Shown here: piece after piece, positions 1-64,000 of the stretch
How the letters are laid out: the number at the start of each line of letters is the position of its first letter
Numbering within the stretch: position 1 is the stretch's first letter
Source: Bacteroidia bacterium
Lineage (GTDB): Bacteria; Bacteroidota; Bacteroidia; B-17B0; Aurantibacillaceae
Direction of reading: 5' to 3'
Assembly (NCBI GenBank): GCA_018000995.1
Contig: JAGNIU010000009.1
Span: 1 to 64,000 of the forward strand
DNA length: 64,000 nucleotides
Translations under genes and position numbers: made by a program
The notes under the pieces: generated by a model
Seen by the model: the letters and a program-made list of their open reading frames with translations, nothing else
Database searches by the model: none
What the model was told of the DNA's origin: nothing

Positions 1-379
1 CAATTGGCGAATCAACAGAAATTTTTCCTGATTTTAAATCGGCTTCATTTTCGGCTACTAAAGTGTAGGCCATGGTAGCGTTGTTCTTAAGATTTTTAAT
101 TTTCACAGTGGTTAAAATACTCACCTTACTTAAATCGAGTTGGGTTTCATCCACTAAACGGGCGTTCACCATTATATCTTTTAATTTGGCTATTTTAACC
201 TCTAATAAGGCTTGGGCTTCGCGGGCAGCATCATACTCAGCATTTTCACTTAAATCGCCCTTCTCGCGCGCCTCAGCAACTGCGGCAGTACATTTTTTAC
301 GCTCTACGGTTTCCAGTTGATGTAACTCATCCTTCATTTTTTGCAAACCTTCAACGGTATAATATCCAATATTAGCCAT
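1..379 (-). CDS. greA: Transcription elongation factor GreA, 5' part (cut by window edge)
   Basis: GreA rescues backtracked RNA polymerase by stimulating transcript cleavage in the secondary channel. Reading the minus strand from the ATG at 379 gives 126 residues that remain open at base 1, against about 158 for the family. The N-terminal coiled-coil hairpin is clear: it opens MANIGYYTVEGLQKMKDEL and carries the diagnostic acidic tip EAREKGDLSENAEYDAA at about residues 36-52. The FKBP-like C-terminal domain begins and is cut near a KISVDSPI motif. A terminator-like hairpin separates it from the outer-membrane operon upstream on the same strand, so it is probably transcribed on its own. Identification is secure; only the C-terminus is missing. 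Confidence 0.93.
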   Translation of the reverse strand, partial: MANIGYYTVEGLQKMKDELHQLETVERKKCTAAVAEAREKGDLSENAEYDAAREAQALLEVKIAKLKDIMVNARLVDETQLDLSKVSILTTVKIKNLKNNATMAYTLVAENEADLKSGKISVDSPI

Positions 380-391
380 AAACGAACTTTC

Positions 392-424
392 TAAAAAAAC
401 AAGAATCCCGATTACTCGGGACTC
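392..424 (-). terminator. Rho-independent terminator after the PorV-like gene
   Basis: On the minus strand a 6-bp stem (TCCCGA/TCGGGA, 406-411 with 416-421, 4-nt loop, extended by GA/TC after one mismatch) is followed by a T-rich run (TTCTTGTTTTTTT). It lies 34-66 bases past the stop of the PorV-like gene and just ahead of greA. Confidence 0.75.
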
Positions 425-457
425 CCATTTAAAATTGTAAAATAAATTATTAAAAAA

Positions 458-1561
458 CTATAAGTTCACTCTAAATCCAAAAGTATGAACACCACCAAAA
501 GGATTTGTAAAACGGTATGCATAATCAATACCAAAAGTTGATTTTTTCTCTCCTAGTGGAATTTCAACTGTTGCACCACAAGTTGGTCCGGTGAAGGCTG
601 TCATACGTTGTGCTTTTAAATCGTCGTTTCCTTTTTTGAACATGTATTTTTCGGAATACAAACCACCTCTAATCATTAAAATATCTTTCCAAGAATATTC
701 TAAACCGAAAAGATAATTATCGTAAGTAAATGAATTAGAAGTAAAGTTAGCTGCAAAAGTAACACGGTGTGTTTTTAATGCACCCGTGGTATCCTTTGTA
801 AGATAAAAATCGTATGCACCACCAATATTAATTAAAGCAGGTAATTCAAACCCGGCTGAACGGTTGCTGATTGTGTACTCGTACTCGAAACCTGAAAACG
901 TTGAATTTGATTTAACCGTTGCTTGTGATGTTAAACCATCTCCTTTATAAAACATTTTCGGACCTACGTTTTTAAGGGAGATACCGAAATGTATTTGATC
1001 CATCTTACCAGTGTGGTATTGTATACCTGCATCGATAGCAACACCACGTGCTGATAAATCAGATATTTGTTCAGAAATAATTTTCACATTTATACCGCCA
1101 TAGATATTATCAGAAAATCCTTTAGCATAAGATAGGTTAATGTTATAAAACGAAGGGCTGAAAGTTCCCAAACCACCTTCCGGCTGTTCTTCGGTAGTTC
1201 TTTCAATTTTTCCTGCGTTAATAGCTACAACTCCAAAGCCAATAGCTCCAGTTTCACCAACGTGCTGAGTTAAACCAAAAGCATTCATAAAAATTCCTGA
1301 ACCAACTAACCAATTATTTCTAGCAAAATTAACCTCAGTCTTTTTTGTAAAAGCTGTACCGGCAACATTTAAAAATTGTGCTTCAATTCCACGTGAACGA
1401 GCTTGTCCTGCTGCTGCCCAACCTGCGCTTCTTCCGTAAGGATTCATTAACAATTGCGCAGCACCTGCTTGTCCGGCACGTTCCGGATTTCCGGCAAAAA
1501 CCGAACTGGTTAATGCTGTTGTTAAAACTAACAGTTTTATTTTATTTAAATTTTTACTCAT
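458..1561 (-). CDS. PorV/PorQ-family outer-membrane barrel protein
   Basis: Predicted outer-membrane beta-barrel of the PorV/PorQ (FadL-like) family. PorV itself shuttles T9SS cargo from the translocon to the attachment complex; other family members have unknown jobs. The 367-residue product has a signal peptide (cleavage after SSVFA, about residue 23), then the family's opening motif around GAAQLLMNPYGRSAGWAAAG, which resembles the LxxNPxARSxGxG start of PorV/PorQ proteins. Alternating hydrophobic strands run to a C-terminal strand ending FGFRVNL. It is the last gene of a minus-strand trio, 20 bases after the 1448-residue protein, which follows a TonB-dependent receptor by 12 bases. Its exact role in T9SS is not shown by sequence; it may be a dedicated partner of the large protein beside it. 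Confidence 0.8.
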   Translation of the reverse strand: MSKNLNKIKLLVLTTALTSSVFAGNPERAGQAGAAQLLMNPYGRSAGWAAAGQARSRGIEAQFLNVAGTAFTKKTEVNFARNNWLVGSGIFMNAFGLTQHVGETGAIGFGVVAINAGKIERTTEEQPEGGLGTFSPSFYNINLSYAKGFSDNIYGGINVKIISEQISDLSARGVAIDAGIQYHTGKMDQIHFGISLKNVGPKMFYKGDGLTSQATVKSNSTFSGFEYEYTISNRSAGFELPALINIGGAYDFYLTKDTTGALKTHRVTFAANFTSNSFTYDNYLFGLEYSWKDILMIRGGLYSEKYMFKKGNDDLKAQRMTAFTGPTCGATVEIPLGEKKSTFGIDYAYRFTNPFGGVHTFGFRVNL

Positions 1562-1581
1562 AATATTCTGCGTTTATAACA

Positions 1582-4500
1582 TTAATAGTTTTGTAAATCT
1601 ATTGGTCTCATTACACCAAACCATTTTAATATTTTCTCACCAACACCAGGTGCATCGATATGGAATATATATAATCCACTTGCAACCGGAATACCATACT
1701 GGTTTTTCAAATCCCAATCTAAATACGGTGAACGTTTAGAGATTTTGATATCGTTAGTTGTAATGAATTCATCTTCCTGACCCGAAACATCACGTTTAAA
1801 TGTTCTTACTAAAGTTCCGTTCATGGTGAATATTTTAATAGTACAAACACTTGGAAGGTTAGTAACACGAACTCTGTTGTCAATTCGGCTGCTTTCATAT
1901 TTAGAATAAGCGTAGTACGGATTTGGTACAATTCTAACGTAATCTAAAGCATTCTTAGCAGCTGTTCCGTTACCAAACATTGTATAAATATCATCCGTAG
2001 AGAATTGGTACATTGGAAGGTCGTTATTTTTTGGTGTCAAAGAAGTGTCTAGAGGTAAATTATTTGGTGCTGTACCTACCAAATAACCAGTAGACCCAAC
2101 AGATTGTGCCAAGTAATTATTAGCAGTAATGGGTAAACGATTTGCCCACTCAGTAGAATAACCATATCTATAAGGTTTACGAACCCTCAATCTAACTTTA
2201 ACTTCGCATGGCATGTTTACTGGATCTTTAAATGCATATTGTGAACTCTCTAGTAAGGGAACGTTAACCCACATTGCATCACGTAAAACGTTTCTCATTG
2301 CCCAATGAAGTGGTCCAGCAGAAGCAGATGACGGAACAGAATTAGAAAGTCTCATTTGATCATAAATTTGTTTACCGGCATCGTATCTACCAGCACCAAT
2401 CGGTGTATTTGTTAAACTCAATGCTCCAGCGAAAGGAGCGACCATTGTAGGTCCATAACGAGCATCTTTATTATGTCCAAATACATAAACATAATGTCTT
2501 CCACCAAAGGCGTTATCATAAGTGTTACTTGAAACTCTAGACGTTGGATTCCAACGCATATCATTTCCGTTATCTGTAAAATTATAGCTGTCTTCGCCGA
2601 ACGCCATGTTTAAACGTTCACCGGTTTCTAAATTAATTGCATAACCCGGGAACCAACCCATACTTTTAGCCGCAATGTAATCCGCATCATTTGGATCTGA
2701 AGTAACTATACCATCTCCAACATTACCATTTTTATCAACAGAAGCATGATCTCTCATTGAGAAATGACGAGTTACATTTTCAGACAATAATGAATCGTCT
2801 TGCATTTCAAGAACCACACAACGCGTCCATTTGTTCTTATCAGGTGTAAAAACAACGTCAACACTCGATAAAAATCTGAAATCTGTATCTGTTGGCTTAT
2901 TAGGATCAGTTGTAGCAAAGAAATTTCCACCATAACCCGGGCCTGCAGGAACAGCTATACCTGTTCCTGACGAAGTCTTAGCTGTAACACCTGTTAAATT
3001 ATAAGGAGACCATGTTCCCTCTAACACTTTTGCGAATACCTTACTAGGGTCAGTTCCATAATCGTTATAATCAGTAGGACTCTGAGCAGTATTTTCTCCA
3101 GATCTAATCCAATTGGTTGGTCCTGAATCTTCAGTATCATTTAATCCTGTTAACCATTGTTTTAATGGGTCAGCAAAACTCATTGTTGCCTCTAAGAAAT
3201 CACCTGGATTTGCCTTAACAGGAGTAGCAACAGTACCAGTTAAAACTCCACCCGGATCCGGAACTTGTTCGATGCTCACAGATAAGCCAAGTTCGCTAAA
3301 GTAAAACTCCTCACCGACTTTAATTGATTTGCTTGGCTGATATACTTTATTATCCGATAAGTTTGTTAATACCCATGTTATTGAATCGTATCTTGCAATT
3401 GCGCCTGTATTAACATAAGCACGGCCGTTTAAAATATTATTTGTAGATGTACTTACAGGCGCCCATTGACTTGGCATTGGTGTATTAGTAGCAGAATAAG
3501 GTGTGCTTGGTAATTTTAAGAATTTAACCGTAAATGTGCTGTTTGGTACATTTAAAGGGTCAATTACTTTTACTTTAATCGGTCCTCTTCCATTTTGGTA
3601 AGTTGGGTTCTTCATAAAGCCTGTAGCTAAAATTTGATTTACTGATTCATCAGTTAAATCTAAAATATTACCACCATTGCCTTGTCCTTCTATTCTTGTA
3701 ATTTTTGGACCGTAACCGTAATAAGATTGAATAACAGTACCGTCTTTTTCAGAATCAAACATGTGAGGGATACCTGCAGCCTTTTTAACTTTTCTACCTT
3801 CAAGGTAAGGACGTTTTTGACCATAAAAGTTTTCGCACGGGTCGTTAGTAGGATCTGTATCCGGTTTATATGTTGCGTAATTATTATAAGCATATGCAAC
3901 AGCCATAAAATAATAAGTTTTATTATTTATCAGTTTTTTACTTAGACCTGTAGCGAAAGCATCTTCTGTAACTTTAAATGTAGTTTGAATTCCTAAATCA
4001 GCGCCTTCCACTTTAACTTTAGGTACATCAGCACCAATAGTTCCATCATAATTAAAGTTTATTAAGCGTGTAACTCCATTTTTAACGTCACACTGAAATA
4101 CTAATTTCGCTTTGGTTTCATCATCTAATTCAGTTTGAGAAACCTGGTTGTTTTGCAATTGATAAACCTTGTAACCTTCAAAAACATAATCTTTATCAGG
4201 ATTTGCTAAACAAGAAGCTGTTTGGCCCGGTACACCTAAAATTGTAATATCTGTTTCCTTGTAATTATTTAAGTAGTTATTACTAACCGGCTTATTAGAT
4301 AAATAAACTAATAATTCATTATTACCTTCCTGAACGGTTAAGTCCGGAGCTTCAGGTCCATCTAATATTTTGAAACAATTATCAAATAAAGCCTGCGCTT
4401 TTAAATCGGCGGTTTTTAATAATGAAACTGCAAATAAGTTACCATTTTTTACCGGAGAACGTGCCCAAGGTAAACCAAAAGTAATATTGTTTACAGCACC

Positions 4501-5928
4501 TGGTAATAAAGTAAACGGACCTGCTGACTGTAAGAAACGACGATCACCAGCTAAGTTACCGGCATCATATTCATTCCATCCTGTACGAGTCGGATATAAT
4601 TCGCCATCATAAACATAGTTAACAGGAGTTGTTCCACCATACCCGTTTCCACCATACGTAAAAGGCGAACCATCTTTCCAGAAACCTGTCATGTAATTAT
4701 AAAAGTGAGAAGCTAATGCAGGATTGGTTGTTTGCACTGGGAAGTTACCAATGTTGTTATTATAATAAAGGAATTTTGCCATTCCAATTGTTTCCCCAAG
4801 TTCGTCGGTGCTTCCATCATAATCATTATCTAACCCATCGTTTGGATCTGCTAATGGGCCTTTAAAGAAGTCGCAACCTAATGCGGCAGGAAATTCACCA
4901 TATCCCGGAGCACCGGCAACGTCATCATCATTACCATCACTATTGTAAACAAATCCTAAACCTTGGTCGATATCACAACCAACATAATCATCAAGGTAGT
5001 TTCCAAGATCCGGGTCATTCCAAACAGTAAAATAAGTTTTGTTTAATGTAAATGAAGAACGATTAATAACTTCATAGCTATAGAAAGTCATGTTATTGAT
5101 ATCATCATTGGTTTTAAAACCAAAAGCCTGAGCTCTAATTTCTAAACCGATTGACTGACCACCTGTTTCTGTATGAATATCACCTTTATCATTAAACACC
5201 CACCATAGAGTTTTATCACCAAATAATTTGGCTTTACAAACGCCTAAGTTGTCCTTTTCTGCTTTGTTATAGATATCGTAATAAGGATAATCACCTGCGT
5301 TAGGATCGTATAAATTATCTCCGGCCACATCAAAAAACGGCGCTAAAAGAGTTGCGTGGTTTTTAGTAATATCTAAAGGATTACCCGGCCAGTTTTTCAT
5401 ATCATCAGTTAGAGGCCCGATACCAAAAACATACTCTTCCACCTCTTTACGAGACATTGGAAAGATTTTATCGTAATCATTACAAATTTGCTCTTCAGTT
5501 GAAGCCGTAGCAACATCTAAAGGACCTGGCCAAAAATCGTAACCTGTTTGACGGTAAGTCATAGCAGCTACTTTCAATTGTCCGCCGGCATCTAAACCAC
5601 CAATCCAAATTGAACCTCCAAACTCAGCACTAATCATTGATGATTTATCCTGAACACCCGGAACACCATAAAACCCATTACCGCTACCAAATAAATCCCA
5701 CCACATATCACCACCGGTGAAAATGATAGTTCTTACGTTGTTCACCCAAAGTTCACGGCTTTCTTTTGCGCCTTTACAAGCTGCCATTACTTTGTTTGCA
5801 CTGGATTGTTTTTGAGCATCACCCCCTTGAGATTCGATACCCGTTTTTTCACGGGCAGAAACTGACACGAACGCAATTACTATAATTGCAGTAAGTATTT
5901 GTCTAAACATTTCGATTCGATTTTTCAT
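1582..5928 (-). CDS. Very large secreted protein with C-terminal FlgD/T9SS type A-like module
   Basis: 1448-residue exported protein of unknown function. It has a signal peptide (cleavage near VSVSA, about residue 25), and a Asp-rich calcium-site-like stretch (DPNDGLDNDYDGSTDELGE) near residue 360. The C-terminal module after about residue 1325 carries IVPNPYYAYSKYE, IFTMNGTLVRTFKRD and YGIPVASGLYIFHID. The NPYYAYS...GLY pattern is that of FlgD-Ig-like or T9SS type A sorting modules, so cell-surface delivery by T9SS is likely. No catalytic motif was recognised in the body, which is rich in aromatic and Asn/Asp residues. Middle gene of an operon with a TonB-dependent receptor (12-base gap) and a PorV/PorQ-like barrel (20-base gap). 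Tight linkage suggests a surface protein made with its own barrel; this is inference. Confidence 0.8.
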   Translation of the reverse strand: MKNRIEMFRQILTAIIVIAFVSVSAREKTGIESQGGDAQKQSSANKVMAACKGAKESRELWVNNVRTIIFTGGDMWWDLFGSGNGFYGVPGVQDKSSMISAEFGGSIWIGGLDAGGQLKVAAMTYRQTGYDFWPGPLDVATASTEEQICNDYDKIFPMSRKEVEEYVFGIGPLTDDMKNWPGNPLDITKNHATLLAPFFDVAGDNLYDPNAGDYPYYDIYNKAEKDNLGVCKAKLFGDKTLWWVFNDKGDIHTETGGQSIGLEIRAQAFGFKTNDDINNMTFYSYEVINRSSFTLNKTYFTVWNDPDLGNYLDDYVGCDIDQGLGFVYNSDGNDDDVAGAPGYGEFPAALGCDFFKGPLADPNDGLDNDYDGSTDELGETIGMAKFLYYNNNIGNFPVQTTNPALASHFYNYMTGFWKDGSPFTYGGNGYGGTTPVNYVYDGELYPTRTGWNEYDAGNLAGDRRFLQSAGPFTLLPGAVNNITFGLPWARSPVKNGNLFAVSLLKTADLKAQALFDNCFKILDGPEAPDLTVQEGNNELLVYLSNKPVSNNYLNNYKETDITILGVPGQTASCLANPDKDYVFEGYKVYQLQNNQVSQTELDDETKAKLVFQCDVKNGVTRLINFNYDGTIGADVPKVKVEGADLGIQTTFKVTEDAFATGLSKKLINNKTYYFMAVAYAYNNYATYKPDTDPTNDPCENFYGQKRPYLEGRKVKKAAGIPHMFDSEKDGTVIQSYYGYGPKITRIEGQGNGGNILDLTDESVNQILATGFMKNPTYQNGRGPIKVKVIDPLNVPNSTFTVKFLKLPSTPYSATNTPMPSQWAPVSTSTNNILNGRAYVNTGAIARYDSITWVLTNLSDNKVYQPSKSIKVGEEFYFSELGLSVSIEQVPDPGGVLTGTVATPVKANPGDFLEATMSFADPLKQWLTGLNDTEDSGPTNWIRSGENTAQSPTDYNDYGTDPSKVFAKVLEGTWSPYNLTGVTAKTSSGTGIAVPAGPGYGGNFFATTDPNKPTDTDFRFLSSVDVVFTPDKNKWTRCVVLEMQDDSLLSENVTRHFSMRDHASVDKNGNVGDGIVTSDPNDADYIAAKSMGWFPGYAINLETGERLNMAFGEDSYNFTDNGNDMRWNPTSRVSSNTYDNAFGGRHYVYVFGHNKDARYGPTMVAPFAGALSLTNTPIGAGRYDAGKQIYDQMRLSNSVPSSASAGPLHWAMRNVLRDAMWVNVPLLESSQYAFKDPVNMPCEVKVRLRVRKPYRYGYSTEWANRLPITANNYLAQSVGSTGYLVGTAPNNLPLDTSLTPKNNDLPMYQFSTDDIYTMFGNGTAAKNALDYVRIVPNPYYAYSKYESSRIDNRVRVTNLPSVCTIKIFTMNGTLVRTFKRDVSGQEDEFITTNDIKISKRSPYLDWDLKNQYGIPVASGLYIFHIDAPGVGEKILKWFGVMRPIDLQNY

Positions 5929-5940
5929 AATTAATTTTTT

Positions 5941-8900
5941 TTAAAAGTCTAATTGTAAACCAATTCTTATAACACGGGGTCTGGTATAATTACTTGGGTT
6001 GTTAGTGTAAATTGAGTACTGATCGTTGAAAGCTTGTGGGCTATTTAAACTTTGAGTAGTTGATAACGCTAAAGGGGAGGTTAAGAATCCATCATCTTCA
6101 GCATTTCCTGTGAAATTGTAAACGGTTGCTACGTTACGAGTGTTTAATAAGTTTAGTACTTGAACGTAGATATTCAGATTTGCTTTTTTACGATTGTCTG
6201 AATCTTTTTTACCCCAAGTTAATTCAACGTTTTTATCAATTCTTAGGTTAGTTCTGAAAGTCCAAGGTTTGTAAGAACCGTTAATAGAACCCAAAATATT
6301 GGAACGTTGATTACTTCCTTGAGCTGTAGGAACGCTCCAACGGGTGTAAGGTGTACCTGAACCAACTAAGAATTGTAAATTAAATCCAACATCTTGCAAT
6401 AATTGAATGTCATTTCCGTCTTTTTTACGCTTCATTTTCGGGCCTTTGTAATCTTTTCCTGTTCCAAAACGATAATCGTAAGTAAGCACGAAGGCATGAC
6501 GTTGATCGTAATCTAAAGGTTGTGTAACGCGTAAGTTAGGTTGACCTGAAGCCGCTAAATTAGCGCCTGAGTTTGCGTTTGAACCTGAACCTTCAGCAAA
6601 TTGTAAAGTGTAGTTTGCATTAATACGCGCGCCACCTGTTCTTCTTAAGTCAAATTCGATTGACATACCTTTTGTAGTTCCAAAATCCTGGTTAACATAG
6701 GTTAAGTAGCTACGAGGAAAAGCCGATACAATTTGTTTTGCAGTTAACATATCACGCATTTCACGGTAGAAAGCTGATATTTTTAAAGCAGCGTTTTTAC
6801 GCTCATTTAAAATTTGATTAAAGCCTAATTCATAATCAACTGTTTTTTCGGGTTTCAAACTAGGATTTGTAATGAAAGGCGTGCTACTTACGGATTGCAT
6901 AAAGTAATAATCCATTGGATCAAAACGATTAGATCCGTCCTGTGGTCTTCTTGTTAAAACATCATAGTGAGCAAAGAAGTTAGCTACATCAGATATTGGG
7001 AACGAGAAAGCCACACGTGGCATTAAATTAATTTGTGCCTTGTAATTTTGAAACGCATTAACATTAAAAGGTGTTCCTGAATCATAAAGTTTAATACTTT
7101 CTTCAGTTAAGTAAGGTGTCACTTTTCCTGAACTTCCGGATAACAATTGAGGGTCAGATACCTCAGCACCCTTTGAATCGTACCATTGGTCACCATTTCT
7201 ATACCCAACAACACTACCACCGCTATAAGAAGTTGTATACACTACATAATCAGAACCAACGCTTCCAGGATGGCTAAATTGATCTGCTGTTTCGCCCACT
7301 GTTCTTGTATTGTAAATTGAATAAGGGTCTTTCAAAGTTTTTTGGTTAGCGTCATAACGGTCAACACGTAAACCAACGTTAAATTTAATATCTCTGAAAT
7401 CGAATTTATCCTGAATATAGCCTGCCATATAAATAGGCTTGAATGCACCAACAGGTAATGTTTTAAAACCATTTGCGTCAGTTTTATTTAAAAATTCATT
7501 TAAATTAGTTGAAGCGTTTGTTTTATTTCCTAGGTAATCATATCCAAAATAACCAATTAAGCTTGTTCCGCCACCTGAACCTAATAAATCTTCAGCGCTA
7601 AACATATTAATGTCTAATGTGCTTGGGTCTAGTTCATCAATATTTAATTGTCCGTTATAATCTTTTGGCAAACCTAATTTTTCTAACAATTTAATCGAAA
7701 ACTCTGACTGGGCGCCTGCATTATATTGATTGTTGTAAAAATAAGCAGGGTATGTACCTGAAAGCTCCGGAACTAAAACCGGTACAGTATCCAAATTCTC
7801 TAAATGCTTATTTACAATTAAGCGCATTCTTTCCCAAATACCTTGAGCGTTAATATTCCAATTTCTCTGTTCACGCTGATCGTATTCCAATCCTATAGTT
7901 AAAGCATGGTTTTTAACATCGGCATTAAAGCTAGTAGCAACCCTGAATTGTGAATTATTACCATAACTAAAACCGCCGTATTGTCTTCCTGTTGGCGCCC
8001 ATAGGTTGTAAATAGAAGTTGGACGGTCTCCATTTCTTAATCCGCCTAAAGCACTAATATTGGTTAAAGAAGAAAGTATTGGGTGATTTTCGCCGTAATA
8101 TTCATATAAGTAAGCAGTATAACGTGAGATGTTACGATTCAAATCTGAGGCTTCGAAATCAACAGTGGTAGCACTTCTTCCTTGATATTCCCAAGCTTTT
8201 ACGGTGTCGTTTCCTACAACTAATTTCGGATTGAACACGTAATTGAAAATATTTTCTTTTCCTGAATAGTTAGTTACAAATTTTCCTACATAACCGTAAT
8301 TGAAAATTTTATCCTTGTGGCTATCATCCTGAGTTCTTGAACCATCTCTATCAAAACTTGCCAAGAAGCTAAAAAATGCGTTACTAATAATAGACTGATT
8401 TTTTTCTTTATCACTTGAATTTGAAGAAGAATTACCAAATTTTTGAGTAATCCTCAAATAAGTTCTCCATTTATTATCAATTATTTGAGGGTTGTTTTCA
8501 GGATTAAATAAAGAATAAGTATAGGTGTTGTCATGACGGTTTGAATAATCGTAAGCTCCACCTACCGTAACGTTTGTATTCTTTGTTGCCTTAATATCTA
8601 TTTTACCATTCACTGCAATATTTCTACTAGCAACATTTTGACGAGCCTTAATAGGTTTCAAATCTTCCTTTGTTACAAACTCTAATGACTTGTTAAAACC
8701 AAAACCGGTTTGTGAAGGCACTAAAGGATTTTCCTGAATCTCTTTTAATTTATCATCATCTAATTTGTAAAGTTGAACGGCTGATGGATTAGGGTCCTTT
8801 TCGTAAACACCCTGACCAGATAAAAAGAAACCTACAATAGTATTTTTTACACCATTAGAATCCGTTCTAGTTAAAATTGGGCCACCAAAACTAAAACCTA

Positions 8901-9660
8901 AAGAGTTATATCCATAAGCATCCGTTAACTGAGATGAAATTAACTCAACACCACCACCAAATTTACTTTGAGGGCCACGCGTTGTAACCGAAATTACACC
9001 AGATGTTGCATCACCGTACATTGCAGGTAAACCACCTGTGATAACGTTAATTTGCTCAATAGATTGCTGAGGTAAGCCTGATAAACCACCTATAACTTTA
9101 ATACCATCGATAAAATAAGTTGTTGCGCCTTCACGACCACCACGTACATTTAATCCTTTTCCTTCATCAGCTTGATAAACACCGGCAGTTGTAGCAGCTA
9201 CTGAGTTAATATCCTTAGTCGCCATGTTTTGATACTGTTCGCGGTCAACGGTTTGACCTTGTTTCATATCGGGATCAATTAAGGGAACCATGTAGGTGAA
9301 AACTTCAACTTCATCAAGTTTAACGCCTTCTCCATTCGATAATTTTATCTCAACATAAGCTGTTTTACCTTCTCCAACTAATACACCTTTTGCTTCGCTT
9401 GCCTGGTAACCAACATAAATACCTTTAACATCGTACTTACCTGGAGCTAACGGTTTAATGATGGCTTCACCATCCATATTGGTAGTAGCTACCCCAACCT
9501 GCACACCATTTTGGTAAGCAACCACATTCGCAAAAGGAATTGCTTCATTATTACCTTTATCCTTTAGCGTAACTTTAATTCCGCCAGAGTTATTTTGAGC
9601 AAAAGCGTTAAAGCCGCATATCAGCAAGCCTAAAACAACGAGGTAAATTTTTCTATACAT
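5941..9660 (-). CDS. TonB-dependent receptor with carboxypeptidase-regulatory-like N-terminal domain
   Basis: Outer-membrane active transporter energised by TonB-ExbBD; substrate unknown. 1239 residues: signal peptide (cleavage after AFA, residue 21-22), CarboxypepD-regulatory-like beta-sandwich about 28-110, plug about 130-250 (TTAGVYQADEGKGLNVRGG and YFIDGIKVIGG are typical plug motifs), then a long beta-barrel ending in the outer-membrane signature RIGLQLDF with terminal Phe. No SusD-like partner follows, so it is not a standard polysaccharide-utilisation pair. First gene of the minus-strand trio. The 267-base gap upstream (9661-9927) holds its promoter; the best -7-like site on the minus strand is an imperfect AATATTTG at 9735-9728, which is weak. 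Confidence 0.93.
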   Translation of the reverse strand: MYRKIYLVVLGLLICGFNAFAQNNSGGIKVTLKDKGNNEAIPFANVVAYQNGVQVGVATTNMDGEAIIKPLAPGKYDVKGIYVGYQASEAKGVLVGEGKTAYVEIKLSNGEGVKLDEVEVFTYMVPLIDPDMKQGQTVDREQYQNMATKDINSVAATTAGVYQADEGKGLNVRGGREGATTYFIDGIKVIGGLSGLPQQSIEQINVITGGLPAMYGDATSGVISVTTRGPQSKFGGGVELISSQLTDAYGYNSLGFSFGGPILTRTDSNGVKNTIVGFFLSGQGVYEKDPNPSAVQLYKLDDDKLKEIQENPLVPSQTGFGFNKSLEFVTKEDLKPIKARQNVASRNIAVNGKIDIKATKNTNVTVGGAYDYSNRHDNTYTYSLFNPENNPQIIDNKWRTYLRITQKFGNSSSNSSDKEKNQSIISNAFFSFLASFDRDGSRTQDDSHKDKIFNYGYVGKFVTNYSGKENIFNYVFNPKLVVGNDTVKAWEYQGRSATTVDFEASDLNRNISRYTAYLYEYYGENHPILSSLTNISALGGLRNGDRPTSIYNLWAPTGRQYGGFSYGNNSQFRVATSFNADVKNHALTIGLEYDQREQRNWNINAQGIWERMRLIVNKHLENLDTVPVLVPELSGTYPAYFYNNQYNAGAQSEFSIKLLEKLGLPKDYNGQLNIDELDPSTLDINMFSAEDLLGSGGGTSLIGYFGYDYLGNKTNASTNLNEFLNKTDANGFKTLPVGAFKPIYMAGYIQDKFDFRDIKFNVGLRVDRYDANQKTLKDPYSIYNTRTVGETADQFSHPGSVGSDYVVYTTSYSGGSVVGYRNGDQWYDSKGAEVSDPQLLSGSSGKVTPYLTEESIKLYDSGTPFNVNAFQNYKAQINLMPRVAFSFPISDVANFFAHYDVLTRRPQDGSNRFDPMDYYFMQSVSSTPFITNPSLKPEKTVDYELGFNQILNERKNAALKISAFYREMRDMLTAKQIVSAFPRSYLTYVNQDFGTTKGMSIEFDLRRTGGARINANYTLQFAEGSGSNANSGANLAASGQPNLRVTQPLDYDQRHAFVLTYDYRFGTGKDYKGPKMKRKKDGNDIQLLQDVGFNLQFLVGSGTPYTRWSVPTAQGSNQRSNILGSINGSYKPWTFRTNLRIDKNVELTWGKKDSDNRKKANLNIYVQVLNLLNTRNVATVYNFTGNAEDDGFLTSPLALSTTQSLNSPQAFNDQYSIYTNNPSNYTRPRVIRIGLQLDF

Positions 9661-9927
9661 ATTGTTAAATTAACTTAAATTCTACTTTGTTAAAAACCCT
9701 AAAAATATGAACGGCTATCCTAATGTGCAAATATTTTTATTTACAATTTCTAAAGGGCTGATTCTCAAACAACAATCGTTTTTTGCAGAATCATCTTCGA
9801 AACGGTGTATAATGGGATAGCTTAACATAGTTTAACACAATATTACAACCTTAATTTCGATTACAAATTTCCTTTTTAAATGTGGTACTATGATTTAAAC
9901 AAGTGGGGCCTTTTGGGGTTTATTTGG

Positions 9928-10257
9928 TTAAACCTTCTTTTTCTTTTTGAATACCCTTTTTAGCCAAGGCTCCCGTCTATTCGTGTTATTCATGATTGCT
10001 TTTTTACGGCTCTTTTTCATCCGTTTCCGAACTGTTTTTGTTTGCAAACGTTTGTGATAAGCTTTAATGGCTTTCCGCTCTTCTTTTTCTATTCTTTTCC
10101 GCTCTTTTGCCTCTTTCCTTTCTGCTTTTCGAATAGCTTTTTTATTTTGCTCAGCGCCTTTAGTTGGCGCTTTTGGCTCAGGCGCTTTTTGAGCAAAAGA
10201 AACAATAGAAAAAGCGATAAAAATGATGAAAAAATATTTTGAAATTTTGTTTTTCAA
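9928..10257 (-). CDS. Small secreted lysine/arginine-rich protein, unknown function
   Basis: 109 residues: a signal peptide (MKNKISKYFFIIFIAFSIVS then FAQ) and a mature part that is almost wholly Lys, Arg, Glu and Ala (for example KKAIRKAERKEAKERKRIEK), with a poly-basic end (VFKKKKKV). The charged stretch would form a helix or coiled coil. No family was recognised; short basic exported proteins of this kind recur in Bacteroidota. Its ATG lies 3 bases after the stop of the dCMP deaminase gene, so the two are very probably co-transcribed, though no functional link is evident. A periplasmic or envelope-binding role (anionic lipid or peptidoglycan) is a guess from charge alone. Confidence 0.7.
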   Translation of the reverse strand: MKNKISKYFFIIFIAFSIVSFAQKAPEPKAPTKGAEQNKKAIRKAERKEAKERKRIEKEERKAIKAYHKRLQTKTVRKRMKKSRKKAIMNNTNRREPWLKRVFKKKKKV

Positions 10258-10260
10258 AAT

Positions 10261-10713
10261 CTATGTGTGATGTAAAACTTCAACACCAAACTTTCGTAAA
10301 AAATCAACGCCTTCATCATTCGGAATTCCTTTAAATTTAGCGTAACTATTCTTATAAAATACTTTGCGGATTCCAACCGAAAAAATAACACGCGCACAAG
10401 AAATACAGGGTGATAAAGTAACGTATAAAGTAGAACCGTCGATTGAAAAATTATTTTTAGCCGCATAAAGAATCGCATTCTGTTCGGCATGCAATGCTAA
10501 AGAACAACTTCCCTTACTGTCACGCGGACAACCATCAGCAGGCCATTCAACATCACAATTATGTGTGCCTGAAGGTGGGCCATTATATCCTAATGAAATA
10601 ATACGGGTGTCTTTAGTTAATACCGCTCCAACCTGCGCTTTTACACAATGAGAACGCAATGCCAATTTTTCGGCTAGTTCCATGTAAATTTCATCAAAGC
10701 TCGGTTTTTTCAT
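10261..10713 (-). CDS. dCMP deaminase (ComEB-like cytidine/deoxycytidylate deaminase)
   Basis: Zinc hydrolase that deaminates dCMP to dUMP, feeding thymidylate synthesis in the cytoplasm. 150 residues, normal for the family. The zinc site is complete: His75-Ala-Glu77 in HAEQNAI (His ligand and proton-shuttle Glu) and Cys103/Cys106 in SPCISC. A second Cys-rich segment (HNCDVEWPADGCPRDSKGSC, about 51-70) is the extra metal-binding loop seen in dCMP deaminases rather than in cytidine deaminases. First gene of a two-gene unit with the basic secreted protein. A good promoter lies upstream (10751-10779), divergent from the 611-residue membrane protein. A plain nucleoside or guanine deaminase is less likely given this loop. 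Confidence 0.9.
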   Translation of the reverse strand: MKKPSFDEIYMELAEKLALRSHCVKAQVGAVLTKDTRIISLGYNGPPSGTHNCDVEWPADGCPRDSKGSCSLALHAEQNAILYAAKNNFSIDGSTLYVTLSPCISCARVIFSVGIRKVFYKNSYAKFKGIPNDEGVDFLRKFGVEVLHHT

Positions 10714-10750
10714 ACTTACATTTAGAGTGTTTTTAAGAATTACTCGTTTA

Positions 10751-10779
10751 CAAATCTATGCTTTTTCTTTCAAAAGCAA
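10751..10779 (-). promoter_or_regulatory. Promoter of the dCMP deaminase gene
   Basis: On the minus strand TTG (10779-10777), 18 bases, then TAGATTTG (10758-10751). This fits the Bacteroidota consensus TTG-N17-23-TAnnTTTG, with the -7 box about 37 bases ahead of the ATG at 10713. Confidence 0.6.
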
Positions 10780-10829
10780 TTAGTCCTTTGTAACAAAACC
10801 AGCAATACACAGGGTTATTCAAAATATCC

Positions 10830-10837
10830 TAATTTTG
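10830..10837 (+). promoter_or_regulatory. -7 promoter box of the TMTC-like gene
   Basis: TAATTTTG matches TAnnTTTG exactly and ends 8 bases before the ATG at 10846, implying a very short leader. No clear TTG is found at the -33 distance. Confidence 0.45.
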
Positions 10838-10845
10838 CATTCTTC

Positions 10846-12681
10846 ATGAATCAAAGCCATTTTAATAAAACCAACTTATTTTACTTGCTAATAATACTGG
10901 CTTTAACTTTTGTTGCCTATTTCAATGTCATTTTTGCTGATTTTGTTTCGTGGGATGATGCAGATTTTACAGTTAATAATAAAGATGTAAAAACATTTGA
11001 TATAAAGTCATTCTTCTCAAATTTTTATCTGGGAAATTATGTCCCTTTAACAATGATGTCCTTTTCAGTTGACTACTTATTTGGAAAAGACAACACTTGG
11101 GTTTATCACTTTCATAATATTCTTCTACATGGTGTTGTTTCAATCTTTGTCTTTTTTCTTTTCAACTCTATTCAGTCCAATAAACAAGTAGCTTTATTTA
11201 CGGCTCTTATTTTTGCTTTACATCCTATGCAAACAGAAAGTGTATCATGGGTTTCTGAAAGAAAGAATCTTGTTTGTGGTTTGTTCTATCTTTTAACTTT
11301 ACTTTCATACATACGCTATATTAAATCTGAAAACTTAAAAAACTACTTCATTGTTATCATTCCTTTTATCTTCGCTTTGTTTTCAAAAGGTATGGCTGTT
11401 AGCTTGCCCTTTACTCTATTTGCGATTGATATTTGGTTGAACAGAAAGTTTAATAAAAAACTAGTTCTCGAAAAAATTCCATTTTTTATTCTATCTGTTA
11501 TCTTTGGAATAATTGCCATTAAAGCTCAATCCTCCGCCGGGTTTTTAAAAATCGATCAGGATTTTTCACTACTTCAAAAAATACAATTTTCAGGTTATGC
11601 TTTTATGCAGTATGTTTTAAAATTATTTATTCCATTAGGACTATCTGCTGTTTATCCTTATCCCAATTCAAGTTTCAATTTTGTTTTCCTTTCAGGGATT
11701 TTATTTTTCTTAATCACTTTATTTATATTCTTCTACACTCTTAAAACAAATAGAAAAACATTGGCCGGAGGTCTTTTATTTTTTATTGGTAACATTATTT
11801 TTGTGCTTCAGTTTTTTGCACAAGGCGCTGTTTTAATGGCCGATCATTATATTTACATTGCATCCTTAGGGATTATTTTCCCATCTGTTATTTTCATTTT
11901 TTCAATCATTAAAAAAACAAATTTCCCAATTTTAGCAAGTTCAATTTTGGTCTTGTTTTGTTTATTCGCTACTCATTTCAGGAATAATGTTTGGAAAAAC
12001 AATATTGTTTTTTGGGAAGATGTTGTAAAAAAATATCCGAATTCAGAAATTGCCTTAAGTAGTTTAGGTTCTGAATACATGTTGAAAAATAACGATACTA
12101 AAGCAATAAGTTGTTTTAACAAGGCCATCGATTTAAATCCAAATTATTTGAAAGCTTATTATAATCGAGGTTTATTTTTTGCTAAAAAAATGCTTCTACG
12201 AGAAGCTCTGCTGGATTTTACAAAAGCTATAGAATTGGGTCGGTACTCGAAGGCCTATTTATCGAGAGCTGAGGTGTATTACAATCTTAAAAACTATCCA
12301 AAAACCTTCAGCGATTTAGACTTTGTTTTGAATGAAGATCCAAACAACATTGGTGCAAATTTTGTATCGGGAAATTGTTATTCTGATTTAAATCAATTAG
12401 AAAAAGCTATCTTCTTCTATACTAAATGTATTTCCTTAAATCCGAACGAACCAACTTTTTATTTAAAAAGAGCTATTGCTTTAGGCAAGCAGCAAAAATT
12501 TAATGAATGCCTAAATGATTTAAACACTTGTACAACCATCAATCCCAACTTTGCCGAAGCTTTTTATTGGAAAGGGGTAGCAAAAATAATTTTGAAACAA
12601 AATCCTTGTTCCGACCTTGAAAAAGCGCTTAGCCTCGGATATGTTGTTGCCCGCGATTCCTATTCTAAATATTGTAAGTAA
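10846..12681 (+). CDS. TMTC-like multi-pass membrane glycosyltransferase with C-terminal TPR repeats
   Basis: 611 residues. The first ~390 form about ten hydrophobic membrane segments; the last ~210 are about six TPR units (for example AISCFNKAIDLNPNYLKAYY). The first predicted extracytoplasmic loop carries Trp36-Asp37-Asp38 (FVSWDDADF), the position where GT-C glycosyltransferases keep their acidic catalytic pair, and a HPMQTESVSWVSERK motif follows TM3 as in the TMTC/DUF1736 group. Family knowledge: eukaryotic TMTC proteins are O-mannosyltransferases that use dolichol-phosphate mannose; bacterial members are largely uncharacterised. I infer a polyprenyl-phosphate-sugar dependent transferase acting on exported protein or glycan. 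Single gene, flanked by a -7 box and a terminator. Confidence 0.75.
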   Translation: MNQSHFNKTNLFYLLIILALTFVAYFNVIFADFVSWDDADFTVNNKDVKTFDIKSFFSNFYLGNYVPLTMMSFSVDYLFGKDNTWVYHFHNILLHGVVSIFVFFLFNSIQSNKQVALFTALIFALHPMQTESVSWVSERKNLVCGLFYLLTLLSYIRYIKSENLKNYFIVIIPFIFALFSKGMAVSLPFTLFAIDIWLNRKFNKKLVLEKIPFFILSVIFGIIAIKAQSSAGFLKIDQDFSLLQKIQFSGYAFMQYVLKLFIPLGLSAVYPYPNSSFNFVFLSGILFFLITLFIFFYTLKTNRKTLAGGLLFFIGNIIFVLQFFAQGAVLMADHYIYIASLGIIFPSVIFIFSIIKKTNFPILASSILVLFCLFATHFRNNVWKNNIVFWEDVVKKYPNSEIALSSLGSEYMLKNNDTKAISCFNKAIDLNPNYLKAYYNRGLFFAKKMLLREALLDFTKAIELGRYSKAYLSRAEVYYNLKNYPKTFSDLDFVLNEDPNNIGANFVSGNCYSDLNQLEKAIFFYTKCISLNPNEPTFYLKRAIALGKQQKFNECLNDLNTCTTINPNFAEAFYWKGVAKIILKQNPCSDLEKALSLGYVVARDSYSKYCK

Positions 12682-12695
12682 AGATGTTAAAAAAC

Positions 12696-12728
12696 AAAAC
12701 CCCTGAAATTGAATTTTCAGAGGTTTTT
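12696..12728. terminator. Bidirectional terminator between the TMTC-like gene and tRNA-Leu
   Basis: AAAACCCC-TGAAA pairs with TTTCA-GAGG-TTTT across a short loop (one C/A mismatch), with A-run on the left and T-run on the right. It can end the plus-strand gene and the minus-strand tRNA transcript. Confidence 0.75.
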
Positions 12729-12740
12729 GCATTTAATCAG

Positions 12741-12824
12741 TACCCCGAGCCGGGCTCGAACCGGCATGCCAGTGAAGGCACTGGTGTTTGAGACCAGCGC
12801 GTCTACCAGTTCCGCCATCGGGGC
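12741..12824 (-). tRNA. tRNA-Leu (anticodon CAA)
   Basis: 84-nt class II cloverleaf on the minus strand. Acceptor arm GCCCCGA/TCGGGGT (one G-U pair), D-arm with GGTAGACGC, anticodon stem CTGGT/ACCAG with loop CTCAAAC giving anticodon CAA (reads UUG), long variable arm TGCC/GGCA, T-arm GCCGG-TTCGAGC-CCGGC, discriminator A. The 3' CCA is not encoded (CTG follows). The long variable arm plus the A73 discriminator fit tRNA-Leu. Confidence 0.95.
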
Positions 12825-12911
12825 CTAAAAATTGTTCTAAAACTGGGGCTGCAAATCTAATTTTAGTTTTGATATATTGCAAAGTTTTTACCCCAAATGG
12901 CACTTTTTTTA

Positions 12912-12941
12912 TTGCTTTCACACATAATTTCACTACTTTCG
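12912..12941 (+). promoter_or_regulatory. Promoter of prs
   Basis: TTG (12912-12914), 19 bases, TACTTTCG (12934-12941), matching TTG-N19-TAnnTTTG except C for T at one position. It ends 17 bases before the prs ATG. Confidence 0.6.
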
Positions 12942-12958
12942 TAGCCCCATAAAAAACC

Positions 12959-13891
12959 ATGGAAACAGAAGTAAGAATATTCAGCGGAAGTGCCTCAAAT
13001 GTTTTAGCAGAAAAAATTGCTAAAGCTTACGGACAACCATTGGGTAAAGTTCAGCATTATCGCTTTAGCGATGGCGAAATTCAAGCTTCTTACGAGGAAA
13101 GTATTCGCGGACAAAGTGTATTTGTAATTCAATCTACAATGCCACCTGCCGAAAATTTAATGGAAATGTTATTGATGATTGATGCTGCTAAACGCGCATC
13201 AGCCCGCCATATCATTGCTGTTCTTCCTTACTTTGGGTACGCTCGCCAAGATCGTAAAGACCAACCACGTGTTGCTATCGGCGCGAAATTAGTTGCTGAT
13301 ATGTTAGCGGTTGCAGGTGCTACCCGCGTTATGACAATGGATTTACACGCTGATCAGATTCAAGGATTTTTTAACGTTCCTGTTGATCATTTATACGCTT
13401 CAACAATTTTCTTACCATACATTCAAAATCTTCACTTACCAAATTTATGTATCGCTGCTCCTGATATGGGTGGAAGTAAACGCGCAAACGCTTACGCCAA
13501 ACATTTAAAATGCGATATCGTAATTTGTTATAAGCAACGTACTAAAGCAAATGTGGTTGATCACATGACTGCCATCGGAGAAATTGAAGGAAGAGATATT
13601 GTATTAATGGACGACATGGTTGATACCGGCGGAACACTTTGTAAAGCTGCAGATATGATGATGGAAAGAGGCGCAACCAGTGTTAGAGCAATGTGTACAC
13701 ACGGAATTTTATCAGGAAAAGCTTACGAAAATATTGAGAATTCAAAATTAACAGAATTGATAGTTACAGATACAGTGCCTTTACGTCAAAGCAGTCCGAA
13801 AATTAAAGTGATTAGTGTGGCTGATTTATTTGCAAAGGTGATTAGCAGTGTACATAATTACGAATCGATTAGTTCAAACTTTTTAATTTAA
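12959..13891 (+). CDS. prs: Ribose-phosphate pyrophosphokinase (PRPP synthetase)
   Basis: Makes PRPP from ribose 5-phosphate and ATP, the activated ribose for purine, pyrimidine, NAD, His and Trp synthesis. 310 residues, the usual length for class I enzymes. Visible motifs: ATP-binding YARQDRKD (about 93-100), the Mg/PRPP-binding DLHADQIQGFF (about 127-137), and the PRPP-binding loop VLMDDMVDTGGT (about 215-226). Start ATG is supported by a promoter 17 bases upstream. It lies 99 bases ahead of rplY in the same direction, an arrangement that is common in this phylum, with two hairpins in the spacer. No oddities. Confidence 0.97.
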   Translation: METEVRIFSGSASNVLAEKIAKAYGQPLGKVQHYRFSDGEIQASYEESIRGQSVFVIQSTMPPAENLMEMLLMIDAAKRASARHIIAVLPYFGYARQDRKDQPRVAIGAKLVADMLAVAGATRVMTMDLHADQIQGFFNVPVDHLYASTIFLPYIQNLHLPNLCIAAPDMGGSKRANAYAKHLKCDIVICYKQRTKANVVDHMTAIGEIEGRDIVLMDDMVDTGGTLCKAADMMMERGATSVRAMCTHGILSGKAYENIENSKLTELIVTDTVPLRQSSPKIKVISVADLFAKVISSVHNYESISSNFLI

Positions 13892-13920
13892 ACCGTAGGA
13901 TTTTTTATCCAACGGTTTAA
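13888..13920 (+). terminator. Stem-loop overlapping the prs stop codon
   Basis: A 9-bp perfect stem (TTAAACCGT with ACGGTTTAA), extended inside by AGGA/TCC, starts at the prs stop codon. It is followed by A-rich rather than T-rich sequence, so it may be an mRNA 3' stabiliser or a weak terminator rather than a classical one. Confidence 0.5.
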
Positions 13921-13939
13921 ACCCGCATAAAAAAAACAA

Positions 13940-13974
13940 GTGATGATTAAAGTAAGCGGGGCTTTAAGAATCAC
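13940..13974 (+). promoter_or_regulatory. Leader hairpin ahead of rplY
   Basis: GTGAT-GA-TTAAAG pairs with CTTTAA-GA-ATCAC (11 pairs around a 2x2 internal loop, 9-base loop TAAGCGGGG). It ends 16 bases before the rplY ATG. Position and shape suggest a cis-regulatory leader, perhaps an L25 autoregulatory site; function is inference. Confidence 0.45.
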
Positions 13975-13990
13975 ATAAAAAAAACAAAAA

Positions 13991-14641
13991 ATGAAAACAG
14001 TATCATTGAGCGGTTCGTTACGCGCGAACGTAGGAAAAGTAGATGCTACCTCTTTAAGAGCAAAAGGGATGGTTCCATGTGTAATTTATGGTGGGAAAGA
14101 TCAAACTCACTTTTATGCTGATTACAGAGCATTTAAGGATATTATCTATACACCTGACACTAATTTAGTAGAGATCAATCTTGAAGGTGGAAAGAAATTC
14201 AGAGCGGTTGTACAAGAAACACAATTTCATAAAATTAACGATAAGTTAATTCACGTTGATTTTTTAGAAGTAACTGACGACAAACCAGTTATGGTTCAAA
14301 TTCCTGTAAAAGCAATTGGTCAGGCTGAAGGCGTGAAAGACGGTGGAAAAATGAGCATTAAAATGCGCAAATTGAAGGTGAAAGGCTTAATCAGCAAATT
14401 ACCTGAGCGTATTGAGTTAAACGTTGAAAAATTAGGTATCGGGAAAGCAATTTCTGTAGGTGATATTAATATTGACGGTTTAACGATTTTACATCCGAAA
14501 AATATTTCGGTAATTACTGTAAATGTTACCCGCGCGGTAGTTGAAGAAACTCCTACTGCAGTTGCTACAACTGCTGCTGCAACTCCGGCTGCAACTCCAG
14601 CTGCAACTGCAGATGCTAAAACACCTCCTGCTAAAAAATAA
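13991..14641 (+). CDS. rplY: 50S ribosomal protein L25/general stress protein Ctc
   Basis: 5S rRNA-binding ribosomal protein of the long CTC/TL5 type. 216 residues: N-terminal L25 beta-barrel about 1-92 (RANVGKVDATSLRAKGMVPC with VIYGGKDQ is typical), C-terminal CTC domain about 93-185 (VDFLEVTDDKPVMVQIPV, KLGIGKAISVGDI). The last ~30 residues are a low-complexity Ala/Thr/Pro tail (TPAATPAATADAKTPPAKK) of a kind common in Bacteroidota L25 and probably disordered. Follows prs; has a strong terminator after it. No Shine-Dalgarno sequence: the ATG follows an A-rich run, as is normal in the phylum. Confidence 0.95.
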   Translation: MKTVSLSGSLRANVGKVDATSLRAKGMVPCVIYGGKDQTHFYADYRAFKDIIYTPDTNLVEINLEGGKKFRAVVQETQFHKINDKLIHVDFLEVTDDKPVMVQIPVKAIGQAEGVKDGGKMSIKMRKLKVKGLISKLPERIELNVEKLGIGKAISVGDINIDGLTILHPKNISVITVNVTRAVVEETPTAVATTAAATPAATPAATADAKTPPAKK

Positions 14642-14658
14642 TTAAACTTAGTTCTATT

Positions 14659-14695
14659 TAAAACCCTGAATTCTTCAACGGATTCGGGGTTTTTT
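14659..14695 (+). terminator. Rho-independent terminator after rplY
   Basis: AAAACCCTGAATTC pairs with GGATTCGGGGTTTT through G-U wobbles around a 6-base loop and ends in a T run. Confidence 0.85.
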
Positions 14696-14791
14696 GTTAA
14701 AATAACACAAGAAAGTAATCAACAAGCCTTTTTTTAAACATTTTATTTTTTCCCAAGCAAAAATGGCCCTTAATTTGTACTGTTGTATATT

Positions 14792-15442
14792 ATGAGAAAG
14801 CTACTTTATATTATTTTTTGCTCATTGTTTTTAAACACTGTTGCACAAGAACAAGACCCGAAAGCGAAAGCCATTTTAGATGACCTGAGCAAAACCACAA
14901 AAGCGTATAAAACAATTACTGCCGATTACGCTTATACAATTTTCAATAAAGAAAAAAAACAAACCGATAAACTTACCGGTAAAGTGCAAGTAAAGGGGTC
15001 TAAATTCAAATTAGTAATCCCAGGAAATATTATTGTTTGTGATGGTAAAACTATTTGGAGTCACAATAAAGACGCGGCGGAAGTAAACATCAAAAATTTT
15101 GATGAAAGTAATGAAGTAAACCCAAGTAAAATTTTTACGCTTTACGAAACCGGTTACAAATATAAATTTGATAAAGAAGAAAAAGTTGGAGCTGTAACCT
15201 GTAACGTTATTGATTTATACCCGTCTGTTAAACCTGAAAAGAAAAAATTTCACACCATTAAAATTTACATTGATAAAGTGAAAAAGCAAGTGGTGCAATT
15301 AAAAATGCTTATGAAGGATGGCGGAACTCAGGTTTATGAAATAAAAGCATTTAAACCAAATGCCGAGGTTCCTGATGCAACTTTCACTTTTGATACAAAG
15401 CCTTTCAAAGCTGACCAAATTATTGACGAAAGAGGCGACTAG
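14792..15442 (+). CDS. LolA-like outer-membrane lipoprotein carrier protein
   Basis: Periplasmic chaperone-type fold that carries lipoproteins from the LolCDE complex to the outer membrane. 216 residues from the ATG at 14792; an upstream in-frame TTG at 14783 is less likely because it would put three residues (MYI) ahead of a clean signal peptide (MRKLLYIIFCSLFLNTVAQ). The body has the LolA pattern: helix with AKAILDDLSKTTKAYKTI, then strands with KLTGKVQVKGSKFKLVIPG and CDGKTIWSHNKDAAEVNI, and the C-terminal TFTFDTKPF. An imperfect -7 box TTAATTTG (14770-14777) lies 14 bases before the ATG. LolA versus the related LolA-like MucB/RseB fold cannot be separated by eye, but the length and motifs favour LolA. 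Confidence 0.82.
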   Translation: MRKLLYIIFCSLFLNTVAQEQDPKAKAILDDLSKTTKAYKTITADYAYTIFNKEKKQTDKLTGKVQVKGSKFKLVIPGNIIVCDGKTIWSHNKDAAEVNIKNFDESNEVNPSKIFTLYETGYKYKFDKEEKVGAVTCNVIDLYPSVKPEKKKFHTIKIYIDKVKKQVVQLKMLMKDGGTQVYEIKAFKPNAEVPDATFTFDTKPFKADQIIDERGD

Positions 15443-15577
15443 TTTCGTTTACTCAATGTTAAGTTTGGGTGAGCTTAAACTAATAATGAGCTAAAAGGCT
15501 ATCTAAATTATCTAATTCATCAATCTAAATCTTTTTAACTCATATCTTTACGGCAAATTGATACCGATAAACCAGTT

Positions 15578-16504
15578 ATGAAATTTAGAATACTTTTAGT
15601 CGCTTTACTTTTTTCAACATTAAATATTTTTTCCCAAAATATTTCAGGTATCATCAATTCCTACGCTATTGTAAATTCAATTAATACGAATACAGTTTGT
15701 GTATCAACTACTGCTGGTTTTGCAGTTGGAGATAAAGTAATGATTATTCAAATGAAAGGCGCAAACATCACAACCGCCAACAATGCAACATTCGGAAATA
15801 TTACAGCTTATAATAGTGCAGGTCAATATGAATTTAATTACATCGGTGCCATTAATGGTTTATGCGTATCTCTTACTTGTCCGTTAATTAATACTTATAA
15901 TTTAACGGGCGCCGTTCAGTTAATTCGCGTTCCTGTTTATGCCAATGCGGTTGTCACAAATACATTAACCGCACAAGCCTGGAACGGAACCACCGGCGGT
16001 GTTTTAGCTTTTGAATCTACTAACTTAACTTTTAATTCAGATATTAATGTAGACGCTCTCGGATTTAGAGGCGGTGCTTTTGCTCAAGGCGGATTTTGCT
16101 GCAGCAGTAATAATTTCGTTACCAATTCAGTTGCGGGCGGACAAAAAGGCGAAGCCATTGCAGCTTACGTTGCGGGACAAGATGGTAGTAAAGGGAAAAA
16201 TGCCAATGGCGGTGGTGGAACTAATTGTGGTAACTCCGGCGGTGGCGGCGGCGCTAATGGTGGTGCCGGTGGTTTAGGAGGTAATCAGTATAATGGTTGT
16301 GGTCCCGGCGATCAAGGTGTAGGCGGAATTAATCTAACGTACCCCAGCCCTGCTGTTTTATATCTCGGTGGCGGTGGTGGTGGCGGTTTCCGTGACAACG
16401 GTCAAATTGCAACTGCGGTGGTAATGGTGGGGCTATTGTATTTATTATTTCCAATCAAATCACGTGTAACAATAGAATTATTTCTTCCAGAGGTGCAGAT
16501 GTAA
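15578..16504 (+). CDS. N-terminal part of a frameshifted T9SS type B Gly-rich surface protein
   Basis: 308 residues read from ATG 15578. Signal peptide (LLFSTLNIFSQ), then a domain with AGFAVGDKVMIIQMKGANIT and a Gly-rich region (GGGGTNCGNSGGGGGANGG) of a kind found at the head of large Bacteroidota surface proteins. Near base 16405 the sense changes: this frame runs on as an unlike hydrophobic tail (VVMVGLLYLLFPIKSRV) to a stop at 16504, while the -1 frame continues the Gly-rich pattern (NCGGNGGAIVFIISNQITC) without stop into the 684-residue product beginning at 16708. Restoring one base near CAAATTGC (16393-16400) would join both into about 1061 residues, matching its 1065- and 1062-residue neighbours. 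Either a recent mutation or a sequencing error. A -7-like TATCTTTA lies at 15543-15550. Confidence 0.8.
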   Translation: MKFRILLVALLFSTLNIFSQNISGIINSYAIVNSINTNTVCVSTTAGFAVGDKVMIIQMKGANITTANNATFGNITAYNSAGQYEFNYIGAINGLCVSLTCPLINTYNLTGAVQLIRVPVYANAVVTNTLTAQAWNGTTGGVLAFESTNLTFNSDINVDALGFRGGAFAQGGFCCSSNNFVTNSVAGGQKGEAIAAYVAGQDGSKGKNANGGGGTNCGNSGGGGGANGGAGGLGGNQYNGCGPGDQGVGGINLTYPSPAVLYLGGGGGGGFRDNGQIATAVVMVGLLYLLFPIKSRVTIELFLPEVQM

Positions 16505-16707
16505 CTACTAATGCTGTTGATGAAGGTTCCGGTGGTGGTGGTAGCGGTGGATCTGTATTCATTTCTTGCCCAACTTATTTAGGAAACTTAACCATTAACG
16601 CTCAAGGCGGAAGAGGCGGTAGTAATTTTAATACAATTTTTCCTGGAAATTGTCACGGTCCGGGTGGTGGTGGTGGTGGTGGTGTATATGCATTTAGTAC
16701 AGCAGCT

Positions 16708-18762
16708 ATGCCTCCAACAGTAACATATAACAGTGCAGGTGGGGCTGCCGGATTAGTATTAAACCCTGCGAGCACATGTTTCAATACTAGTTATGGAGCA
16801 GCAGCAGGTTCTCCGGGAATTTCATTAAATAATTTAAATATTTCAGTAACAATTCCTACAGTTACTATTGCGGGACCAACAACAGTTTGTGTTGGAAGTG
16901 CAATTACATTAACAGCAAGTGGTTCTTCAAGCTACACTTGGAATGTTGGTCCAACAACACCAACTTTAAATGTTTCTCCTACTGCTTTAACAATTTATAC
17001 TGTTGTCGGTGGTGCAGCAACATGTACCAGTTTAGCAACGTATACTGTTTCTACAGTAAATGTTCCAACAGTTGGTGTTACCGGAAATTTTAGTGTTTGT
17101 GCAAATGTTCCTACAATATTAACCGCTAACGGAGCAACCAATTATTTATGGAGTAACGGTGCGCTTACCGCGGCTAATTCAGTTACACCTGCGGCAACAA
17201 CAATTTACACCGTTGTAGGCGCTATTGGAACTTGTACTTCGTCTGCTACAGCAACAGTTAATGTAAACCCTGCTCCTACTCCAACGATAACTAGTAATAC
17301 CCCAATTTGTGCTGGACAAGATTTAAATTTTACAGGAAGCGGAGGTTTAACTTATCAATGGAACGGCCCTGGGTTTTCGTCGGCCAGTCAAAATCCAACC
17401 ATTACTGCTGCAACGCCGGCTAATAGTGGCACTTATACATTAACTGTTACTGATGCGAATAATTGCAGTGGCTCAACAACACAAATTATTACTGTTAATC
17501 CATTGCCTGCGGTTAACGCAACCGGCTCAACTGTTTGTATTAATCAAACACTTAATTTAAATGCAAACGGTGGTGTAAATTATTCTTGGACTGGTCCGGG
17601 AGGATTTACTTCTACTTTACAAAATCCAACTATTCCGAATGCGAATCTGATTAATATCGGACAATACACAGTGGTTGTTACCGACGTAAATACATGTTCA
17701 AATACTGCAGTAACCAACGCAAGTGTTAATCCAATTCCAACACCGACTATTGGAAGTAACGGACCTATTTGTGTTGGAAATGTATTGAGCTTAACTGCTG
17801 ATGGTGGTTTAAATTATTCTTGGTCTGGACCAAACGGATTTTTCTCATCTGTACAAAACCCAACAGTTCTTGTAAATTCAACTGCAGCGAACGGAAATTA
17901 TAATGTTACAGTTTCTGATGCTATAGGCTGTAGTTCTTCATCCGTTATATCTGTTGTTGTAAATAATTTACCTTCTCCATCAATTACAGCAAATGTAAGT
18001 ACAGGTTGCGCGCCGTTATGTCCGCAATTTATTTGTAGTAACCCTACTCCTATTAGCTTGTGTAGTTTTAACATGGATAACGCTACTACTATCAATAACG
18101 ATACAGCTAGTCATTGTTATTCCGTTGCGGGAAATCACACCATTACTGCCGGCGTTACTGATTTGAATGGTTGTTTTAATTCTACAACTTATGTAATAAA
18201 CGTTCATCCTGTTCCTGTTGCAGATTTTAATTTTGCACCATTACGTCCGGTTATAAATGGAGAGAATGATGTGTATTTTACAGATGCATCACATGGCGCA
18301 AATGTTGTTTCCTGGAATTGGTTTTTTATGAATACCGCACAACATACTTCTACCAGTCAAAATCCTCATTTCCTTTATGAAGATCCGGGTGATTATGTAG
18401 TTGCATTGGTTGTAAAAACCGACAAAGGATGTTCTGATACAATTGTAATGCCCCTAAAAATTTATGAAGATTACGGAATTTATGTTCCCAATGTATTTAC
18501 ACCAAATGCTGATGGATTGAATGATATATTCCAAGCTAAAGGTTTCGGCATTACTAAATTCCAAATGATGATTTATGACCGTTGGGGAGAAAAACTTTTC
18601 GAAACTAATGATATTGAAAAAGGTTGGGATGGTACAAAACAATCGAAACACGATGTGAAATATGGCATCAGCGCAGATGGAACCTATACTTGGCAGATTA
18701 AATTAACCAATGTTTTTGGTGAAGCTAAGGAGTTTACAGGTCACGTAATTTTAATGAAATAA
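16708..18762 (+). CDS. C-terminal part of the frameshifted T9SS type B surface protein
   Basis: 684 residues from ATG 16708, but the frame is open from about 16405, so this is the downstream part of the gene starting at 15578. It has five Ig-like repeats of about 75 residues, each with a Cys pair and a Y-x-W motif (TVCVGSAITLTASGSSSYTW), then an atypical Cys-rich module (CAPLCPQFICSN), a PKD domain (VADFNFAPLRPVI to ALVVKTDKGC), and the T9SS type B/gliding-motility C-terminal domain starting YVPNVFTPNADGLNDIF with IYDRWGEKLFET and WDGT. Family knowledge: this tail directs T9SS export, usually with a PorP/SprF partner. On its own this piece has no signal peptide and could not be exported. Confidence 0.85.
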   Translation: MPPTVTYNSAGGAAGLVLNPASTCFNTSYGAAAGSPGISLNNLNISVTIPTVTIAGPTTVCVGSAITLTASGSSSYTWNVGPTTPTLNVSPTALTIYTVVGGAATCTSLATYTVSTVNVPTVGVTGNFSVCANVPTILTANGATNYLWSNGALTAANSVTPAATTIYTVVGAIGTCTSSATATVNVNPAPTPTITSNTPICAGQDLNFTGSGGLTYQWNGPGFSSASQNPTITAATPANSGTYTLTVTDANNCSGSTTQIITVNPLPAVNATGSTVCINQTLNLNANGGVNYSWTGPGGFTSTLQNPTIPNANLINIGQYTVVVTDVNTCSNTAVTNASVNPIPTPTIGSNGPICVGNVLSLTADGGLNYSWSGPNGFFSSVQNPTVLVNSTAANGNYNVTVSDAIGCSSSSVISVVVNNLPSPSITANVSTGCAPLCPQFICSNPTPISLCSFNMDNATTINNDTASHCYSVAGNHTITAGVTDLNGCFNSTTYVINVHPVPVADFNFAPLRPVINGENDVYFTDASHGANVVSWNWFFMNTAQHTSTSQNPHFLYEDPGDYVVALVVKTDKGCSDTIVMPLKIYEDYGIYVPNVFTPNADGLNDIFQAKGFGITKFQMMIYDRWGEKLFETNDIEKGWDGTKQSKHDVKYGISADGTYTWQIKLTNVFGEAKEFTGHVILMK

Positions 18763-18911
18763 TCACTCTTTTTTACCTGTTTTTCAGTCATTTAATTTAA
18801 CATTGAGTGAAATACCCTTATTGTTTATTAAAACTGGCATATATACTACTGAGTCCGAGCCTTCTCAGCTTGGTTTTTTGTACTTTTAGGAGATTAATAA
18901 ACTAAGAGAAA

Positions 18912-21900
18912 ATGAGATTTTCAATAAAAAATTACCTGACCATTATTTTAGCGATTTGTGCTTTAACAAATTTTGCTCAAACAGTTCCTAGCTGTCCTAG
19001 TAATTTAATTTATTTACATAATAGTCCTATACAAGCTTATAACCCAACACTTCCAATTGGACCCGGTAATCCAGTAAGTACAGGTATTCCCGGTGGTGGA
19101 ACCGGTTTAGCTTTAATGCCGAATTTAAATGCAGCTGCTCCTAACCCTACATTTTATACAATCATTGGTGGTAACGTGAATTGGTGGAACGGAACAGCAT
19201 GGGTTAATACAGGTCACGCAATTGGTAATACAGCTGCAGTAAATATGGGTGGTTGTGGTTGTTACTTATACAGTTTAGTTGGTGGAACAGGTCAAGTTTA
19301 TGTATACAATGGTACAGGCCCTGGAACTTTGCTTACGACAATCTCTACATTTAGCGGTGGTGGTCCTTATGATATTGTTACCGATGTAAATTGTAATTTT
19401 TATATTTTGAAAACTACAACAGGTGGTCCCGGACAAACTCTAACAATGTACAGTCCAACCGGTGCTGTTTTATCTACTTATAACATGACAGGTATGCCAA
19501 GCACATCTGCCGGTGGTGGATTTTCTATTATCGGTAACACTGTTTACGTTCACAATACAAGTGGTTTTTTCGCAGGAAATATTACCGGCTCTACAGTGAA
19601 TTTTACTTTAGTACCGGGAGCTGCTGCAAGTTTAGGTGGTGGTGATTACGCTTCGTGCCCAATAGGCGCAACAAGTTCTTCTTTTACCGCAGCTGCAACA
19701 GTGAGTGGAACTTTAGGTTGCTCTACTACAACTGTTGGTTTATCTTCAACAACAAATCTTACTCCAATAAATACTTATAGCTGGACTGGTCCTGGTTTGG
19801 TAGGTCCAACCACTGGAAGTACCGCTGTTGCTAATGCACCGGGTGTTTATACAGTTGTGATTTCTAAAACAGTTTGTCCGGTTGCTTCAGTAACTGCGAC
19901 TGTATTGGTAACTTCTAACGGTACGGTCATTAACCCTACTATCACAGTTTCAAATTCTTTAACTTGTACTAACCCAACAGCTCAACTTACGGTAACGCCA
20001 GGCCCTCCTGGTTTTTCGTACGCGTGGACAGGTCCAAACATTATTGGTGCAAACAATACTCAAGTAATTACAGTTGGTCAGCCCGGAAATTATGTAGTGG
20101 CTGTTGCTAACTTAACTAATACTTGTCAGGGGTCTCAAACTTTAACGGTTGTATCCAACACAACTGCACCTGCCGTAATGGTTACACCTACCAGTACAAC
20201 AATTTGTTTCGGACAAAGCGCAACTTTAGTAGCCAGTGGCGCTTCAACTTACACTTGGAATACCAGCGCAACAACTGCTAATCTTACAATTTCTCCAACT
20301 GTTAATACAGTTTATTCTGTAATAGGAACAAACGCAGTTAACGGATGTACAAATACTGCTTCAGGCACTGTGAATGTAACTCCGTTACCAATTCCAAATG
20401 CGAATAGCAACAGTGCGGTTTGTGTTGGGAATACTTTAAACTTAACCGGATCAGGCGGAAGCGTTTATGCTTGGCAAGGTCCAAATGCATTTATAAGCGG
20501 TTCTCAAAATCCAAGTATACCTGCAGTTACAGCAGCAGCAGCCGGTGTTTATACTTTAACCGCAATGGTTGGAACTTGTACCGGAAGTACAACAACAACT
20601 GTTGTTATTAATCCGTTACCAACTCCTGTTGCAACTAACAATGGTCCTGTTTGTGTTGGACAAGCTATTAACTTCACCGGTAATGGTGGTGTTTCTTATA
20701 GCTGGAGCGGACCTGCAGGCTTCTCGTCTAATTCTCAAAACCCAGGTATATTTAGTTCTTCAACTTCAAACACCGGGGTATATGTGCTAACCGTTACAGA
20801 TGCAAATGGATGTATTAATTCTACTGCAACACCTGTTGTAGTTAATGCTTTACCAATTATCTCTATGACTAGTTCAACTATTTGTATTAACCAAAATATT
20901 AATTTAGGTGCTACCGGTGGAACAACTTATACTTGGTCTGGTCCGGGCGGATATACTTCCAACGCACAAAATCCGGTTATTCCTTCTGCTCAACCAAACA
21001 TGGCAGGTGTTTATACTGTAATTGTAACTGACGCGAATAATTGTTCAAGCACAAGTAATACTGTTGTAGTTGTAAATCCTTTACCAAGTCCAACTGCTTC
21101 TAATAATTCACCGGTTTGTATTGGTGGTGTTTTCTCGCTTGTAGGTAATGGCGGATTAACGTATTCTTGGAGTGGTCCAAATGGATTCTTTGCTTCAAGT
21201 CAAAGTCCAAGTGTTATTGCTACCTCAGCGAATCAAAGTGGAAATTACACTTTAACTGTTTCTGATAATATTGGTTGTACAAACACAGCAGTTACACCAG
21301 TAACAGTAAGCGCATTACCTGTAGCAAATATTATTTCAAGCGCTAATACAGGATGTGCGCCATTATGTGTAACATTTACAGTAAGCAGTTCTTCATCCTT
21401 ACAAACTACTTCATGGTCGTACAACGGAAGTAATGTTACTAACGGAATGAACACACAATATTGTTTTAATACAAGTGGAATTTATACAGTAACTGCAGAT
21501 GTTGTCGACGCGAATAATTGCGCAGGCAGCACAACATTTACAGTAGATATTTATCCTTTACCGGTTGCTGATTTCAATTTTGCACCTTTAAAACCAATTA
21601 TTAATATCGATCCGGAAGTTCAATTTACAGATGCATCTCATAGCGCTAATGTAGTTACCTGGAATTGGTATTTTATGAATACTGCACAATACACTTCAAT
21701 ATTACAAAATCCAACATTCGGTTACACTGAACCGGGAACATATCCTGTTGCATTGGTGGTTAAGAGTGATCATGGTTGTATTGATACAATAGTTAAACCA
21801 ATAGTTGTTGGTGAAGATTTTGGAATTTATGTTCCGAATGCATTCACGCCAAATGGTGATGGCTTAAATGATATTTTTCAACCAAAAGGTTTTGGCGTTG

Positions 21901-22109
21901 TTAAATACACATTAATGATATTTGACAGATGGGGAGAAAAATTATTTGAAACAAGTGATTTCAATCAAGGATGGGATGGTACAAGACAATCGAAAAAAGA
22001 TGTTAAGTACGGTATTATTGCTGATGGAACTTATACTTGGTTAATCAATTGCACAAGTGTATTCGGAAAATCTCATGAGTTAACCGGCCACGTTGTGCTG
22101 CTTAAATAA
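18912..22109 (+). CDS. Giant Ig/PKD-repeat surface protein with T9SS type B sorting domain
   Basis: 1065 residues. Signal peptide (cleavage near LTNFAQ), then a head of about 240 residues with repeated GG/NG turns and Y-rich strands (GTGQVYVYNGTGPGTLL, YDIVTDVNCNFYILK) that looks like a beta-propeller. Then about eight Ig-like repeats with the CVGQ/INFTG...YSWSGP...TYTLTV pattern, a CAPLC module, a PKD domain (VADFNFAPLKPII) and the type B tail (YVPNAFTPNGDGLNDIF, FDRWGEKLFE). It should be exported by T9SS and displayed or released at the surface, probably as an adhesin. 33 bases ahead of the next paralogue, so the two form an operon. A -7-like TACTTTTA lies at 18881-18888. Confidence 0.9.
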   Translation: MRFSIKNYLTIILAICALTNFAQTVPSCPSNLIYLHNSPIQAYNPTLPIGPGNPVSTGIPGGGTGLALMPNLNAAAPNPTFYTIIGGNVNWWNGTAWVNTGHAIGNTAAVNMGGCGCYLYSLVGGTGQVYVYNGTGPGTLLTTISTFSGGGPYDIVTDVNCNFYILKTTTGGPGQTLTMYSPTGAVLSTYNMTGMPSTSAGGGFSIIGNTVYVHNTSGFFAGNITGSTVNFTLVPGAAASLGGGDYASCPIGATSSSFTAAATVSGTLGCSTTTVGLSSTTNLTPINTYSWTGPGLVGPTTGSTAVANAPGVYTVVISKTVCPVASVTATVLVTSNGTVINPTITVSNSLTCTNPTAQLTVTPGPPGFSYAWTGPNIIGANNTQVITVGQPGNYVVAVANLTNTCQGSQTLTVVSNTTAPAVMVTPTSTTICFGQSATLVASGASTYTWNTSATTANLTISPTVNTVYSVIGTNAVNGCTNTASGTVNVTPLPIPNANSNSAVCVGNTLNLTGSGGSVYAWQGPNAFISGSQNPSIPAVTAAAAGVYTLTAMVGTCTGSTTTTVVINPLPTPVATNNGPVCVGQAINFTGNGGVSYSWSGPAGFSSNSQNPGIFSSSTSNTGVYVLTVTDANGCINSTATPVVVNALPIISMTSSTICINQNINLGATGGTTYTWSGPGGYTSNAQNPVIPSAQPNMAGVYTVIVTDANNCSSTSNTVVVVNPLPSPTASNNSPVCIGGVFSLVGNGGLTYSWSGPNGFFASSQSPSVIATSANQSGNYTLTVSDNIGCTNTAVTPVTVSALPVANIISSANTGCAPLCVTFTVSSSSSLQTTSWSYNGSNVTNGMNTQYCFNTSGIYTVTADVVDANNCAGSTTFTVDIYPLPVADFNFAPLKPIINIDPEVQFTDASHSANVVTWNWYFMNTAQYTSILQNPTFGYTEPGTYPVALVVKSDHGCIDTIVKPIVVGEDFGIYVPNAFTPNGDGLNDIFQPKGFGVVKYTLMIFDRWGEKLFETSDFNQGWDGTRQSKKDVKYGIIADGTYTWLINCTSVFGKSHELTGHVVLLK

Positions 22110-22142
22110 TATTTAAAATTACTTACCAAAAAAAGCAAAGCT

Positions 22143-25100
22143 GTGTTTAAAAAATCGTCTCTATTAAAAGCAATTCTATTTATTTTTATAAGTAATATTT
22201 CGTTTGCGCAGAATTTCCTAAATGGAAGCTTTGAAAATAATACCGCTGGAGGAGTTGACCGCATTAATTTAAGCAACGCGGCTTTCAATGGTTTTATGCC
22301 AAATGTTAACTCGTACGGAACTACACCTAATTTAGATATTATTCGTTCTGCTACATGGGGCGGCGGTGGTGCACAACATTGTCAGTGGTACGTTGCTTTA
22401 ACAGGAAGTGCAACTGATGCTTTTAACATGACATTATCAGCACCATTAGTAACAGGAACAACTTATACAATTTCATATTACGATAGAAAAGACGGCGCAT
22501 GGCCCGGATTCCCAATTCAAATTGGTGTGTCAACTAATAATAATTCCATTGGAACAATTGTTTATACAGCCCCGGTAGGCGCTACTACAAATGTTTGGAC
22601 ACAACGTACATTTACTTTTGTTGCACCAAATAATGGTCAGTTTATTAGTGTTATTCAAAATGCAGGAACAACTCAAACATGGGTACACGTTGATAATTTT
22701 GTAATGAATAATCAAACTGCAACCGGTGGTTTAAATGTGGTAGCTTCTGCAACAACTATTTGTCAGGGAAGTTCTGCTGTGTTTACTGTTACGGGTGCAT
22801 CAACTTATACCTGGAATCCTTCAGCAACATTAAGTTCAGCAACAGCGAGTGTAGTCACTGCTACACCACCAGTAACAACAACTTATTCAGTTACCGGAAG
22901 TGCAGGTGGTTGTATTTACACAGGAAGCATCACTTTAAATGTTATTCCTCCTCCGGCAGTAACAGTTACTCCGGTTACTTCAAATATTTGTTCAGGTAAA
23001 TCGGTTACACTTACTGCATCAGGAGCTACTTCATATACATGGGGACCAGCAGCAGGATTAAACACAACAACAGGTTCTGTAGTTATTGCTTCACCAGGTG
23101 TTACAACAAGTTATACTGTAACAGGTGGCGCAGGAACATGTACGAGTAGTGCAGTTTCAGTTGTAAATATTACACCAAGTCCAACAATAACAATTACACC
23201 TTCACCTTCTTCGGTTTGTGTTGGCTCAAGTTCAACATTAACAGCAACTGGCGCTACAACTTACACTTGGAGTACTGCTGCAATTGCACCAAGTATAATT
23301 GTTACACCTGCAACTTCAACAACTTATTCTCTTATAGGAACTGATGCCATTACCGGTTGTACAAATACTGCCAGTCAATTAATAACTGTTGTTCCGTTAC
23401 CGATTCCAAATGCAAATAGTAATAGTGCAGTTTGCGTTGGTGCAACATTAAATCTTCTTGGTGCTGGAGGAACAAACTATGCATGGCAAGGTCCAAATTC
23501 ATTTGTGAGTGCATTACAAAATCCAACAATTCCTGGAGTTACTGCAGCAGCAGCAGGAACATATACTTTAACAGTTATGACTGCCGGATGTACTGCAAGC
23601 GCAACAACAGTGGTAGCTATCACACCTCCGCCAGTACCAATTGCTAATAGCAATAGTCCGGTTTGTGAGGGTGGCACATTAAATTTATTTGGAAGTGGTG
23701 GAACAACTTATGCATGGAGCGGTCCAGGCTATACAGGCTTAAATCAAAATCCGGTTGTTACAAATATTACATTAGCAGGAAGTGGTACATACACATTACT
23801 AGTTGGTGTAGGAAGTTGTACCGCTACTACAACAACTTCTGTTACTATTAATCCATTACCTGTATTTAATTTTGCAGGAAGTAATGTTTTATGTAACGGA
23901 CAAAGCAACGGAACTTCAACTGTGAATGTAACTGTTGGTACTAGTCCGTTTAATTATAATTGGAGCACCATTCCTTCTCAAACAACACAAAACGCAACAG
24001 GACTTGCTGCTGGAACTTATTCTTGCATTGTAACTGATGCTAACAACTGTAGTAATGTTGCATCAACACAAATAACTCAACCAACTCAATTTAGTGTTAC
24101 AATTAATAGTTCAACCGTTTCAACTTGCGCTGGCAGTCCAATTAACACTACTGCAAATGGTAGTGGCGGAACAGGACCATATAATTATAACTGGATATCG
24201 GGTCCTGCAAATAATTTATATGTCGTGAACGAGACAGTAGCCGGAAATTATAATTACACCGTTAACGCAACAGATGCGTTTAATTGTCCTGCAACAGCTT
24301 TTGTAAATTTAACTTTCTTCCCACAACCAACAGTTACTGCAACCAGTGGGACTGTTTGTGCCGGACAAACTACAGCTATTACAGCAAGCGGCGCTAACAC
24401 TTATGTGTGGCAACCGGGAAATATTACAGGAGCTACTTATCCGTTTAGCGGAAACACATCAATTAATGTTAGTGTAATAGGTACAGCTAATGGCTGTAGT
24501 AATTCTGCAACAGCTTCGATAATGGTAAATCCTAATCCTACTTCAAATATTAATTTAGGTAATGCTCAAGGATGCGTTCCTACTTGTGTAACATTTAGTG
24601 CAGGCGGAAACTCTAACATTACAAGTTATGGTTGGATTTTAAATGGGGCTGGAATTACAGGTTCAGTAAACGGCGCGTATTGTTTTGATGAAGCCGCTTC
24701 TTATACTCTAGGTTTAACAGTTATGGATGCGTTTGGTTGTACAGGTACAGTTGTTCCTGTTAATATTGAAATTTATCCTCAGCCAATTGCTGATTTTAAT
24801 CACGCACCAATTAAACCAATTGTGAATCAAGATCCGTTTGTAACATTTACTGATGCATCGTATGGTGCACCAATTGTAAGTTGGAATTGGTATTTTATGA
24901 ATACTGCGCAATACACTTCTATTTTACAAAATCCAACTTTCCCTTATACTGAACCGGGAACATATCCTGTAGCTTTAGTAGTGAAGAGTGATAGAGGCTG
25001 TACAGATACTTTAGTTCGTCCTTTAGTTGTTGGTGAAGATTTTGGAATTTATGTCCCGAATGTTTTCACTCCAAACGGCGATGGATTGAATGATATTTTC

Positions 25101-25331
25101 CAACCAAAAGGTTTCGGTGTAACAAAATATGAATTAAATATTTTTGACCGTTGGGGCGAAAAAGTATTTTCAACTACCGACTTTGAAAAAGGATGGGACG
25201 GCACCATGCAATCGAAAAATGACGTGAAATACGGTGTTATAGAACAAGGTTCATATAGTTGGTTAATTAATGCGACCAGCGTATTTGGAAAAGCTCACGA
25301 ATTAAAAGGTCATGTTGTTCTTATTAAGTAA
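22143..25331 (+). CDS. Giant surface protein with jelly-roll head, SprB-type repeat and T9SS type B tail
   Basis: 1062 residues starting at GTG 22143; no ATG lies between the previous stop and the signal peptide (LFIFISNISFAQ), so the GTG start is well supported. Head about 22-190 looks like a carbohydrate-binding jelly roll (FLNGSFENNTAGGVDR to WVHVDNFVM). About six Ig-like repeats follow, then a SprB-type repeat (about 576-650: LCNGQSNGTSTVNVTVG, GTYSCIVTDANNCSN, TQITQPTQF), a related repeat, CVPTC module, PKD (IADFNHAPIKPIV) and the type B tail. SprB is the mobile adhesin of gliding flavobacteria, so a role in adhesion or gliding is a reasonable inference, not proof. Second gene of an operon with the 1065-residue paralogue. 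Confidence 0.9.
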   Translation: MFKKSSLLKAILFIFISNISFAQNFLNGSFENNTAGGVDRINLSNAAFNGFMPNVNSYGTTPNLDIIRSATWGGGGAQHCQWYVALTGSATDAFNMTLSAPLVTGTTYTISYYDRKDGAWPGFPIQIGVSTNNNSIGTIVYTAPVGATTNVWTQRTFTFVAPNNGQFISVIQNAGTTQTWVHVDNFVMNNQTATGGLNVVASATTICQGSSAVFTVTGASTYTWNPSATLSSATASVVTATPPVTTTYSVTGSAGGCIYTGSITLNVIPPPAVTVTPVTSNICSGKSVTLTASGATSYTWGPAAGLNTTTGSVVIASPGVTTSYTVTGGAGTCTSSAVSVVNITPSPTITITPSPSSVCVGSSSTLTATGATTYTWSTAAIAPSIIVTPATSTTYSLIGTDAITGCTNTASQLITVVPLPIPNANSNSAVCVGATLNLLGAGGTNYAWQGPNSFVSALQNPTIPGVTAAAAGTYTLTVMTAGCTASATTVVAITPPPVPIANSNSPVCEGGTLNLFGSGGTTYAWSGPGYTGLNQNPVVTNITLAGSGTYTLLVGVGSCTATTTTSVTINPLPVFNFAGSNVLCNGQSNGTSTVNVTVGTSPFNYNWSTIPSQTTQNATGLAAGTYSCIVTDANNCSNVASTQITQPTQFSVTINSSTVSTCAGSPINTTANGSGGTGPYNYNWISGPANNLYVVNETVAGNYNYTVNATDAFNCPATAFVNLTFFPQPTVTATSGTVCAGQTTAITASGANTYVWQPGNITGATYPFSGNTSINVSVIGTANGCSNSATASIMVNPNPTSNINLGNAQGCVPTCVTFSAGGNSNITSYGWILNGAGITGSVNGAYCFDEAASYTLGLTVMDAFGCTGTVVPVNIEIYPQPIADFNHAPIKPIVNQDPFVTFTDASYGAPIVSWNWYFMNTAQYTSILQNPTFPYTEPGTYPVALVVKSDRGCTDTLVRPLVVGEDFGIYVPNVFTPNGDGLNDIFQPKGFGVTKYELNIFDRWGEKVFSTTDFEKGWDGTMQSKNDVKYGVIEQGSYSWLINATSVFGKAHELKGHVVLIK

Positions 25332-25513
25332 ATAAACAATTATCCTTCATTCTTTTGTTTACTACTTGAAAATCGTGTGAAAATACCCTTATTTCGAGTG
25401 TAGATTACCCCCTATTTATCTAATAAATCTGTTTAGAAATTACGTTTTTGTAACTTTATGAAGATGGTATTTAAACCATTTAACATATTGGATACTAATT
25501 AAGCAGAACTTTC

Positions 25514-28500
25514 ATGAAAAAAACACTTTCCCATTTTTTTTTAACCGCAACTCTATTTTTTTTAACCGGACTTTCATTTAGTCAAAGTACATCTTATTGC
25601 CCTTCAATTAACGCGCAATTCGGAACCGGACCCTCTACTACAATTTGTCAAGGTAATTGCGCAAACTTAAGCGCTAGTGTAGTTCCTGTTAACCAAACAA
25701 CTTCATATTCTGTTTCTTCAATTGCATATTCTCCGTATTCATTTACTGCAGGAACTTCTATTATAGCTAATCAAGATGATGTTTGGAGTTCCGTATTAAA
25801 TCTTGGTTTTCCCTTTTGTTATTTTGGGAATAACTATACCCAAGGTGTTGTTGGGTCTAACGGACAATTAACTTTTAGTTTAGGACTTGCAGGTGGTTTT
25901 AATCAATGGAGTATTTCAGCTGCCCTACCAAGTTTAACTAATATGCCGGGTAATACGATTTGTGCTGCATTTCGTGATATCGATCCTTCATCAAGCGGGA
26001 ATATCTATTTTGCAACATACGGCACTGCACCTTGTCGTGCATTCGTAATCTCTTGGAGTAATATACCAATGTTTAGCAGCAGCTGCTCGAGCACACCGAA
26101 TTCAACTTTTCAATTAGTCTTACATGAAACAACAAATTTCATTGACGTATTCATTAATAACAGTACAGCTTGTACTGCATGGAATAGCGGTTACGGAATT
26201 GTTGGGATTCAAAATATAAATGCAACTATAGGAGTTCCTGCACCGGGAAGAAATTTTCCAACTGCATGGAGTGCCACTAACGAAGGTTGGCGGTTTACAC
26301 CAACAGGCGCTCCTACTTATACAGTCAATTGGACCGGACCAACTGGGCCCGTAGGAACAGGATTGACAGTGAATGTTTGTCCAACCACAAACTCAACCTA
26401 TACTGCAAACATGTCGGTTTCAGCTTGTGGTGGACCAATTAGTACTTACTCAAGTGTTGTGAGTGTTTCGGTTGTACCCGGACCTACTTTAGTTACTAAC
26501 TCTCCAACTATTTGTACTGGTGGAAGCGCAACACTTACTGTTAGTGGTGCAACAACCTATACATGGCTACCAAGTAATTCAAATGCTTCATCTATTGTAG
26601 TTACTCCTGCTGCTACAACTATTTATACAGTATTAGGAAGTAACGGTGGATCTTGCACAAGTTCAAGAACAGTGCAGGTAACGGTCGGCGCCGCTCCTAC
26701 TCCTTCACCCGCAAGTAACTCTCCGATATGTGCAGGAAGTGCTTTAAACCTTACTGTTGGTGCTGCTGTATCTTATACATGGGCGGGACCTAATTCATTC
26801 TCGTCCAATCTTCAGAATCCAACCATACCAAGCGCATCTACACTTGCTGCCGGAAATTATACAATTACACAAGCATTTGCTGGCGGATGTACTTCAACCG
26901 CTGTTGTGAATGTTGTTGTCGTACCTGCATCACCCGTAACAGCGAATAACCTCGGTCCAATTTGTGCGGGACAAACTTTATCATTAACAAGTACAGGTTC
27001 CGGTCCTTGGAGTTGGACTGGCCCGAATACTTTTGCAAATGCAACACAAAATCCTACTATACCTTTAGCTACTACAGCTGCAAGTGGTGTTTACACTGTT
27101 ATTGCAGGTGTTGGTACTTGTACTACCATTGCAACAACAACAGTTGTAGTAAATGCAACTCCTACTTCTGTTCCAAACAGTAATAGTCCTATTTGTGCAG
27201 GACAAACAATTAATTTAACAGGATCCGGTGGAGGCACCTATACTTGGACAGGACCTGCATTTAATTCAACTACACAAAACCCAACTATTACAAATGCTAC
27301 CGCTGCAAATTCCGGGACTTATAGTTTAACTGTAACTTCTGCAAGCGGATGTACAAATGTTGCGACTACTAATGTTGTTGTAAATCCATTACCAACTATT
27401 GTAGTAAGTAATCCAACAACTTGTGTAAACACAACTATTAATTTAACTTCTACAGGAGGTGTAACTTATTCTTGGAGTGGTCCGGGCGGATTTACATCGG
27501 CACTTCAAAATCCAAATATTCCAAACTCTACTTTAGCAATGACTGGGGTATATGTAGTAACCGTTACTGATGCTAATGGTTGCATTAACACTGCTAATTC
27601 AAATGTATTAGTATTAAACGCTCCTATTCCAAATATCACAAGCAACTCGCCTGTTTGTGCAGGTGGTACTTTAAATTTATTTGGAAGTGGTGGTGCTGCT
27701 TATGCATGGAGCGGACCTGGTTATACCGGTTTATTACAAAATCCTGTAATTACAAATGTTACAACTGCAGCGAGTGGTGTTTATACTTTATTAGTTTCTT
27801 CAGGAACATGTACAGCAAGTACAACTCACACTGTTTTAATTAATCCGGTTCCGGTATTTAATTTTGCAGGAACAAATGCATTATGTAATGGACAAAGCAA
27901 CGGAACTTCAACAGTGAATGTAACTGTTGGTACAGGGCCATTCAATTATTCTTGGAGTACAATTCCAGCACAAACAACTCAAAATGCAACAGGATTGGCA
28001 GCAGGAACTTATTCCTGTATTGTTACCGATGCAAATGGTTGCAGTAGTATTGCCTCTACACAAATTACACAACCAACTTTATTTACAGTTAATATAAATG
28101 CAGGCGCAACATCTGCTTGTGCCGGTGTTCCTATTAGTATTACAGCCGTTGGAAATGGTGGAACAGGACCATACAGTTACAATTGGGTTTCAGGACCATC
28201 GACTGCAGTGAATTCAGTTAACGAAGCGCTTCCAGGAAATTTCAATTATGTTGTTAATGCAACTGATGTATTTAATTGTCCTGCCTCAGCAAATATTAAT
28301 TTAACTTTCTTCCCTCAGCCAACAGTTACAGCAACCAGTGCTACAATTTGTGGTGGACAAGGTACAGCCGTTTTAACAGCAAGTGGCGCGAACACTTACA
28401 CATGGCAACCGGGAAATATTGTTGGATCAACTTATCAATTTAGTGGAAATCAATCTTTAAATGTAACTGTTGTAGGAACTGCAAATGGTTGTAGCAATTC

Positions 28501-29317
28501 AGCAACAACAGCTGTATATGTTAATCCTGCTCCAACTGCAAACATTTCAACATCTACAGCAAATGGATGTGTACCGGTTTGTATGACCTTTAGTGCAAAC
28601 GGTAATCCAAATATTACAAGTTATGGTTGGGTATTAAATGGTGCAGGCATAACAGGATCTGTAAATGGTGCTTATTGTTTTGATGAAGCAGCTTCATATA
28701 CTTTAGGTTTAACAGTTATGGATGGAAATGGTTGTACAGGAACTGTTGTTCCGGTTAACATTGAAATTTATCCTCAACCTGTTGCGGATTTTAATCATGC
28801 ACCAATTAAACCAATTGTGAATCAAGATCCGTTTGTAACATTTACAGATGCATCTTGGAACGCAACCATTGTAAGTTGGAATTGGTATTTTATGAATACA
28901 GCTCAATACACTTCTATTTTACAAAATCCAACTTTCCCTTATACAGAACCGGGAACTTATCCTGTTGCTTTAGTTGTGAAAAGTGATAAAGGTTGTACTG
29001 ATACAATTGTTAGACCATTAGTTGTTGGTGAAGATTTTGGAATTTATGTTCCGAATGCATTTACACCCAACGGTGATGGTGTTAACGATATGTTCCAACC
29101 AAAAGGTTTCGGTATTGTAGAATATGAAATAAATATTTTTGACCGTTGGGGAGAGAAAGTTTATTCAACTAAAAAAATTGAAGAAGGTTGGGATGGGAAA
29201 TTCCAAGGACGTAAAGGTGATATTATTCAAGAAGGATCTTACACTTGGTTGATTAACGCGAAAAGTGTTTTCGGAAAATCGCATGAATTGAAAGGACATG
29301 TGATACTGATGAGATAA
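25514..29317 (+). CDS. Giant surface protein with nidogen-like head, SprB-type repeat and T9SS type B tail
   Basis: 1267 residues, the longest of the four paralogues. Signal peptide (LFFLTGLSFSQ), then a head of about 240 residues that resembles a nidogen/NIDO-type adhesive domain (GVVGSNGQLTFSLG, NTICAAFRDIDPSSSGNIYF, FQLVLHETTNFIDVFINN). About eight Ig-like repeats follow, a SprB-type repeat near 782-855, then CVPVC module, PKD and type B tail (YVPNAFTPNGDGVNDMF, FDRWGEKVYST). The C-terminal ~400 residues are nearly identical in protein sequence to the preceding paralogue but differ at many silent positions, so the copies are not recent. Separate transcription unit: 182 bases upstream with -7-like TAACTTTA (25451-25458), strong terminator after it. 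Confidence 0.9.
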   Translation: MKKTLSHFFLTATLFFLTGLSFSQSTSYCPSINAQFGTGPSTTICQGNCANLSASVVPVNQTTSYSVSSIAYSPYSFTAGTSIIANQDDVWSSVLNLGFPFCYFGNNYTQGVVGSNGQLTFSLGLAGGFNQWSISAALPSLTNMPGNTICAAFRDIDPSSSGNIYFATYGTAPCRAFVISWSNIPMFSSSCSSTPNSTFQLVLHETTNFIDVFINNSTACTAWNSGYGIVGIQNINATIGVPAPGRNFPTAWSATNEGWRFTPTGAPTYTVNWTGPTGPVGTGLTVNVCPTTNSTYTANMSVSACGGPISTYSSVVSVSVVPGPTLVTNSPTICTGGSATLTVSGATTYTWLPSNSNASSIVVTPAATTIYTVLGSNGGSCTSSRTVQVTVGAAPTPSPASNSPICAGSALNLTVGAAVSYTWAGPNSFSSNLQNPTIPSASTLAAGNYTITQAFAGGCTSTAVVNVVVVPASPVTANNLGPICAGQTLSLTSTGSGPWSWTGPNTFANATQNPTIPLATTAASGVYTVIAGVGTCTTIATTTVVVNATPTSVPNSNSPICAGQTINLTGSGGGTYTWTGPAFNSTTQNPTITNATAANSGTYSLTVTSASGCTNVATTNVVVNPLPTIVVSNPTTCVNTTINLTSTGGVTYSWSGPGGFTSALQNPNIPNSTLAMTGVYVVTVTDANGCINTANSNVLVLNAPIPNITSNSPVCAGGTLNLFGSGGAAYAWSGPGYTGLLQNPVITNVTTAASGVYTLLVSSGTCTASTTHTVLINPVPVFNFAGTNALCNGQSNGTSTVNVTVGTGPFNYSWSTIPAQTTQNATGLAAGTYSCIVTDANGCSSIASTQITQPTLFTVNINAGATSACAGVPISITAVGNGGTGPYSYNWVSGPSTAVNSVNEALPGNFNYVVNATDVFNCPASANINLTFFPQPTVTATSATICGGQGTAVLTASGANTYTWQPGNIVGSTYQFSGNQSLNVTVVGTANGCSNSATTAVYVNPAPTANISTSTANGCVPVCMTFSANGNPNITSYGWVLNGAGITGSVNGAYCFDEAASYTLGLTVMDGNGCTGTVVPVNIEIYPQPVADFNHAPIKPIVNQDPFVTFTDASWNATIVSWNWYFMNTAQYTSILQNPTFPYTEPGTYPVALVVKSDKGCTDTIVRPLVVGEDFGIYVPNAFTPNGDGVNDMFQPKGFGIVEYEINIFDRWGEKVYSTKKIEEGWDGKFQGRKGDIIQEGSYTWLINAKSVFGKSHELKGHVILMR

Positions 29318-29330
29318 TAAATTAATCAAA

Positions 29331-29360
29331 AGAAAAGGGGCTTAAAGCCCCTTTCTTATT
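29331..29360. terminator. Bidirectional terminator closing the adhesin array
   Basis: AAAGGGGC (29334-29341) pairs with GCCCCTTT (29347-29354) around TTAAA, with A-rich left and T-rich right flanks, between convergent genes. Confidence 0.85.
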
Positions 29361-29367
29361 TATAAAA

Positions 29368-30129
29368 TTATTCGAAGAGCTTATGATACTCTAAAACACT
29401 TACTAAAGTATCATAACCGCGGTAACCATATTCTTTGCGGGCGGTTTTAAAAGCTTCTTTTGATGTTTGTATATTGGTAATAAAATCAAGTTTAGGATTG
29501 TTTAAAGAAAATACCCAATAATAATCTTTGCCCTTTTCATCTTTGCACTTTCCAATAAATGCTGAATTATCAAAAGCAAATTCTGTAACACCAGGACGAC
29601 CTGTTTCAATTTCACCGTTGTCATTTACATTAAATTCAATAACATTTTTCTCATCAAAAAGTGTTGCCGTTTCTAATACATCAACCGAGTGTAATGAATA
29701 AGGATAAGTTAAAGGCATTCGGTGATAATCTGCAAAACCATAATACACATAAAATTCTTTTGGAGCATTGGTTTCGTTGTTCATCGCTTCGAACTCCTTT
29801 AATTTTTTAATGGTTTCGTTCGTATTTAAATCATCATACTTATAAGAGGAATCTAATTTCTGTAATTCCTCCATCGATTCTTCAAATTTTTGTTCAACAT
29901 GCTGACCTAAATCTTTTACGGTATTCACCACCTTGCTAACGAATAAGAAAATGGAGAATAATAAAGTCAACAAAGCAATTACTCCTGCAATTAACCAATT
30001 CCATTTGTGTTTATGTGATTGCGATAAACGGATCACAAAAAATATAAAACAAATTAAAAAGCCAACGCCCGATAAAATAATAAAAGCAATATAGGCTAAG
30101 GCGTGAAAAAAAACGGATGAATCTTGCAT
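29368..30129 (-). CDS. Membrane-anchored protein of unknown function
   Basis: 253 residues. Two hydrophobic segments at the N-terminus (about 8-33, ALAYIAFIILSGVGFLICF; and about 44-65, LIAGVIALLTLLFSIFLFV) are followed by an acidic coiled-coil-like stretch (VEQKFEESMEELQKLD, about 78-120) and a soluble beta-rich domain to residue 253 with aromatic turns (FYVYYGFADYHRMPLTYPYS). No family recognised. It converges on the last adhesin gene across a shared terminator and follows the carboxyltransferase gene on the same strand by 79 bases, with a short repeat hairpin between, so co-transcription is possible but unproven. Confidence 0.75.
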   Translation of the reverse strand: MQDSSVFFHALAYIAFIILSGVGFLICFIFFVIRLSQSHKHKWNWLIAGVIALLTLLFSIFLFVSKVVNTVKDLGQHVEQKFEESMEELQKLDSSYKYDDLNTNETIKKLKEFEAMNNETNAPKEFYVYYGFADYHRMPLTYPYSLHSVDVLETATLFDEKNVIEFNVNDNGEIETGRPGVTEFAFDNSAFIGKCKDEKGKDYYWVFSLNNPKLDFITNIQTSKEAFKTARKEYGYRGYDTLVSVLEYHKLFE

Positions 30130-30181
30130 GACGTTATTATAATTGGCTTTGTTTTATGTTTCAGCATTTGCCTTCGAACAG

Positions 30182-30202
30182 ATCCTGAAACGAGTTCAGG
30201 AT
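30182..30202. repeat. Short palindrome between the carboxyltransferase gene and the membrane protein gene
   Basis: ATCCTGAA pairs with TTCAGGAT around ACGAG, six bases past the carboxyltransferase stop codon. Perfect 8-bp stem without T run; may be a dispersed REP-like element or an mRNA 3' stabiliser. Confidence 0.45.
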
Positions 30203-30208
30203 GACCGA

Positions 30209-31750
30209 CTACAAAGGTATATTACCGTGTTTCTTCTTCGGTAATTGATCCACTTTATTCTCCAACATTTTAAAAGCGCGGATTAATTTCTGACGCGTTT
30301 CTTCAGGTTTAATAACCTCATCAATAAACCCACGTTCAGCAGCACGGTAAGGATTCGCAAACATCGTTTGATACTCCGCTTCTTTCTCTTTCCATTTTGC
30401 GTCTTTATCTTTTGCGGTAGAAATTTCGCCTTTAAAAATAATTTCCGCAGCACCCTTTGCTCCCATCACCGCAATTTCAGCACTTGGCCAAGCGTAATTC
30501 ATATCTGCACCAATGTGTTTACTGTTCATTACATCATACGCTCCGCCATAAGCTTTGCGGGTAATCACTGTGATTCTTGGAACAGTTGCTTCGCTGAATG
30601 CATATAATAATTTAGCCCCATTGGTAATAATCGCGTTCCACTCTTGATCTGTGCCTGGTAAAAAACCGGGAACATCTTCAAATACTAATAATGGAATATT
30701 AAAACTATCGCAGAAACGAACAAAGCGCGCTGCTTTAGTGGATGAATGAATATCTAAAACCCCTGCTAAAACAGCGGGTTGATTTGCTACAATTCCAATA
30801 CTTTTCCCTGCTAAACGTGCAAAACCAACAACAATATTTTCTGCAAAATGTTTATGTACTTCTAAAAAACTATCTGCATCAATAACGCCTTCAATTACCT
30901 CGCGCATATCGTAAGGCTGATTAGCGTTATCCGGAATAATTGAATTTAATTGTGTTCTGATCTCGTTACCCATTTCATACGGAACAGAAGGCGCGTCTTC
31001 TTCGCAATTCTGTGGCATGTAACTTAATAATTGTTTGATATGATTAATCGCTTCGATTTCATTGGCACAAGCAAAATGCGTTACACCACTTTTTGAAGCG
31101 TGCGTCATTGCACCACCTAATTCTTCACTGGTCACTTCTTCGTGTGTTACAGTCTTCACCACATTCGGACCAGTAACAAACATGTATGATGTGTTTTCAA
31201 CCATTAAAATAAAATCAGTCATAGCAGGCGAATAAACAGCCCCACCAGCACAAGGACCCATAATACCTGATAATTGAGGAATAACGCCGCTAGAGCGAAC
31301 ATTACGGTAAAAAATATCTGCATAACCACCAAGAGAAACAACTCCTTCTTGAATTCGGGCTCCACCGCTATCATTTAAACCAATTACAGGCGCGCCATTT
31401 TGCATAGCGAGGTCCATAATTTTACAAATTTTCTCAGCGTGTGTTTCTGATAATGAACCACCGAAAACAGTAAAATCCTGAGAGAAAACGTAAGTTAATC
31501 GTCCGTTTACAGTACCGTAACCGGTAACAACTCCATCACCTAAATATTTTTCCTTTTCTAAACCAAAATCGTTGCTGCGGTGAGTTACCATCATCCCGAT
31601 TTCTTCGAAACTTCCTTCGTCCATTAAAAAATGAACACGTTCACGCGCCGTTAATTTTCCTTTTTTGTGTTGCGCGTCAATTCGTTTTTGTCCGCCGCCT
31701 AAAAGTGCTTCGGCTTTTTTCTGTTCCAGTATATTTAATTTTGAAGTCAT
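30209..31750 (-). CDS. Acyl-CoA carboxylase carboxyltransferase subunit (propionyl-CoA carboxylase beta-like)
   Basis: Transfers carboxyl from carboxybiotin to an acyl-CoA, giving methylmalonyl-CoA if the substrate is propionyl-CoA. 513 residues, the normal length. Two crotonase-like halves are visible: the N-half with acyl-CoA oxyanion [19 protein letters not shown] and [12 protein letters not shown] (about 125-138), and the C-half with [19 protein letters not shown] and carboxybiotin oxyanion [10 protein letters not shown] (about 400-409). It ends KHGNIPL, as is usual for this family. No biotin carboxylase or biotin-carrier gene is nearby, so its partners lie elsewhere. Methylmalonyl-CoA decarboxylase alpha subunits (MmdA) are close relatives and cannot be excluded by sequence alone. 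A -7-like TAAATTTA lies at 31768-31775. Confidence 0.88.
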
Positions 31751-31830
31751 GCTATTTTATTATGGCATAAATTTAAGATAAAAATCAAGAAAGATTATCA
31801 AGTTAACAGCTGTATTCAAATTAAAATTAG

Positions 31831-31903
31831 GCCACAAAAACACTAAACCACAAAATTTTCACAAAAGCTTTAGTGGGATTTAGAGTTTTTGTGCTTTCGT
31901 GGC
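31831..31903. repeat. Imperfect inverted repeat between the carboxyltransferase and terC-like genes
   Basis: GCCAC-AAAAACACT at the left pairs with AGAGTTTTTGTG and GTGGC at the right, with the centre AT-rich (CACAAAATTTTCACAAAAG). The arms are built from near-repeats of CACAAA/CACTAA, a composition unlike the coding neighbours, typical of dispersed intergenic repeats. Confidence 0.4.
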
Positions 31904-31923
31904 AAAAATTAAGCCGGCAAAAT

Positions 31924-32700
31924 TTAAGGTTTCTTCTCCTCTTCCAATGTTGGTGAACGCAATTCAACCGCTTTAACCGTTTTCTTTCTGAACCTTAAGT
32001 TAAGTAGTTCAACTGCAAACGAGAAGGCCATGGCGAAGTAAATATAACCTTTCGGGATTTGGAGTTTTTCAACATGAACGCCTTCAATTACCAATAGAAC
32101 GGCTATCAACACAAGGAAAGAAAGTGCCAGAATTTTAAAGGTTGGATGCTTATGAATGAAGGCTGAAATCCGTGGCGCGAAATAAAACATCACCACCATA
32201 CTTATAATTACAGCAGTCATCATAATCACAAAATTATTAGCCATACCAATGGCGGTTACAATTCCATCAATACTAAACACCATATCAATTAAAATAATTT
32301 GAATAATGATGGCTTTAAAAGTAGCGGGCTTTTTATTTTCGGCTTTTAGTTTTTCATCAGGGTCTTCGCCTTCTAATTTATTGTGTATTTCGAGAGTGGA
32401 ATTCACCAATAAAAACAAACCCCCTGCCAACATAATTACATCTTTTAATTCAACGGGGTGACCAAACATGGTAAATAAAATATGCTCCCCTTTTAGTAAA
32501 TATCCCAATAGAAAAAGGAAAAGAAGGCGCATCGCAATACCAGTGAGCATCCAAATTAAGCTCGCTTTTTTTACCTGACTTCTTTCGAGACGACTTAAAA
32601 CTATCGATACAAAAATTACGTTATCGATACCCAATAAAATTTCCATTAAGGTTAATGGAATAAGGCTTAAGAGGGCTTCGGTTGAAAATAAATTTTCCAT
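31924..32700 (-). CDS. TerC-family integral membrane protein
   Basis: 258 residues with seven to eight hydrophobic segments. TerC proteins are inner-membrane proteins linked to tellurite resistance and, in several bacteria, to Mn2+ export or metalation of exported enzymes. The signature acidic motifs are both present within membrane segments: EILLGIDNVIF (about 20-30) and IDMVFSIDGI (about 138-147). A charged cytoplasmic loop (KLEGEDPDEKLKAENKKP) separates the two halves. No ter operon partners are nearby, which favours the stand-alone metal-homeostasis role over tellurite resistance. Preceded on its strand by the terminator of the barrel-protein gene. Confidence 0.88.
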   Translation of the reverse strand: MENLFSTEALLSLIPLTLMEILLGIDNVIFVSIVLSRLERSQVKKASLIWMLTGIAMRLLFLFLLGYLLKGEHILFTMFGHPVELKDVIMLAGGLFLLVNSTLEIHNKLEGEDPDEKLKAENKKPATFKAIIIQIILIDMVFSIDGIVTAIGMANNFVIMMTAVIISMVVMFYFAPRISAFIHKHPTFKILALSFLVLIAVLLVIEGVHVEKLQIPKGYIYFAMAFSFAVELLNLRFRKKTVKAVELRSPTLEEEKKP

Positions 32701-32726
32701 AACTAAATAAATTACGGGCTTAAATT

Positions 32727-32765
32727 AATAAAAAAAGCCCTCAGCTCAAGGCAGAAGGCTTTTTC
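32727..32765 (-). terminator. Rho-independent terminator after the small barrel protein gene
   Basis: On the minus strand AAAAAGCC...GGCTTTTTT encloses an inner TTCTG/..GAGGG mismatch region and ends in a T run (A run on plus at 32730-32736). Confidence 0.7.
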
Positions 32766-32780
32766 ATTTTTTAATTTAAT

Positions 32781-33455
32781 TTAGAATTTGATACTGAACC
32801 CTGCGTTTATATAAGATATTCCATACCCTGCCTCAGCAAACAAACCGAAATTCTTTGCAAAATACCAACGGGCACCCGCAAAAACTGAGTATGCCGGATA
32901 AGCAAAACTTTGCGTGTATGTGTAAGGGTCTTTTTTACCGGGATCATTCGTCTCGTAATTGTGTATCTGAAAACGCATGCCGATAACAACGCCAGCATAC
33001 ACCTCAGCATTTTTACTATTTAAAACATCCCAATGATAAGCAGCTCTGGCAGCAACCATATAATAATTCCATTTGTGATGTGAATAATAGGTGTAATAAT
33101 TTAATCCGTTATCGTAATACGAATAATCGTATTTATAATACTGATGCTGAAATCCAAGGTAAGCGCCAACACCTAAATATCCGGGGCCTAATTTTTTCTT
33201 TAAAGCCTGTTCGTAGGTTAAACTAAATGCAGGTGTTGTGCCTGAACTAAATCCTGCCCCGCGAGAAATAGAATGGTAACTTCTGCTGCCAAATCCTACA
33301 CCTAAATTGATGATATGTGTATTCTCATCAAAACATTTTTCACCACCCTCATTTTGTTGTAAAAATGATTTTTTCTCTTTTTTAAGCGGACGTTCATCTG
33401 CAATGGAAGGAAGAGAAAGTGCCGCAATTATCAATGTAAAAAATATTTTTTTCAT
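32781..33455 (-). CDS. Predicted outer-membrane beta-barrel protein, unknown function
   Basis: 224 residues. Signal peptide (LIIAALSLPSIA, cleavage about residue 19), a short polar linker with one Cys (GGEKCFDENTH), then alternating aromatic strands with Tyr-rich turns (YYKYDYSYYDNGLNYYTYY) and a final strand AGFSIKF ending in Phe, as in 8-stranded OmpX/OmpW-like barrels. No specific family recognised. Single gene with its own terminator; divergent from gyrB across a 248-base AT-rich region in which no clear minus-strand -7 box was found. Confidence 0.75.
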   Translation of the reverse strand: MKKIFFTLIIAALSLPSIADERPLKKEKKSFLQQNEGGEKCFDENTHIINLGVGFGSRSYHSISRGAGFSSGTTPAFSLTYEQALKKKLGPGYLGVGAYLGFQHQYYKYDYSYYDNGLNYYTYYSHHKWNYYMVAARAAYHWDVLNSKNAEVYAGVVIGMRFQIHNYETNDPGKKDPYTYTQSFAYPAYSVFAGARWYFAKNFGLFAEAGYGISYINAGFSIKF

Positions 33456-33679
33456 GTCTTTTTTTGTTGTTTGAGTAATTTATACTCTTCAAAATTCGTC
33501 ATTTTTTTGATGCATTTTACATCAAAATGTTACATAATTATTGATTAGGTTTTAAACAAAAAAGCGACATAAATTTATATCGAAAAAACAAGAAAATGTT
33601 ATTAACATTTGTTAGTAAAAATCACTCCTAAAATCGTCCGAAAAACCAATGAAATTCGATATATTTAAAGATTAATTAG

Positions 33680-35659
<1,980 letters not shown>

Positions 35660-35663
35660 AAGC

Positions 35664-35697
35664 ACAAAGGGTTGGATGAAAGTTCAACCCTTTTTTT
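35664..35697 (+). terminator. Rho-independent terminator after gyrB
   Basis: AAAGGGTTG (35666-35674) pairs with CAACCCTTT (35685-35693) and runs into T7. The T run merges with the -7 box of the next gene. Confidence 0.88.
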
Positions 35698-35704
35698 ATT
35701 TTTG
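35697..35704 (+). promoter_or_regulatory. -7 promoter box of the TPR-SpoIIE gene
   Basis: TATTTTTG matches TAnnTTTG exactly and ends 4 bases before the ATG. TTG at 35672-35674 lies 22 bases upstream. The -33/-7 region overlaps the gyrB terminator. Confidence 0.5.
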
Positions 35705-35708
35705 TTAA

Positions 35709-37832
35709 ATGATAAAAACACGGTTAGGGATTACTGCACTGGCTATTTTGTTTTCTGTTCTCTGTTTTTCACAAAATTCCAAATTACATAAAATTGATTC
35801 TCTCAAAAAAGTTATTGAGTTGGGTACCGTGCACGATACCGTTAAACTTAATGCCATAATAAAAATATGTTATGATTTAACCGGTGATGATCCGGAAATG
35901 GTTTATAAATATGGGGCACGTGGAATTGAACTTGCTAAAAAGTATGATCTGAAAAATAAAATGGCCGACATCTATACGGCTGTTGGTACCACCTTCAAAA
36001 ATCAGGATAAATTAGATACCGCAGAGTACTGCCAGAAAAGTGCGCTCACCATTTTTAAAGAAATTAACCATACAAAAGGTATTTCAAGAGCCTTAAATAA
36101 TTTAGGAATAATAGAAAAACAACGGGGTAATTATGGTCGTTCTCTCGAATATTATTTTCAATCATTAGAGCCGCTAAATAAAGAAAAAGACAAAGCTGAT
36201 TTTGCGCGTGTTTATACCAATATTGGCATTGTATATAAACATCTTAAAAACTGGGAGAAGGCTATTGAATATCAGCACCTCTGCATTTCAATTTACGGCG
36301 AATTAAAAGATACTATAAAAATGGCTAAGGCCATGAGTAACCTTGGAATTGTTTACAAAGAACAAGGTAAATTATCTGAAGCAAAAGAAACCATAAAAAA
36401 AGCACTTCTCTATATAGTTACAAAAGGTGGCGAAAAACAAAGTAAAGGACAACTTTATGAAACACTTGGTGGCATTTATCAATTAGAAAAAGATTATCAC
36501 ATGGCACAAGATTGCTATGAGAAATCGATTGAAATACATAAAGAATTGGGAAATCGAGAGGCTGTTGCTCTTTGTTTATCCAATGAAGCAAAGCTGTTTA
36601 TTGCGATGGGTAACTATCCTAAAGCCAAAATAAAAATTGATGAAGCTTTCACAATTGCTAACGATTTGAAACATTTTAAATTGTTGCTTGATATGTATGC
36701 AACCTATTCGCAATACCATATTGCTATTAAGGATTTCAAATCTGCATATACTTATCTTGAGAAGTTTCAAAAGCTAAATGATTCGGTTTTTACCAATGGT
36801 TTATCGCTCCAAATTTCTGATATGGAGAAAAAATTACAAAATGAAAAACGTCAGAAAGAAATTGAAATGCTCAAAAAAAACGAAACCATTCGTGATAGTG
36901 AGTTAAAACGTCAAAAACTAATTACATATGGACTAGGTCTTTTTATATTAATAATTGTTGTTCTTGGGTTTTTCATTTACAAAAATTTACGCGACAAAAA
37001 GAAAGCCTACTTATTACTTGAACGAAAAAATAATGAAGTAGAAAGTCAGAAATTAATTATTGAAGAAAAAAATAAAGATATTATTGATAGTATAAAATAT
37101 GCCGAACGATTGCAGAAGACGATTTTACCACCAATGAAAATCATTAACGAAATTGTTCCGGATTCGTTTGTATTTTTTAAACCAAAAGATATTGTGAGCG
37201 GCGATTTTTACTGGATTGAAAGAACAAAAGAGGGCGTTTTATTTGCTGTTATTGATTGTACAGGTCATGGTGTTCCGGGTGCCATGATGAGCTTAGTAGG
37301 AAATAATTTATTGAATAAGATTGTAAAGGAAAAAGGGATTTGTAGTCCGCAAAAAATACTAAATGAATTATTAGCCGAATTATTCTTGGCCTTACGCCAG
37401 GATACTGAAGAGATTAAAGCTAATGATGGTATGGACTTAACCATTTGCTTGTTTAATTCGGCAACCAATATATTAACTTATGCCGGTGCTTTCAACCCTG
37501 TGTTGATTGCGCGTGATAGTGAAATTATTGAATTAAAAACCGATAAATTTAGTGTTGGTAAATATGCTTACGAACATAATTTCACCTACAAAGAACAAAC
37601 TTTTGAATTACGAAAAAATGATGTTGTTTATTTAAGTACTGATGGTTATAGTGATCAGTTTGGAGGTAATAAAGGGAAAAAGTTGATGAGAAAAAATTTC
37701 TATTTACTGCTCCAAAAAATTTCCCACTTAAATAAAGATGAACAGATTTTAAAAATTGAAGAGAATTTTAATAACTGGAAAGGTACTTACGAGCAATTGG
37801 ACGACATTACCGTTTTTGGTTTCAGAGTTTAA
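35709..37832 (+). CDS. TPR-repeat sensor with C-terminal SpoIIE/PP2C-type phosphatase
   Basis: 707 residues. Signal peptide or N-terminal anchor (AILFSVLCFSQ), about seven TPRs in the periplasm (about 60-370; for example ARVYTNIGIVYKHLKNWEKA), a coiled coil, one membrane span (about 404-425, YGLGLFILIIVVLGFFIY), a cytoplasmic coiled coil (IIEEKNKDIIDSIKYAERLQ), and a SpoIIE-type phosphatase about 490-706. Metal-binding acidic motifs are present: KDIVSGDFYW, AVIDCTGHGVPGAMMS, DGMDLTICLF, YLSTDGYSDQFGG and DDITVFGF. It should dephosphorylate a Ser/Thr-phosphorylated partner, typically an anti-sigma-factor antagonist, in response to a periplasmic signal; no STAS or anti-sigma gene is adjacent. 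Its stop abuts the convergent MarR stop. Confidence 0.9.
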   Translation: MIKTRLGITALAILFSVLCFSQNSKLHKIDSLKKVIELGTVHDTVKLNAIIKICYDLTGDDPEMVYKYGARGIELAKKYDLKNKMADIYTAVGTTFKNQDKLDTAEYCQKSALTIFKEINHTKGISRALNNLGIIEKQRGNYGRSLEYYFQSLEPLNKEKDKADFARVYTNIGIVYKHLKNWEKAIEYQHLCISIYGELKDTIKMAKAMSNLGIVYKEQGKLSEAKETIKKALLYIVTKGGEKQSKGQLYETLGGIYQLEKDYHMAQDCYEKSIEIHKELGNREAVALCLSNEAKLFIAMGNYPKAKIKIDEAFTIANDLKHFKLLLDMYATYSQYHIAIKDFKSAYTYLEKFQKLNDSVFTNGLSLQISDMEKKLQNEKRQKEIEMLKKNETIRDSELKRQKLITYGLGLFILIIVVLGFFIYKNLRDKKKAYLLLERKNNEVESQKLIIEEKNKDIIDSIKYAERLQKTILPPMKIINEIVPDSFVFFKPKDIVSGDFYWIERTKEGVLFAVIDCTGHGVPGAMMSLVGNNLLNKIVKEKGICSPQKILNELLAELFLALRQDTEEIKANDGMDLTICLFNSATNILTYAGAFNPVLIARDSEIIELKTDKFSVGKYAYEHNFTYKEQTFELRKNDVVYLSTDGYSDQFGGNKGKKLMRKNFYLLLQKISHLNKDEQILKIEENFNNWKGTYEQLDDITVFGFRV

Positions 37833-38282
37833 TTAACCTCTGGCTTTATCAAGCAGATCGTTTAATTGTTTTACTTCTGATAGCGATAAATTTTTGAAAG
37901 TGTTTTTAAATTCTTCATCCACATAATCAAGAGATTTCAACAACTCAAGACCTTTATCTGTAATTAAAAGATCAACATTTCTTCGGTCATTCGGACATTC
38001 TCTCCGTTCAACAAAACCTTTTGCTTTTAATTTATCGACGATACGTGAAGCATCACTCATTCTGTCGAGCATTCTTTCTTTAACCAATTTTAAATTACAA
38101 GGTTCCGGATATTGTCCGCGTAAAATACGGAGAACGTTGTATTGTTGTGGGGTAATATCTTGATTTCTGAAGACTTCATGATTTTTATAACTCATCCAGT
38201 TATAAGAGTACGAAATATTAACAGCCAGTTTATGAAACTCGCTTTTGAATTTTTTTTGTTGTATTTCGTCTTCCAATCTCAC
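37833..38282 (-). CDS. MarR-family transcriptional regulator
   Basis: Winged-helix repressor; 149 residues from the GTG at 38282. The frame also opens from ATG 38309, but that start lies inside a terminator stem and upstream of a perfect promoter whose -7 box (38295-38288) is itself within that longer frame, so GTG 38282 or TTG 38276 (giving MEDEIQQKKFKSEFHK) is more likely. The winged helix is clear: ITPQQYNVLRILRG, LVKERMLDRMSDASRIVDKL (recognition helix) and wing RRECPNDRRNVDLLITDKG. It follows a YceI gene on the same strand. The palindrome in the yceI promoter (38984-39011) is its most likely operator. Ligand unknown. Confidence 0.88.
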   Translation of the reverse strand: MRLEDEIQQKKFKSEFHKLAVNISYSYNWMSYKNHEVFRNQDITPQQYNVLRILRGQYPEPCNLKLVKERMLDRMSDASRIVDKLKAKGFVERRECPNDRRNVDLLITDKGLELLKSLDYVDEEFKNTFKNLSLSEVKQLNDLLDKARG

Positions 38283-38287
38283 TTGCC

Positions 38288-38317
38288 CAAAAATAGAATA
38301 AAATCCCATCACACCAA
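38288..38317 (-). promoter_or_regulatory. Promoter of the MarR gene
   Basis: Minus strand TTTG (38318-38315), 19 bases, TATTTTTG (38295-38288): a full match to TTTG-N19-TAnnTTTG, ending 5 bases before GTG 38282. It decides the start of the regulator. Confidence 0.65.
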
Positions 38318-38337
38318 AGAGGAGTAATGGGATTTTT
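38299..38337 (-). terminator. Terminator after yceI overlapping the longer MarR frame
   Basis: AAAATCCCAT (38336-38327 on minus) pairs with ATGGGATTTT (38309-38300) around a 17-base loop; weak T run after it. It ends the yceI transcript 8 bases past the stop and overlaps the MarR promoter. Confidence 0.65.
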
Positions 38338-38343
38338 TGTGTA

Positions 38344-38940
38344 TTATGCTTTATTTAATTCAATAGTACAATCAATTTTTACATCTTCACTCACTACAAC
38401 TCCACCCGCTTCCAATGCAGCATTCCATTTTAAACCGTAATCAACACGATTTAATTTTCCTGTAATTTTAAAAGCGTATTTGGTATTGCCCCAAGGATCT
38501 TTTACCGTTTTAGAAGCGCCAATTGCAGTTAATTTTACTTTTTTAGTTACACCGTGCATCGTTAAATCACCTTCTAAATCGTAAGTGCCTTTAACTTTTC
38601 CTGCTTTCATTGATGTGGCTTTGAAAGTCATTTTCGGAAATTTCTCAACATCAAAAAAATCGGCGCTCTTTAAATGTCCGTCGCGTTTTTCGTCATCTGT
38701 ATTAATTGAATTCACATCTACAGAGAATTCAATTTTAGCATCTGTAAAATCCATGTCTGATTTTGAAGCTACCGTTCCTTCGTACACTTTAAATTTTCCT
38801 TCGGTTTCGCTCACCATTAAATGGGTTACCGCAAATCCTAATTTACTGTGTGATCCGTCAACTTTCCAGTTGGTTTGTGCATTGAAGCCCCACGACACTA
38901 CTAAAAGTGCAGCGATGGCAGTTTGTTTTAAAGTTTTCAT
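38344..38940 (-). CDS. YceI-family periplasmic lipid-binding-like protein
   Basis: 198 residues: signal peptide (IAALLVVSWGFNAQ) and the YceI lipocalin-like barrel (TNWKVDGSHSKLGFAVTHLM at the start, SADFFDVEKFPKMTFKATS and GDLTMHGVTKKVKLTAIG in the middle). Family knowledge: YceI proteins bind polyisoprenoid-type lipids in the periplasm and are often stress- or base-inducible; the physiological role is unclear. Upstream is a strong promoter overlapped by a palindrome, and downstream is the MarR regulator on the same strand. This yceI-MarR pairing suggests repression by the MarR protein. Length and all family motifs are normal. Confidence 0.93.
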   Translation of the reverse strand: MKTLKQTAIAALLVVSWGFNAQTNWKVDGSHSKLGFAVTHLMVSETEGKFKVYEGTVASKSDMDFTDAKIEFSVDVNSINTDDEKRDGHLKSADFFDVEKFPKMTFKATSMKAGKVKGTYDLEGDLTMHGVTKKVKLTAIGASKTVKDPWGNTKYAFKITGKLNRVDYGLKWNAALEAGGVVVSEDVKIDCTIELNKA

Positions 38941-38967
38941 TTTGTTTATGGTTTAAGATTTATACCA

Positions 38968-39011
38968 CAAATATATGTGTTATAACATCTATTGTTGCAA
39001 CAATAAATGTT
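38968..39011 (-). promoter_or_regulatory. yceI promoter with overlapping MarR-type operator palindrome
   Basis: On the minus strand the -7 box TATATTTG (38975-38968) is exact. Centred 22 bases upstream is the perfect palindrome ATTGTTGCAACAAT (38991-39004), flanked by AACAT and ATGTT arms (38984-39011), which covers the -33 TTG. A 14-28 bp palindrome over the -33 element is the classical place for a MarR repressor. Confidence 0.65.
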
Positions 39012-39678
39012 AAATCTTTATAGAAATGAAATTAAGTGGTTCTAAATCAGATAAATGAATTTTATCAATCCGAATCCGTTTTAAAGTCTGAACCCTAAAT
39101 CCAAGCGTTTTACACATTCTTCTTATCTGTTTATTCTTGCCTTCCGTTAAAATAATCCGGAACGATTTTGAATTAAGCTTTTCTATAAAACATGGTAAGG
39201 TCACGCAAATTCCAATATCTAAACCGTGTCCCATTTTCTCAACAAATTCTTCATCAATTTCTTTATCCACTTCAACAATATATTCCTTTTCTTTTTTGTG
39301 CTGAGGGCGCGTTATACTATTTACCCACCTCCCATTATTCGAAATAAGCAATAAACCTTCCGATGCTTTATCTAATCGTCCGGCTACAATAAATTCTCCC
39401 GTAAAGGGAAAAACAGTACTTAAATTATCTTTAATATCTAAACTAAAAGTGGATTCAATTCCGGGAGGTTTGTGTAATGCATAATATTTATATTCGGGTA
39501 TCGACTTTAGAATTTCACCATCCAATTTTAATTCATCCTCATCATTTAGCACTTCATTCTCCGTTATTACTTTTCCATTAACGGTTAATTTACCTGATGA
39601 AATTAAAGCGCCCGCGGTTTTATTTGTGTAATTTAACCGATGAATTAAGAAGTATTTTACGCGCAATCTAAAACTCAT
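39010..39678 (-). CDS. RsuA/RluB/RluF-family pseudouridine synthase
   Basis: Converts specific uridines of rRNA to pseudouridine. 222 residues: N-terminal S4 RNA-binding domain about 3-55 ([28 protein letters not shown]), then the catalytic domain. The catalytic Asp is Asp103 in [14 protein letters not shown], and [10 protein letters not shown] and [12 protein letters not shown] are the other family motifs. The target cannot be told by eye; the overall look is closest to RluF (23S rRNA) enzymes. No neighbours with a related role. Its stop lies inside the outer arm of the yceI operator. Confidence 0.9.
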
Positions 39679-39705
39679 TCCGCTAAATTACATAAATGCA
39701 ATGTC

Positions 39706-40431
39706 ATGCAAGAGATAATTAAGATAACCGACATATCTAAAGTATATAAAATAGGGACTGAAACTATTTATGCCTTACAAAAAATTGATCTTTCTATTTT
39801 TAAAAACGAATACGTTGCTTTAATGGGTCCTTCCGGTAGCGGAAAATCTACTTTAATGAATATTTTAGGTTGCTTAGATACTCCATCAAGTGGCGAATAC
39901 ATTTTAAATAATAACTCGGTTGCCACTATGACCGATAACGAATTGGCAGAAGTGCGTAATAAGGAAATCGGTTTCGTTTTTCAAACATTTAATTTATTGC
40001 CACGTAATTCTACTCTCGAGAACGTTGCGCTTCCTTTAGTATATGCAGGCATACCTAAAGCCGAACGCGAAGCTCGCGCTAAGGAAGTTTTAGAACAAGT
40101 TGGTTTAGGAAATCGTATGCAACATAAACCAAATGAACTATCGGGTGGACAAAGACAACGTGTTGCTATTGCCCGCGCCTTAGTTAACAAACCTGCTATT
40201 ATATTAGCTGATGAACCAACCGGAAATTTAGATAGTAAAACATCCGTTGAGATTATGGGTTTATTTGAAGAAATTCACAAAAACGGAAACACCATAATTT
40301 TAGTAACTCACGAAGAAGATATTGCCAATCACGCGCACCGGATTGTAAGGTTAAAAGATGGCTTGGTGGAGAGTGATAAACCCAATACCTCCATTATCAC
40401 ATACAAATCCCGTATGGAAACAATGGGTTGA
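39706..40431 (+). CDS. ABC transporter ATPase, LolD/MacB type
   Basis: 241-residue nucleotide-binding subunit. Walker [10 protein letters not shown] (41-49), Q-loop [10 protein letters not shown], signature LSGGQRQR (about 144-151), Walker [14 protein letters not shown] and the H-loop LVTHEEDIA. The EPTGNLD and [10 protein letters not shown] motifs place it with LolD/MacB/FtsE ATPases, which drive mechanotransmission-type transporters rather than import. No FtsX-like permease is adjacent, so the partner must be encoded elsewhere; a LolA-like gene lies 24 kb away but linkage is not implied. 21 bases before the -7 box region of the next gene. Confidence 0.92.
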
Positions 40432-40441
40432 TTTTTTTTAG

Positions 40442-40449
40442 TACCTTCG
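40442..40449 (+). promoter_or_regulatory. -7 box before the secreted protein/waaA unit
   Basis: TACCTTCG (TAnnTTTG with one change) ends 9 bases before ATG 40459 and only 3 before ATG 40453, which argues for the second ATG as the real start. Confidence 0.45.
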
Positions 40450-40458
40450 CATATGTTC

Positions 40459-41199
40459 ATGCGGCTTAAATTTCTATTTATATTTTTAGTGTTTTGCGGT
40501 ACTCTATCAGCGCAACGCGTAAGTGATACCTGTATGAACATTCCTTTAATTTCGGTGAACTTTAGTGGACACATGCCACAAGGTGATTTAAAAACACGGT
40601 TTGGTAATAATCTTTCTATAGGCGGAAGTTTTCTTTTTAAAGAACGCAGAACCTGGACAATTGGTGTTGAAGGCGCTTATTTTTTTAGCAGAAATGTAAA
40701 AGAAGATGTTATTACACAAATGAAAACCAGCGAAACCTTTGTTATAGATAACGAAGGCTATCCGGCGGATTTACGAATTACTGAAAGAGGTTTTAATGCA
40801 TATGTTGTAGTAGGAAAAGTATTTCCGAAATTGGGACATAATCCGAATTCAGGTTTAGTTACCAATTTTGGTTTTGGGTATTTACAACATAAAATAAAAC
40901 TTTACGATGCTAACCAAAAAATTGCCGCAGTGAAAGGTGATATGGCAAAAGGTTATGACAGATTAAGTGGTGGTTTTGCCATGAATCAATTTATAGGTTA
41001 TTTATATTTTAGTGATAATAGGTTGGTAAATTTTATTGCCGGTTTCGAATTTCATGAAGCATTTACTAAGAGCTATCGTGGTTTTAATTACGATACAGGT
41101 TTACCGGACACAAAACAGCGCACCGATATATTAGTTGGCTTTCGTATAGGATGGATATTACCTCTTTATAAACGTACCCAGGATTTCTACTACAATTAA
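40459..41199 (+). CDS. Predicted outer-membrane protein, unknown function (upstream of waaA)
   Basis: 246 residues from ATG 40459, which gives a clean signal peptide (MRLKFLFIFLVFCGTLSAQ); the in-frame ATG two codons earlier sits too close to the promoter box. The mature part has alternating strands with Gly/aromatic turns (GGSFLFKERRTWTIGVEGAYF, VGFRIGWILPLY) like an outer-membrane barrel. No named family recognised. It ends 1 base before the ATG of the Kdo-transferase gene, so the two are co-transcribed and probably translationally coupled; an envelope role linked to LPS is a reasonable inference. Confidence 0.8.
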   Translation: MRLKFLFIFLVFCGTLSAQRVSDTCMNIPLISVNFSGHMPQGDLKTRFGNNLSIGGSFLFKERRTWTIGVEGAYFFSRNVKEDVITQMKTSETFVIDNEGYPADLRITERGFNAYVVVGKVFPKLGHNPNSGLVTNFGFGYLQHKIKLYDANQKIAAVKGDMAKGYDRLSGGFAMNQFIGYLYFSDNRLVNFIAGFEFHEAFTKSYRGFNYDTGLPDTKQRTDILVGFRIGWILPLYKRTQDFYYN

Positions 41200-41200
41200 C

Positions 41201-42439
41201 ATGCTGTTTTATAACCTAGGCGTATATTTATATACACTTTCTATTTTTTTAGCTTCAGCATTTAAGCCAAAAGCAAAACTTTGGGTGCAAGGAAGAAAAA
41301 ACTGGAAAGAAAGGTATGCTGAACAATTAATAAAACTTTCAGAGCATAAAAAGATCTGGGTGCATTGCGCATCCTTAGGCGAATTTGAACAAGGCCGCAC
41401 CATAATTGAAAGTATAAAAAAACAACATCCCTCTTATAAAATTGTGCTCACTTTCTTTTCACCAAGTGGTTATGAGGTTTGTAAAAATTATGAAAATGCA
41501 GATGCCATTTTTTATTTACCCCACGATTCCAAATCAAACGCCAAAGCCTTTTTAGACTTAGTTAAGCCTGATAAAATCATTTTTATCAAATACGAATTCT
41601 GGGTTAATTATTTAATTCAGATAAAGAAAAAAAACATCGACTGTTATTTAGTTTCTGCGGTTTTTAAAAATCATCACCCGTTTTTTAAATGGTATGGAAA
41701 AGTATTTATTAAATCCTTAGCCGCCTTCAAAATACTTTTTGTTCAGGACAAAAATTCTCAAAAGCTTTTACAAACTATTAATATTACCAATGTTGAAATT
41801 TGTGGCGACACCCGTTTTGACAGAGTGCTTGAAATAAAAAATAAATTTAGTCCGGTTGCTGAAATCGAAAAGTTTAAAGGCAACTCCAAATTAATTATTG
41901 CAGGAAGCACTTGGCCAGATGATGAAGAATTAATTTTAGAAAGCTTTAAAGAATTAAAGCTAAGCAATACAAAACTAATAATTGTACCTCACGATATTGA
42001 AGAGCGTTTATTAAAAGAAACTATTTCAAAAATCAACAAACAACAATTAAGCTATTCTTTATTTACAGAATCTATCGATACAAATTCACAAGTTTTAATT
42101 TTGAATACGATGGGTTTGCTATCTAAAAGCTATCATTATGCCAATCAAGCTTACATTGGTGGCGGGTTTGATGGCGGTATACATAATTGTTTAGAGCCTG
42201 CAGTTTACGGCGTACCCGTAACTTTTTATGGGAATGATTTTTCGAAATATAATGAAGCAGTTGATTTAGTCAATTTAAAAGTAGCGATTAATGTAAATTC
42301 AAAAGAAGAACTCAAAAAAGCCTGGCTACATTATTTTACTTCACAACAATCTTCTAATGAAATTTCTGAAAAATTAAATACTTATTTTAATGCGAATTCA
42401 AAAGTGACTGAGCGCATTTTAAGTCATATTCAATTTTAA
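41201..42439 (+). CDS. waaA: 3-deoxy-D-manno-octulosonic acid (Kdo) transferase
   Basis: Inner-membrane-associated GT-B glycosyltransferase (GT30) that adds Kdo to lipid A precursor, the first step of LPS core synthesis. 412 residues, the normal length. N-terminal hydrophobic anchor (NLGVYLYTLSIFLASAF), then the signature WVHCASLGEFEQGR (about 48-61) with the conserved Glu base, IKYEFWVNYL, CGDTRFDRV, AGSTWPDDEELI, and nucleotide-sugar-binding GGGFDGGIHNCLEPAVYGVP in the C-terminal half. Number of Kdo residues added cannot be told from sequence. Downstream 236 bases are AT-rich with no recognised feature. Confidence 0.94.
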   Translation: MLFYNLGVYLYTLSIFLASAFKPKAKLWVQGRKNWKERYAEQLIKLSEHKKIWVHCASLGEFEQGRTIIESIKKQHPSYKIVLTFFSPSGYEVCKNYENADAIFYLPHDSKSNAKAFLDLVKPDKIIFIKYEFWVNYLIQIKKKNIDCYLVSAVFKNHHPFFKWYGKVFIKSLAAFKILFVQDKNSQKLLQTINITNVEICGDTRFDRVLEIKNKFSPVAEIEKFKGNSKLIIAGSTWPDDEELILESFKELKLSNTKLIIVPHDIEERLLKETISKINKQQLSYSLFTESIDTNSQVLILNTMGLLSKSYHYANQAYIGGGFDGGIHNCLEPAVYGVPVTFYGNDFSKYNEAVDLVNLKVAINVNSKEELKKAWLHYFTSQQSSNEISEKLNTYFNANSKVTERILSHIQF

Positions 42440-42675
42440 TTTTCTTTCATTTGCTTGAAAACTAAGCTCTATTCCTGTACACAGAAAATTCCCTCCCTTA
42501 TCCCCAACATAGAAGTAGAACTAATTTAGTCGAATATTAAGATTTAAACACCTTTTTACATCACTGATAATCAAACTGTTATATAGCAAATACAATTCTA
42601 GTCAAATTTGATTAATTCGTATTATTTTACTTACTTGCAGATGATTTTTTAATAACCAATTAAGTTATTTTATCG

Positions 42676-43593
42676 ATGAATTTTAAAAAGAATATGTTTA
42701 AATCAAAATTACTGGCTTTAAGCTTTGCATCCGTGCTTATCGCTACATCCTGCGGAGGTGACAAACCTAAAGAAGACGACACTAACACTGATACTGTAAT
42801 TGATACAGATACTGCAAAAACTGCCGTGCTCAACGTAGGTGGTGAGTTGTTCAGTGTACCGTCTCCAATTCAAACTGCAATGTTGATTCAAAAATCAGGT
42901 GTTGCATATGATAAATCAATTTTAAATGTTTCTAATAAAGCAAACACTTATACTAATGATTTTATGCGCTCATTAAATCTTGGGATTTATGGTGCTGATT
43001 TAGGATATGTAAGTATGTATAATCAAACCCAAGATGCTATCGGGTATTTAGCAGCTGTAAAACAGTTAGCTGATAAACTTGGTGTTTCTGCAGCGTTTGA
43101 CACAGGAACTATGAAACGTATTAACGATAACATCGCTAATAAAGATAGTATGTTAGTTTTAGTAGGTATTGCTTACCGCGCCAGCGATGCGTATTTAAAA
43201 ACAAACAAACGTACTGAAGTTAGTAGCTTAATTTTAGCAGGTGGTTGGATTGAAAGTATGCACTTCTCAGTTACAGCTTACAAGCAAAAACAAGGTAATG
43301 AAGTAAAATACCGTATTGCCGAACAAAAACAAGCTCTTGGTAGCATCATCAAATTATTAGCTTCTAACACTGCACCTGAAGCTATTGAATTAGGAAAACA
43401 ACTTAGCGATTTAGCAAAAGTTTACGAAGGTATTCAGTTCAAATACACTTTCGTTGAACCAACTACTGATTCGATTAAGAAAATGACTTATATCAACAGC
43501 ACTAACGAAGTAATTGTATCGAAAGAGCAAATAGATGAAATCAGCGCTAAGATTACAGAAATAAGAACTAAAATTACCAACGTACAATCTTAA
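42676..43593 (+). CDS. Lipoprotein of unknown function
   Basis: 305 residues. N-terminal lipoprotein signal with lipobox IATSC and Cys26 as the lipidation site, followed by GGD and an acidic Thr/Asp linker (KEDDTNTDTVIDTDTAK). The remainder is mainly helical (VKQLADKLGVSAAFDTG, EVSSLILAGGWIESMHFSV) and looks like a conserved domain, but I do not recognise a named family. First of four genes in a row (spacings 14, 67 and 22 bases) leading to a TerB-like/ABCG fusion. A terminator lies after the second gene, so it probably forms a unit with the 143-residue protein only. Confidence 0.78.
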   Translation: MNFKKNMFKSKLLALSFASVLIATSCGGDKPKEDDTNTDTVIDTDTAKTAVLNVGGELFSVPSPIQTAMLIQKSGVAYDKSILNVSNKANTYTNDFMRSLNLGIYGADLGYVSMYNQTQDAIGYLAAVKQLADKLGVSAAFDTGTMKRINDNIANKDSMLVLVGIAYRASDAYLKTNKRTEVSSLILAGGWIESMHFSVTAYKQKQGNEVKYRIAEQKQALGSIIKLLASNTAPEAIELGKQLSDLAKVYEGIQFKYTFVEPTTDSIKKMTYINSTNEVIVSKEQIDEISAKITEIRTKITNVQS

Positions 43594-43607
43594 TTTTTAT
43601 ACCGAGT

Positions 43608-44039
43608 ATGAAAAAATTAACCCTTACCATATTATCTGTTGTATTAGCGTTTTCGCTTTCAAACAAAGCAAAAGCACAATGCGACACTATTGCTAATCTT
43701 TGCTCAAAGCACATTATTTCTACGTTTATCTCTGACGGTCAGCAATACCGTGCTTTATTATTAAACTCAGAAGAGACTGCAGAATTCCACACTACTTTTT
43801 TTGGTGAAACCATTTACCGTATTGCAGCTTGTAGCGGTACTAATGATGGGAATTTAATTTTTAATATCTACGATCAAGATCGTCACTTATTATTTACCAA
43901 TCGTAATCACAAAAATTCTCCATACTGGGATTTTAAAATTAAAAATACTTTAGAGTGTATTATAGAAGCACAAATCGATGTTAACCGAAATCAAGGTTCC
44001 GGTTGCGCCGTTGTTCTAATAGGCTTCAAACAAAAATAA
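43608..44039 (+). CDS. Small secreted protein, unknown function
   Basis: 143 residues: signal peptide (LSVVLAFSLSNKAKAQ) and a compact beta-rich domain with four to five Cys (CDTIANLCSK, IAACSGTNDGN, LECIIEAQ, GSGCAVVLIG). The pattern resembles small beta-sandwich modules that sit outside the cell, but no family was recognised. It starts 14 bases after the lipoprotein stop and is followed by a strong terminator, so the two form a bicistronic unit; the lipoprotein may anchor or bind it, which is inference. Confidence 0.72.
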   Translation: MKKLTLTILSVVLAFSLSNKAKAQCDTIANLCSKHIISTFISDGQQYRALLLNSEETAEFHTTFFGETIYRIAACSGTNDGNLIFNIYDQDRHLLFTNRNHKNSPYWDFKIKNTLECIIEAQIDVNRNQGSGCAVVLIGFKQK

Positions 44040-44057
44040 TTCACCTACGCTTTTGTG

Positions 44058-44096
44058 AAAAAAGGATAAAGAACCAAAAGCTTTATCCTTTTTTAC
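44058..44096 (+). terminator. Rho-independent terminator after the lipoprotein/small protein unit
   Basis: AAAAAAGGATAAAG (44058-44071) pairs perfectly with CTTTATCCTTTTTT (44081-44094) around a 9-base loop. Its T run merges with a -7-like TACTTTTA (44094-44101) for the next gene. Confidence 0.88.
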
Positions 44097-44106
44097 TTTT
44101 AAAACG

Positions 44107-44586
44107 ATGATTAAACAGTTATATATACTTGCTTTTCTTGCCGGGTTCAACTGCATGTTTGCTCAAAACTGCAACGACCAGCTTGTAAGCGATAGTTTAT
44201 ATAAACCAAACGAAAAACATTCGTATCTCGTTAACGTTTTAAACTGTCCGCTTAAAAATGGCGGCAATATTCAATTCATTAATAACAACGGAAAATTTGT
44301 TTTGAAGATTACACCCAACCAAAAACTTGGTTTTTTAGATGTTGGTCCCCTACAAATTAAATCCGGGAACAAAAGTTTCTTTTTGAAGTCGGCCACTTAT
44401 TACGATCACAAAGAACCCACTGCTTATTTTTTGGTGGATGTTTTAATTAATTACGTCGCAACATTAAAAGACGATGGTTTAACTTCTATCATCTTTAACG
44501 AAAAATTTGAGGCTGTACTTAGCGGAGAAGATCAAAAAAATATCCGCCGTACAGCAAAATGCTTTTATGAACTTTATAAAAAATAA
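44107..44586 (+). CDS. Small secreted protein, unknown function (before the ABCG fusion)
   Basis: 159 residues with a signal peptide (LAFLAGFNCMFAQ). The mature part begins NCNDQLVSDSLYKPNEKHSY and continues as mixed strands (GNIQFINNNGKFVLKITPNQ) to a short helix with RRTAKCFYELYKK. No family recognised. It has a -7-like box 5 bases upstream and ends 22 bases before the ABCG fusion gene, so the two are probably co-transcribed. Confidence 0.7.
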   Translation: MIKQLYILAFLAGFNCMFAQNCNDQLVSDSLYKPNEKHSYLVNVLNCPLKNGGNIQFINNNGKFVLKITPNQKLGFLDVGPLQIKSGNKSFFLKSATYYDHKEPTAYFLVDVLINYVATLKDDGLTSIIFNEKFEAVLSGEDQKNIRRTAKCFYELYKK

Positions 44587-44608
44587 CGTCCTGTAATACT
44601 AAAAATTT

Positions 44609-47600
44609 ATGAGTGAACGAATACTAAGAGCCCTAATGCAAATGTTTGCCATCATCGCAAAAGTAGATGGCGTAAATAATACCGGAAGGGCTATCGTGCA
44701 GTCTTTCTTAAAGCAACAATTAAACCAAGAACAGGTAGATACCTATCTCGGTATTTTTGATGAATACCTAGAAGCCCATCACCAGGTATCGAAGAAAAAA
44801 GACGGTTCGGCAAAACGTACTTCTTTAAACTCGGTTAAAGTATTAAAAATCTGTACTCAGATTAACCAAGAACTTGAACAACCTCAGAAAGTCATCGTGT
44901 TAATACGTTTGCTTGAGTTTATTTATTCTTCTAACGAAATCTCTGAACAAGAATATGAATTCGTTATCACCGTGGCAGAAACCTTTAACATCGTTAATGA
45001 AGAGTTTTTACAATTAAAACATTTTGTTGAAGATAAAGTTGAAGTAATTCCTGATTCGCCAAAAACACTTGTTATTAATAACAAGGAAAACGGTTACAAT
45101 AATTCAACCAAACATATTTTATGCGAAACGCTTACTGATGATGTGCGTATTATTCAAATCGACAGCGTTGGTATGTATGCTTTACGCATTTATGGTAATA
45201 TAGAGTTACAGTTAAACGGACAAGGTATCTCTAAAGAGCGCGTACACATTTTAACGCCTGGTTCATCTTTACGTAGTTCTAAAGTAAAACCAATTTATTA
45301 TTCAGATATCATCGGCCGTTTCTTAGCTGATGCGAGTAAAGCAAAAATTTCATTCGAAGCGAAAAATATCGAATACAAATTTAAAGGCGGTAAATTAGGT
45401 TTACGCAACATTAACATCCGCGAAGAAAGCGGAAAGTTAATTGGTATCATGGGAGGTTCAGGTGCCGGTAAATCCACTTTATTAAACGTATTAAATGGTG
45501 TTGAAGTGCCAAGCGGCGGAGAAGTTTTAATTAACGGAAAAAATATTCACAAAGATAAAGAAGCAGTTAAAGGTGTAATCGGTCACGTTACACAAGATGA
45601 CTTATTAATTGAAGAATTAACCGTTTACCAAAACTTATTCTACAATGGTAAATTATGCTTCGGAAATTTAACGGATGATGAAATTGCAAAAAAATGTGTT
45701 TCGTTATTAGCTGATTTAGGTTTAACTGAAACAAAAGATTTAAAAGTAGGTTCTCCGTTAGAAAAAACAATTTCGGGTGGACAGCGTAAACGTTTAAATA
45801 TTGGTTTAGAATTAATCCGTGAGCCTTCGGTACTTTATGTGGATGAGCCTACTTCAGGTTTATCGTCACGTGACTCTGAAAACATTATGGACCTTTTAAA
45901 AGAATTAGCTTTAAAAGGAAAATTAATTTTCGTGGTAATTCACCAGCCATCATCCGACATTTTCAAAATGTTTGATAAACTTCAAATTTTAGATGTGGGT
46001 GGCTACCCTATTTATTACGGTAACCCGGTTGATGCGGTTTCTTATTTCAAACGTTTAGTTAATCACGTTAACTCTGAAGAAAGCGAATGTTGGAATTGCG
46101 GTAACGTTAATCCTGAATTAATTTTTAATATTATTGAAAGCAAGGTATTAGACGAATACGGTAACTTAACTTTTAACCGTAAAACCAGTCCGGCTGAATG
46201 GAATAAGAGTTATGTGGAATTAATTGAAACAGGTATTGGTGATATCAAACATCAAGACGAAATTCCGGAAGCTATTTTCAAAATTCCAAACAAATTAAAA
46301 CAATTCAAAGTATTCATTACCCGTGATGTGTTAAGTAAATTAACCAATACACAGTACTTAATGATCAACTTTATTGAAGCACCTTTATTAGCATTTATTT
46401 TAGCTTACTTAGTTCGTTACTTTAATACGGATGCTGATACCGGACACGGCTATGTTTTCCGTGAAAACGAAAACATGCCTGCGTATATGTTTATGTCGGT
46501 TGTAGTAGCTTTATTTATTGGTTTAACGGTGAGTGCTGAAGAAATTATCCGCGACCGTAAAATACGCAAGCGGGAATCTTTCTTAAACTTAAGTAAGGGA
46601 AGTTATTTGTGGAGTAAGATCATCATCATGTTTGTTTTATCAGCTATTCAAACTTTAACGTTTGTAATTGTTGGTAATATGGTGTTAGGTGTTAAGGGTA
46701 TGTATTTAGATTATTGGATGGTATTATTCACCACCTCATGTTTCGCGAATATGTTAGGTTTAAATATTTCATCAGCCTTTAACAGTGCGGTTACTATTTA
46801 CATTTTAATTCCGTTCTTAATTATCCCACAATTATTATTAGCAGGTGTGGTGGTTAAGTTTGATAAATTAAATCCAACCTTAGCTGAACAAGGCGGCGTT
46901 CCAATTGCCGGTGAAATTATGGCCAGCAGATGGGCATTTGAAGCTTTAGCAGTTAATCAGTTTAAAGAAAATATGTACGAACGTAATTTCTATAAACTCG
47001 AAAAAACAAAAAGCGTTGCTCAATATAAAAAGGTGTATTGGATTCCGAAAGTACAAGGAAAGCTGACTAAAATTGATAACGAATTAAAGGCGGGTAAAAA
47101 ACTTACCGACCTGAAAGAGGATATTGGTCTAGTGAAAAATGAGTTAGATAAAGAAGCATTACAATCGAAAAAAATTAAGTGCGAAGTTTTATCTTCAATT
47201 AATCCAACAGGATATAACGAAGCTGTTGTATTAAGCATTAAAGATTATTTAAAGCGTTTGAATGATTATTATAACGACATTGAGAAAGGTTGTTATAACA
47301 AAGCTGATGCTATTACTAACGGCATGACAAAAACGCCTGCAGATAAAGAAAAATTCTTACAACTTCAGGATGATTATGAAAACGAAAGTTTAAATCAGCT
47401 ATTGAAAAACTCAAACAACATGGGTGAGCGTTGTTTAGAAAAAGACGGTCGTTTAATTCAACAAATTGACCCGGTGTTTCAAGACCCAACAGATTCAAAC
47501 TTTGGTCGCGCGCACTTTTTTGCACCACGTAAAAAGTTTATGGGCACTTTATATCCGACCTATTGGTTCAATATTTTAGTAATTTGGATGATGAGTGTTT

Positions 47601-47686
47601 CATTAATGATTACACTTTACTTCGATGTATTTAAGAGAGTATTAGACTTATTTGGAAACATTAGTTTCGGTAAGAAAAAACGTTAA
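44609..47686 (+). CDS. TerB-like domain fused to an ABCG-type ABC transporter (ATPase plus permease)
   Basis: 1025 residues. About 1-145 is an all-helical TerB-like region (ILRALMQMFAIIAKVDGVNN, IYSSNEISEQEYEFVITVAE), then a beta-rich linker about 160-255. The ATPase has Walker A GGSGAGKST (about 283-291), signature SGGQRKRLNIGLE (about 389) and Walker B VLYVDEPTSGLSS (about 409-421), with the GLSS and VIHQPSSDIF typical of ABCG/White half-transporters. The permease follows: membrane spans between about 580 and 760 and a last one near 985-1010, split by a ~220-residue soluble insert rich in Lys/Glu (KLTKIDNELKAGKKLTDLKE). A dimer should make a full exporter; the substrate is unknown. The TerB-like part may sense or dock something in the cytoplasm. 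Confidence 0.88.
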   Translation: MSERILRALMQMFAIIAKVDGVNNTGRAIVQSFLKQQLNQEQVDTYLGIFDEYLEAHHQVSKKKDGSAKRTSLNSVKVLKICTQINQELEQPQKVIVLIRLLEFIYSSNEISEQEYEFVITVAETFNIVNEEFLQLKHFVEDKVEVIPDSPKTLVINNKENGYNNSTKHILCETLTDDVRIIQIDSVGMYALRIYGNIELQLNGQGISKERVHILTPGSSLRSSKVKPIYYSDIIGRFLADASKAKISFEAKNIEYKFKGGKLGLRNINIREESGKLIGIMGGSGAGKSTLLNVLNGVEVPSGGEVLINGKNIHKDKEAVKGVIGHVTQDDLLIEELTVYQNLFYNGKLCFGNLTDDEIAKKCVSLLADLGLTETKDLKVGSPLEKTISGGQRKRLNIGLELIREPSVLYVDEPTSGLSSRDSENIMDLLKELALKGKLIFVVIHQPSSDIFKMFDKLQILDVGGYPIYYGNPVDAVSYFKRLVNHVNSEESECWNCGNVNPELIFNIIESKVLDEYGNLTFNRKTSPAEWNKSYVELIETGIGDIKHQDEIPEAIFKIPNKLKQFKVFITRDVLSKLTNTQYLMINFIEAPLLAFILAYLVRYFNTDADTGHGYVFRENENMPAYMFMSVVVALFIGLTVSAEEIIRDRKIRKRESFLNLSKGSYLWSKIIIMFVLSAIQTLTFVIVGNMVLGVKGMYLDYWMVLFTTSCFANMLGLNISSAFNSAVTIYILIPFLIIPQLLLAGVVVKFDKLNPTLAEQGGVPIAGEIMASRWAFEALAVNQFKENMYERNFYKLEKTKSVAQYKKVYWIPKVQGKLTKIDNELKAGKKLTDLKEDIGLVKNELDKEALQSKKIKCEVLSSINPTGYNEAVVLSIKDYLKRLNDYYNDIEKGCYNKADAITNGMTKTPADKEKFLQLQDDYENESLNQLLKNSNNMGERCLEKDGRLIQQIDPVFQDPTDSNFGRAHFFAPRKKFMGTLYPTYWFNILVIWMMSVSLMITLYFDVFKRVLDLFGNISFGKKKR

Positions 47687-47703
47687 TGTTATATATTTCC
47701 ATT

Positions 47704-47733
47704 AAAAAGCCGGACAAATTGTTCGGCTTTTTT
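47704..47733 (+). terminator. Rho-independent terminator after the ABCG fusion gene
   Basis: AAAAAGCCGGAC pairs with GTTCGGCTTTTT (one mismatch) around a 5-base loop and ends in a T run. Confidence 0.82.
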
Positions 47734-47807
47734 TATAAATGACAAAACTCATTGTAAATAATGTTAAGCCATTCTTCTTTCTAATGTGTTTTCACTAAAT
47801 TTATAAT

Positions 47808-48206
47808 ATGAAAACTTTTAAAATAGTCGCTTTCCTATTGGTATTGCTTTCCATTAGCTTTGCTTTTACAATCGGTACTACAAAAAAACAGGATGATGGT
47901 ATGACTGTAGAAGAGTATTTAAAGAAGACGGAAAATAAAGATAGAATTGTATTCGTTTATTTTAAAGCAGATTGGTGCGCACCATGTATCAAATTAAAAC
48001 CTGTTATTGAACAATTACAAACTGAAGAAAAAGAAAAAGTGGAGATCTTAGTAATTGATGTGGATGAAAATAAAAAGGTAGCCACTCATTACGAGATAAA
48101 TACTCTGCCCCTATTTATTATATACAAAAACGGAAAAAAGGTTTGGGAAAATAATACCTCCTTACCAAAAGCTGAGATTCAGAAGAAATTGAATTTGTAT
48201 AAATAA
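47808..48206 (+). CDS. Exported thioredoxin-like protein
   Basis: 132 residues: signal peptide (VAFLLVLLSISFAF) and a thioredoxin fold with active site Trp-Cys57-Ala-Pro-Cys60 (KADWCAPCIKLKP) and the cis-Pro loop NTLPLF (Pro101). It should act as a periplasmic thiol-disulfide protein, either reducing or isomerising; WCAPC is usual for ResA/TlpA-like reducers. No partner membrane protein (DsbD/CcdA) is adjacent. A -7-like TAAATTTA (47796-47803) ends 4 bases before the ATG. The REP-like cluster starts 2 bases past its stop. Confidence 0.87.
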   Translation: MKTFKIVAFLLVLLSISFAFTIGTTKKQDDGMTVEEYLKKTENKDRIVFVYFKADWCAPCIKLKPVIEQLQTEEKEKVEILVIDVDENKKVATHYEINTLPLFIIYKNGKKVWENNTSLPKAEIQKKLNLYK

Positions 48207-48207
48207 T

Positions 48208-48327
48208 CCGGGACTTCGGCTCCGCTCAGTCACCGGCCAAATGGAAGTGCCTTCGACAGGCTCAGGCACCGATTACTGAAAATATTACAAATAAAAAAAC
48301 ACGGTGGTTGAGCGTAGCCGATACCAC
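48208..48327. repeat. Cluster of three REP-like stem-loops between convergent genes
   Basis: Three hairpins share a loop of the form TGAGC-N3/4-CCGAA or TGAGC-N3-TCGAA but have different, self-complementary stems. 48208-48236 (read on minus) has stem CCGG-GAC/GTC-CCGG with one bulge; 48247-48269 (minus) has GTGCC/GGCAC; 48304-48327 (plus) has GTGGT/ACCAC with loop TGAGCGTAGCCGAT. Three more copies lie at 51745-51865. They fill the 123 bases between the thioredoxin-like gene and the convergent rlmI, where no other terminator is present. Confidence 0.75.
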
Positions 48328-48329
48328 AT

Positions 48330-49505
48330 TTATTCCACCCAAAGCACCATCCCTTTTAAATATTCTCCCTCAGGGAAAAACGGAATAACAGGATGATCGG
48401 CCGGTTGATATAAATAATGGATTACTTTTACATTTCGTCCCGCTTCTATAGCAGCCGCTGCAATCGAATTATAGAATAACATTTTATCAATTACACCTGA
48501 ACAAGAAAAAGTAAATAGAATTCCTCCCGGTTTTATTTTTTTAAGAGCGAGTGCATTTAATTTAATATACCCTTTCACAGCATTATGCTTTACATCCCTA
48601 CTCTTTGCAAAGGCAGGAGGATCTAACACAATTACATCATAAGCATTGTCTTTATCTTTTAAAAAATCAAAAACATCTTCTGCGTATCCTTCGTGATTGG
48701 TAATCCCATTCAACTCCGCATTTTGTTTACTTAATTCAATAGCCGGTGATGATGAATCTACCGAGTGTACTAAAGTTGCTCCCGCTAAAGCAGCGTAAAC
48801 CGAAAATCCTCCTGTATAAGAAAATGTATTTAATACTTTTTTACCTTTAGAATATTTCGATAACAACAAACGGTTTTCTCTTTGGTCGACAAAAAATCCT
48901 GTCTTCTGTCCTTTTTCCCAATCAATAATAAATTTGCAATTATTTTCTTTCACCACCACTTGCTCTCCACCTTTGCCAATTAAATATTCGTTCTTTATTC
49001 CCGTTGCATATTGCTTTGGTAAGGTTTCAGAACTTTTATCGTAAACACTTTTTAATCCCGCACCAAATGTTTTTTGCAAAGCTCTTACAATAGCATCTTT
49101 ATTCATGTGCATAGCAATGCTGTGCGCTTGAAATACAACATGACCATCATAATAATCCATTATCAATCCCGGTAAGCCATCGCCTTCTCCAAAAATTAAA
49201 CGACAAACATTGGTGCTTTCATTTAAAATGCCAAGATTTATTCTGTACTGATAAGCTTTATTTATTTTATTGAACCAAAATTCATCATTAATTTCTACGG
49301 GCGTAAACGAAACTAACCGCACCGAAATACTTGCATTTTGGTAATGACCAACTCCTAAAAATTTCTGACTGGCAGAATAAACCTCTACCAATTCCCCCTC
49401 CGCTAAATCATCTTTAATTTTGATAGCCCCTGAAAAAACCCAAGGGTGAAAACGCAACAAAGAATGTTCTTTGCCATTATGTAATGTTATTCTCTTTACT
49501 GCCAT
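48330..49505 (-). CDS. rlmI: 23S rRNA (cytosine-C5)-methyltransferase RlmI
   Basis: S-adenosylmethionine-dependent enzyme that methylates C1962 of 23S rRNA in E. coli. 391 residues, the normal length. An N-terminal PUA domain about 1-80 (RFHPWVFSGAIKI, GELVEVYSASQKFLGVGHY), a middle EEHEE-type domain with GEGDGLPGLIMDYYDG, and a Rossmann methyltransferase domain: KGQKTGFFVDQRENR, motif I VLNTFSYTGGFSVYAALAGA, motif IV VLDPPAFAKS and SCSG near the end. No neighbouring gene relates to it. Its stop overlaps the edge of the REP-like cluster. Confidence 0.93.
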   Translation of the reverse strand: MAVKRITLHNGKEHSLLRFHPWVFSGAIKIKDDLAEGELVEVYSASQKFLGVGHYQNASISVRLVSFTPVEINDEFWFNKINKAYQYRINLGILNESTNVCRLIFGEGDGLPGLIMDYYDGHVVFQAHSIAMHMNKDAIVRALQKTFGAGLKSVYDKSSETLPKQYATGIKNEYLIGKGGEQVVVKENNCKFIIDWEKGQKTGFFVDQRENRLLLSKYSKGKKVLNTFSYTGGFSVYAALAGATLVHSVDSSSPAIELSKQNAELNGITNHEGYAEDVFDFLKDKDNAYDVIVLDPPAFAKSRDVKHNAVKGYIKLNALALKKIKPGGILFTFSCSGVIDKMLFYNSIAAAAIEAGRNVKVIHYLYQPADHPVIPFFPEGEYLKGMVLWVE

Positions 49506-49722
49506 AAGTCCCCGAAATTACGGAATTTCCATGCATTAAAACCATCCCTTTCCGTCCTGCCCAATAGGCGAATTAAGGAAAAAACTTGACTTTTAGAGGG
49601 GTTTTGGGGTGTATTCGACTGTTAATAACAGGGCTTTTTTAACTTCATTTAGGGGGTAAATTGGGTCTCAATACCTTTGTTTATATGTAATAATTTTATA
49701 TTTTGCATCAAATTTACCTACT

Positions 49723-50577
49723 ATGAAATTCAGATTATTCGCTTTAATGGCTTTTGGAGTTAACTTCATTTTTGGCCAAGTAACAATTACAAGTAACGTT
49801 CCTGCAAGTTTATCTTCAGGTTCAAATACCGATGTTGAAGTAAAAATCAACAAAGGCTCAATTGCTAATTTCGCGAAATACCAAATGGATGTTCCGGTTG
49901 GTGTTACTGTTACTGAAGTAGATTCTAAATCGGGTAACTTCACTTTCGAAAATAACCGTGCAAAAATTGTATGGGTATCAGTGCCGAGTGATGCTGAATT
50001 CACATTAAAATTTAAAGTAAATGTTTCTTCATCTGCTCCTGCTGAAGGTGCTGTGATTCAGAAATTTTATTTTTTAGAGAATGGCGCGAAAAAAGAAGTT
50101 GAAGCTGAACCATTAAATGTTCAGTTTGGCGGAAGTGCTAGTCCGAAAAATGTTTCAGGTACATCAACAACAAAAACAGAACCCGCAAAAACAACTCCGG
50201 CTGCTACAACTCCTGCAAAAACAGAACCTGTAAAAACGGAACCTGCTAAAACTACTCCTGCTGCTACAACTCCAGCTGCTACTACACCGGTTGCAACAAC
50301 TCCGGCTGTTACAACTCCTGCTGCTGCAAGTACATCAGCTGCAACTCCGGGATTAGTTTTCCGCGTACAATTAGCCTCTTCTCCAACTGAGCCTGTTAAA
50401 TCAAAATATGCTGCTTTAGGAAACATGGTAGAGATTTCGAAAGAAGACGGTGCTTACAAAGTACTTTACGGAAAATACAATACTAAAGAAGAAGGCTTAA
50501 AAGGTTTTGAAGAAGCTTCTGCTAAAGGTTTCAAAGGATTTTTAGTGAAATACCAAAACGGTGTTCGCGTTAAGTAA
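49723..50577 (+). CDS. Secreted protein with Thr/Pro/Ala linker and C-terminal SPOR-like domain
   Basis: 284 residues: signal peptide (LFALMAFGVNFIFG), a beta-sandwich-like domain about 18-135 (TITSNVPASLSSGSNTDVEV, AEFTLKFKVNVSSSAPAEG), a low-complexity Thr/Pro/Ala/Lys linker about 146-206 made of units such as AKTTPAATTP and KTEPVKTEP, and a SPOR-like domain about 207-284 (FRVQLASSPTEPVKSKYAAL, YKVLYGKYNTKEEGLKGFEE). SPOR domains bind denuded septal peptidoglycan, so a role at the cell wall or division site is likely. The linker is coded by an imperfect DNA tandem repeat (50160-50345), so its length may vary between strains. Stands 9 bases ahead of the small lipoprotein array. Confidence 0.82.
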   Translation: MKFRLFALMAFGVNFIFGQVTITSNVPASLSSGSNTDVEVKINKGSIANFAKYQMDVPVGVTVTEVDSKSGNFTFENNRAKIVWVSVPSDAEFTLKFKVNVSSSAPAEGAVIQKFYFLENGAKKEVEAEPLNVQFGGSASPKNVSGTSTTKTEPAKTTPAATTPAKTEPVKTEPAKTTPAATTPAATTPVATTPAVTTPAAASTSAATPGLVFRVQLASSPTEPVKSKYAALGNMVEISKEDGAYKVLYGKYNTKEEGLKGFEEASAKGFKGFLVKYQNGVRVK

Positions 50578-50586
50578 TTAGCAGAT

Positions 50587-50814
50587 ATGAAAAAATTAGC
50601 TTTTATAATTGTAGCAATTGTTTCTTTAAGTTCTTGTATGAAGAAAAAAGATTGGAATTGCTCTTGTGATGTAACCGGACTATCAAACAACGGAACATTT
50701 ACAAAAACCATTCAACAAGAAACTCAAAGCAATGCCAATACCGAGTGTACTAATTATGGCAAAGCTTTAATGGGTGGCAATGGCACTTATAAATGCAAAA
50801 TCACTGCTATTTAA
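50587..50814 (+). CDS. Small cysteine-patterned lipoprotein, paralogue 1
   Basis: 75 residues: lipoprotein signal with lipobox LSSC (Cys17 about), charged KKK linker and a mature domain of about 55 residues with four Cys in the pattern W-x-Cys-x-Cys-DVTG ... Cys-TNYGKAL ... YKC. No named family was recognised. First of five tandem paralogues (50587-51747) with gaps of 0 to 27 bases, 9 bases after the SPOR-like gene; probably one operon. The two Cys pairs could form disulfides outside the inner membrane. Confidence 0.8.
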   Translation: MKKLAFIIVAIVSLSSCMKKKDWNCSCDVTGLSNNGTFTKTIQQETQSNANTECTNYGKALMGGNGTYKCKITAI

Positions 50815-50819
50815 TTCTT

Positions 50820-51041
50820 TTGAGAAAAGCATTTCTTTTAATTACAACTATCGCATTCATTTCGTGCGCTAAAAAGCACGATTACAAATGCACTTGCGAT
50901 GTAACAGGACAATGGAGCGGACGTTATACTACTACCTATCATCAAACTGAAGGAGAAGCTGATATGTTTTGTAGAAATTATGGTGAAAGTATTGCCGATG
51001 GTTATGGTGATTCTGATTGCTTCATAGAAAAACAAAACTAG
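50820..51041 (+). CDS. Small cysteine-patterned lipoprotein, paralogue 2
   Basis: 73 residues from the TTG at 50820, which gives a proper lipoprotein signal (RKAFLLITTIAFISC). An ATG further up at 50793 would overlap paralogue 1 and add a poor leader (MQNHCYLIL), so TTG is preferred. The mature part has the same frame: DYKCTCDVTGQ, FCRNYGES and DCFIEK. The most diverged of the set in the middle (WSGRYTTTYHQTEGEADM). Begins 5 bases after the previous stop. Confidence 0.72.
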   Translation: MRKAFLLITTIAFISCAKKHDYKCTCDVTGQWSGRYTTTYHQTEGEADMFCRNYGESIADGYGDSDCFIEKQN

Positions 51042-51042
51042 T

Positions 51043-51267
51043 TTGAAGAAATTACTTTTAATATTGGTTGTACTCGGACTTTTCTCTTGCAAAAAGAAAA
51101 GAGATTGGATCTGCACTTGCGAAGTAACAGGAAATAATTTTGGCACCTTTACAAAAACTATTAATTACGAAACACAAAAGAACGCCACTGATCAATGTGG
51201 AGCGTACGGTAAAGAACTAATGGGCAGCGGCGGAAATTACAATTGCAGTATAAAAGGTGAAGATTAA
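51043..51267 (+). CDS. Small cysteine-patterned lipoprotein, paralogue 3
   Basis: 74 residues from TTG 51043, directly after the previous stop (51041). Lipobox LFSC after KKLLLILVVLG; mature part DWICTCEVTGNN, TFTKTINYETQKNAT, CGAYGKELMG and YNCSIKG. It is closest to paralogue 1 (shared GTFTKTI, YGK-LMG-GG-Y-C), so these two are probably the most recent duplicates. A non-ATG start here and in paralogue 2 suggests low or coupled translation. Confidence 0.75.
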   Translation: MKKLLLILVVLGLFSCKKKRDWICTCEVTGNNFGTFTKTINYETQKNATDQCGAYGKELMGSGGNYNCSIKGED

Positions 51268-51277
51268 TTTAAAAAGA

Positions 51278-51520
51278 ATGCAAAAAAAATTATTACATAA
51301 TCTTGCCCTATTATCTTTGATCCTAACTCCTATCATCCTATTCTCCTGTACAAAAAAATATGATTGGGAATGTACTTGTCAGATTTATCACGATACCATG
51401 AATGTTACTGAAGTCAAAGAAATAAAAGACGTAAGAAAACCGGATGCCGACCGCATTTGCGCCCAATTTGGTGAAGATGTTTCTCCTCCCGGCACAGTGC
51501 ATGAATGCAGACTAAAATAA
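51278..51520 (+). CDS. Small cysteine-patterned lipoprotein, paralogue 4
   Basis: 80 residues from ATG 51278 (an upstream in-frame GTG at 51257 overlaps paralogue 3 and is not needed). Lipoprotein signal LILTPIILFSC, mature part YDWECTCQIYHDT, KEIKDVRKPDADRICAQFGED and HECRLK. It keeps the Cys-x-Cys and the two later Cys but has an Arg/Asp-rich centre in place of the Thr/Asn-rich one. Confidence 0.75.
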   Translation: MQKKLLHNLALLSLILTPIILFSCTKKYDWECTCQIYHDTMNVTEVKEIKDVRKPDADRICAQFGEDVSPPGTVHECRLK

Positions 51521-51534
51521 TTCCATTGTTCAAC

Positions 51535-51747
51535 ATGAAACACATTTTCATAGCAGTATTTGTTCTTATTTTTATTTCTTGTAAAAAAGAAAAAGATTGG
51601 ACTTGCACTTGCGAAATTCATGGTACACCTGCAACAACCATCACCAAACAAGTTACCAGTAAATCAAAAAGCGATGCCAGTACACAGTGTACAGATTATG
51701 GTAGATCCCAAGCTGGTAGCACACATTACGAGTGTAGCGTAGAGTAG
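51535..51747 (+). CDS. Small cysteine-patterned lipoprotein, paralogue 5
   Basis: 70 residues from ATG 51535 (MKHIFIAVFVLIFISC); an upstream ATG at 51505 overlaps paralogue 4. Mature part DWTCTCEIHGTPATTIT, SDASTQCTDYGRSQAG and YECSVE keeps all four Cys. Its stop codon TAG (51745-51747) forms the first bases of a REP-like stem-loop, so the repeat abuts or supplies the end of the gene. Confidence 0.78.
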   Translation: MKHIFIAVFVLIFISCKKEKDWTCTCEIHGTPATTITKQVTSKSKSDASTQCTDYGRSQAGSTHYECSVE

Positions 51748-51865
51748 CTTCGGCTACGCTCAGCTACCACCTCCATTGAAAAAGCTTTATATAACTAAAC
51801 CGGTGGCTGAGCTTGTCGAAGCCACTTCCATGCGGCCCGGTGACTGAGCGGAGCCGAAGTCCCGG
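51745..51865. repeat. Second cluster of three REP-like stem-loops
   Basis: 51745-51766 (read on minus) has stem TAGC/GCTA around TGAGCGTAGCCGAA; 51803-51825 has GTGGC/GCCAC around TGAGCTTGTCGAA; 51837-51865 has the CCGG-GAC/GTC-CCGG stem around TGAGCGGAGCCGAA. The last is an exact reverse complement of 48208-48236 over 29 bases. The cluster fills the first part of the 300-base gap before groES; the rest (51866-51960) is GC-richer, with three TGTCA motifs, and holds the groES promoter. Confidence 0.75.
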
Positions 51866-51964
51866 AATCCCGAAACAGCACTTTTGTCAGCCATTTTCCC
51901 TCTCAAAACCCGCCTTGTCACCCCTAAACTGCTCCCGCCTGAAAAACTGTCATTTTTATGGTAA

Positions 51965-51980
51965 TGGCACGTTTTTAGCT
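51965..51980 (+). promoter_or_regulatory. Sigma-54-like promoter of groESL
   Basis: TGGCAC-GTTTTT-AGCT has the invariant GG-N10-GC spacing (51966-51967, 51978-51979) of -24/-12 promoters, with one mismatch (TAGC for TTGC). It lies about 68 bases before the groES ATG. TGTCA motifs occur upstream at about 51895, 51918 and 51948 and could be activator or enhancer half-sites. A TACCTTAG just downstream (51981-51988) is a weaker sigma-A-type alternative. No CIRCE element (TTAGCACTC-N9-GAGTGCTAA) is present. Confidence 0.5.
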
Positions 51981-52047
51981 TACCTTAGACGCCCCCCTGA
52001 AAAGGGCTAAAATTTAAATGTTAAACCTTAAATAAAAAGAAAGAAAG

Positions 52048-52338
52048 ATGGCAAAAGCAAGTACAAATGTAAATGTGAAGCCTTTAGCTGACCGAGTGTT
52101 AGTAGAGGCAGCAGAAGCAGAAACAAAAACAGCAGGTGGAATTATCATCCCTGATACTGCAAAAGAAAAACCAATGAGAGGCAAAATTATAGCTGCTGGT
52201 CCCGGTAAAAAAGATGAACCTACAACTGTAAAAGTTGGCGACACCGTTCTATACGGAAAATACGCAGGTACTGAGATTAACATTGATGGGAAAGAATATC
52301 TTATCATGAAAGAATCAGATATCTACGCGATCATTTAA
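52048..52338 (+). CDS. groES: Co-chaperonin GroES
   Basis: Heptameric lid of the GroEL folding chamber. 96 residues, the usual length. Motifs: [20 protein letters not shown] with the mobile loop ([19 protein letters not shown]), [26 protein letters not shown] and [14 protein letters not shown] at the end. First gene of the groESL operon; groEL follows after 125 bases that carry an inserted repeat. Confidence 0.97.
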
Positions 52339-52345
52339 ATAATGT

Positions 52346-54098
<1,753 letters not shown>

Positions 54099-54108
54099 CC
54101 TTCTGCCT

Positions 54109-54231
54109 GTCATTCAGTTTCTGAATGACGCAAAAGGAGATGCTGATTAGCGCTTGCAGCGTTCAGCATGACATCGTAAGCCAAACGAATGCCGGTAGAG
54201 AACGGACGTCATGCTGACAAAGTCAGCATCT
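54109..54231. repeat. Nested inverted repeat downstream of groEL
   Basis: GTCATTCAG/CTGAATGAC (54109-54129, 3-base loop) is followed by an outer pair AGATGCTGA (54138-54146) with TCAGCATCT (54223-54231) and an inner pair TCAGCATGAC (54163-54172) with GTCATGCTGA (54208-54217). Same words (TGCTGA, GTCAT) recur in all arms. It is GC-richer than the genome around it and has no coding sense. It separates groEL from its terminator. Confidence 0.6.
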
Positions 54232-54262
54232 TTCGAACCCTATAGCTCTTAAGTATCAAACT

Positions 54263-54293
54263 AAACCCTACTCTAACGAGTGGGGTTTTTTGT
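54263..54293 (+). terminator. Rho-independent terminator of groESL
   Basis: AAACCCTACTC pairs with GAGTGGGGTTT (one G-U) around TAAC and ends in T6. Confidence 0.88.
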
Positions 54294-54332
54294 TTTAGAA
54301 ATTTTACTATATTTAATTACTAAAACCCATTT

Positions 54333-55502
54333 ATGAAAAAACTATTCCTCTCTCTTTTTACACTTTCTGCAATACTAGTGCAATCTCAAGAAAAAGATTA
54401 TTCCTTAGCGAAATCCGGTTATAGAGTTGGTGAAATTTATATATTCATTGGCTGCATACCAGTAGCAGAGTATTCTGTTATTGAGGAATGGAAATCCTAT
54501 TGGCAAAAAGGAAATGGTATAGAGGCTTGTGTTGACGAAGCAATTACGCGTGCTAGAAAGAAATACAGTAATGTTGACGGAATTATTTTTAAAGGCAAAA
54601 GTTGTGAAGAAGCTCAGTATATTAAATTTGTCGGGAAAGAACCTACTGGAGGAGGATTTAAAGGTGGTGACAAAGTAGTTCATAAAGATGGTCGACGTTT
54701 AGAGTACGGGGAGGTTGTTATAATAGATAATACAAAAAAAAGGGCGACCATTAAATATTTAGACGAATATGGCGATGAAAAAACTAATGATATATTGTTT
54801 GAAAAACTATCACATATTTCTAATGATGACTATCAAAAAAATATAGAGAAACAAAACGAAGAAATAGTAAAACACAAATTTACAAATGGGGAGAAAGTAA
54901 CTTGGGCCGATAACGGCAAACCCCGCTATGGTGAAGTATTATCATTGAACCCAGCTAAGCATGATGTCAAAATAAATTACTTAGACAAATTTGGTGATAC
55001 AAAAACTGAAACTCTTGACTTTTTAAAAGTAGAGAAAGCAGATGAAACAAAATACAAAGAGTTTAAATCTCAGGAAGCAATTGAAATAGAGAAACATAAA
55101 TTTACTACCGGTGAAACAGTAAGTTTCGTTGACGAAAAAGCGACAAAAGTTGGAGAGGTTACCGCCTTAAATGGTTCTAGCCATAAAGCTTCTGTTAAGT
55201 ATCTAACTATTTACGGGGATGAAAAAACAAGTGACATTCCTTATTTTGATCTTGAAAAAATTTCCAAAGATAAATTCAAAGAAGAAAACGAAAAATATCA
55301 AAAGGAGATTGCTAAGTATAAATTTAAAGCAGGAGATAAAGTAAATTGGAATAAAAAATCTGCATTTAAATCTGAAATTGTTTCGTGTGAGGTTGTTTCT
55401 TTAGATGATTTGGGACACAAAGCCGTTGTGAAATTCTCAGATAAAGAAGGAAAAGAAAAGCAAGAGAAAGCTGATTATTTAGATTTGACAAAAATTAATT
55501 GA
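54333..55502 (+). CDS. Exported protein with four tandem Tudor/SH3-like repeats
   Basis: 389 residues: signal peptide (LFTLSAILVQSQ), an N-terminal region about 20-105 with two or three Cys (GCIPVAEYS, EACVDEAITRAR, KGKSCEEAQ), then four repeats of about 74 residues starting near 108, 182, 255 and 330. Each repeat reads F-x-x-G-(D/E)-x-V-x-(W/H) ... GEV ... A-x-(I/V)-K-Y-L-D-x-(Y/F)-G-(D/E)-x-K, followed by a charged helix (NDDYQKNIEKQNEEIVKH). The strand pattern is that of small five-stranded SH3/Tudor/KOW barrels; the assignment is by eye. Function unknown. It has a -7-like TATATTTA at 54308-54315 and ends 7 bases before the NYN gene, so they share an mRNA. Confidence 0.75.
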   Translation: MKKLFLSLFTLSAILVQSQEKDYSLAKSGYRVGEIYIFIGCIPVAEYSVIEEWKSYWQKGNGIEACVDEAITRARKKYSNVDGIIFKGKSCEEAQYIKFVGKEPTGGGFKGGDKVVHKDGRRLEYGEVVIIDNTKKRATIKYLDEYGDEKTNDILFEKLSHISNDDYQKNIEKQNEEIVKHKFTNGEKVTWADNGKPRYGEVLSLNPAKHDVKINYLDKFGDTKTETLDFLKVEKADETKYKEFKSQEAIEIEKHKFTTGETVSFVDEKATKVGEVTALNGSSHKASVKYLTIYGDEKTSDIPYFDLEKISKDKFKEENEKYQKEIAKYKFKAGDKVNWNKKSAFKSEIVSCEVVSLDDLGHKAVVKFSDKEGKEKQEKADYLDLTKIN

Positions 55503-55509
55503 AATAAAC

Positions 55510-56304
55510 ATGGACAATAGAAAAATAGCAATACTTATTGACGGAGATAATGCAGATGGTAAATTAATCGATTTAATTTTAAATGAAGCAGCTAAATTTG
55601 GGCGAGCAACCATAAAACGAATCTATGCTGACTTTACAACTACCCAAATGAACGTTTGGAAAAACCAGCTTAATGCTTATGCAATTCGACCAATTCAAAA
55701 ATTTGCATATACAAAGGGTAAAAATTCAACTGACAGTGCTTTAATTATTGATGCAATGGATATTATGCATTCAAAACTCGTCGATGGCTTCTGTATTGTT
55801 TCAAGTGATAGTGATTACACTGGAATTGCCCACCGAATAAGGGAAGAAGGTCTATTTGTTATGGGAATTGGACAATCAAAAACTCCCGAAGCTTTTGTTA
55901 AAGCATGTGAGAATTTTACTTATACCGAAATTCTAAATACTAATCCAGTTGAGGCTATAAATTCGGAAATAAAACCTGTTGTCGAAAAATCAGATTCTAA
56001 AAAAGTGGTTAAAGAAACAACTGAAACTAAAATAAAAGCGAAAATTGAATTAACAAATTTAGTCACTAAAAAACCTATAGATGTTAACATGATCAATAAA
56101 GCGTTTGAAATGGTTTATAATGACATATCGGGATTAGCGCTAGCAAACAGATTTGCTGAAGCATTAAAAAAGGTCGACTCTTCTTTTGATATTCGTAATT
56201 ACGGACATAATTCTTTTAAGAAATTTCTGGAAGCTTTAAAGCCAAATTTTGAAATCGTATTTCATGATGACAAAAAAACAATTTCAGTTAAACGTGTAAA
56301 TTAA
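55510..56304 (+). CDS. NYN-domain putative RNase with C-terminal OST-HTH/LOTUS domain
   Basis: 264 residues. The NYN (PIN-like) nuclease domain is about 1-140 with its acidic residues: LIDGDN (Asp11, Asp13), KNSTDSALIIDAMDIM and SSDSDYTGIA. A charged linker (about 150-185) leads to an OST-HTH/LOTUS winged helix about 190-264 (INKAFEMVYNDISGLALANR, FDIRNYGHNSFKKFLEAL). Family knowledge: NYN-LOTUS proteins (YaeI/MARF1-like) are expected RNA-binding ribonucleases; bacterial members are little studied. Cytoplasmic, no signal peptide. It shares an operon with the exported repeat protein, an odd pairing by location. Intact acidic residues suggest an active enzyme. Confidence 0.87.
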   Translation: MDNRKIAILIDGDNADGKLIDLILNEAAKFGRATIKRIYADFTTTQMNVWKNQLNAYAIRPIQKFAYTKGKNSTDSALIIDAMDIMHSKLVDGFCIVSSDSDYTGIAHRIREEGLFVMGIGQSKTPEAFVKACENFTYTEILNTNPVEAINSEIKPVVEKSDSKKVVKETTETKIKAKIELTNLVTKKPIDVNMINKAFEMVYNDISGLALANRFAEALKKVDSSFDIRNYGHNSFKKFLEALKPNFEIVFHDDKKTISVKRVN

Positions 56305-56334
56305 ATAAATCCGTTAGCTCTGATTTGCTCCGCC

Positions 56335-56365
56335 TTGGCGAACCATATTTTTATTTGTACATTTA
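56335..56365 (+). promoter_or_regulatory. Promoter of the 121-residue lipoprotein gene
   Basis: TTG (56335-56337), 20 bases, TACATTTA (56358-56365), with TTTTTATTTG directly before the -7 box. It is the first of several near-identical promoters in 56-62 kb. Confidence 0.55.
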
Positions 56366-56370
56366 ATTAG

Positions 56371-56736
56371 ATGAAAAACCTAATCTTCTTTTTTCTCTTA
56401 ACTTCAATATGGGCTTGCAATACTCCCAAAAAAGAAAACCGTGATTTTCAATGGGCACAAATTGTTGGTAATACATATCTTGACACAGGAGGTGATACAG
56501 TCAATCGATTCGATACAAAAAACCGAAAGCAAGGTAAATGGATGGTATGGCGTGAAGGCGCTAACGAAAACAGTTCAACAAATATCAACTCACTTGAATC
56601 AGAAGGTTTTTATAAGAACGATAAAAAAGAAGGCTACTGGAAAAATTACACACTCTACGGTGAAATCACAGATTCTATTTTATACGTGAATGGAATTCAA
56701 CAAATAACGAACCCTAAAACATATACCGTAAATTAA
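56371..56736 (+). CDS. Small lipoprotein with MORN-like motifs
   Basis: 121 residues: lipoprotein signal with lipobox IWAC (Cys16 about) and CNTPKKEN after it. The mature part has two short motifs of the MORN/YwqK type (RKQGKWMVWREG and KKEGYWKNYTLYGE), in which Gly-x-Trp turns repeat. YwqK-like proteins occur widely in Bacteroidota envelopes; function unknown. Single gene with its own promoter 5 bases upstream of the ATG. Confidence 0.72.
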   Translation: MKNLIFFFLLTSIWACNTPKKENRDFQWAQIVGNTYLDTGGDTVNRFDTKNRKQGKWMVWREGANENSSTNINSLESEGFYKNDKKEGYWKNYTLYGEITDSILYVNGIQQITNPKTYTVN

Positions 56737-56758
56737 TTTCTACACCCGTTAGCGCGAA

Positions 56759-56789
56759 TTTGCAATCTGTGTTTTTATTTGTACATTTA
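56759..56789 (+). promoter_or_regulatory. Promoter of the T9SS type A protein gene
   Basis: TTTG (56759-56762), 19 bases, TACATTTA (56782-56789). The bases around both boxes (GCAATC after -33; TTTTTATTTG before -7) match the promoters at 60585 and 61671. Confidence 0.55.
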
Positions 56790-56808
56790 TTATAACTATT
56801 CCTCTTAT

Positions 56809-58398
56809 ATGAGAATATTTTTAACTTCCTTGTTTTTTCTTTTCTTTGTGAGTTTCTTACAAAGTCAAACTACATTTGAAAAATTATATTCCGACAGTAT
56901 CACTACTTCATTCTATTTTTCAGGTGGAAGTGGTAATATTGCTCACTTACCTGATTCAGGCTATATATATGTTAACAGCGCTTTTAAGGCCGGAAATAGT
57001 TGCATTCTAATGGGAAGATTAGATAAAACAGGCAATGTTCTGTGGTCCAAAAGCATTGATGATACAAAACATATTTTTTATCCAAAAGTTACTGTTTCAC
57101 CAACTAATCTTATCTATATTTCTTGTAGTTCTGTTGATCCGCTAACATCAAATTTTTGTTCTACAATTCTAAAATTTGATTTGGCGGGCAATTTAGTTTG
57201 GAGCAAAACATACGGAAGTTCAACAACCACACACCAAGTTGTGAACGTAATACCACATTCCAATTCTCTATTTCTTGCCGGGAATTCGTATTCTATTGGA
57301 GCTGGTAATGGTGACCTATTTATGCAAAGGACAGATACTAATGGAAATATTATTTGGGGTATAACTTATAACTCCAATGGTGATGAATCCTTAATATCCT
57401 CTAAAAAACTACTTAATAACGACATGTTGATATGCAGTAATACTGTAGATTCTAATGGCGAGTATTTAACTTTTTATAGAATTGATATAAATGGAAATGT
57501 GGTTTGGAATACCAGATTACGCGGTGCAAATTATGAACAAATAATTGGTCAAGGCTTGAATGAAGATGTTGAAGGAAATATTTTAGCAACAGGTTTTATT
57601 GATTCAATTCCGGGTGTTGGATTAGGTCTTTGGGATATTTTTGTTTTAAAATTATCACAAGCCGGTGTCTTTAAATGGGGGAAATTATATGGCGGTAATG
57701 AATATGATGAAGGATGGGGCATTTTCCCAAATAAAGATAAAGGCTATACAGTTATTGCGGAACCTGAAAGTTATGGAAGTATAAGTAGAATTGCCCTTTT
57801 TAAAATAGATAGTTTAGGCAATACTTCGTGGGCTAAACTTTATGGGAACCCATCTACAGGTGGATTTCCTAATCATACGCTTCAAAATAAAGATGGTGGT
57901 TACACTATTTACGCTACAAATGGTGATTATTCAGCCCTAGCACCAATGTATTTAATTAAATCTGATTCTTTAGGCAACACAACATGTCCTCATGTTTCGG
58001 TTAACCTACTATCAAATAATTTCAACCTTATCATGGACTCACCAAAAACACTTGGAACTTTAACTGGTACACTTTCTTATACACCACCCATTTTTTCTAA
58101 ATCACTTACTGTAAATGATTATTGCCCACCTTTATCCATTGAAAGGATTAACGAAAATATATATGATGTTTCAATTTACCCAAATCCTAACAACGGCTCT
58201 TTTATACTACAATCAAATTCTGAGAATAAAAATAATTTCTTGGTAATGTATAATCTAATAGGCCAAAAGATACACGAAGAAAAAATAGATAAAGGCACAA
58301 ATGTGATTCATACTGTTAATCTTCCTAAAGGTTTATACTACTACGCGATTCTTCAAAACAAAACTCAAATACAAACAGGGAAAATTGTTATTGAATAA
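56809..58398 (+). CDS. Secreted beta-propeller-like protein with T9SS type A sorting domain
   Basis: 529 residues from ATG 56809 (an in-frame TTG at 56779 lies within the promoter and is rejected). Signal peptide (LTSLFFLFFVSFLQSQ). About 30-400 contains repeated blades with G-D-x-D-G-N-x-x-W turns (DKTGNVLWSKS, DLAGNLVWSKTYG, DTNGNIIWGITY, DINGNVVWNTRL, SLGNTSWAKLYG), as in beta-propellers that carry Asp/Asn turns. The C-terminal ~80 residues are a type A sorting domain: SIYPNPNNGSFIL, NLIGQKIHEEKI and LPKGLYYYAILQ, with a final strand TGKIVIE. It should be exported by T9SS and anchored to the surface. Role unknown. Confidence 0.88.
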   Translation: MRIFLTSLFFLFFVSFLQSQTTFEKLYSDSITTSFYFSGGSGNIAHLPDSGYIYVNSAFKAGNSCILMGRLDKTGNVLWSKSIDDTKHIFYPKVTVSPTNLIYISCSSVDPLTSNFCSTILKFDLAGNLVWSKTYGSSTTTHQVVNVIPHSNSLFLAGNSYSIGAGNGDLFMQRTDTNGNIIWGITYNSNGDESLISSKKLLNNDMLICSNTVDSNGEYLTFYRIDINGNVVWNTRLRGANYEQIIGQGLNEDVEGNILATGFIDSIPGVGLGLWDIFVLKLSQAGVFKWGKLYGGNEYDEGWGIFPNKDKGYTVIAEPESYGSISRIALFKIDSLGNTSWAKLYGNPSTGGFPNHTLQNKDGGYTIYATNGDYSALAPMYLIKSDSLGNTTCPHVSVNLLSNNFNLIMDSPKTLGTLTGTLSYTPPIFSKSLTVNDYCPPLSIERINENIYDVSIYPNPNNGSFILQSNSENKNNFLVMYNLIGQKIHEEKIDKGTNVIHTVNLPKGLYYYAILQNKTQIQTGKIVIE

Positions 58399-58445
58399 GG
58401 AAAGCTATTTTTATTTGTAAATTTAACATTACTAAACCACATACC

Positions 58446-59060
58446 ATGAAAATTAAAAAACTATTCTTAGGGCTTTTCCTTTTAACAACGAGTTTATCTT
58501 TCTCTCAAAAAGAATACACTGAAGGTGTTATCAAATTTGAAAAAGGTGATGACCTTGCTTACTTCGCTAAAAAAACAAAAATGCAGATAATCGTTCACGC
58601 CGAATCTTTGGTTGTTAATGGTATAGCGCAGGATACATTGGTTCCATATCTCAATAAAATGTACGGTAGCGAAGTCTGGACAAACAAATGGAAAAAATGT
58701 ATAGAGGAATTATATCCTAAATTTTTCGCTGAAACAATTGCAAAAAAATTAAATGAAATAAAAGTAGAAGCCGGACTTGATGTAAAAAACCCTGATCTTG
58801 TTATGAATGTTTACTTAATAAAATCTGAAGTGAAAAACATCAAACCTCCCGGAATGAGTACAAGCTCACACACCGTTTTTAAAATAGTTATATCAAAAGC
58901 CGCTTCACCGACAGATGTTGTAGCTATTATTCACATGAGCGAAATACCCGGTGGAATACAAGCGCTAAGTCCTGATAATGCCTGGTCGGGCAACATTAAA
59001 TACGGTTGCAAAAGAGCCGGAGAAATGCTTGGGGATTACATTATTCAGAATAAAAAGTAA
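58446..59060 (+). CDS. Secreted protein of unknown function
   Basis: 204 residues with a signal peptide (LGLFLLTTSLSFSQ). The mature part mixes helices and strands (GVIKFEKGDDLAYFAKKTKM, LYPKFFAETIAKKLNEIKV) with a conserved-looking C-terminal half (SHTVFKIVISKAASPTDVVA, GGIQALSPDNAWSGNIKYG). No family recognised. A TAAATTTA -7-like box (58418-58425) with the same TTTTTATTTG lead as its neighbours lies 20 bases upstream. Followed by a terminator. Confidence 0.72.
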   Translation: MKIKKLFLGLFLLTTSLSFSQKEYTEGVIKFEKGDDLAYFAKKTKMQIIVHAESLVVNGIAQDTLVPYLNKMYGSEVWTNKWKKCIEELYPKFFAETIAKKLNEIKVEAGLDVKNPDLVMNVYLIKSEVKNIKPPGMSTSSHTVFKIVISKAASPTDVVAIIHMSEIPGGIQALSPDNAWSGNIKYGCKRAGEMLGDYIIQNKK

Positions 59061-59081
59061 AACAAAGTTCACATAATTTAA

Positions 59082-59120
59082 ACGCGGAGGGCAAGTAAAT
59101 TGCAATCCGCTTTTTTATTT
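59082..59120 (+). terminator. Rho-independent terminator after the 204-residue secreted protein
   Basis: GCGGA...TCCGC encloses an inner GCAA/TTGC pair and is followed by TTTTTTATTT. Confidence 0.8.
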
Positions 59121-59208
59121 ACACCCTCTTCAAAATCACATGCCACAAACAAAGAAAAACTCTATCTTTAGACCTTAAGAAAAAGAAAGATTATCTTTCA
59201 AAACTAAA

Positions 59209-60552
59209 ATGACCCGAATTGCCTCTATACTCTTATTATTTCTCTACCCCCTCTTGTCATTTTCGCAAGCTGATTCGATTGTTGCTCTTTTAAAAAAGGA
59301 TAAACAGGATACCAATAAAGTAATTCACCTTAACGAATTATCGTGGCTTGTAAAAGAAAACGATCCGGATAGCTCAATTATTTTGTCTTTAGCTGCATTA
59401 GAATTATGTCAGCAATTGGAAACGACTGGACAAAAGCCATTGTCGTTATACAAAGCCAATTGTTACGCTAATATTGGTATTGGTTATTATTATAAATCAG
59501 ATTATCCTAAAGCCCTTGAAAATCTTTTTTCAGCAGAGAAATTATATGAAAAGGTTGGTAACAAAAAAGGAATGTCATCAGTGCTAAGTAATATTGGCGC
59601 GGTTTATTATCAGGCTCTTGATTTCCCGAAAGCATTACAATATTATAATAAAGCATTTATAATTGCCGAATCTGTTAGAGATAAAGCTAAAATGGCTTCA
59701 TGCCTCGGAAACATGGCGAGTGTTTATTACATGCAGAAAGATGCGGATAGAGCAATCACCTATTATCAGAGATCATTGGAGTTGAATCGTTCGCTTGAAA
59801 AGAAAATGGGCGAGGCGAATTGTTTAAATGGTATTGGTATTGTTCACATGTCGCACGGTAATTATGAAAAGGCCATGGACTACTTCAGACAATCACTTAA
59901 GATTTATGCTAAACTGGGAAGCTTTAACAATGTGGCTTTCACCTATGGTAATATAGGACGCGTGTATACCCTTACAGGAAATTATAAGGAATCGTTTAGC
60001 TACATCCATCGCTCGCTGATAATGGAAGATAGTATTGGATTACCTGAGGATATAAAAGCCAATTACAATCAATTAAGTGAATTGTATGAAAAATCAACAA
60101 TAGCTCTACCGGATACGCCGGGAGGAAAACTTTTGAATCCGGAACAAATGCGATTGCGTTCATTACTTTTTTACAAACGTTTCATTGCGCTTAGAGATAC
60201 TTTACTGGATGAGGAAAGTAAAGCAACTCTAATTAGAAAAGATATGAATTTCCAATTCGACAAGAAAATGTCGGACGCTAAAGCTGAACAGAATAAAAAA
60301 GATGCAGTAGCTCAGGCAGAAAACAGAAGAAAAATGATAGTGCTTATACTTGTTTCAATTTTGCTTTTACTAGTATGCATCTTCGCGGTATTTGTTTTTC
60401 GTACCTTGAAAAAAACACGTCTGCAAAAACAAATCATAGAAGAAAAACAAAGGGAGATTTTGGATAGTATTACTTATGCCAAACGTATACAACAATCCCT
60501 TTTACCTACCAATAAATATCTTCAGAAAAATATTGAGAGATTAAAGAAATAG
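59209..60552 (+). CDS. TPR-repeat membrane sensor lacking the output phosphatase
   Basis: 447 residues with the same plan as the TPR-SpoIIE protein at 35709 but no output domain. Signal peptide (ILLLFLYPLLSFSQ), about seven TPRs (about 60-310; NIGAVYYQALDFPKALQYYN, GIVHMSHGNYEKAMDYFRQ), a membrane span about 376-397 (LILVSILLLLVCIFAVFVF), then the coiled-coil linker IIEEKQREILDSITYAKRIQ that in the longer protein leads into the phosphatase. It stops after SLLPTNKYLQKNIERLKK, just where the SpoIIE domain would begin. The tail looks natural rather than broken: no phosphatase remnant is seen in the following 75 bases. It may compete with or dock to full-length partners. -7-like TATCTTTA is at 59163-59170. 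Confidence 0.85.
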   Translation: MTRIASILLLFLYPLLSFSQADSIVALLKKDKQDTNKVIHLNELSWLVKENDPDSSIILSLAALELCQQLETTGQKPLSLYKANCYANIGIGYYYKSDYPKALENLFSAEKLYEKVGNKKGMSSVLSNIGAVYYQALDFPKALQYYNKAFIIAESVRDKAKMASCLGNMASVYYMQKDADRAITYYQRSLELNRSLEKKMGEANCLNGIGIVHMSHGNYEKAMDYFRQSLKIYAKLGSFNNVAFTYGNIGRVYTLTGNYKESFSYIHRSLIMEDSIGLPEDIKANYNQLSELYEKSTIALPDTPGGKLLNPEQMRLRSLLFYKRFIALRDTLLDEESKATLIRKDMNFQFDKKMSDAKAEQNKKDAVAQAENRRKMIVLILVSILLLLVCIFAVFVFRTLKKTRLQKQIIEEKQREILDSITYAKRIQQSLLPTNKYLQKNIERLKK

Positions 60553-60584
60553 AAGAAGTGTGGTTTTTTTCTCACAAATTCTGA

Positions 60585-60615
60585 TTTGCAATTAGCGGTT
60601 TTATTTCTAAATTTA
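60585..60615 (+). promoter_or_regulatory. Promoter of the DUF1398 gene
   Basis: TTTG (60585-60588), 19 bases, TAAATTTA (60608-60615), same layout and flanking bases (GCAAT, TTTTATTTC) as the promoters at 56759 and 61671. Confidence 0.55.
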
Positions 60616-60626
60616 AATAAAAAACC

Positions 60627-61016
60627 ATGTTTACACTCGACCAAATTAAAGCAGCGCACTCTAAAGTAAAAAGCGGTGCGGATTTTCCAAATTACATTCA
60701 AGACTTAATTAAATTAGGCGTTACCTATTACGAAACTTTTGTAAGTGATGGTCATACTGTTTTTCAGGGAAAAGATAATTATCAAATTGCTTCTCCACCA
60801 AAGTATGATGCGTTAACTGTAGCCGATAAAAGTAATGGTGAAAAATTTCAGTCAGATTTAAAAGCTCACCAGCAAGGCAAAACAAACTATCCTACATTTT
60901 GTAATGATAGCGCCCAAACAGGTATAGAAAAATGGGCCGTTGATATGAGCAAAATGACTTGTACTTATTTTGATAAGGCGGGGACGATGATTTTGGAGGA
61001 GAAGATTCCTTCTTAA
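60627..61016 (+). CDS. DUF1398 family protein
   Basis: 129 residues, cytoplasmic. Family motifs are clear: MFTLDQIKAAHSKVKSGADF, YIQDLIKLGVTYYETFVSDG, FHQ-like HTVFQGKDNY and FCNDSAQTGIEKWAVDM. DUF1398 proteins are small, widespread and of unknown function (one E. coli member, YbcV, is carried on a prophage). Single gene with its own promoter; composite repeat elements follow 14 bases past its stop. Length and motifs are normal. Confidence 0.87.
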   Translation: MFTLDQIKAAHSKVKSGADFPNYIQDLIKLGVTYYETFVSDGHTVFQGKDNYQIASPPKYDALTVADKSNGEKFQSDLKAHQQGKTNYPTFCNDSAQTGIEKWAVDMSKMTCTYFDKAGTMILEEKIPS

Positions 61017-61030
61017 ATAGATTCTTCAAG

Positions 61031-61166
61031 CTACCCCCTCCCCCGCAAGCGGGGACTCCCCCTTAAAAAAGGGGGAGAGTTGTTTTATCATCCAAAATTA
61101 ATTTATTGCACAAAAAACTTCTCCCCTTTTTTAAGGGGAGATGTCACGAAGTGACAGAGGGGTTTA
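61031..61166. repeat. Two inverted copies of a two-hairpin repeat element
   Basis: Right copy (plus, about 61117-61166): CTCCCC-TTTTTTAA-GGGGAG (61121-61140), then the palindrome TGTCACGAAGTGACA (61142-61156), then GAGGGG. Left copy (read on minus, 61085-61031): CTCCCCC-TTTTTTAA-GGGGGAG (61077-61056), then CCCCGCTTGCGGGG (61054-61041), then GAGGGGG. The first hairpin is conserved, the second differs in sequence but stays palindromic, and the end block (A)GAGGGG is constant. A third copy is at 63551-63605. No gene lies in 61017-61214. Confidence 0.75.
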
Positions 61167-61214
61167 ACTTATATCCTCAATTTTTCGTCGTATATTTATT
61201 AAAATCCTCAACGG

Positions 61215-61667
61215 ATGCCGCAATTTTTTCTAATAGTACTTTTCTTTCTTCTGCGGTCACAGATAGCTTTCGCGCAAACCGGTTACAAAGAAGTTGATAC
61301 CGTTAAGTATTCAAAAAGCGAAATCATCACAAATATAAATGGCTTTAAAACTGTTGTATTCTATAAAGATAATTCCATCCGAAAAATTACCCGCGAATTT
61401 ATCGGAACTGGTTTTAGTTCAACCACAATTTATTATATAGCGAATGACCAGCTCATTCATAATGTGTTTGTCTCGAAACGTAGTCCGAATGATTATTTTG
61501 AAGAGCACATGTATTTTGCTGATAAAAAAATGACGAAGTGGTATAACACCAAAAACAAAGATGTGAATTGGGATCAGGAATCATATTCTATTAAGGAAAA
61601 ACTAGCTCTTAATTTTTTTGAAGTGGATTTGAAAGAGGCTAAGACGAAGAAACCAATAAGGCAATAA
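61215..61667 (+). CDS. Small secreted protein, unknown function
   Basis: 150 residues with a signal peptide (IVLFFLLRSQIAFAQ). The mature domain is beta-rich and charged (FKTVVFYKDNSIRKITREFI, YYIANDQLIHNVFVSKR, YFADKKMTKWYNTKNKDV). No family recognised. A -7-like TATATTTA (61191-61198) lies 16 bases before the ATG, directly after the two-hairpin repeat pair. Probably a single-gene unit. Confidence 0.7.
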   Translation: MPQFFLIVLFFLLRSQIAFAQTGYKEVDTVKYSKSEIITNINGFKTVVFYKDNSIRKITREFIGTGFSSTTIYYIANDQLIHNVFVSKRSPNDYFEEHMYFADKKMTKWYNTKNKDVNWDQESYSIKEKLALNFFEVDLKEAKTKKPIRQ

Positions 61668-61670
61668 TCA

Positions 61671-61701
61671 TTTGCAATCCATTATTTTATTTCTACTTTT
61701 A
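61671..61701 (+). promoter_or_regulatory. Promoter of the YoaK-like gene
   Basis: TTTG (61671-61674), 19 bases, TACTTTTA (61694-61701), again with GCAATC after -33 and TTTTATTTC before -7. It begins 3 bases past the preceding stop. Confidence 0.55.
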
Positions 61702-61732
61702 TAGTGTATTTCATCCGCCATTCCTTTCTATT

Positions 61733-62434
61733 ATGTTTAAACATCACGGTAGTACACGGACATTAAAGCACAATTTAAAAATTGCGTCTTTATTATCTTT
61801 CGTAGCCGGTATTGTTAATGTCGCCGGATTTTTAGCTGTAGCGCGTTTAACTACAAATGTCACCGGTCATTTTGCTTTTTTTGTGGATGAAGTATTTAAG
61901 CTCGAATTTTTAAACGCTTTTGTTTTCTTTCTTTATATATTTTTCTTTTTTCTCGGCTCTTTCGTGTCGCACTTTTTAATTGAATGGATTTCTCGGCGGA
62001 ATGAAAATTACGTCTATATAATTCCGACTATCCTCGAAAGTGTTATTTTAATTGGCATTGCTTTATTTGGACATTCTTTAATATTACAAAATCCGGATAT
62101 ATTAGCCTTTCTTTTACTTTTTGCAATGGGACTTCAAAATTCGTTAGTCACCACCATCTCAAATTCTGCAGTAAGAACAACACATTTAACAGGTTTATTT
62201 ACTGATTTAGGTATTGATCTGTCCCAATTATTTTTCTATAAAGAAAAAGGCCAAAGAGAGAAACTTTACGCGTCCATAAAATTGCGACTAAGTATTATAA
62301 GTTTCTTTTTTATTGGTGGTATTATCGGTGGCGTGTTCTATCCTTATATTGAACTCTATGTGTTATTAATAGCAGGTTGCAGCCTATTACTTGGCATTCT
62401 GCTTGATAACATTGCCATGAAGAAGAAGCTTTAG
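61733..62434 (+). CDS. YoaK/DUF1275 family membrane protein
   Basis: 233 residues with six hydrophobic segments. Family motifs: SLLSFVAGIVNVAGFLAVAR, LTTNVTGHFAFF, AMGLQNSLVTTISNSAVRTT with HLTGLFTDLGIDL. DUF1275 proteins are inner-membrane proteins of unknown substrate, sometimes thought to be transporters. Its own promoter is upstream. The ArsR-AHSA1 pair follows after 140 bases that hold the ArsR operator. Confidence 0.9.
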   Translation: MFKHHGSTRTLKHNLKIASLLSFVAGIVNVAGFLAVARLTTNVTGHFAFFVDEVFKLEFLNAFVFFLYIFFFFLGSFVSHFLIEWISRRNENYVYIIPTILESVILIGIALFGHSLILQNPDILAFLLLFAMGLQNSLVTTISNSAVRTTHLTGLFTDLGIDLSQLFFYKEKGQREKLYASIKLRLSIISFFFIGGIIGGVFYPYIELYVLLIAGCSLLLGILLDNIAMKKKL

Positions 62435-62504
62435 AAAGTCGTTTCTACATTACCCCTCAAAATTTATTCGTTACAAACCAAGCACTTAGGCTTATTTATA
62501 CAAC

Positions 62505-62558
62505 TAAATTTGTGCAACCGATTAATTGCACATATATTTGCTACCGATTAGTTGCACA
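62505..62558 (+). promoter_or_regulatory. Operator and promoter of the ArsR-AHSA1 operon
   Basis: TGTGCAA (62511-62517), 8 bases, TTGCACA (62526-62532) is a perfect inverted repeat. A second partial copy (CTACCGATTAGTTGCACA, 62541-62558) repeats its right half as a direct repeat. TTTG (62509-62512), 20 bases, TATATTTG (62533-62540) is an exact promoter lying between them, 35 bases before the ATG, so a bound ArsR-type dimer would block it. Confidence 0.65.
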
Positions 62559-62574
62559 TTAATACAATTTACAA

Positions 62575-62898
62575 ATGAGAAGAGATGTTTTTCAAGCCAT
62601 AGCCGACCCTACCCGCCGAGCTATTTTAACTTTGATTGCAATCCAGGCCATGACGCCAAATGCAATTGCCGATCATTTTAAAAGCAGTCGGCAAGCGGTT
62701 TCAAAACACATTCAAATATTAAGTGAATGTGAACTCGTAAAACAAAAACAACAAGGTCGCGAAATATACTATCATCTCAATCCGCAAAAAATGAAAGAAG
62801 TAGATAAATGGCTCGAACAATTCCGCGCTATGTGGGAACAAAAATTCGACAGCTTAGACAAACTATTAGTAAAAATGCAATCTAAAAACAAAAAATAA
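62575..62898 (+). CDS. ArsR-family transcriptional regulator
   Basis: 107-residue winged-helix repressor. The family start [20 protein letters not shown], recognition region [19 protein letters not shown] and wing [18 protein letters not shown] are clear. It lacks the Cys pair of metal-sensing ArsR proteins (no ELCVCDL motif), so it belongs to the metal-free class that is paired with AHSA1/SRPBCC genes. It precedes such a gene by 26 bases. The double repeat upstream (62511-62558) is its likely operator, giving autoregulation. Confidence 0.92.
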
Positions 62899-62924
62899 TA
62901 TTTAAGAATTAAATAAATAAAATC

Positions 62925-63422
62925 ATGAGCAAACAAACTGTTTACAAAAAAGACCTTGCTAAAAAGCAATTAATTATTACCCGCGAATTCGCTGCACCTG
63001 TTGAATTAGTATGGCGTGCGTGGACCGACCCTGAATTACTTTCAGAATGGTGGGCACCAAAACCATGGAAGGCCCATACTGTTAGTATGGATTTTAAAGT
63101 TGGCGGAAGCTGGTTGTATTATATGGAAGGTCCCGCCGGAGAAAGACATTATTGTCGCGCCGATTATACTAGTATCACGCCTTATAAAAATTATCAAGGC
63201 TTTGACGCTTTTTGTGATGATAAAGGAAATATCAATAAGGATTTTCCGAGTACAATATGGAATGTAACATTCCAATCAACAGAAACAGGAACTTTAGTTT
63301 TAGTTGAAAATACATTTAAAGAAGTAGCCGACATGCAAAAAATTATTGACCTTGGCTTCGAGCAAGGCTTCGCCATGGCACATTCTAATTTAGATGAAGT
63401 ATTAGCGAAATATAAAGCGTAA
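62925..63422 (+). CDS. AHSA1/SRPBCC-domain protein
   Basis: 165 residues with the START/Bet v1-like fold of the AHSA1 (DUF1801-neighbour) group: LIITREFAAPVELVWRAWTD, LLSEWWAPKPWKAHTVSMDF, VGGSWLYYMEGPAGERHYC, and C-terminal LGFEQGFAMAHSNLDEVLAK. These proteins have a hydrophobic cavity for a small ligand; the ligand is unknown. Second gene of the ArsR-regulated operon. Start ATG 62925 follows the ArsR stop by 26 bases. Confidence 0.9.
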   Translation: MSKQTVYKKDLAKKQLIITREFAAPVELVWRAWTDPELLSEWWAPKPWKAHTVSMDFKVGGSWLYYMEGPAGERHYCRADYTSITPYKNYQGFDAFCDDKGNINKDFPSTIWNVTFQSTETGTLVLVENTFKEVADMQKIIDLGFEQGFAMAHSNLDEVLAKYKA

Positions 63423-63550
63423 AAAGATAAAAGTATAGATCACAATTCTTTTGCGATAATTTAAGTGAGCATATTATAAATTTGGTATCAACCCGATGCT
63501 AAATTGTACTGAGAAAATAAACTTCCACTTTTTAAACACAAATAAAACTT

Positions 63551-63605
63551 CTCCCCTTTTTTAAAGGGGAGAAAGTCTATCCCGATTTATCGGGAAGACA
63601 GAGGG
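63551..63605. repeat. Third copy of the two-hairpin repeat, overlapping the DUF559 gene end
   Basis: CTCCCC-TTTTTTAAA-GGGGAG (63551-63571), then TCCCGAT/ATCGGGA (63580-63595), then GACAGAGGGG (63597-63606). The second palindrome differs from those at 61041 and 61142 but keeps its symmetry. The DUF559 stop codon (63587-63589) and its last codons lie inside it. Confidence 0.75.
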
Positions 63606-63967
63606 GTCTGTTTGAAACCCTCCTTTATATGAAGTAGCACGTCCTCATGCCTGTCAAACACCAGTTGATTCTCTATACGAATTATAGTAATACCTTTGTT
63701 TTTAAGAAACGTATCACGTTTTTCATCGTGCAATAAACCTTGAACTGTAAAATGATGCGCTCCATCTAATTCAATAGTTAATTTTTCTGACGGGCAATAA
63801 AAACCCAAAATATAATCTCCAACAGAAAATTGTCTTCTGAATCTTCTTCCTTCAAGTTGTGGATTTTTAAGAGAACGCCAGAGAACCGCTTCAGCCGGAG
63901 TTAAATTGCCTCTTAAATATTTCCTATTATCAACGGCCGACTTTACATTGTAATATTTCGTTTTCAT
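63587..63967 (-). CDS. DUF559 family endonuclease-like protein
   Basis: 126 residues from ATG 63967 (an in-frame TTG at 63988 lies upstream of the promoter box and is rejected). DUF559 proteins share the PD-(D/E)XK/Vsr-like nuclease fold. Visible: LRGNLTPAEAVLWRSLKNPQ, EGRRFRRQFSVGDYI, LTIELDGAHHFT (with Glu and the His after DG) and KGITIIRIENQLVF. The usual (V/L)-D-FYC motif after DYI is here ILGFYC: the expected catalytic Asp is Gly, so the enzyme may be inactive or use a shifted residue. The last codons (TPLSSR and stop) are read from a two-hairpin repeat copy. No methyltransferase partner is seen. Window edge is near its start. Confidence 0.83.
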   Translation of the reverse strand: MKTKYYNVKSAVDNRKYLRGNLTPAEAVLWRSLKNPQLEGRRFRRQFSVGDYILGFYCPSEKLTIELDGAHHFTVQGLLHDEKRDTFLKNKGITIIRIENQLVFDRHEDVLLHIKEGFKQTPLSSR

Positions 63968-63971
63968 AATA

Positions 63972-63979
63972 CGAAGGTA
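63972..63979 (-). promoter_or_regulatory. -7 promoter box of the DUF559 gene
   Basis: Minus strand TACCTTCG (TAnnTTTG with one change), 4 bases before ATG 63967. Its -33 partner would fall outside the window. Supports the ATG start. Confidence 0.4.
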
Positions 63980-64000
63980 TTTCTTCAAACAAAAAAGTCT

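Follow-up and report, generated by a model that had tools for sequence, protein, structure and literature searches.

Standalone DUF559 nuclease-like genes are associated with lineage-specific palindromic repeats in many phyla

A short gene of the DUF559 family that ends inside a palindromic repeat raises the question of whether the repeat and the nuclease-like protein belong together, as do the palindromes and transposases of REP/RAYT systems. The window analyzed here, a stretch of 64,000 nucleotides, contains three copies of the repeat, all of them where the initial annotation had placed them, and a fourth unit lies nearby (Table 1). Copy 1 reads as terminus ACCCCCTC, small hairpin CCCCGC/GCGGGG and then stem CTCCCCCTT...AAGGGGGAG, with five-C runs in ACCCCCTC ... 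CTCCCCCTTAAAAAAGGGGGAG, and together with copy 2 it makes up a single outward-facing dimer. In the minus-strand reading, the end of copy 3, ACCCCTCTGTCTTCCCGATAA, encodes T-P-L-S-S-R-stop, which confirms that this copy supplies the stop codon and the last six codons of the DUF559 gene (protein tail KQTPLSSR-stop). A genome scan found only two standalone DUF559 genes, and both end within a repeat, of different families. No Rfam family scored above threshold at the repeats of the window.

Table 1 Repeat units and DUF559 gene in and beside the window.
Feature	Position	Strand	Remarks
Copy 1, left half of outward-facing dimer	61033-61077	-	five-C form; from sequence
Copy 2, right half of same dimer	61121-61163	+	stem CTCCCCTTTTTTAAGGGGAG 61121-61140; hairpin TGTCAC/GTGACA 61142-61156; terminus GAGGGGT 61157-61163
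Dimer of copies 1 and 2	61033-61163		gap ~43 nt
Copy 3, solitary unit	63551-63607	+	stem CTCCCCTTTTTTAAAGGGGAG 63551-63571; hairpin GTCT-TCCCGAT...ATCGGGA-AGAC 63575-63599; terminus GAGGGGT 63601-63607; overlaps 3' end of DUF559 gene
Standalone DUF559 (PF04480) gene	63587-63967	-	126 aa, ATG at 63967; Pfam E 1.1e-25
Gly55 codon GGT	63803-63805	-	predicted catalytic position, otherwise acidic (Asp, once Glu)
Fourth unit, full dimer	C45 ~64060-64269		just past window end, upstream of the window DUF559 gene

The exact hairpin pattern has 27 matches in the 3.61-Mb genome and none when read backwards. The hairpin CTCCCC...GGGGAG, initially described as conserved, is indeed present but is not fixed, as it occurs in four-C and five-C forms. 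The end GAGGGG, held to be constant, instead tracks the form of the stem: it is GAGGGGT with four Cs and GAGGGGGT with five, and all 15 five-C halves across the genome end in GAGGGGGT. Across 152 units, the C-run of the terminus equals that of the stem in 83%, versus 37% after permutation. The second palindrome varies between copies yet stays self-complementary, as the initial annotation had observed, and its arms co-vary: the mean folding energy is -11.8 when each copy keeps its own arms and -5.5 when arms are exchanged among copies (p = 1.4e-7); for the five-C halves the values are -6.5 and -2.6 (p = 7e-5). At one orthologous copy in two relatives, both arms of this hairpin had changed in concert (GTCCTGCGGAC versus GTCACTACGTGAC). 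The repeat consists of a C-rich stem-loop and, on one side only, a short C-run terminus whose run length matches that of the stem; the two are separated by a few bases or by a second hairpin that varies freely. Copies are dispersed in genomes, solitary or as outward-facing dimers. Many genomes hold modest numbers of them, often 1-10 exact matches, and some units contain CCCCGTC-hairpin-GAC.

Strong enrichment of these repeats is seen around DUF559 genes, both 5' and 3', and the repeat ends point toward the gene. Using a grammar test, we found a gene-facing repeat end at 38 of 50 standalone DUF559 genes of the order versus 6 of 244 controls, and in an independent cross-phylum set at 64 of 78 versus 13 of 358 (p = 2e-49). 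After syntenic loci were merged, gene-facing units still occurred at 23 of 34 (order, p = 4e-20) and 50 of 61 loci (cross-phylum, p = 1e-41). A pattern-free test for inverted flanks gave 19 of 50 versus 5 of 347 controls in the order and 37 of 78 versus 11 of 357 across phyla. Folding energy of the 3' flanks alone split DUF559 genes from controls weakly (p = 0.007). Seen from the repeats of 15 genomes, 35 of 157 lie within 300 bp of a DUF559 gene, with 0.13 expected. Units are equally frequent 5' and 3' of the gene, and the flanking hairpins sit close to its start and stop codons. By the grammar used, about one-fifth of the DUF559 genes have no facing unit, and the association is limited to standalone genes, with repeats at 0 of 23 large multidomain DUF559 ORFs.

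The same arrangement recurs in many phyla, in a sample that is mainly Bacteroidota and was collected by a scan with a six-sequence alignment; it is seen in Sinorhizobium meliloti, Sphingomonas, Deinococcus and Picosynechococcus. In S. meliloti, a dimer of 108-130 bp stands on each side of DUF559. In G003 (a single contig) and in G017, family C has just two exact copies, which are the two DUF559 flanks; the same holds for family E in G087. Genomes that carry repeats and lack DUF559, which the initial annotation had named as counter-evidence, do occur in part: 9 of 34 genomes of the order with matching repeats contain no standalone DUF559. REPtrons are likewise reported to be absent from some REP-bearing species (PMC3733652). 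Its two other grounds for doubt, missing enrichment and arms that fail to co-vary, did not materialize.

Repeat sequence tracks DUF559 lineage (Mantel r 0.25, 0 of 2000 permutations). DUF559 paralogues within one genome have different repeats and relatives in other genomes often have the same one; genomes with several repeat families have repeat-specific DUF559 partners (G000, G053, G054 and G074). Orientation is also regular, with inward-facing units bounding 12 of 12 gene-containing intervals and 16 of 20 close pairs without a gene facing outward. DUF559 loci are syntenic between species, and the repeats are inherited there with decay. Comparison of syntenic loci revealed a complete dimer in one of two related loci that is absent from the other, with no clear target-site duplication, which could be a deletion, and one apparent tandem duplication, again with no target-site duplication.

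The DUF559 family profile matches 3hrl (E 2e-29) and 3r3p (E 1.5e-5), and an AlphaFold2 model of the window protein gave Z scores of 15.3 to 3hrl, 11.9 to I-Bth0305I (3r3p) and 10.3 to Vsr (1cw0). By profile and model, the protein has the Vsr/EDxHD nuclease fold, a branch of PD-(D/E)XK. Almost all of 129 homologues retain the acidic and His active-site residues; position 55 is D in 127, E in one and G in one, the last being the window protein. Because it lacks this invariant Asp, the window copy may be catalytically dead, and a dead nuclease would leave its repeats behind. The second DUF559 protein of the genome (C64) has the Asp intact.

Our preferred reading, to which we give a probability of about 0.6, is a widespread partnership between nuclease and repeat that is REP/RAYT-like but built on an unrelated hydrolytic nuclease, with the window as one instance. 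The partnership suggested by the initial annotation is supported by enrichment, co-varying arms, lineage pairing and the lack of nearby Y1 transposase genes; mobilization of the repeats by DUF559 is what we infer from it. The standalone nuclease would recognize its own folded repeat and cut at the repeat terminus, and replication or repair would then place copies of the unit, probably the outward-facing dimer, elsewhere in the genome; the gene, as in REP/RAYT, would mostly stay put. To our knowledge, hydrolytic nucleases have no strand-transfer chemistry; copying would therefore need host repair. The flanking units may also damp expression of the DUF559 gene. In its most specific form, to which we give even odds, the proposal is that of a second, independently evolved REPtron-like system across phyla, in which DUF559 mobilizes or gene-converts its own lineage-specific repeats and the C-run match is the recognition rule.

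The main rival is a cassette resembling a homing endonuclease, in which a selfish DUF559 gene inserted between units and cuts empty palindromic sites, making the repeats targets rather than passengers. Such a cassette would fit the close match to the phage homing endonuclease I-Bth0305I (E 1.5e-5; Z 11.9), the inward-facing units around all 12 gene-containing intervals, as expected for insertion into a palindromic site, the interruption of operons (sufB-DUF559-sufC and paaD-DUF559-paaZ), and S. meliloti pSymB, where the two flanks are the best two of 153 matches on the replicon. We nevertheless consider it rather unlikely: repeats are far more numerous than genes and vary independently of them in number (27 versus 2 in the source genome, G000, and 56 versus 4 in G091), scattered dimers are not filled by DUF559, DUF559 loci are syntenic between species, and gene-less close pairs mostly face outward, whereas an empty homing site should show the reverse orientation. 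A role in autoregulation or genome maintenance appears less probable still. Here a Vsr-like enzyme would repair mismatched or folded DNA and the hairpins would regulate mRNA or be housekeeping substrates, with no spread of repeats. The Caulobacter DUF559 protein VsrA, proposed to be a Vsr-like nuclease, is required for the DNA-damage response that arises when a cytosine methylase is absent (PMC12907096), and the position of the hairpins near start and stop codons agrees with regulation. However, the flanks belong to dispersed families with a set orientation and a match to nuclease lineage, none of which mRNA regulation would need.

It is very improbable that RAYT or IS200-type Y1 transposases spread the repeats and that DUF559 merely resides in repeat-rich intergenic regions. 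Although Y1_Tnp genes occur in 18 of 19 genomes examined, none of the 157 repeats in 15 genomes lies within 600 bp of the 42 Y1_Tnp genes, versus 40 of 157 for the 48 DUF559 genes, which speaks strongly against such a transposase as the partner; moreover, only 2-4% of control genes drawn from the same loci are faced by a unit. The idea that the hairpins are just intrinsic terminators, or inverted repeats that arose by chance, deserves almost no credence. Every hairpin does have a G+C-rich stem-loop and a stop codon close by, but three or more Ts within the four positions that follow the hairpin occur at only 2 of 74 3' units, which refutes terminators, and neither the equal frequency of units 5' of the gene nor the terminus rule and the multi-copy families would be explained.

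These findings suggest that mobile repeats have a nuclease akin to DNA-repair enzymes as their partner, a pairing so far undescribed; a search of the open-access literature, with subscription papers and most preprints outside its range, retrieved no earlier report tying DUF559 to repeats. If correct, it would provide a role for DUF559, whose Pfam name still denotes unknown function, a route for repeat spread without a transposase, and a mobilizer for many palindromic repeat families to which none has been assigned. A lineage-specific nuclease with a readable recognition rule makes tests feasible in Picosynechococcus PCC 7002, S. meliloti, Flavobacterium and Pontibacter.

Several known systems share features with the DUF559 arrangement. 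CGTC-tagged REPs, short palindromes whose stems measure 8-9 bp and which carry CCA tails and a CGTC tag that is unpaired, occur in many phyla, often as dimers, and were reported without a dedicated transposase (Di Nocera et al. 2013, PMC3733652); judged by their description only, they may resemble the DUF559-linked units with CCCCGTC-hairpin-GAC. By the same kind of comparison, the S. meliloti dimers resemble the rhizobial RIMEs, intergenic palindrome mosaics to which no nuclease is linked in the literature examined. I-Bth0305I shares the EDxHD/Vsr-like fold but is a phage mobile-intron protein, whereas the present analysis saw no intron and found repeats that are dispersed in multiple copies. 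The outward-facing dimers look like MITEs, small elements with inverted ends ACCCC...GGGGT; unlike in MITE/IS systems, the DUF559 gene stands beside or between the elements and not inside outward-facing ends, and the one presence/absence locus has no clear target-site duplication. The closest likeness is to REP/RAYT: in both, a gene lies between inverted cognate palindromes, non-autonomous copies are numerous, dispersed and frequently dimeric, one genome can hold several repeat families that each have a dedicated partner gene, the partner is mostly of low copy number and shows no signs of frequent movement, and the repeat combines a hairpin with a short unpaired tag. The partner there is an HUH Y1 (IS200/IS605-like) transposase and the tag is GTAG, whereas here the partner is PF04480, a hydrolytic nuclease of the Vsr/EDxHD fold, the tag is a C-run that matches the stem and may be separated from it by a second, freely varying hairpin, and the system extends over many phyla.

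All three copies of the two-hairpin repeat that the initial annotation reported beside the window's DUF559 gene (PF04480 nuclease family) lie where it placed them. Each unit consists of a C-rich stem-loop and a C-run terminus on one side, with a few bases or a second, varying hairpin between them. Copies 1 and 2 form a dimer that reads, in order, terminus ACCCCCTC, small hairpin, stem CTCCCCC...GGGGGAG, a spacer of ~43 nt, stem CTCCCC...GGGGAG, small hairpin, and terminus GAGGGGT. The claimed overlap of copy 3 with the gene is borne out, its terminus and second hairpin encoding T-P-L-S-S-R-stop, and the second hairpin does vary in sequence from copy to copy while remaining self-complementary within each. 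Another full dimer lies upstream of the gene, just beyond the window end. In the genome (3.61 Mb, 77 contigs) the four-C stem pattern matches exactly at 27 places and its reversed form at none; at least 15 units carry a five-C stem.

Repeat units and genes in the window
Feature	Position	Strand	Remark
Dimer (copies 1 and 2)	61033-61163		outward-facing
ArsR-type regulator, then AHSA1-domain gene	62575-63422		ordinary neighbours
Copy 3, single unit	63551-63607		overlaps DUF559 gene end
DUF559 gene	63587-63967	minus

Only two DUF559 genes were found in this genome, and both terminate within a repeat. The second, on contig C64, ends ...GAC ATC CCC CGC TCC ACC TAA within a unit of a different family (ends ACATCCCCC/GGGGGATGT), and sister units flank the gene; thus the coincidence of gene end and repeat recurs with a different repeat. 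Elsewhere in the order, N- and C-terminal tails of some DUF559 proteins appear repeat-encoded (loci L110, L111, and L112, e.g. SPLVEGCPQDGVV), making annotated lengths in this family unreliable. Similar short palindromes, TGCTATATTTCATAGCA and TGCTACGAAATATAGCA, precede both DUF559 genes of one genome (L018, 3500-3520; L019, 4361-4382) and are possibly an operator.

DUF559 is present in 58 of 87 genomes from the order. Copy numbers of the exact family patterns range from few to many, with a large share of the copies at DUF559: 8 of 25 in family A (the flanks of four genes), 5 of 11 in family B (one pseudogene included), and 3 of 4 in family D. Family C has just two copies in G017 and in the single-contig genome G003, as does family E in G087, and in all three genomes these are the two DUF559 flanks; Pontibacter G091 carries 56 family E copies. 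Across 15 genomes, 35 of 157 units lie no more than 300 bp from DUF559 (against 0.13 expected) and none within 600 bp of a RAYT-type Y1 transposase gene. No unit was found at the 3' end of 23 large multidomain DUF559 proteins, which ties the link to the standalone genes. Units and standalone DUF559 co-occur across the order (25/9/11/42, p=1e-6; 18/9/18/42, p=0.0015, without genomes whose only copies are DUF559 flanks), a test biased towards association because the patterns were derived from DUF559-linked units.

We fetched ~60 standalone DUF559 genes from the order and read their flanks. In a pattern-free test, the 5' flank matched the reverse complement of the 3' flank for 19 of 50 DUF559 genes and 5 of 347 neighbouring ORFs. 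A second, independent set comprised 80 loci from Bacteroidota, Planctomycetota, Chlorobiota, Neomarinimicrobiota, Bacillota, Desulfobacterota, Nitrospirota, Patescibacteria, Chloroflexota, and further phyla; ranked by likeness to one DUF559 subfamily and hence sampling the family unevenly, it gave 37/78 vs 11/357 (p=2.7e-22). The expected excess of repeats at DUF559 genes was also found with a grammar that calls for a C-rich stem-loop and a C-run terminus pointing at the gene. This grammar was composed after the order set and the first cross-phylum test had been seen, and the pattern-free test is independent of it. It gave 38/50 vs 6/244 controls in the order and 64/78 vs 13/358 across phyla, an enrichment that persists once syntenic loci are merged. 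A plasmid collection shows the same arrangement in Proteobacteria, Deinococcus, and cyanobacteria. The Picosynechococcus PCC 7002 gene terminates GCCCC-TAG within a unit, and the S. meliloti gene on pSymB (L233) sits between near-identical dimers, ~97% alike and the two best of 153 replicon matches, which suggests recent conversion or recent arrival. The arrangement was not seen at E. coli DUF559, and N. gonorrhoeae DUF559 has at most a degenerate 5' unit.

Unit similarity tracks DUF559 similarity (Mantel r=0.25, 0/2000 permutations). Where a genome has two or three DUF559 genes (G053, G054, G074, and the window's genome, G000), the units differ from gene to gene, and several exactly match the unit at the closest DUF559 relative from a different genome. 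The terminus has as many Cs as the stem in 83% of 152 units (permuted 37%, maximum 53%; Spearman 0.78), a rule obeyed by all full units checked in the window's genome. Close pairs without a gene are mostly outward-facing (16/20), whereas all 12 DUF559-holding intervals are inward-facing, placing the gene between repeat units and not within an outward-facing element.

Profile comparison matched DUF559 to 3hrl, to the homing endonuclease I-Bth0305I, and to PvuRts1I, and the window protein as modelled (pLDDT 85) aligns to 3hrl (Z 15.3), I-Bth0305I (Z 11.9), and Vsr (Z 10.3). Nearly all of the 129 homologues keep the putative active-site residues; the window gene has GGT (Gly55) at a position occupied by Asp in 127 and by Glu in one, and it may be inactive or Gly55 an assembly error. 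On cyanobacterial plasmids (L227, L231), DUF559 domains, one within a very large ORF, adjoin the BREX genes brxC and pglX, a defence-related use of the domain.

By inference, the repeats would be cut, copied, and moved in this partnership; a homing-like cassette is the closest competing explanation. DUF559 and repeats stand within conserved operons in Sphingomonas parapaucimobilis (L234, sufB-DUF559-sufC) and Deinococcus psychrotolerans (L238, paaD-DUF559-paaZ), as though inserted between genes transcribed together, which indicates that such cassettes can insert. In several groups different species carry DUF559 at syntenic loci, and G004 has a decayed remnant, so DUF559 mostly behaves as a vertically kept gene. 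A 170-bp stretch with a full dimer is present in only one of L174 and L178. Upstream of DUF559 in G052 (L088), a further palindrome, TCCCGATAGCTATCGGGA, has been inserted into a repeat stem's loop, judging by comparison with the relative G053.

Our search of the open-access literature found no report of a DUF559-repeat link. The REP/RAYT analogy first proposed holds for the anatomy: as in a REPtron (compare PMC8266576, PMC3733652), the gene is bordered by cognate palindromes, copies are dispersed, and partners are family-specific. It fails for the enzyme class and the repeat tag, both of which differ, so the DUF559-repeat system is not a member of REP/RAYT.
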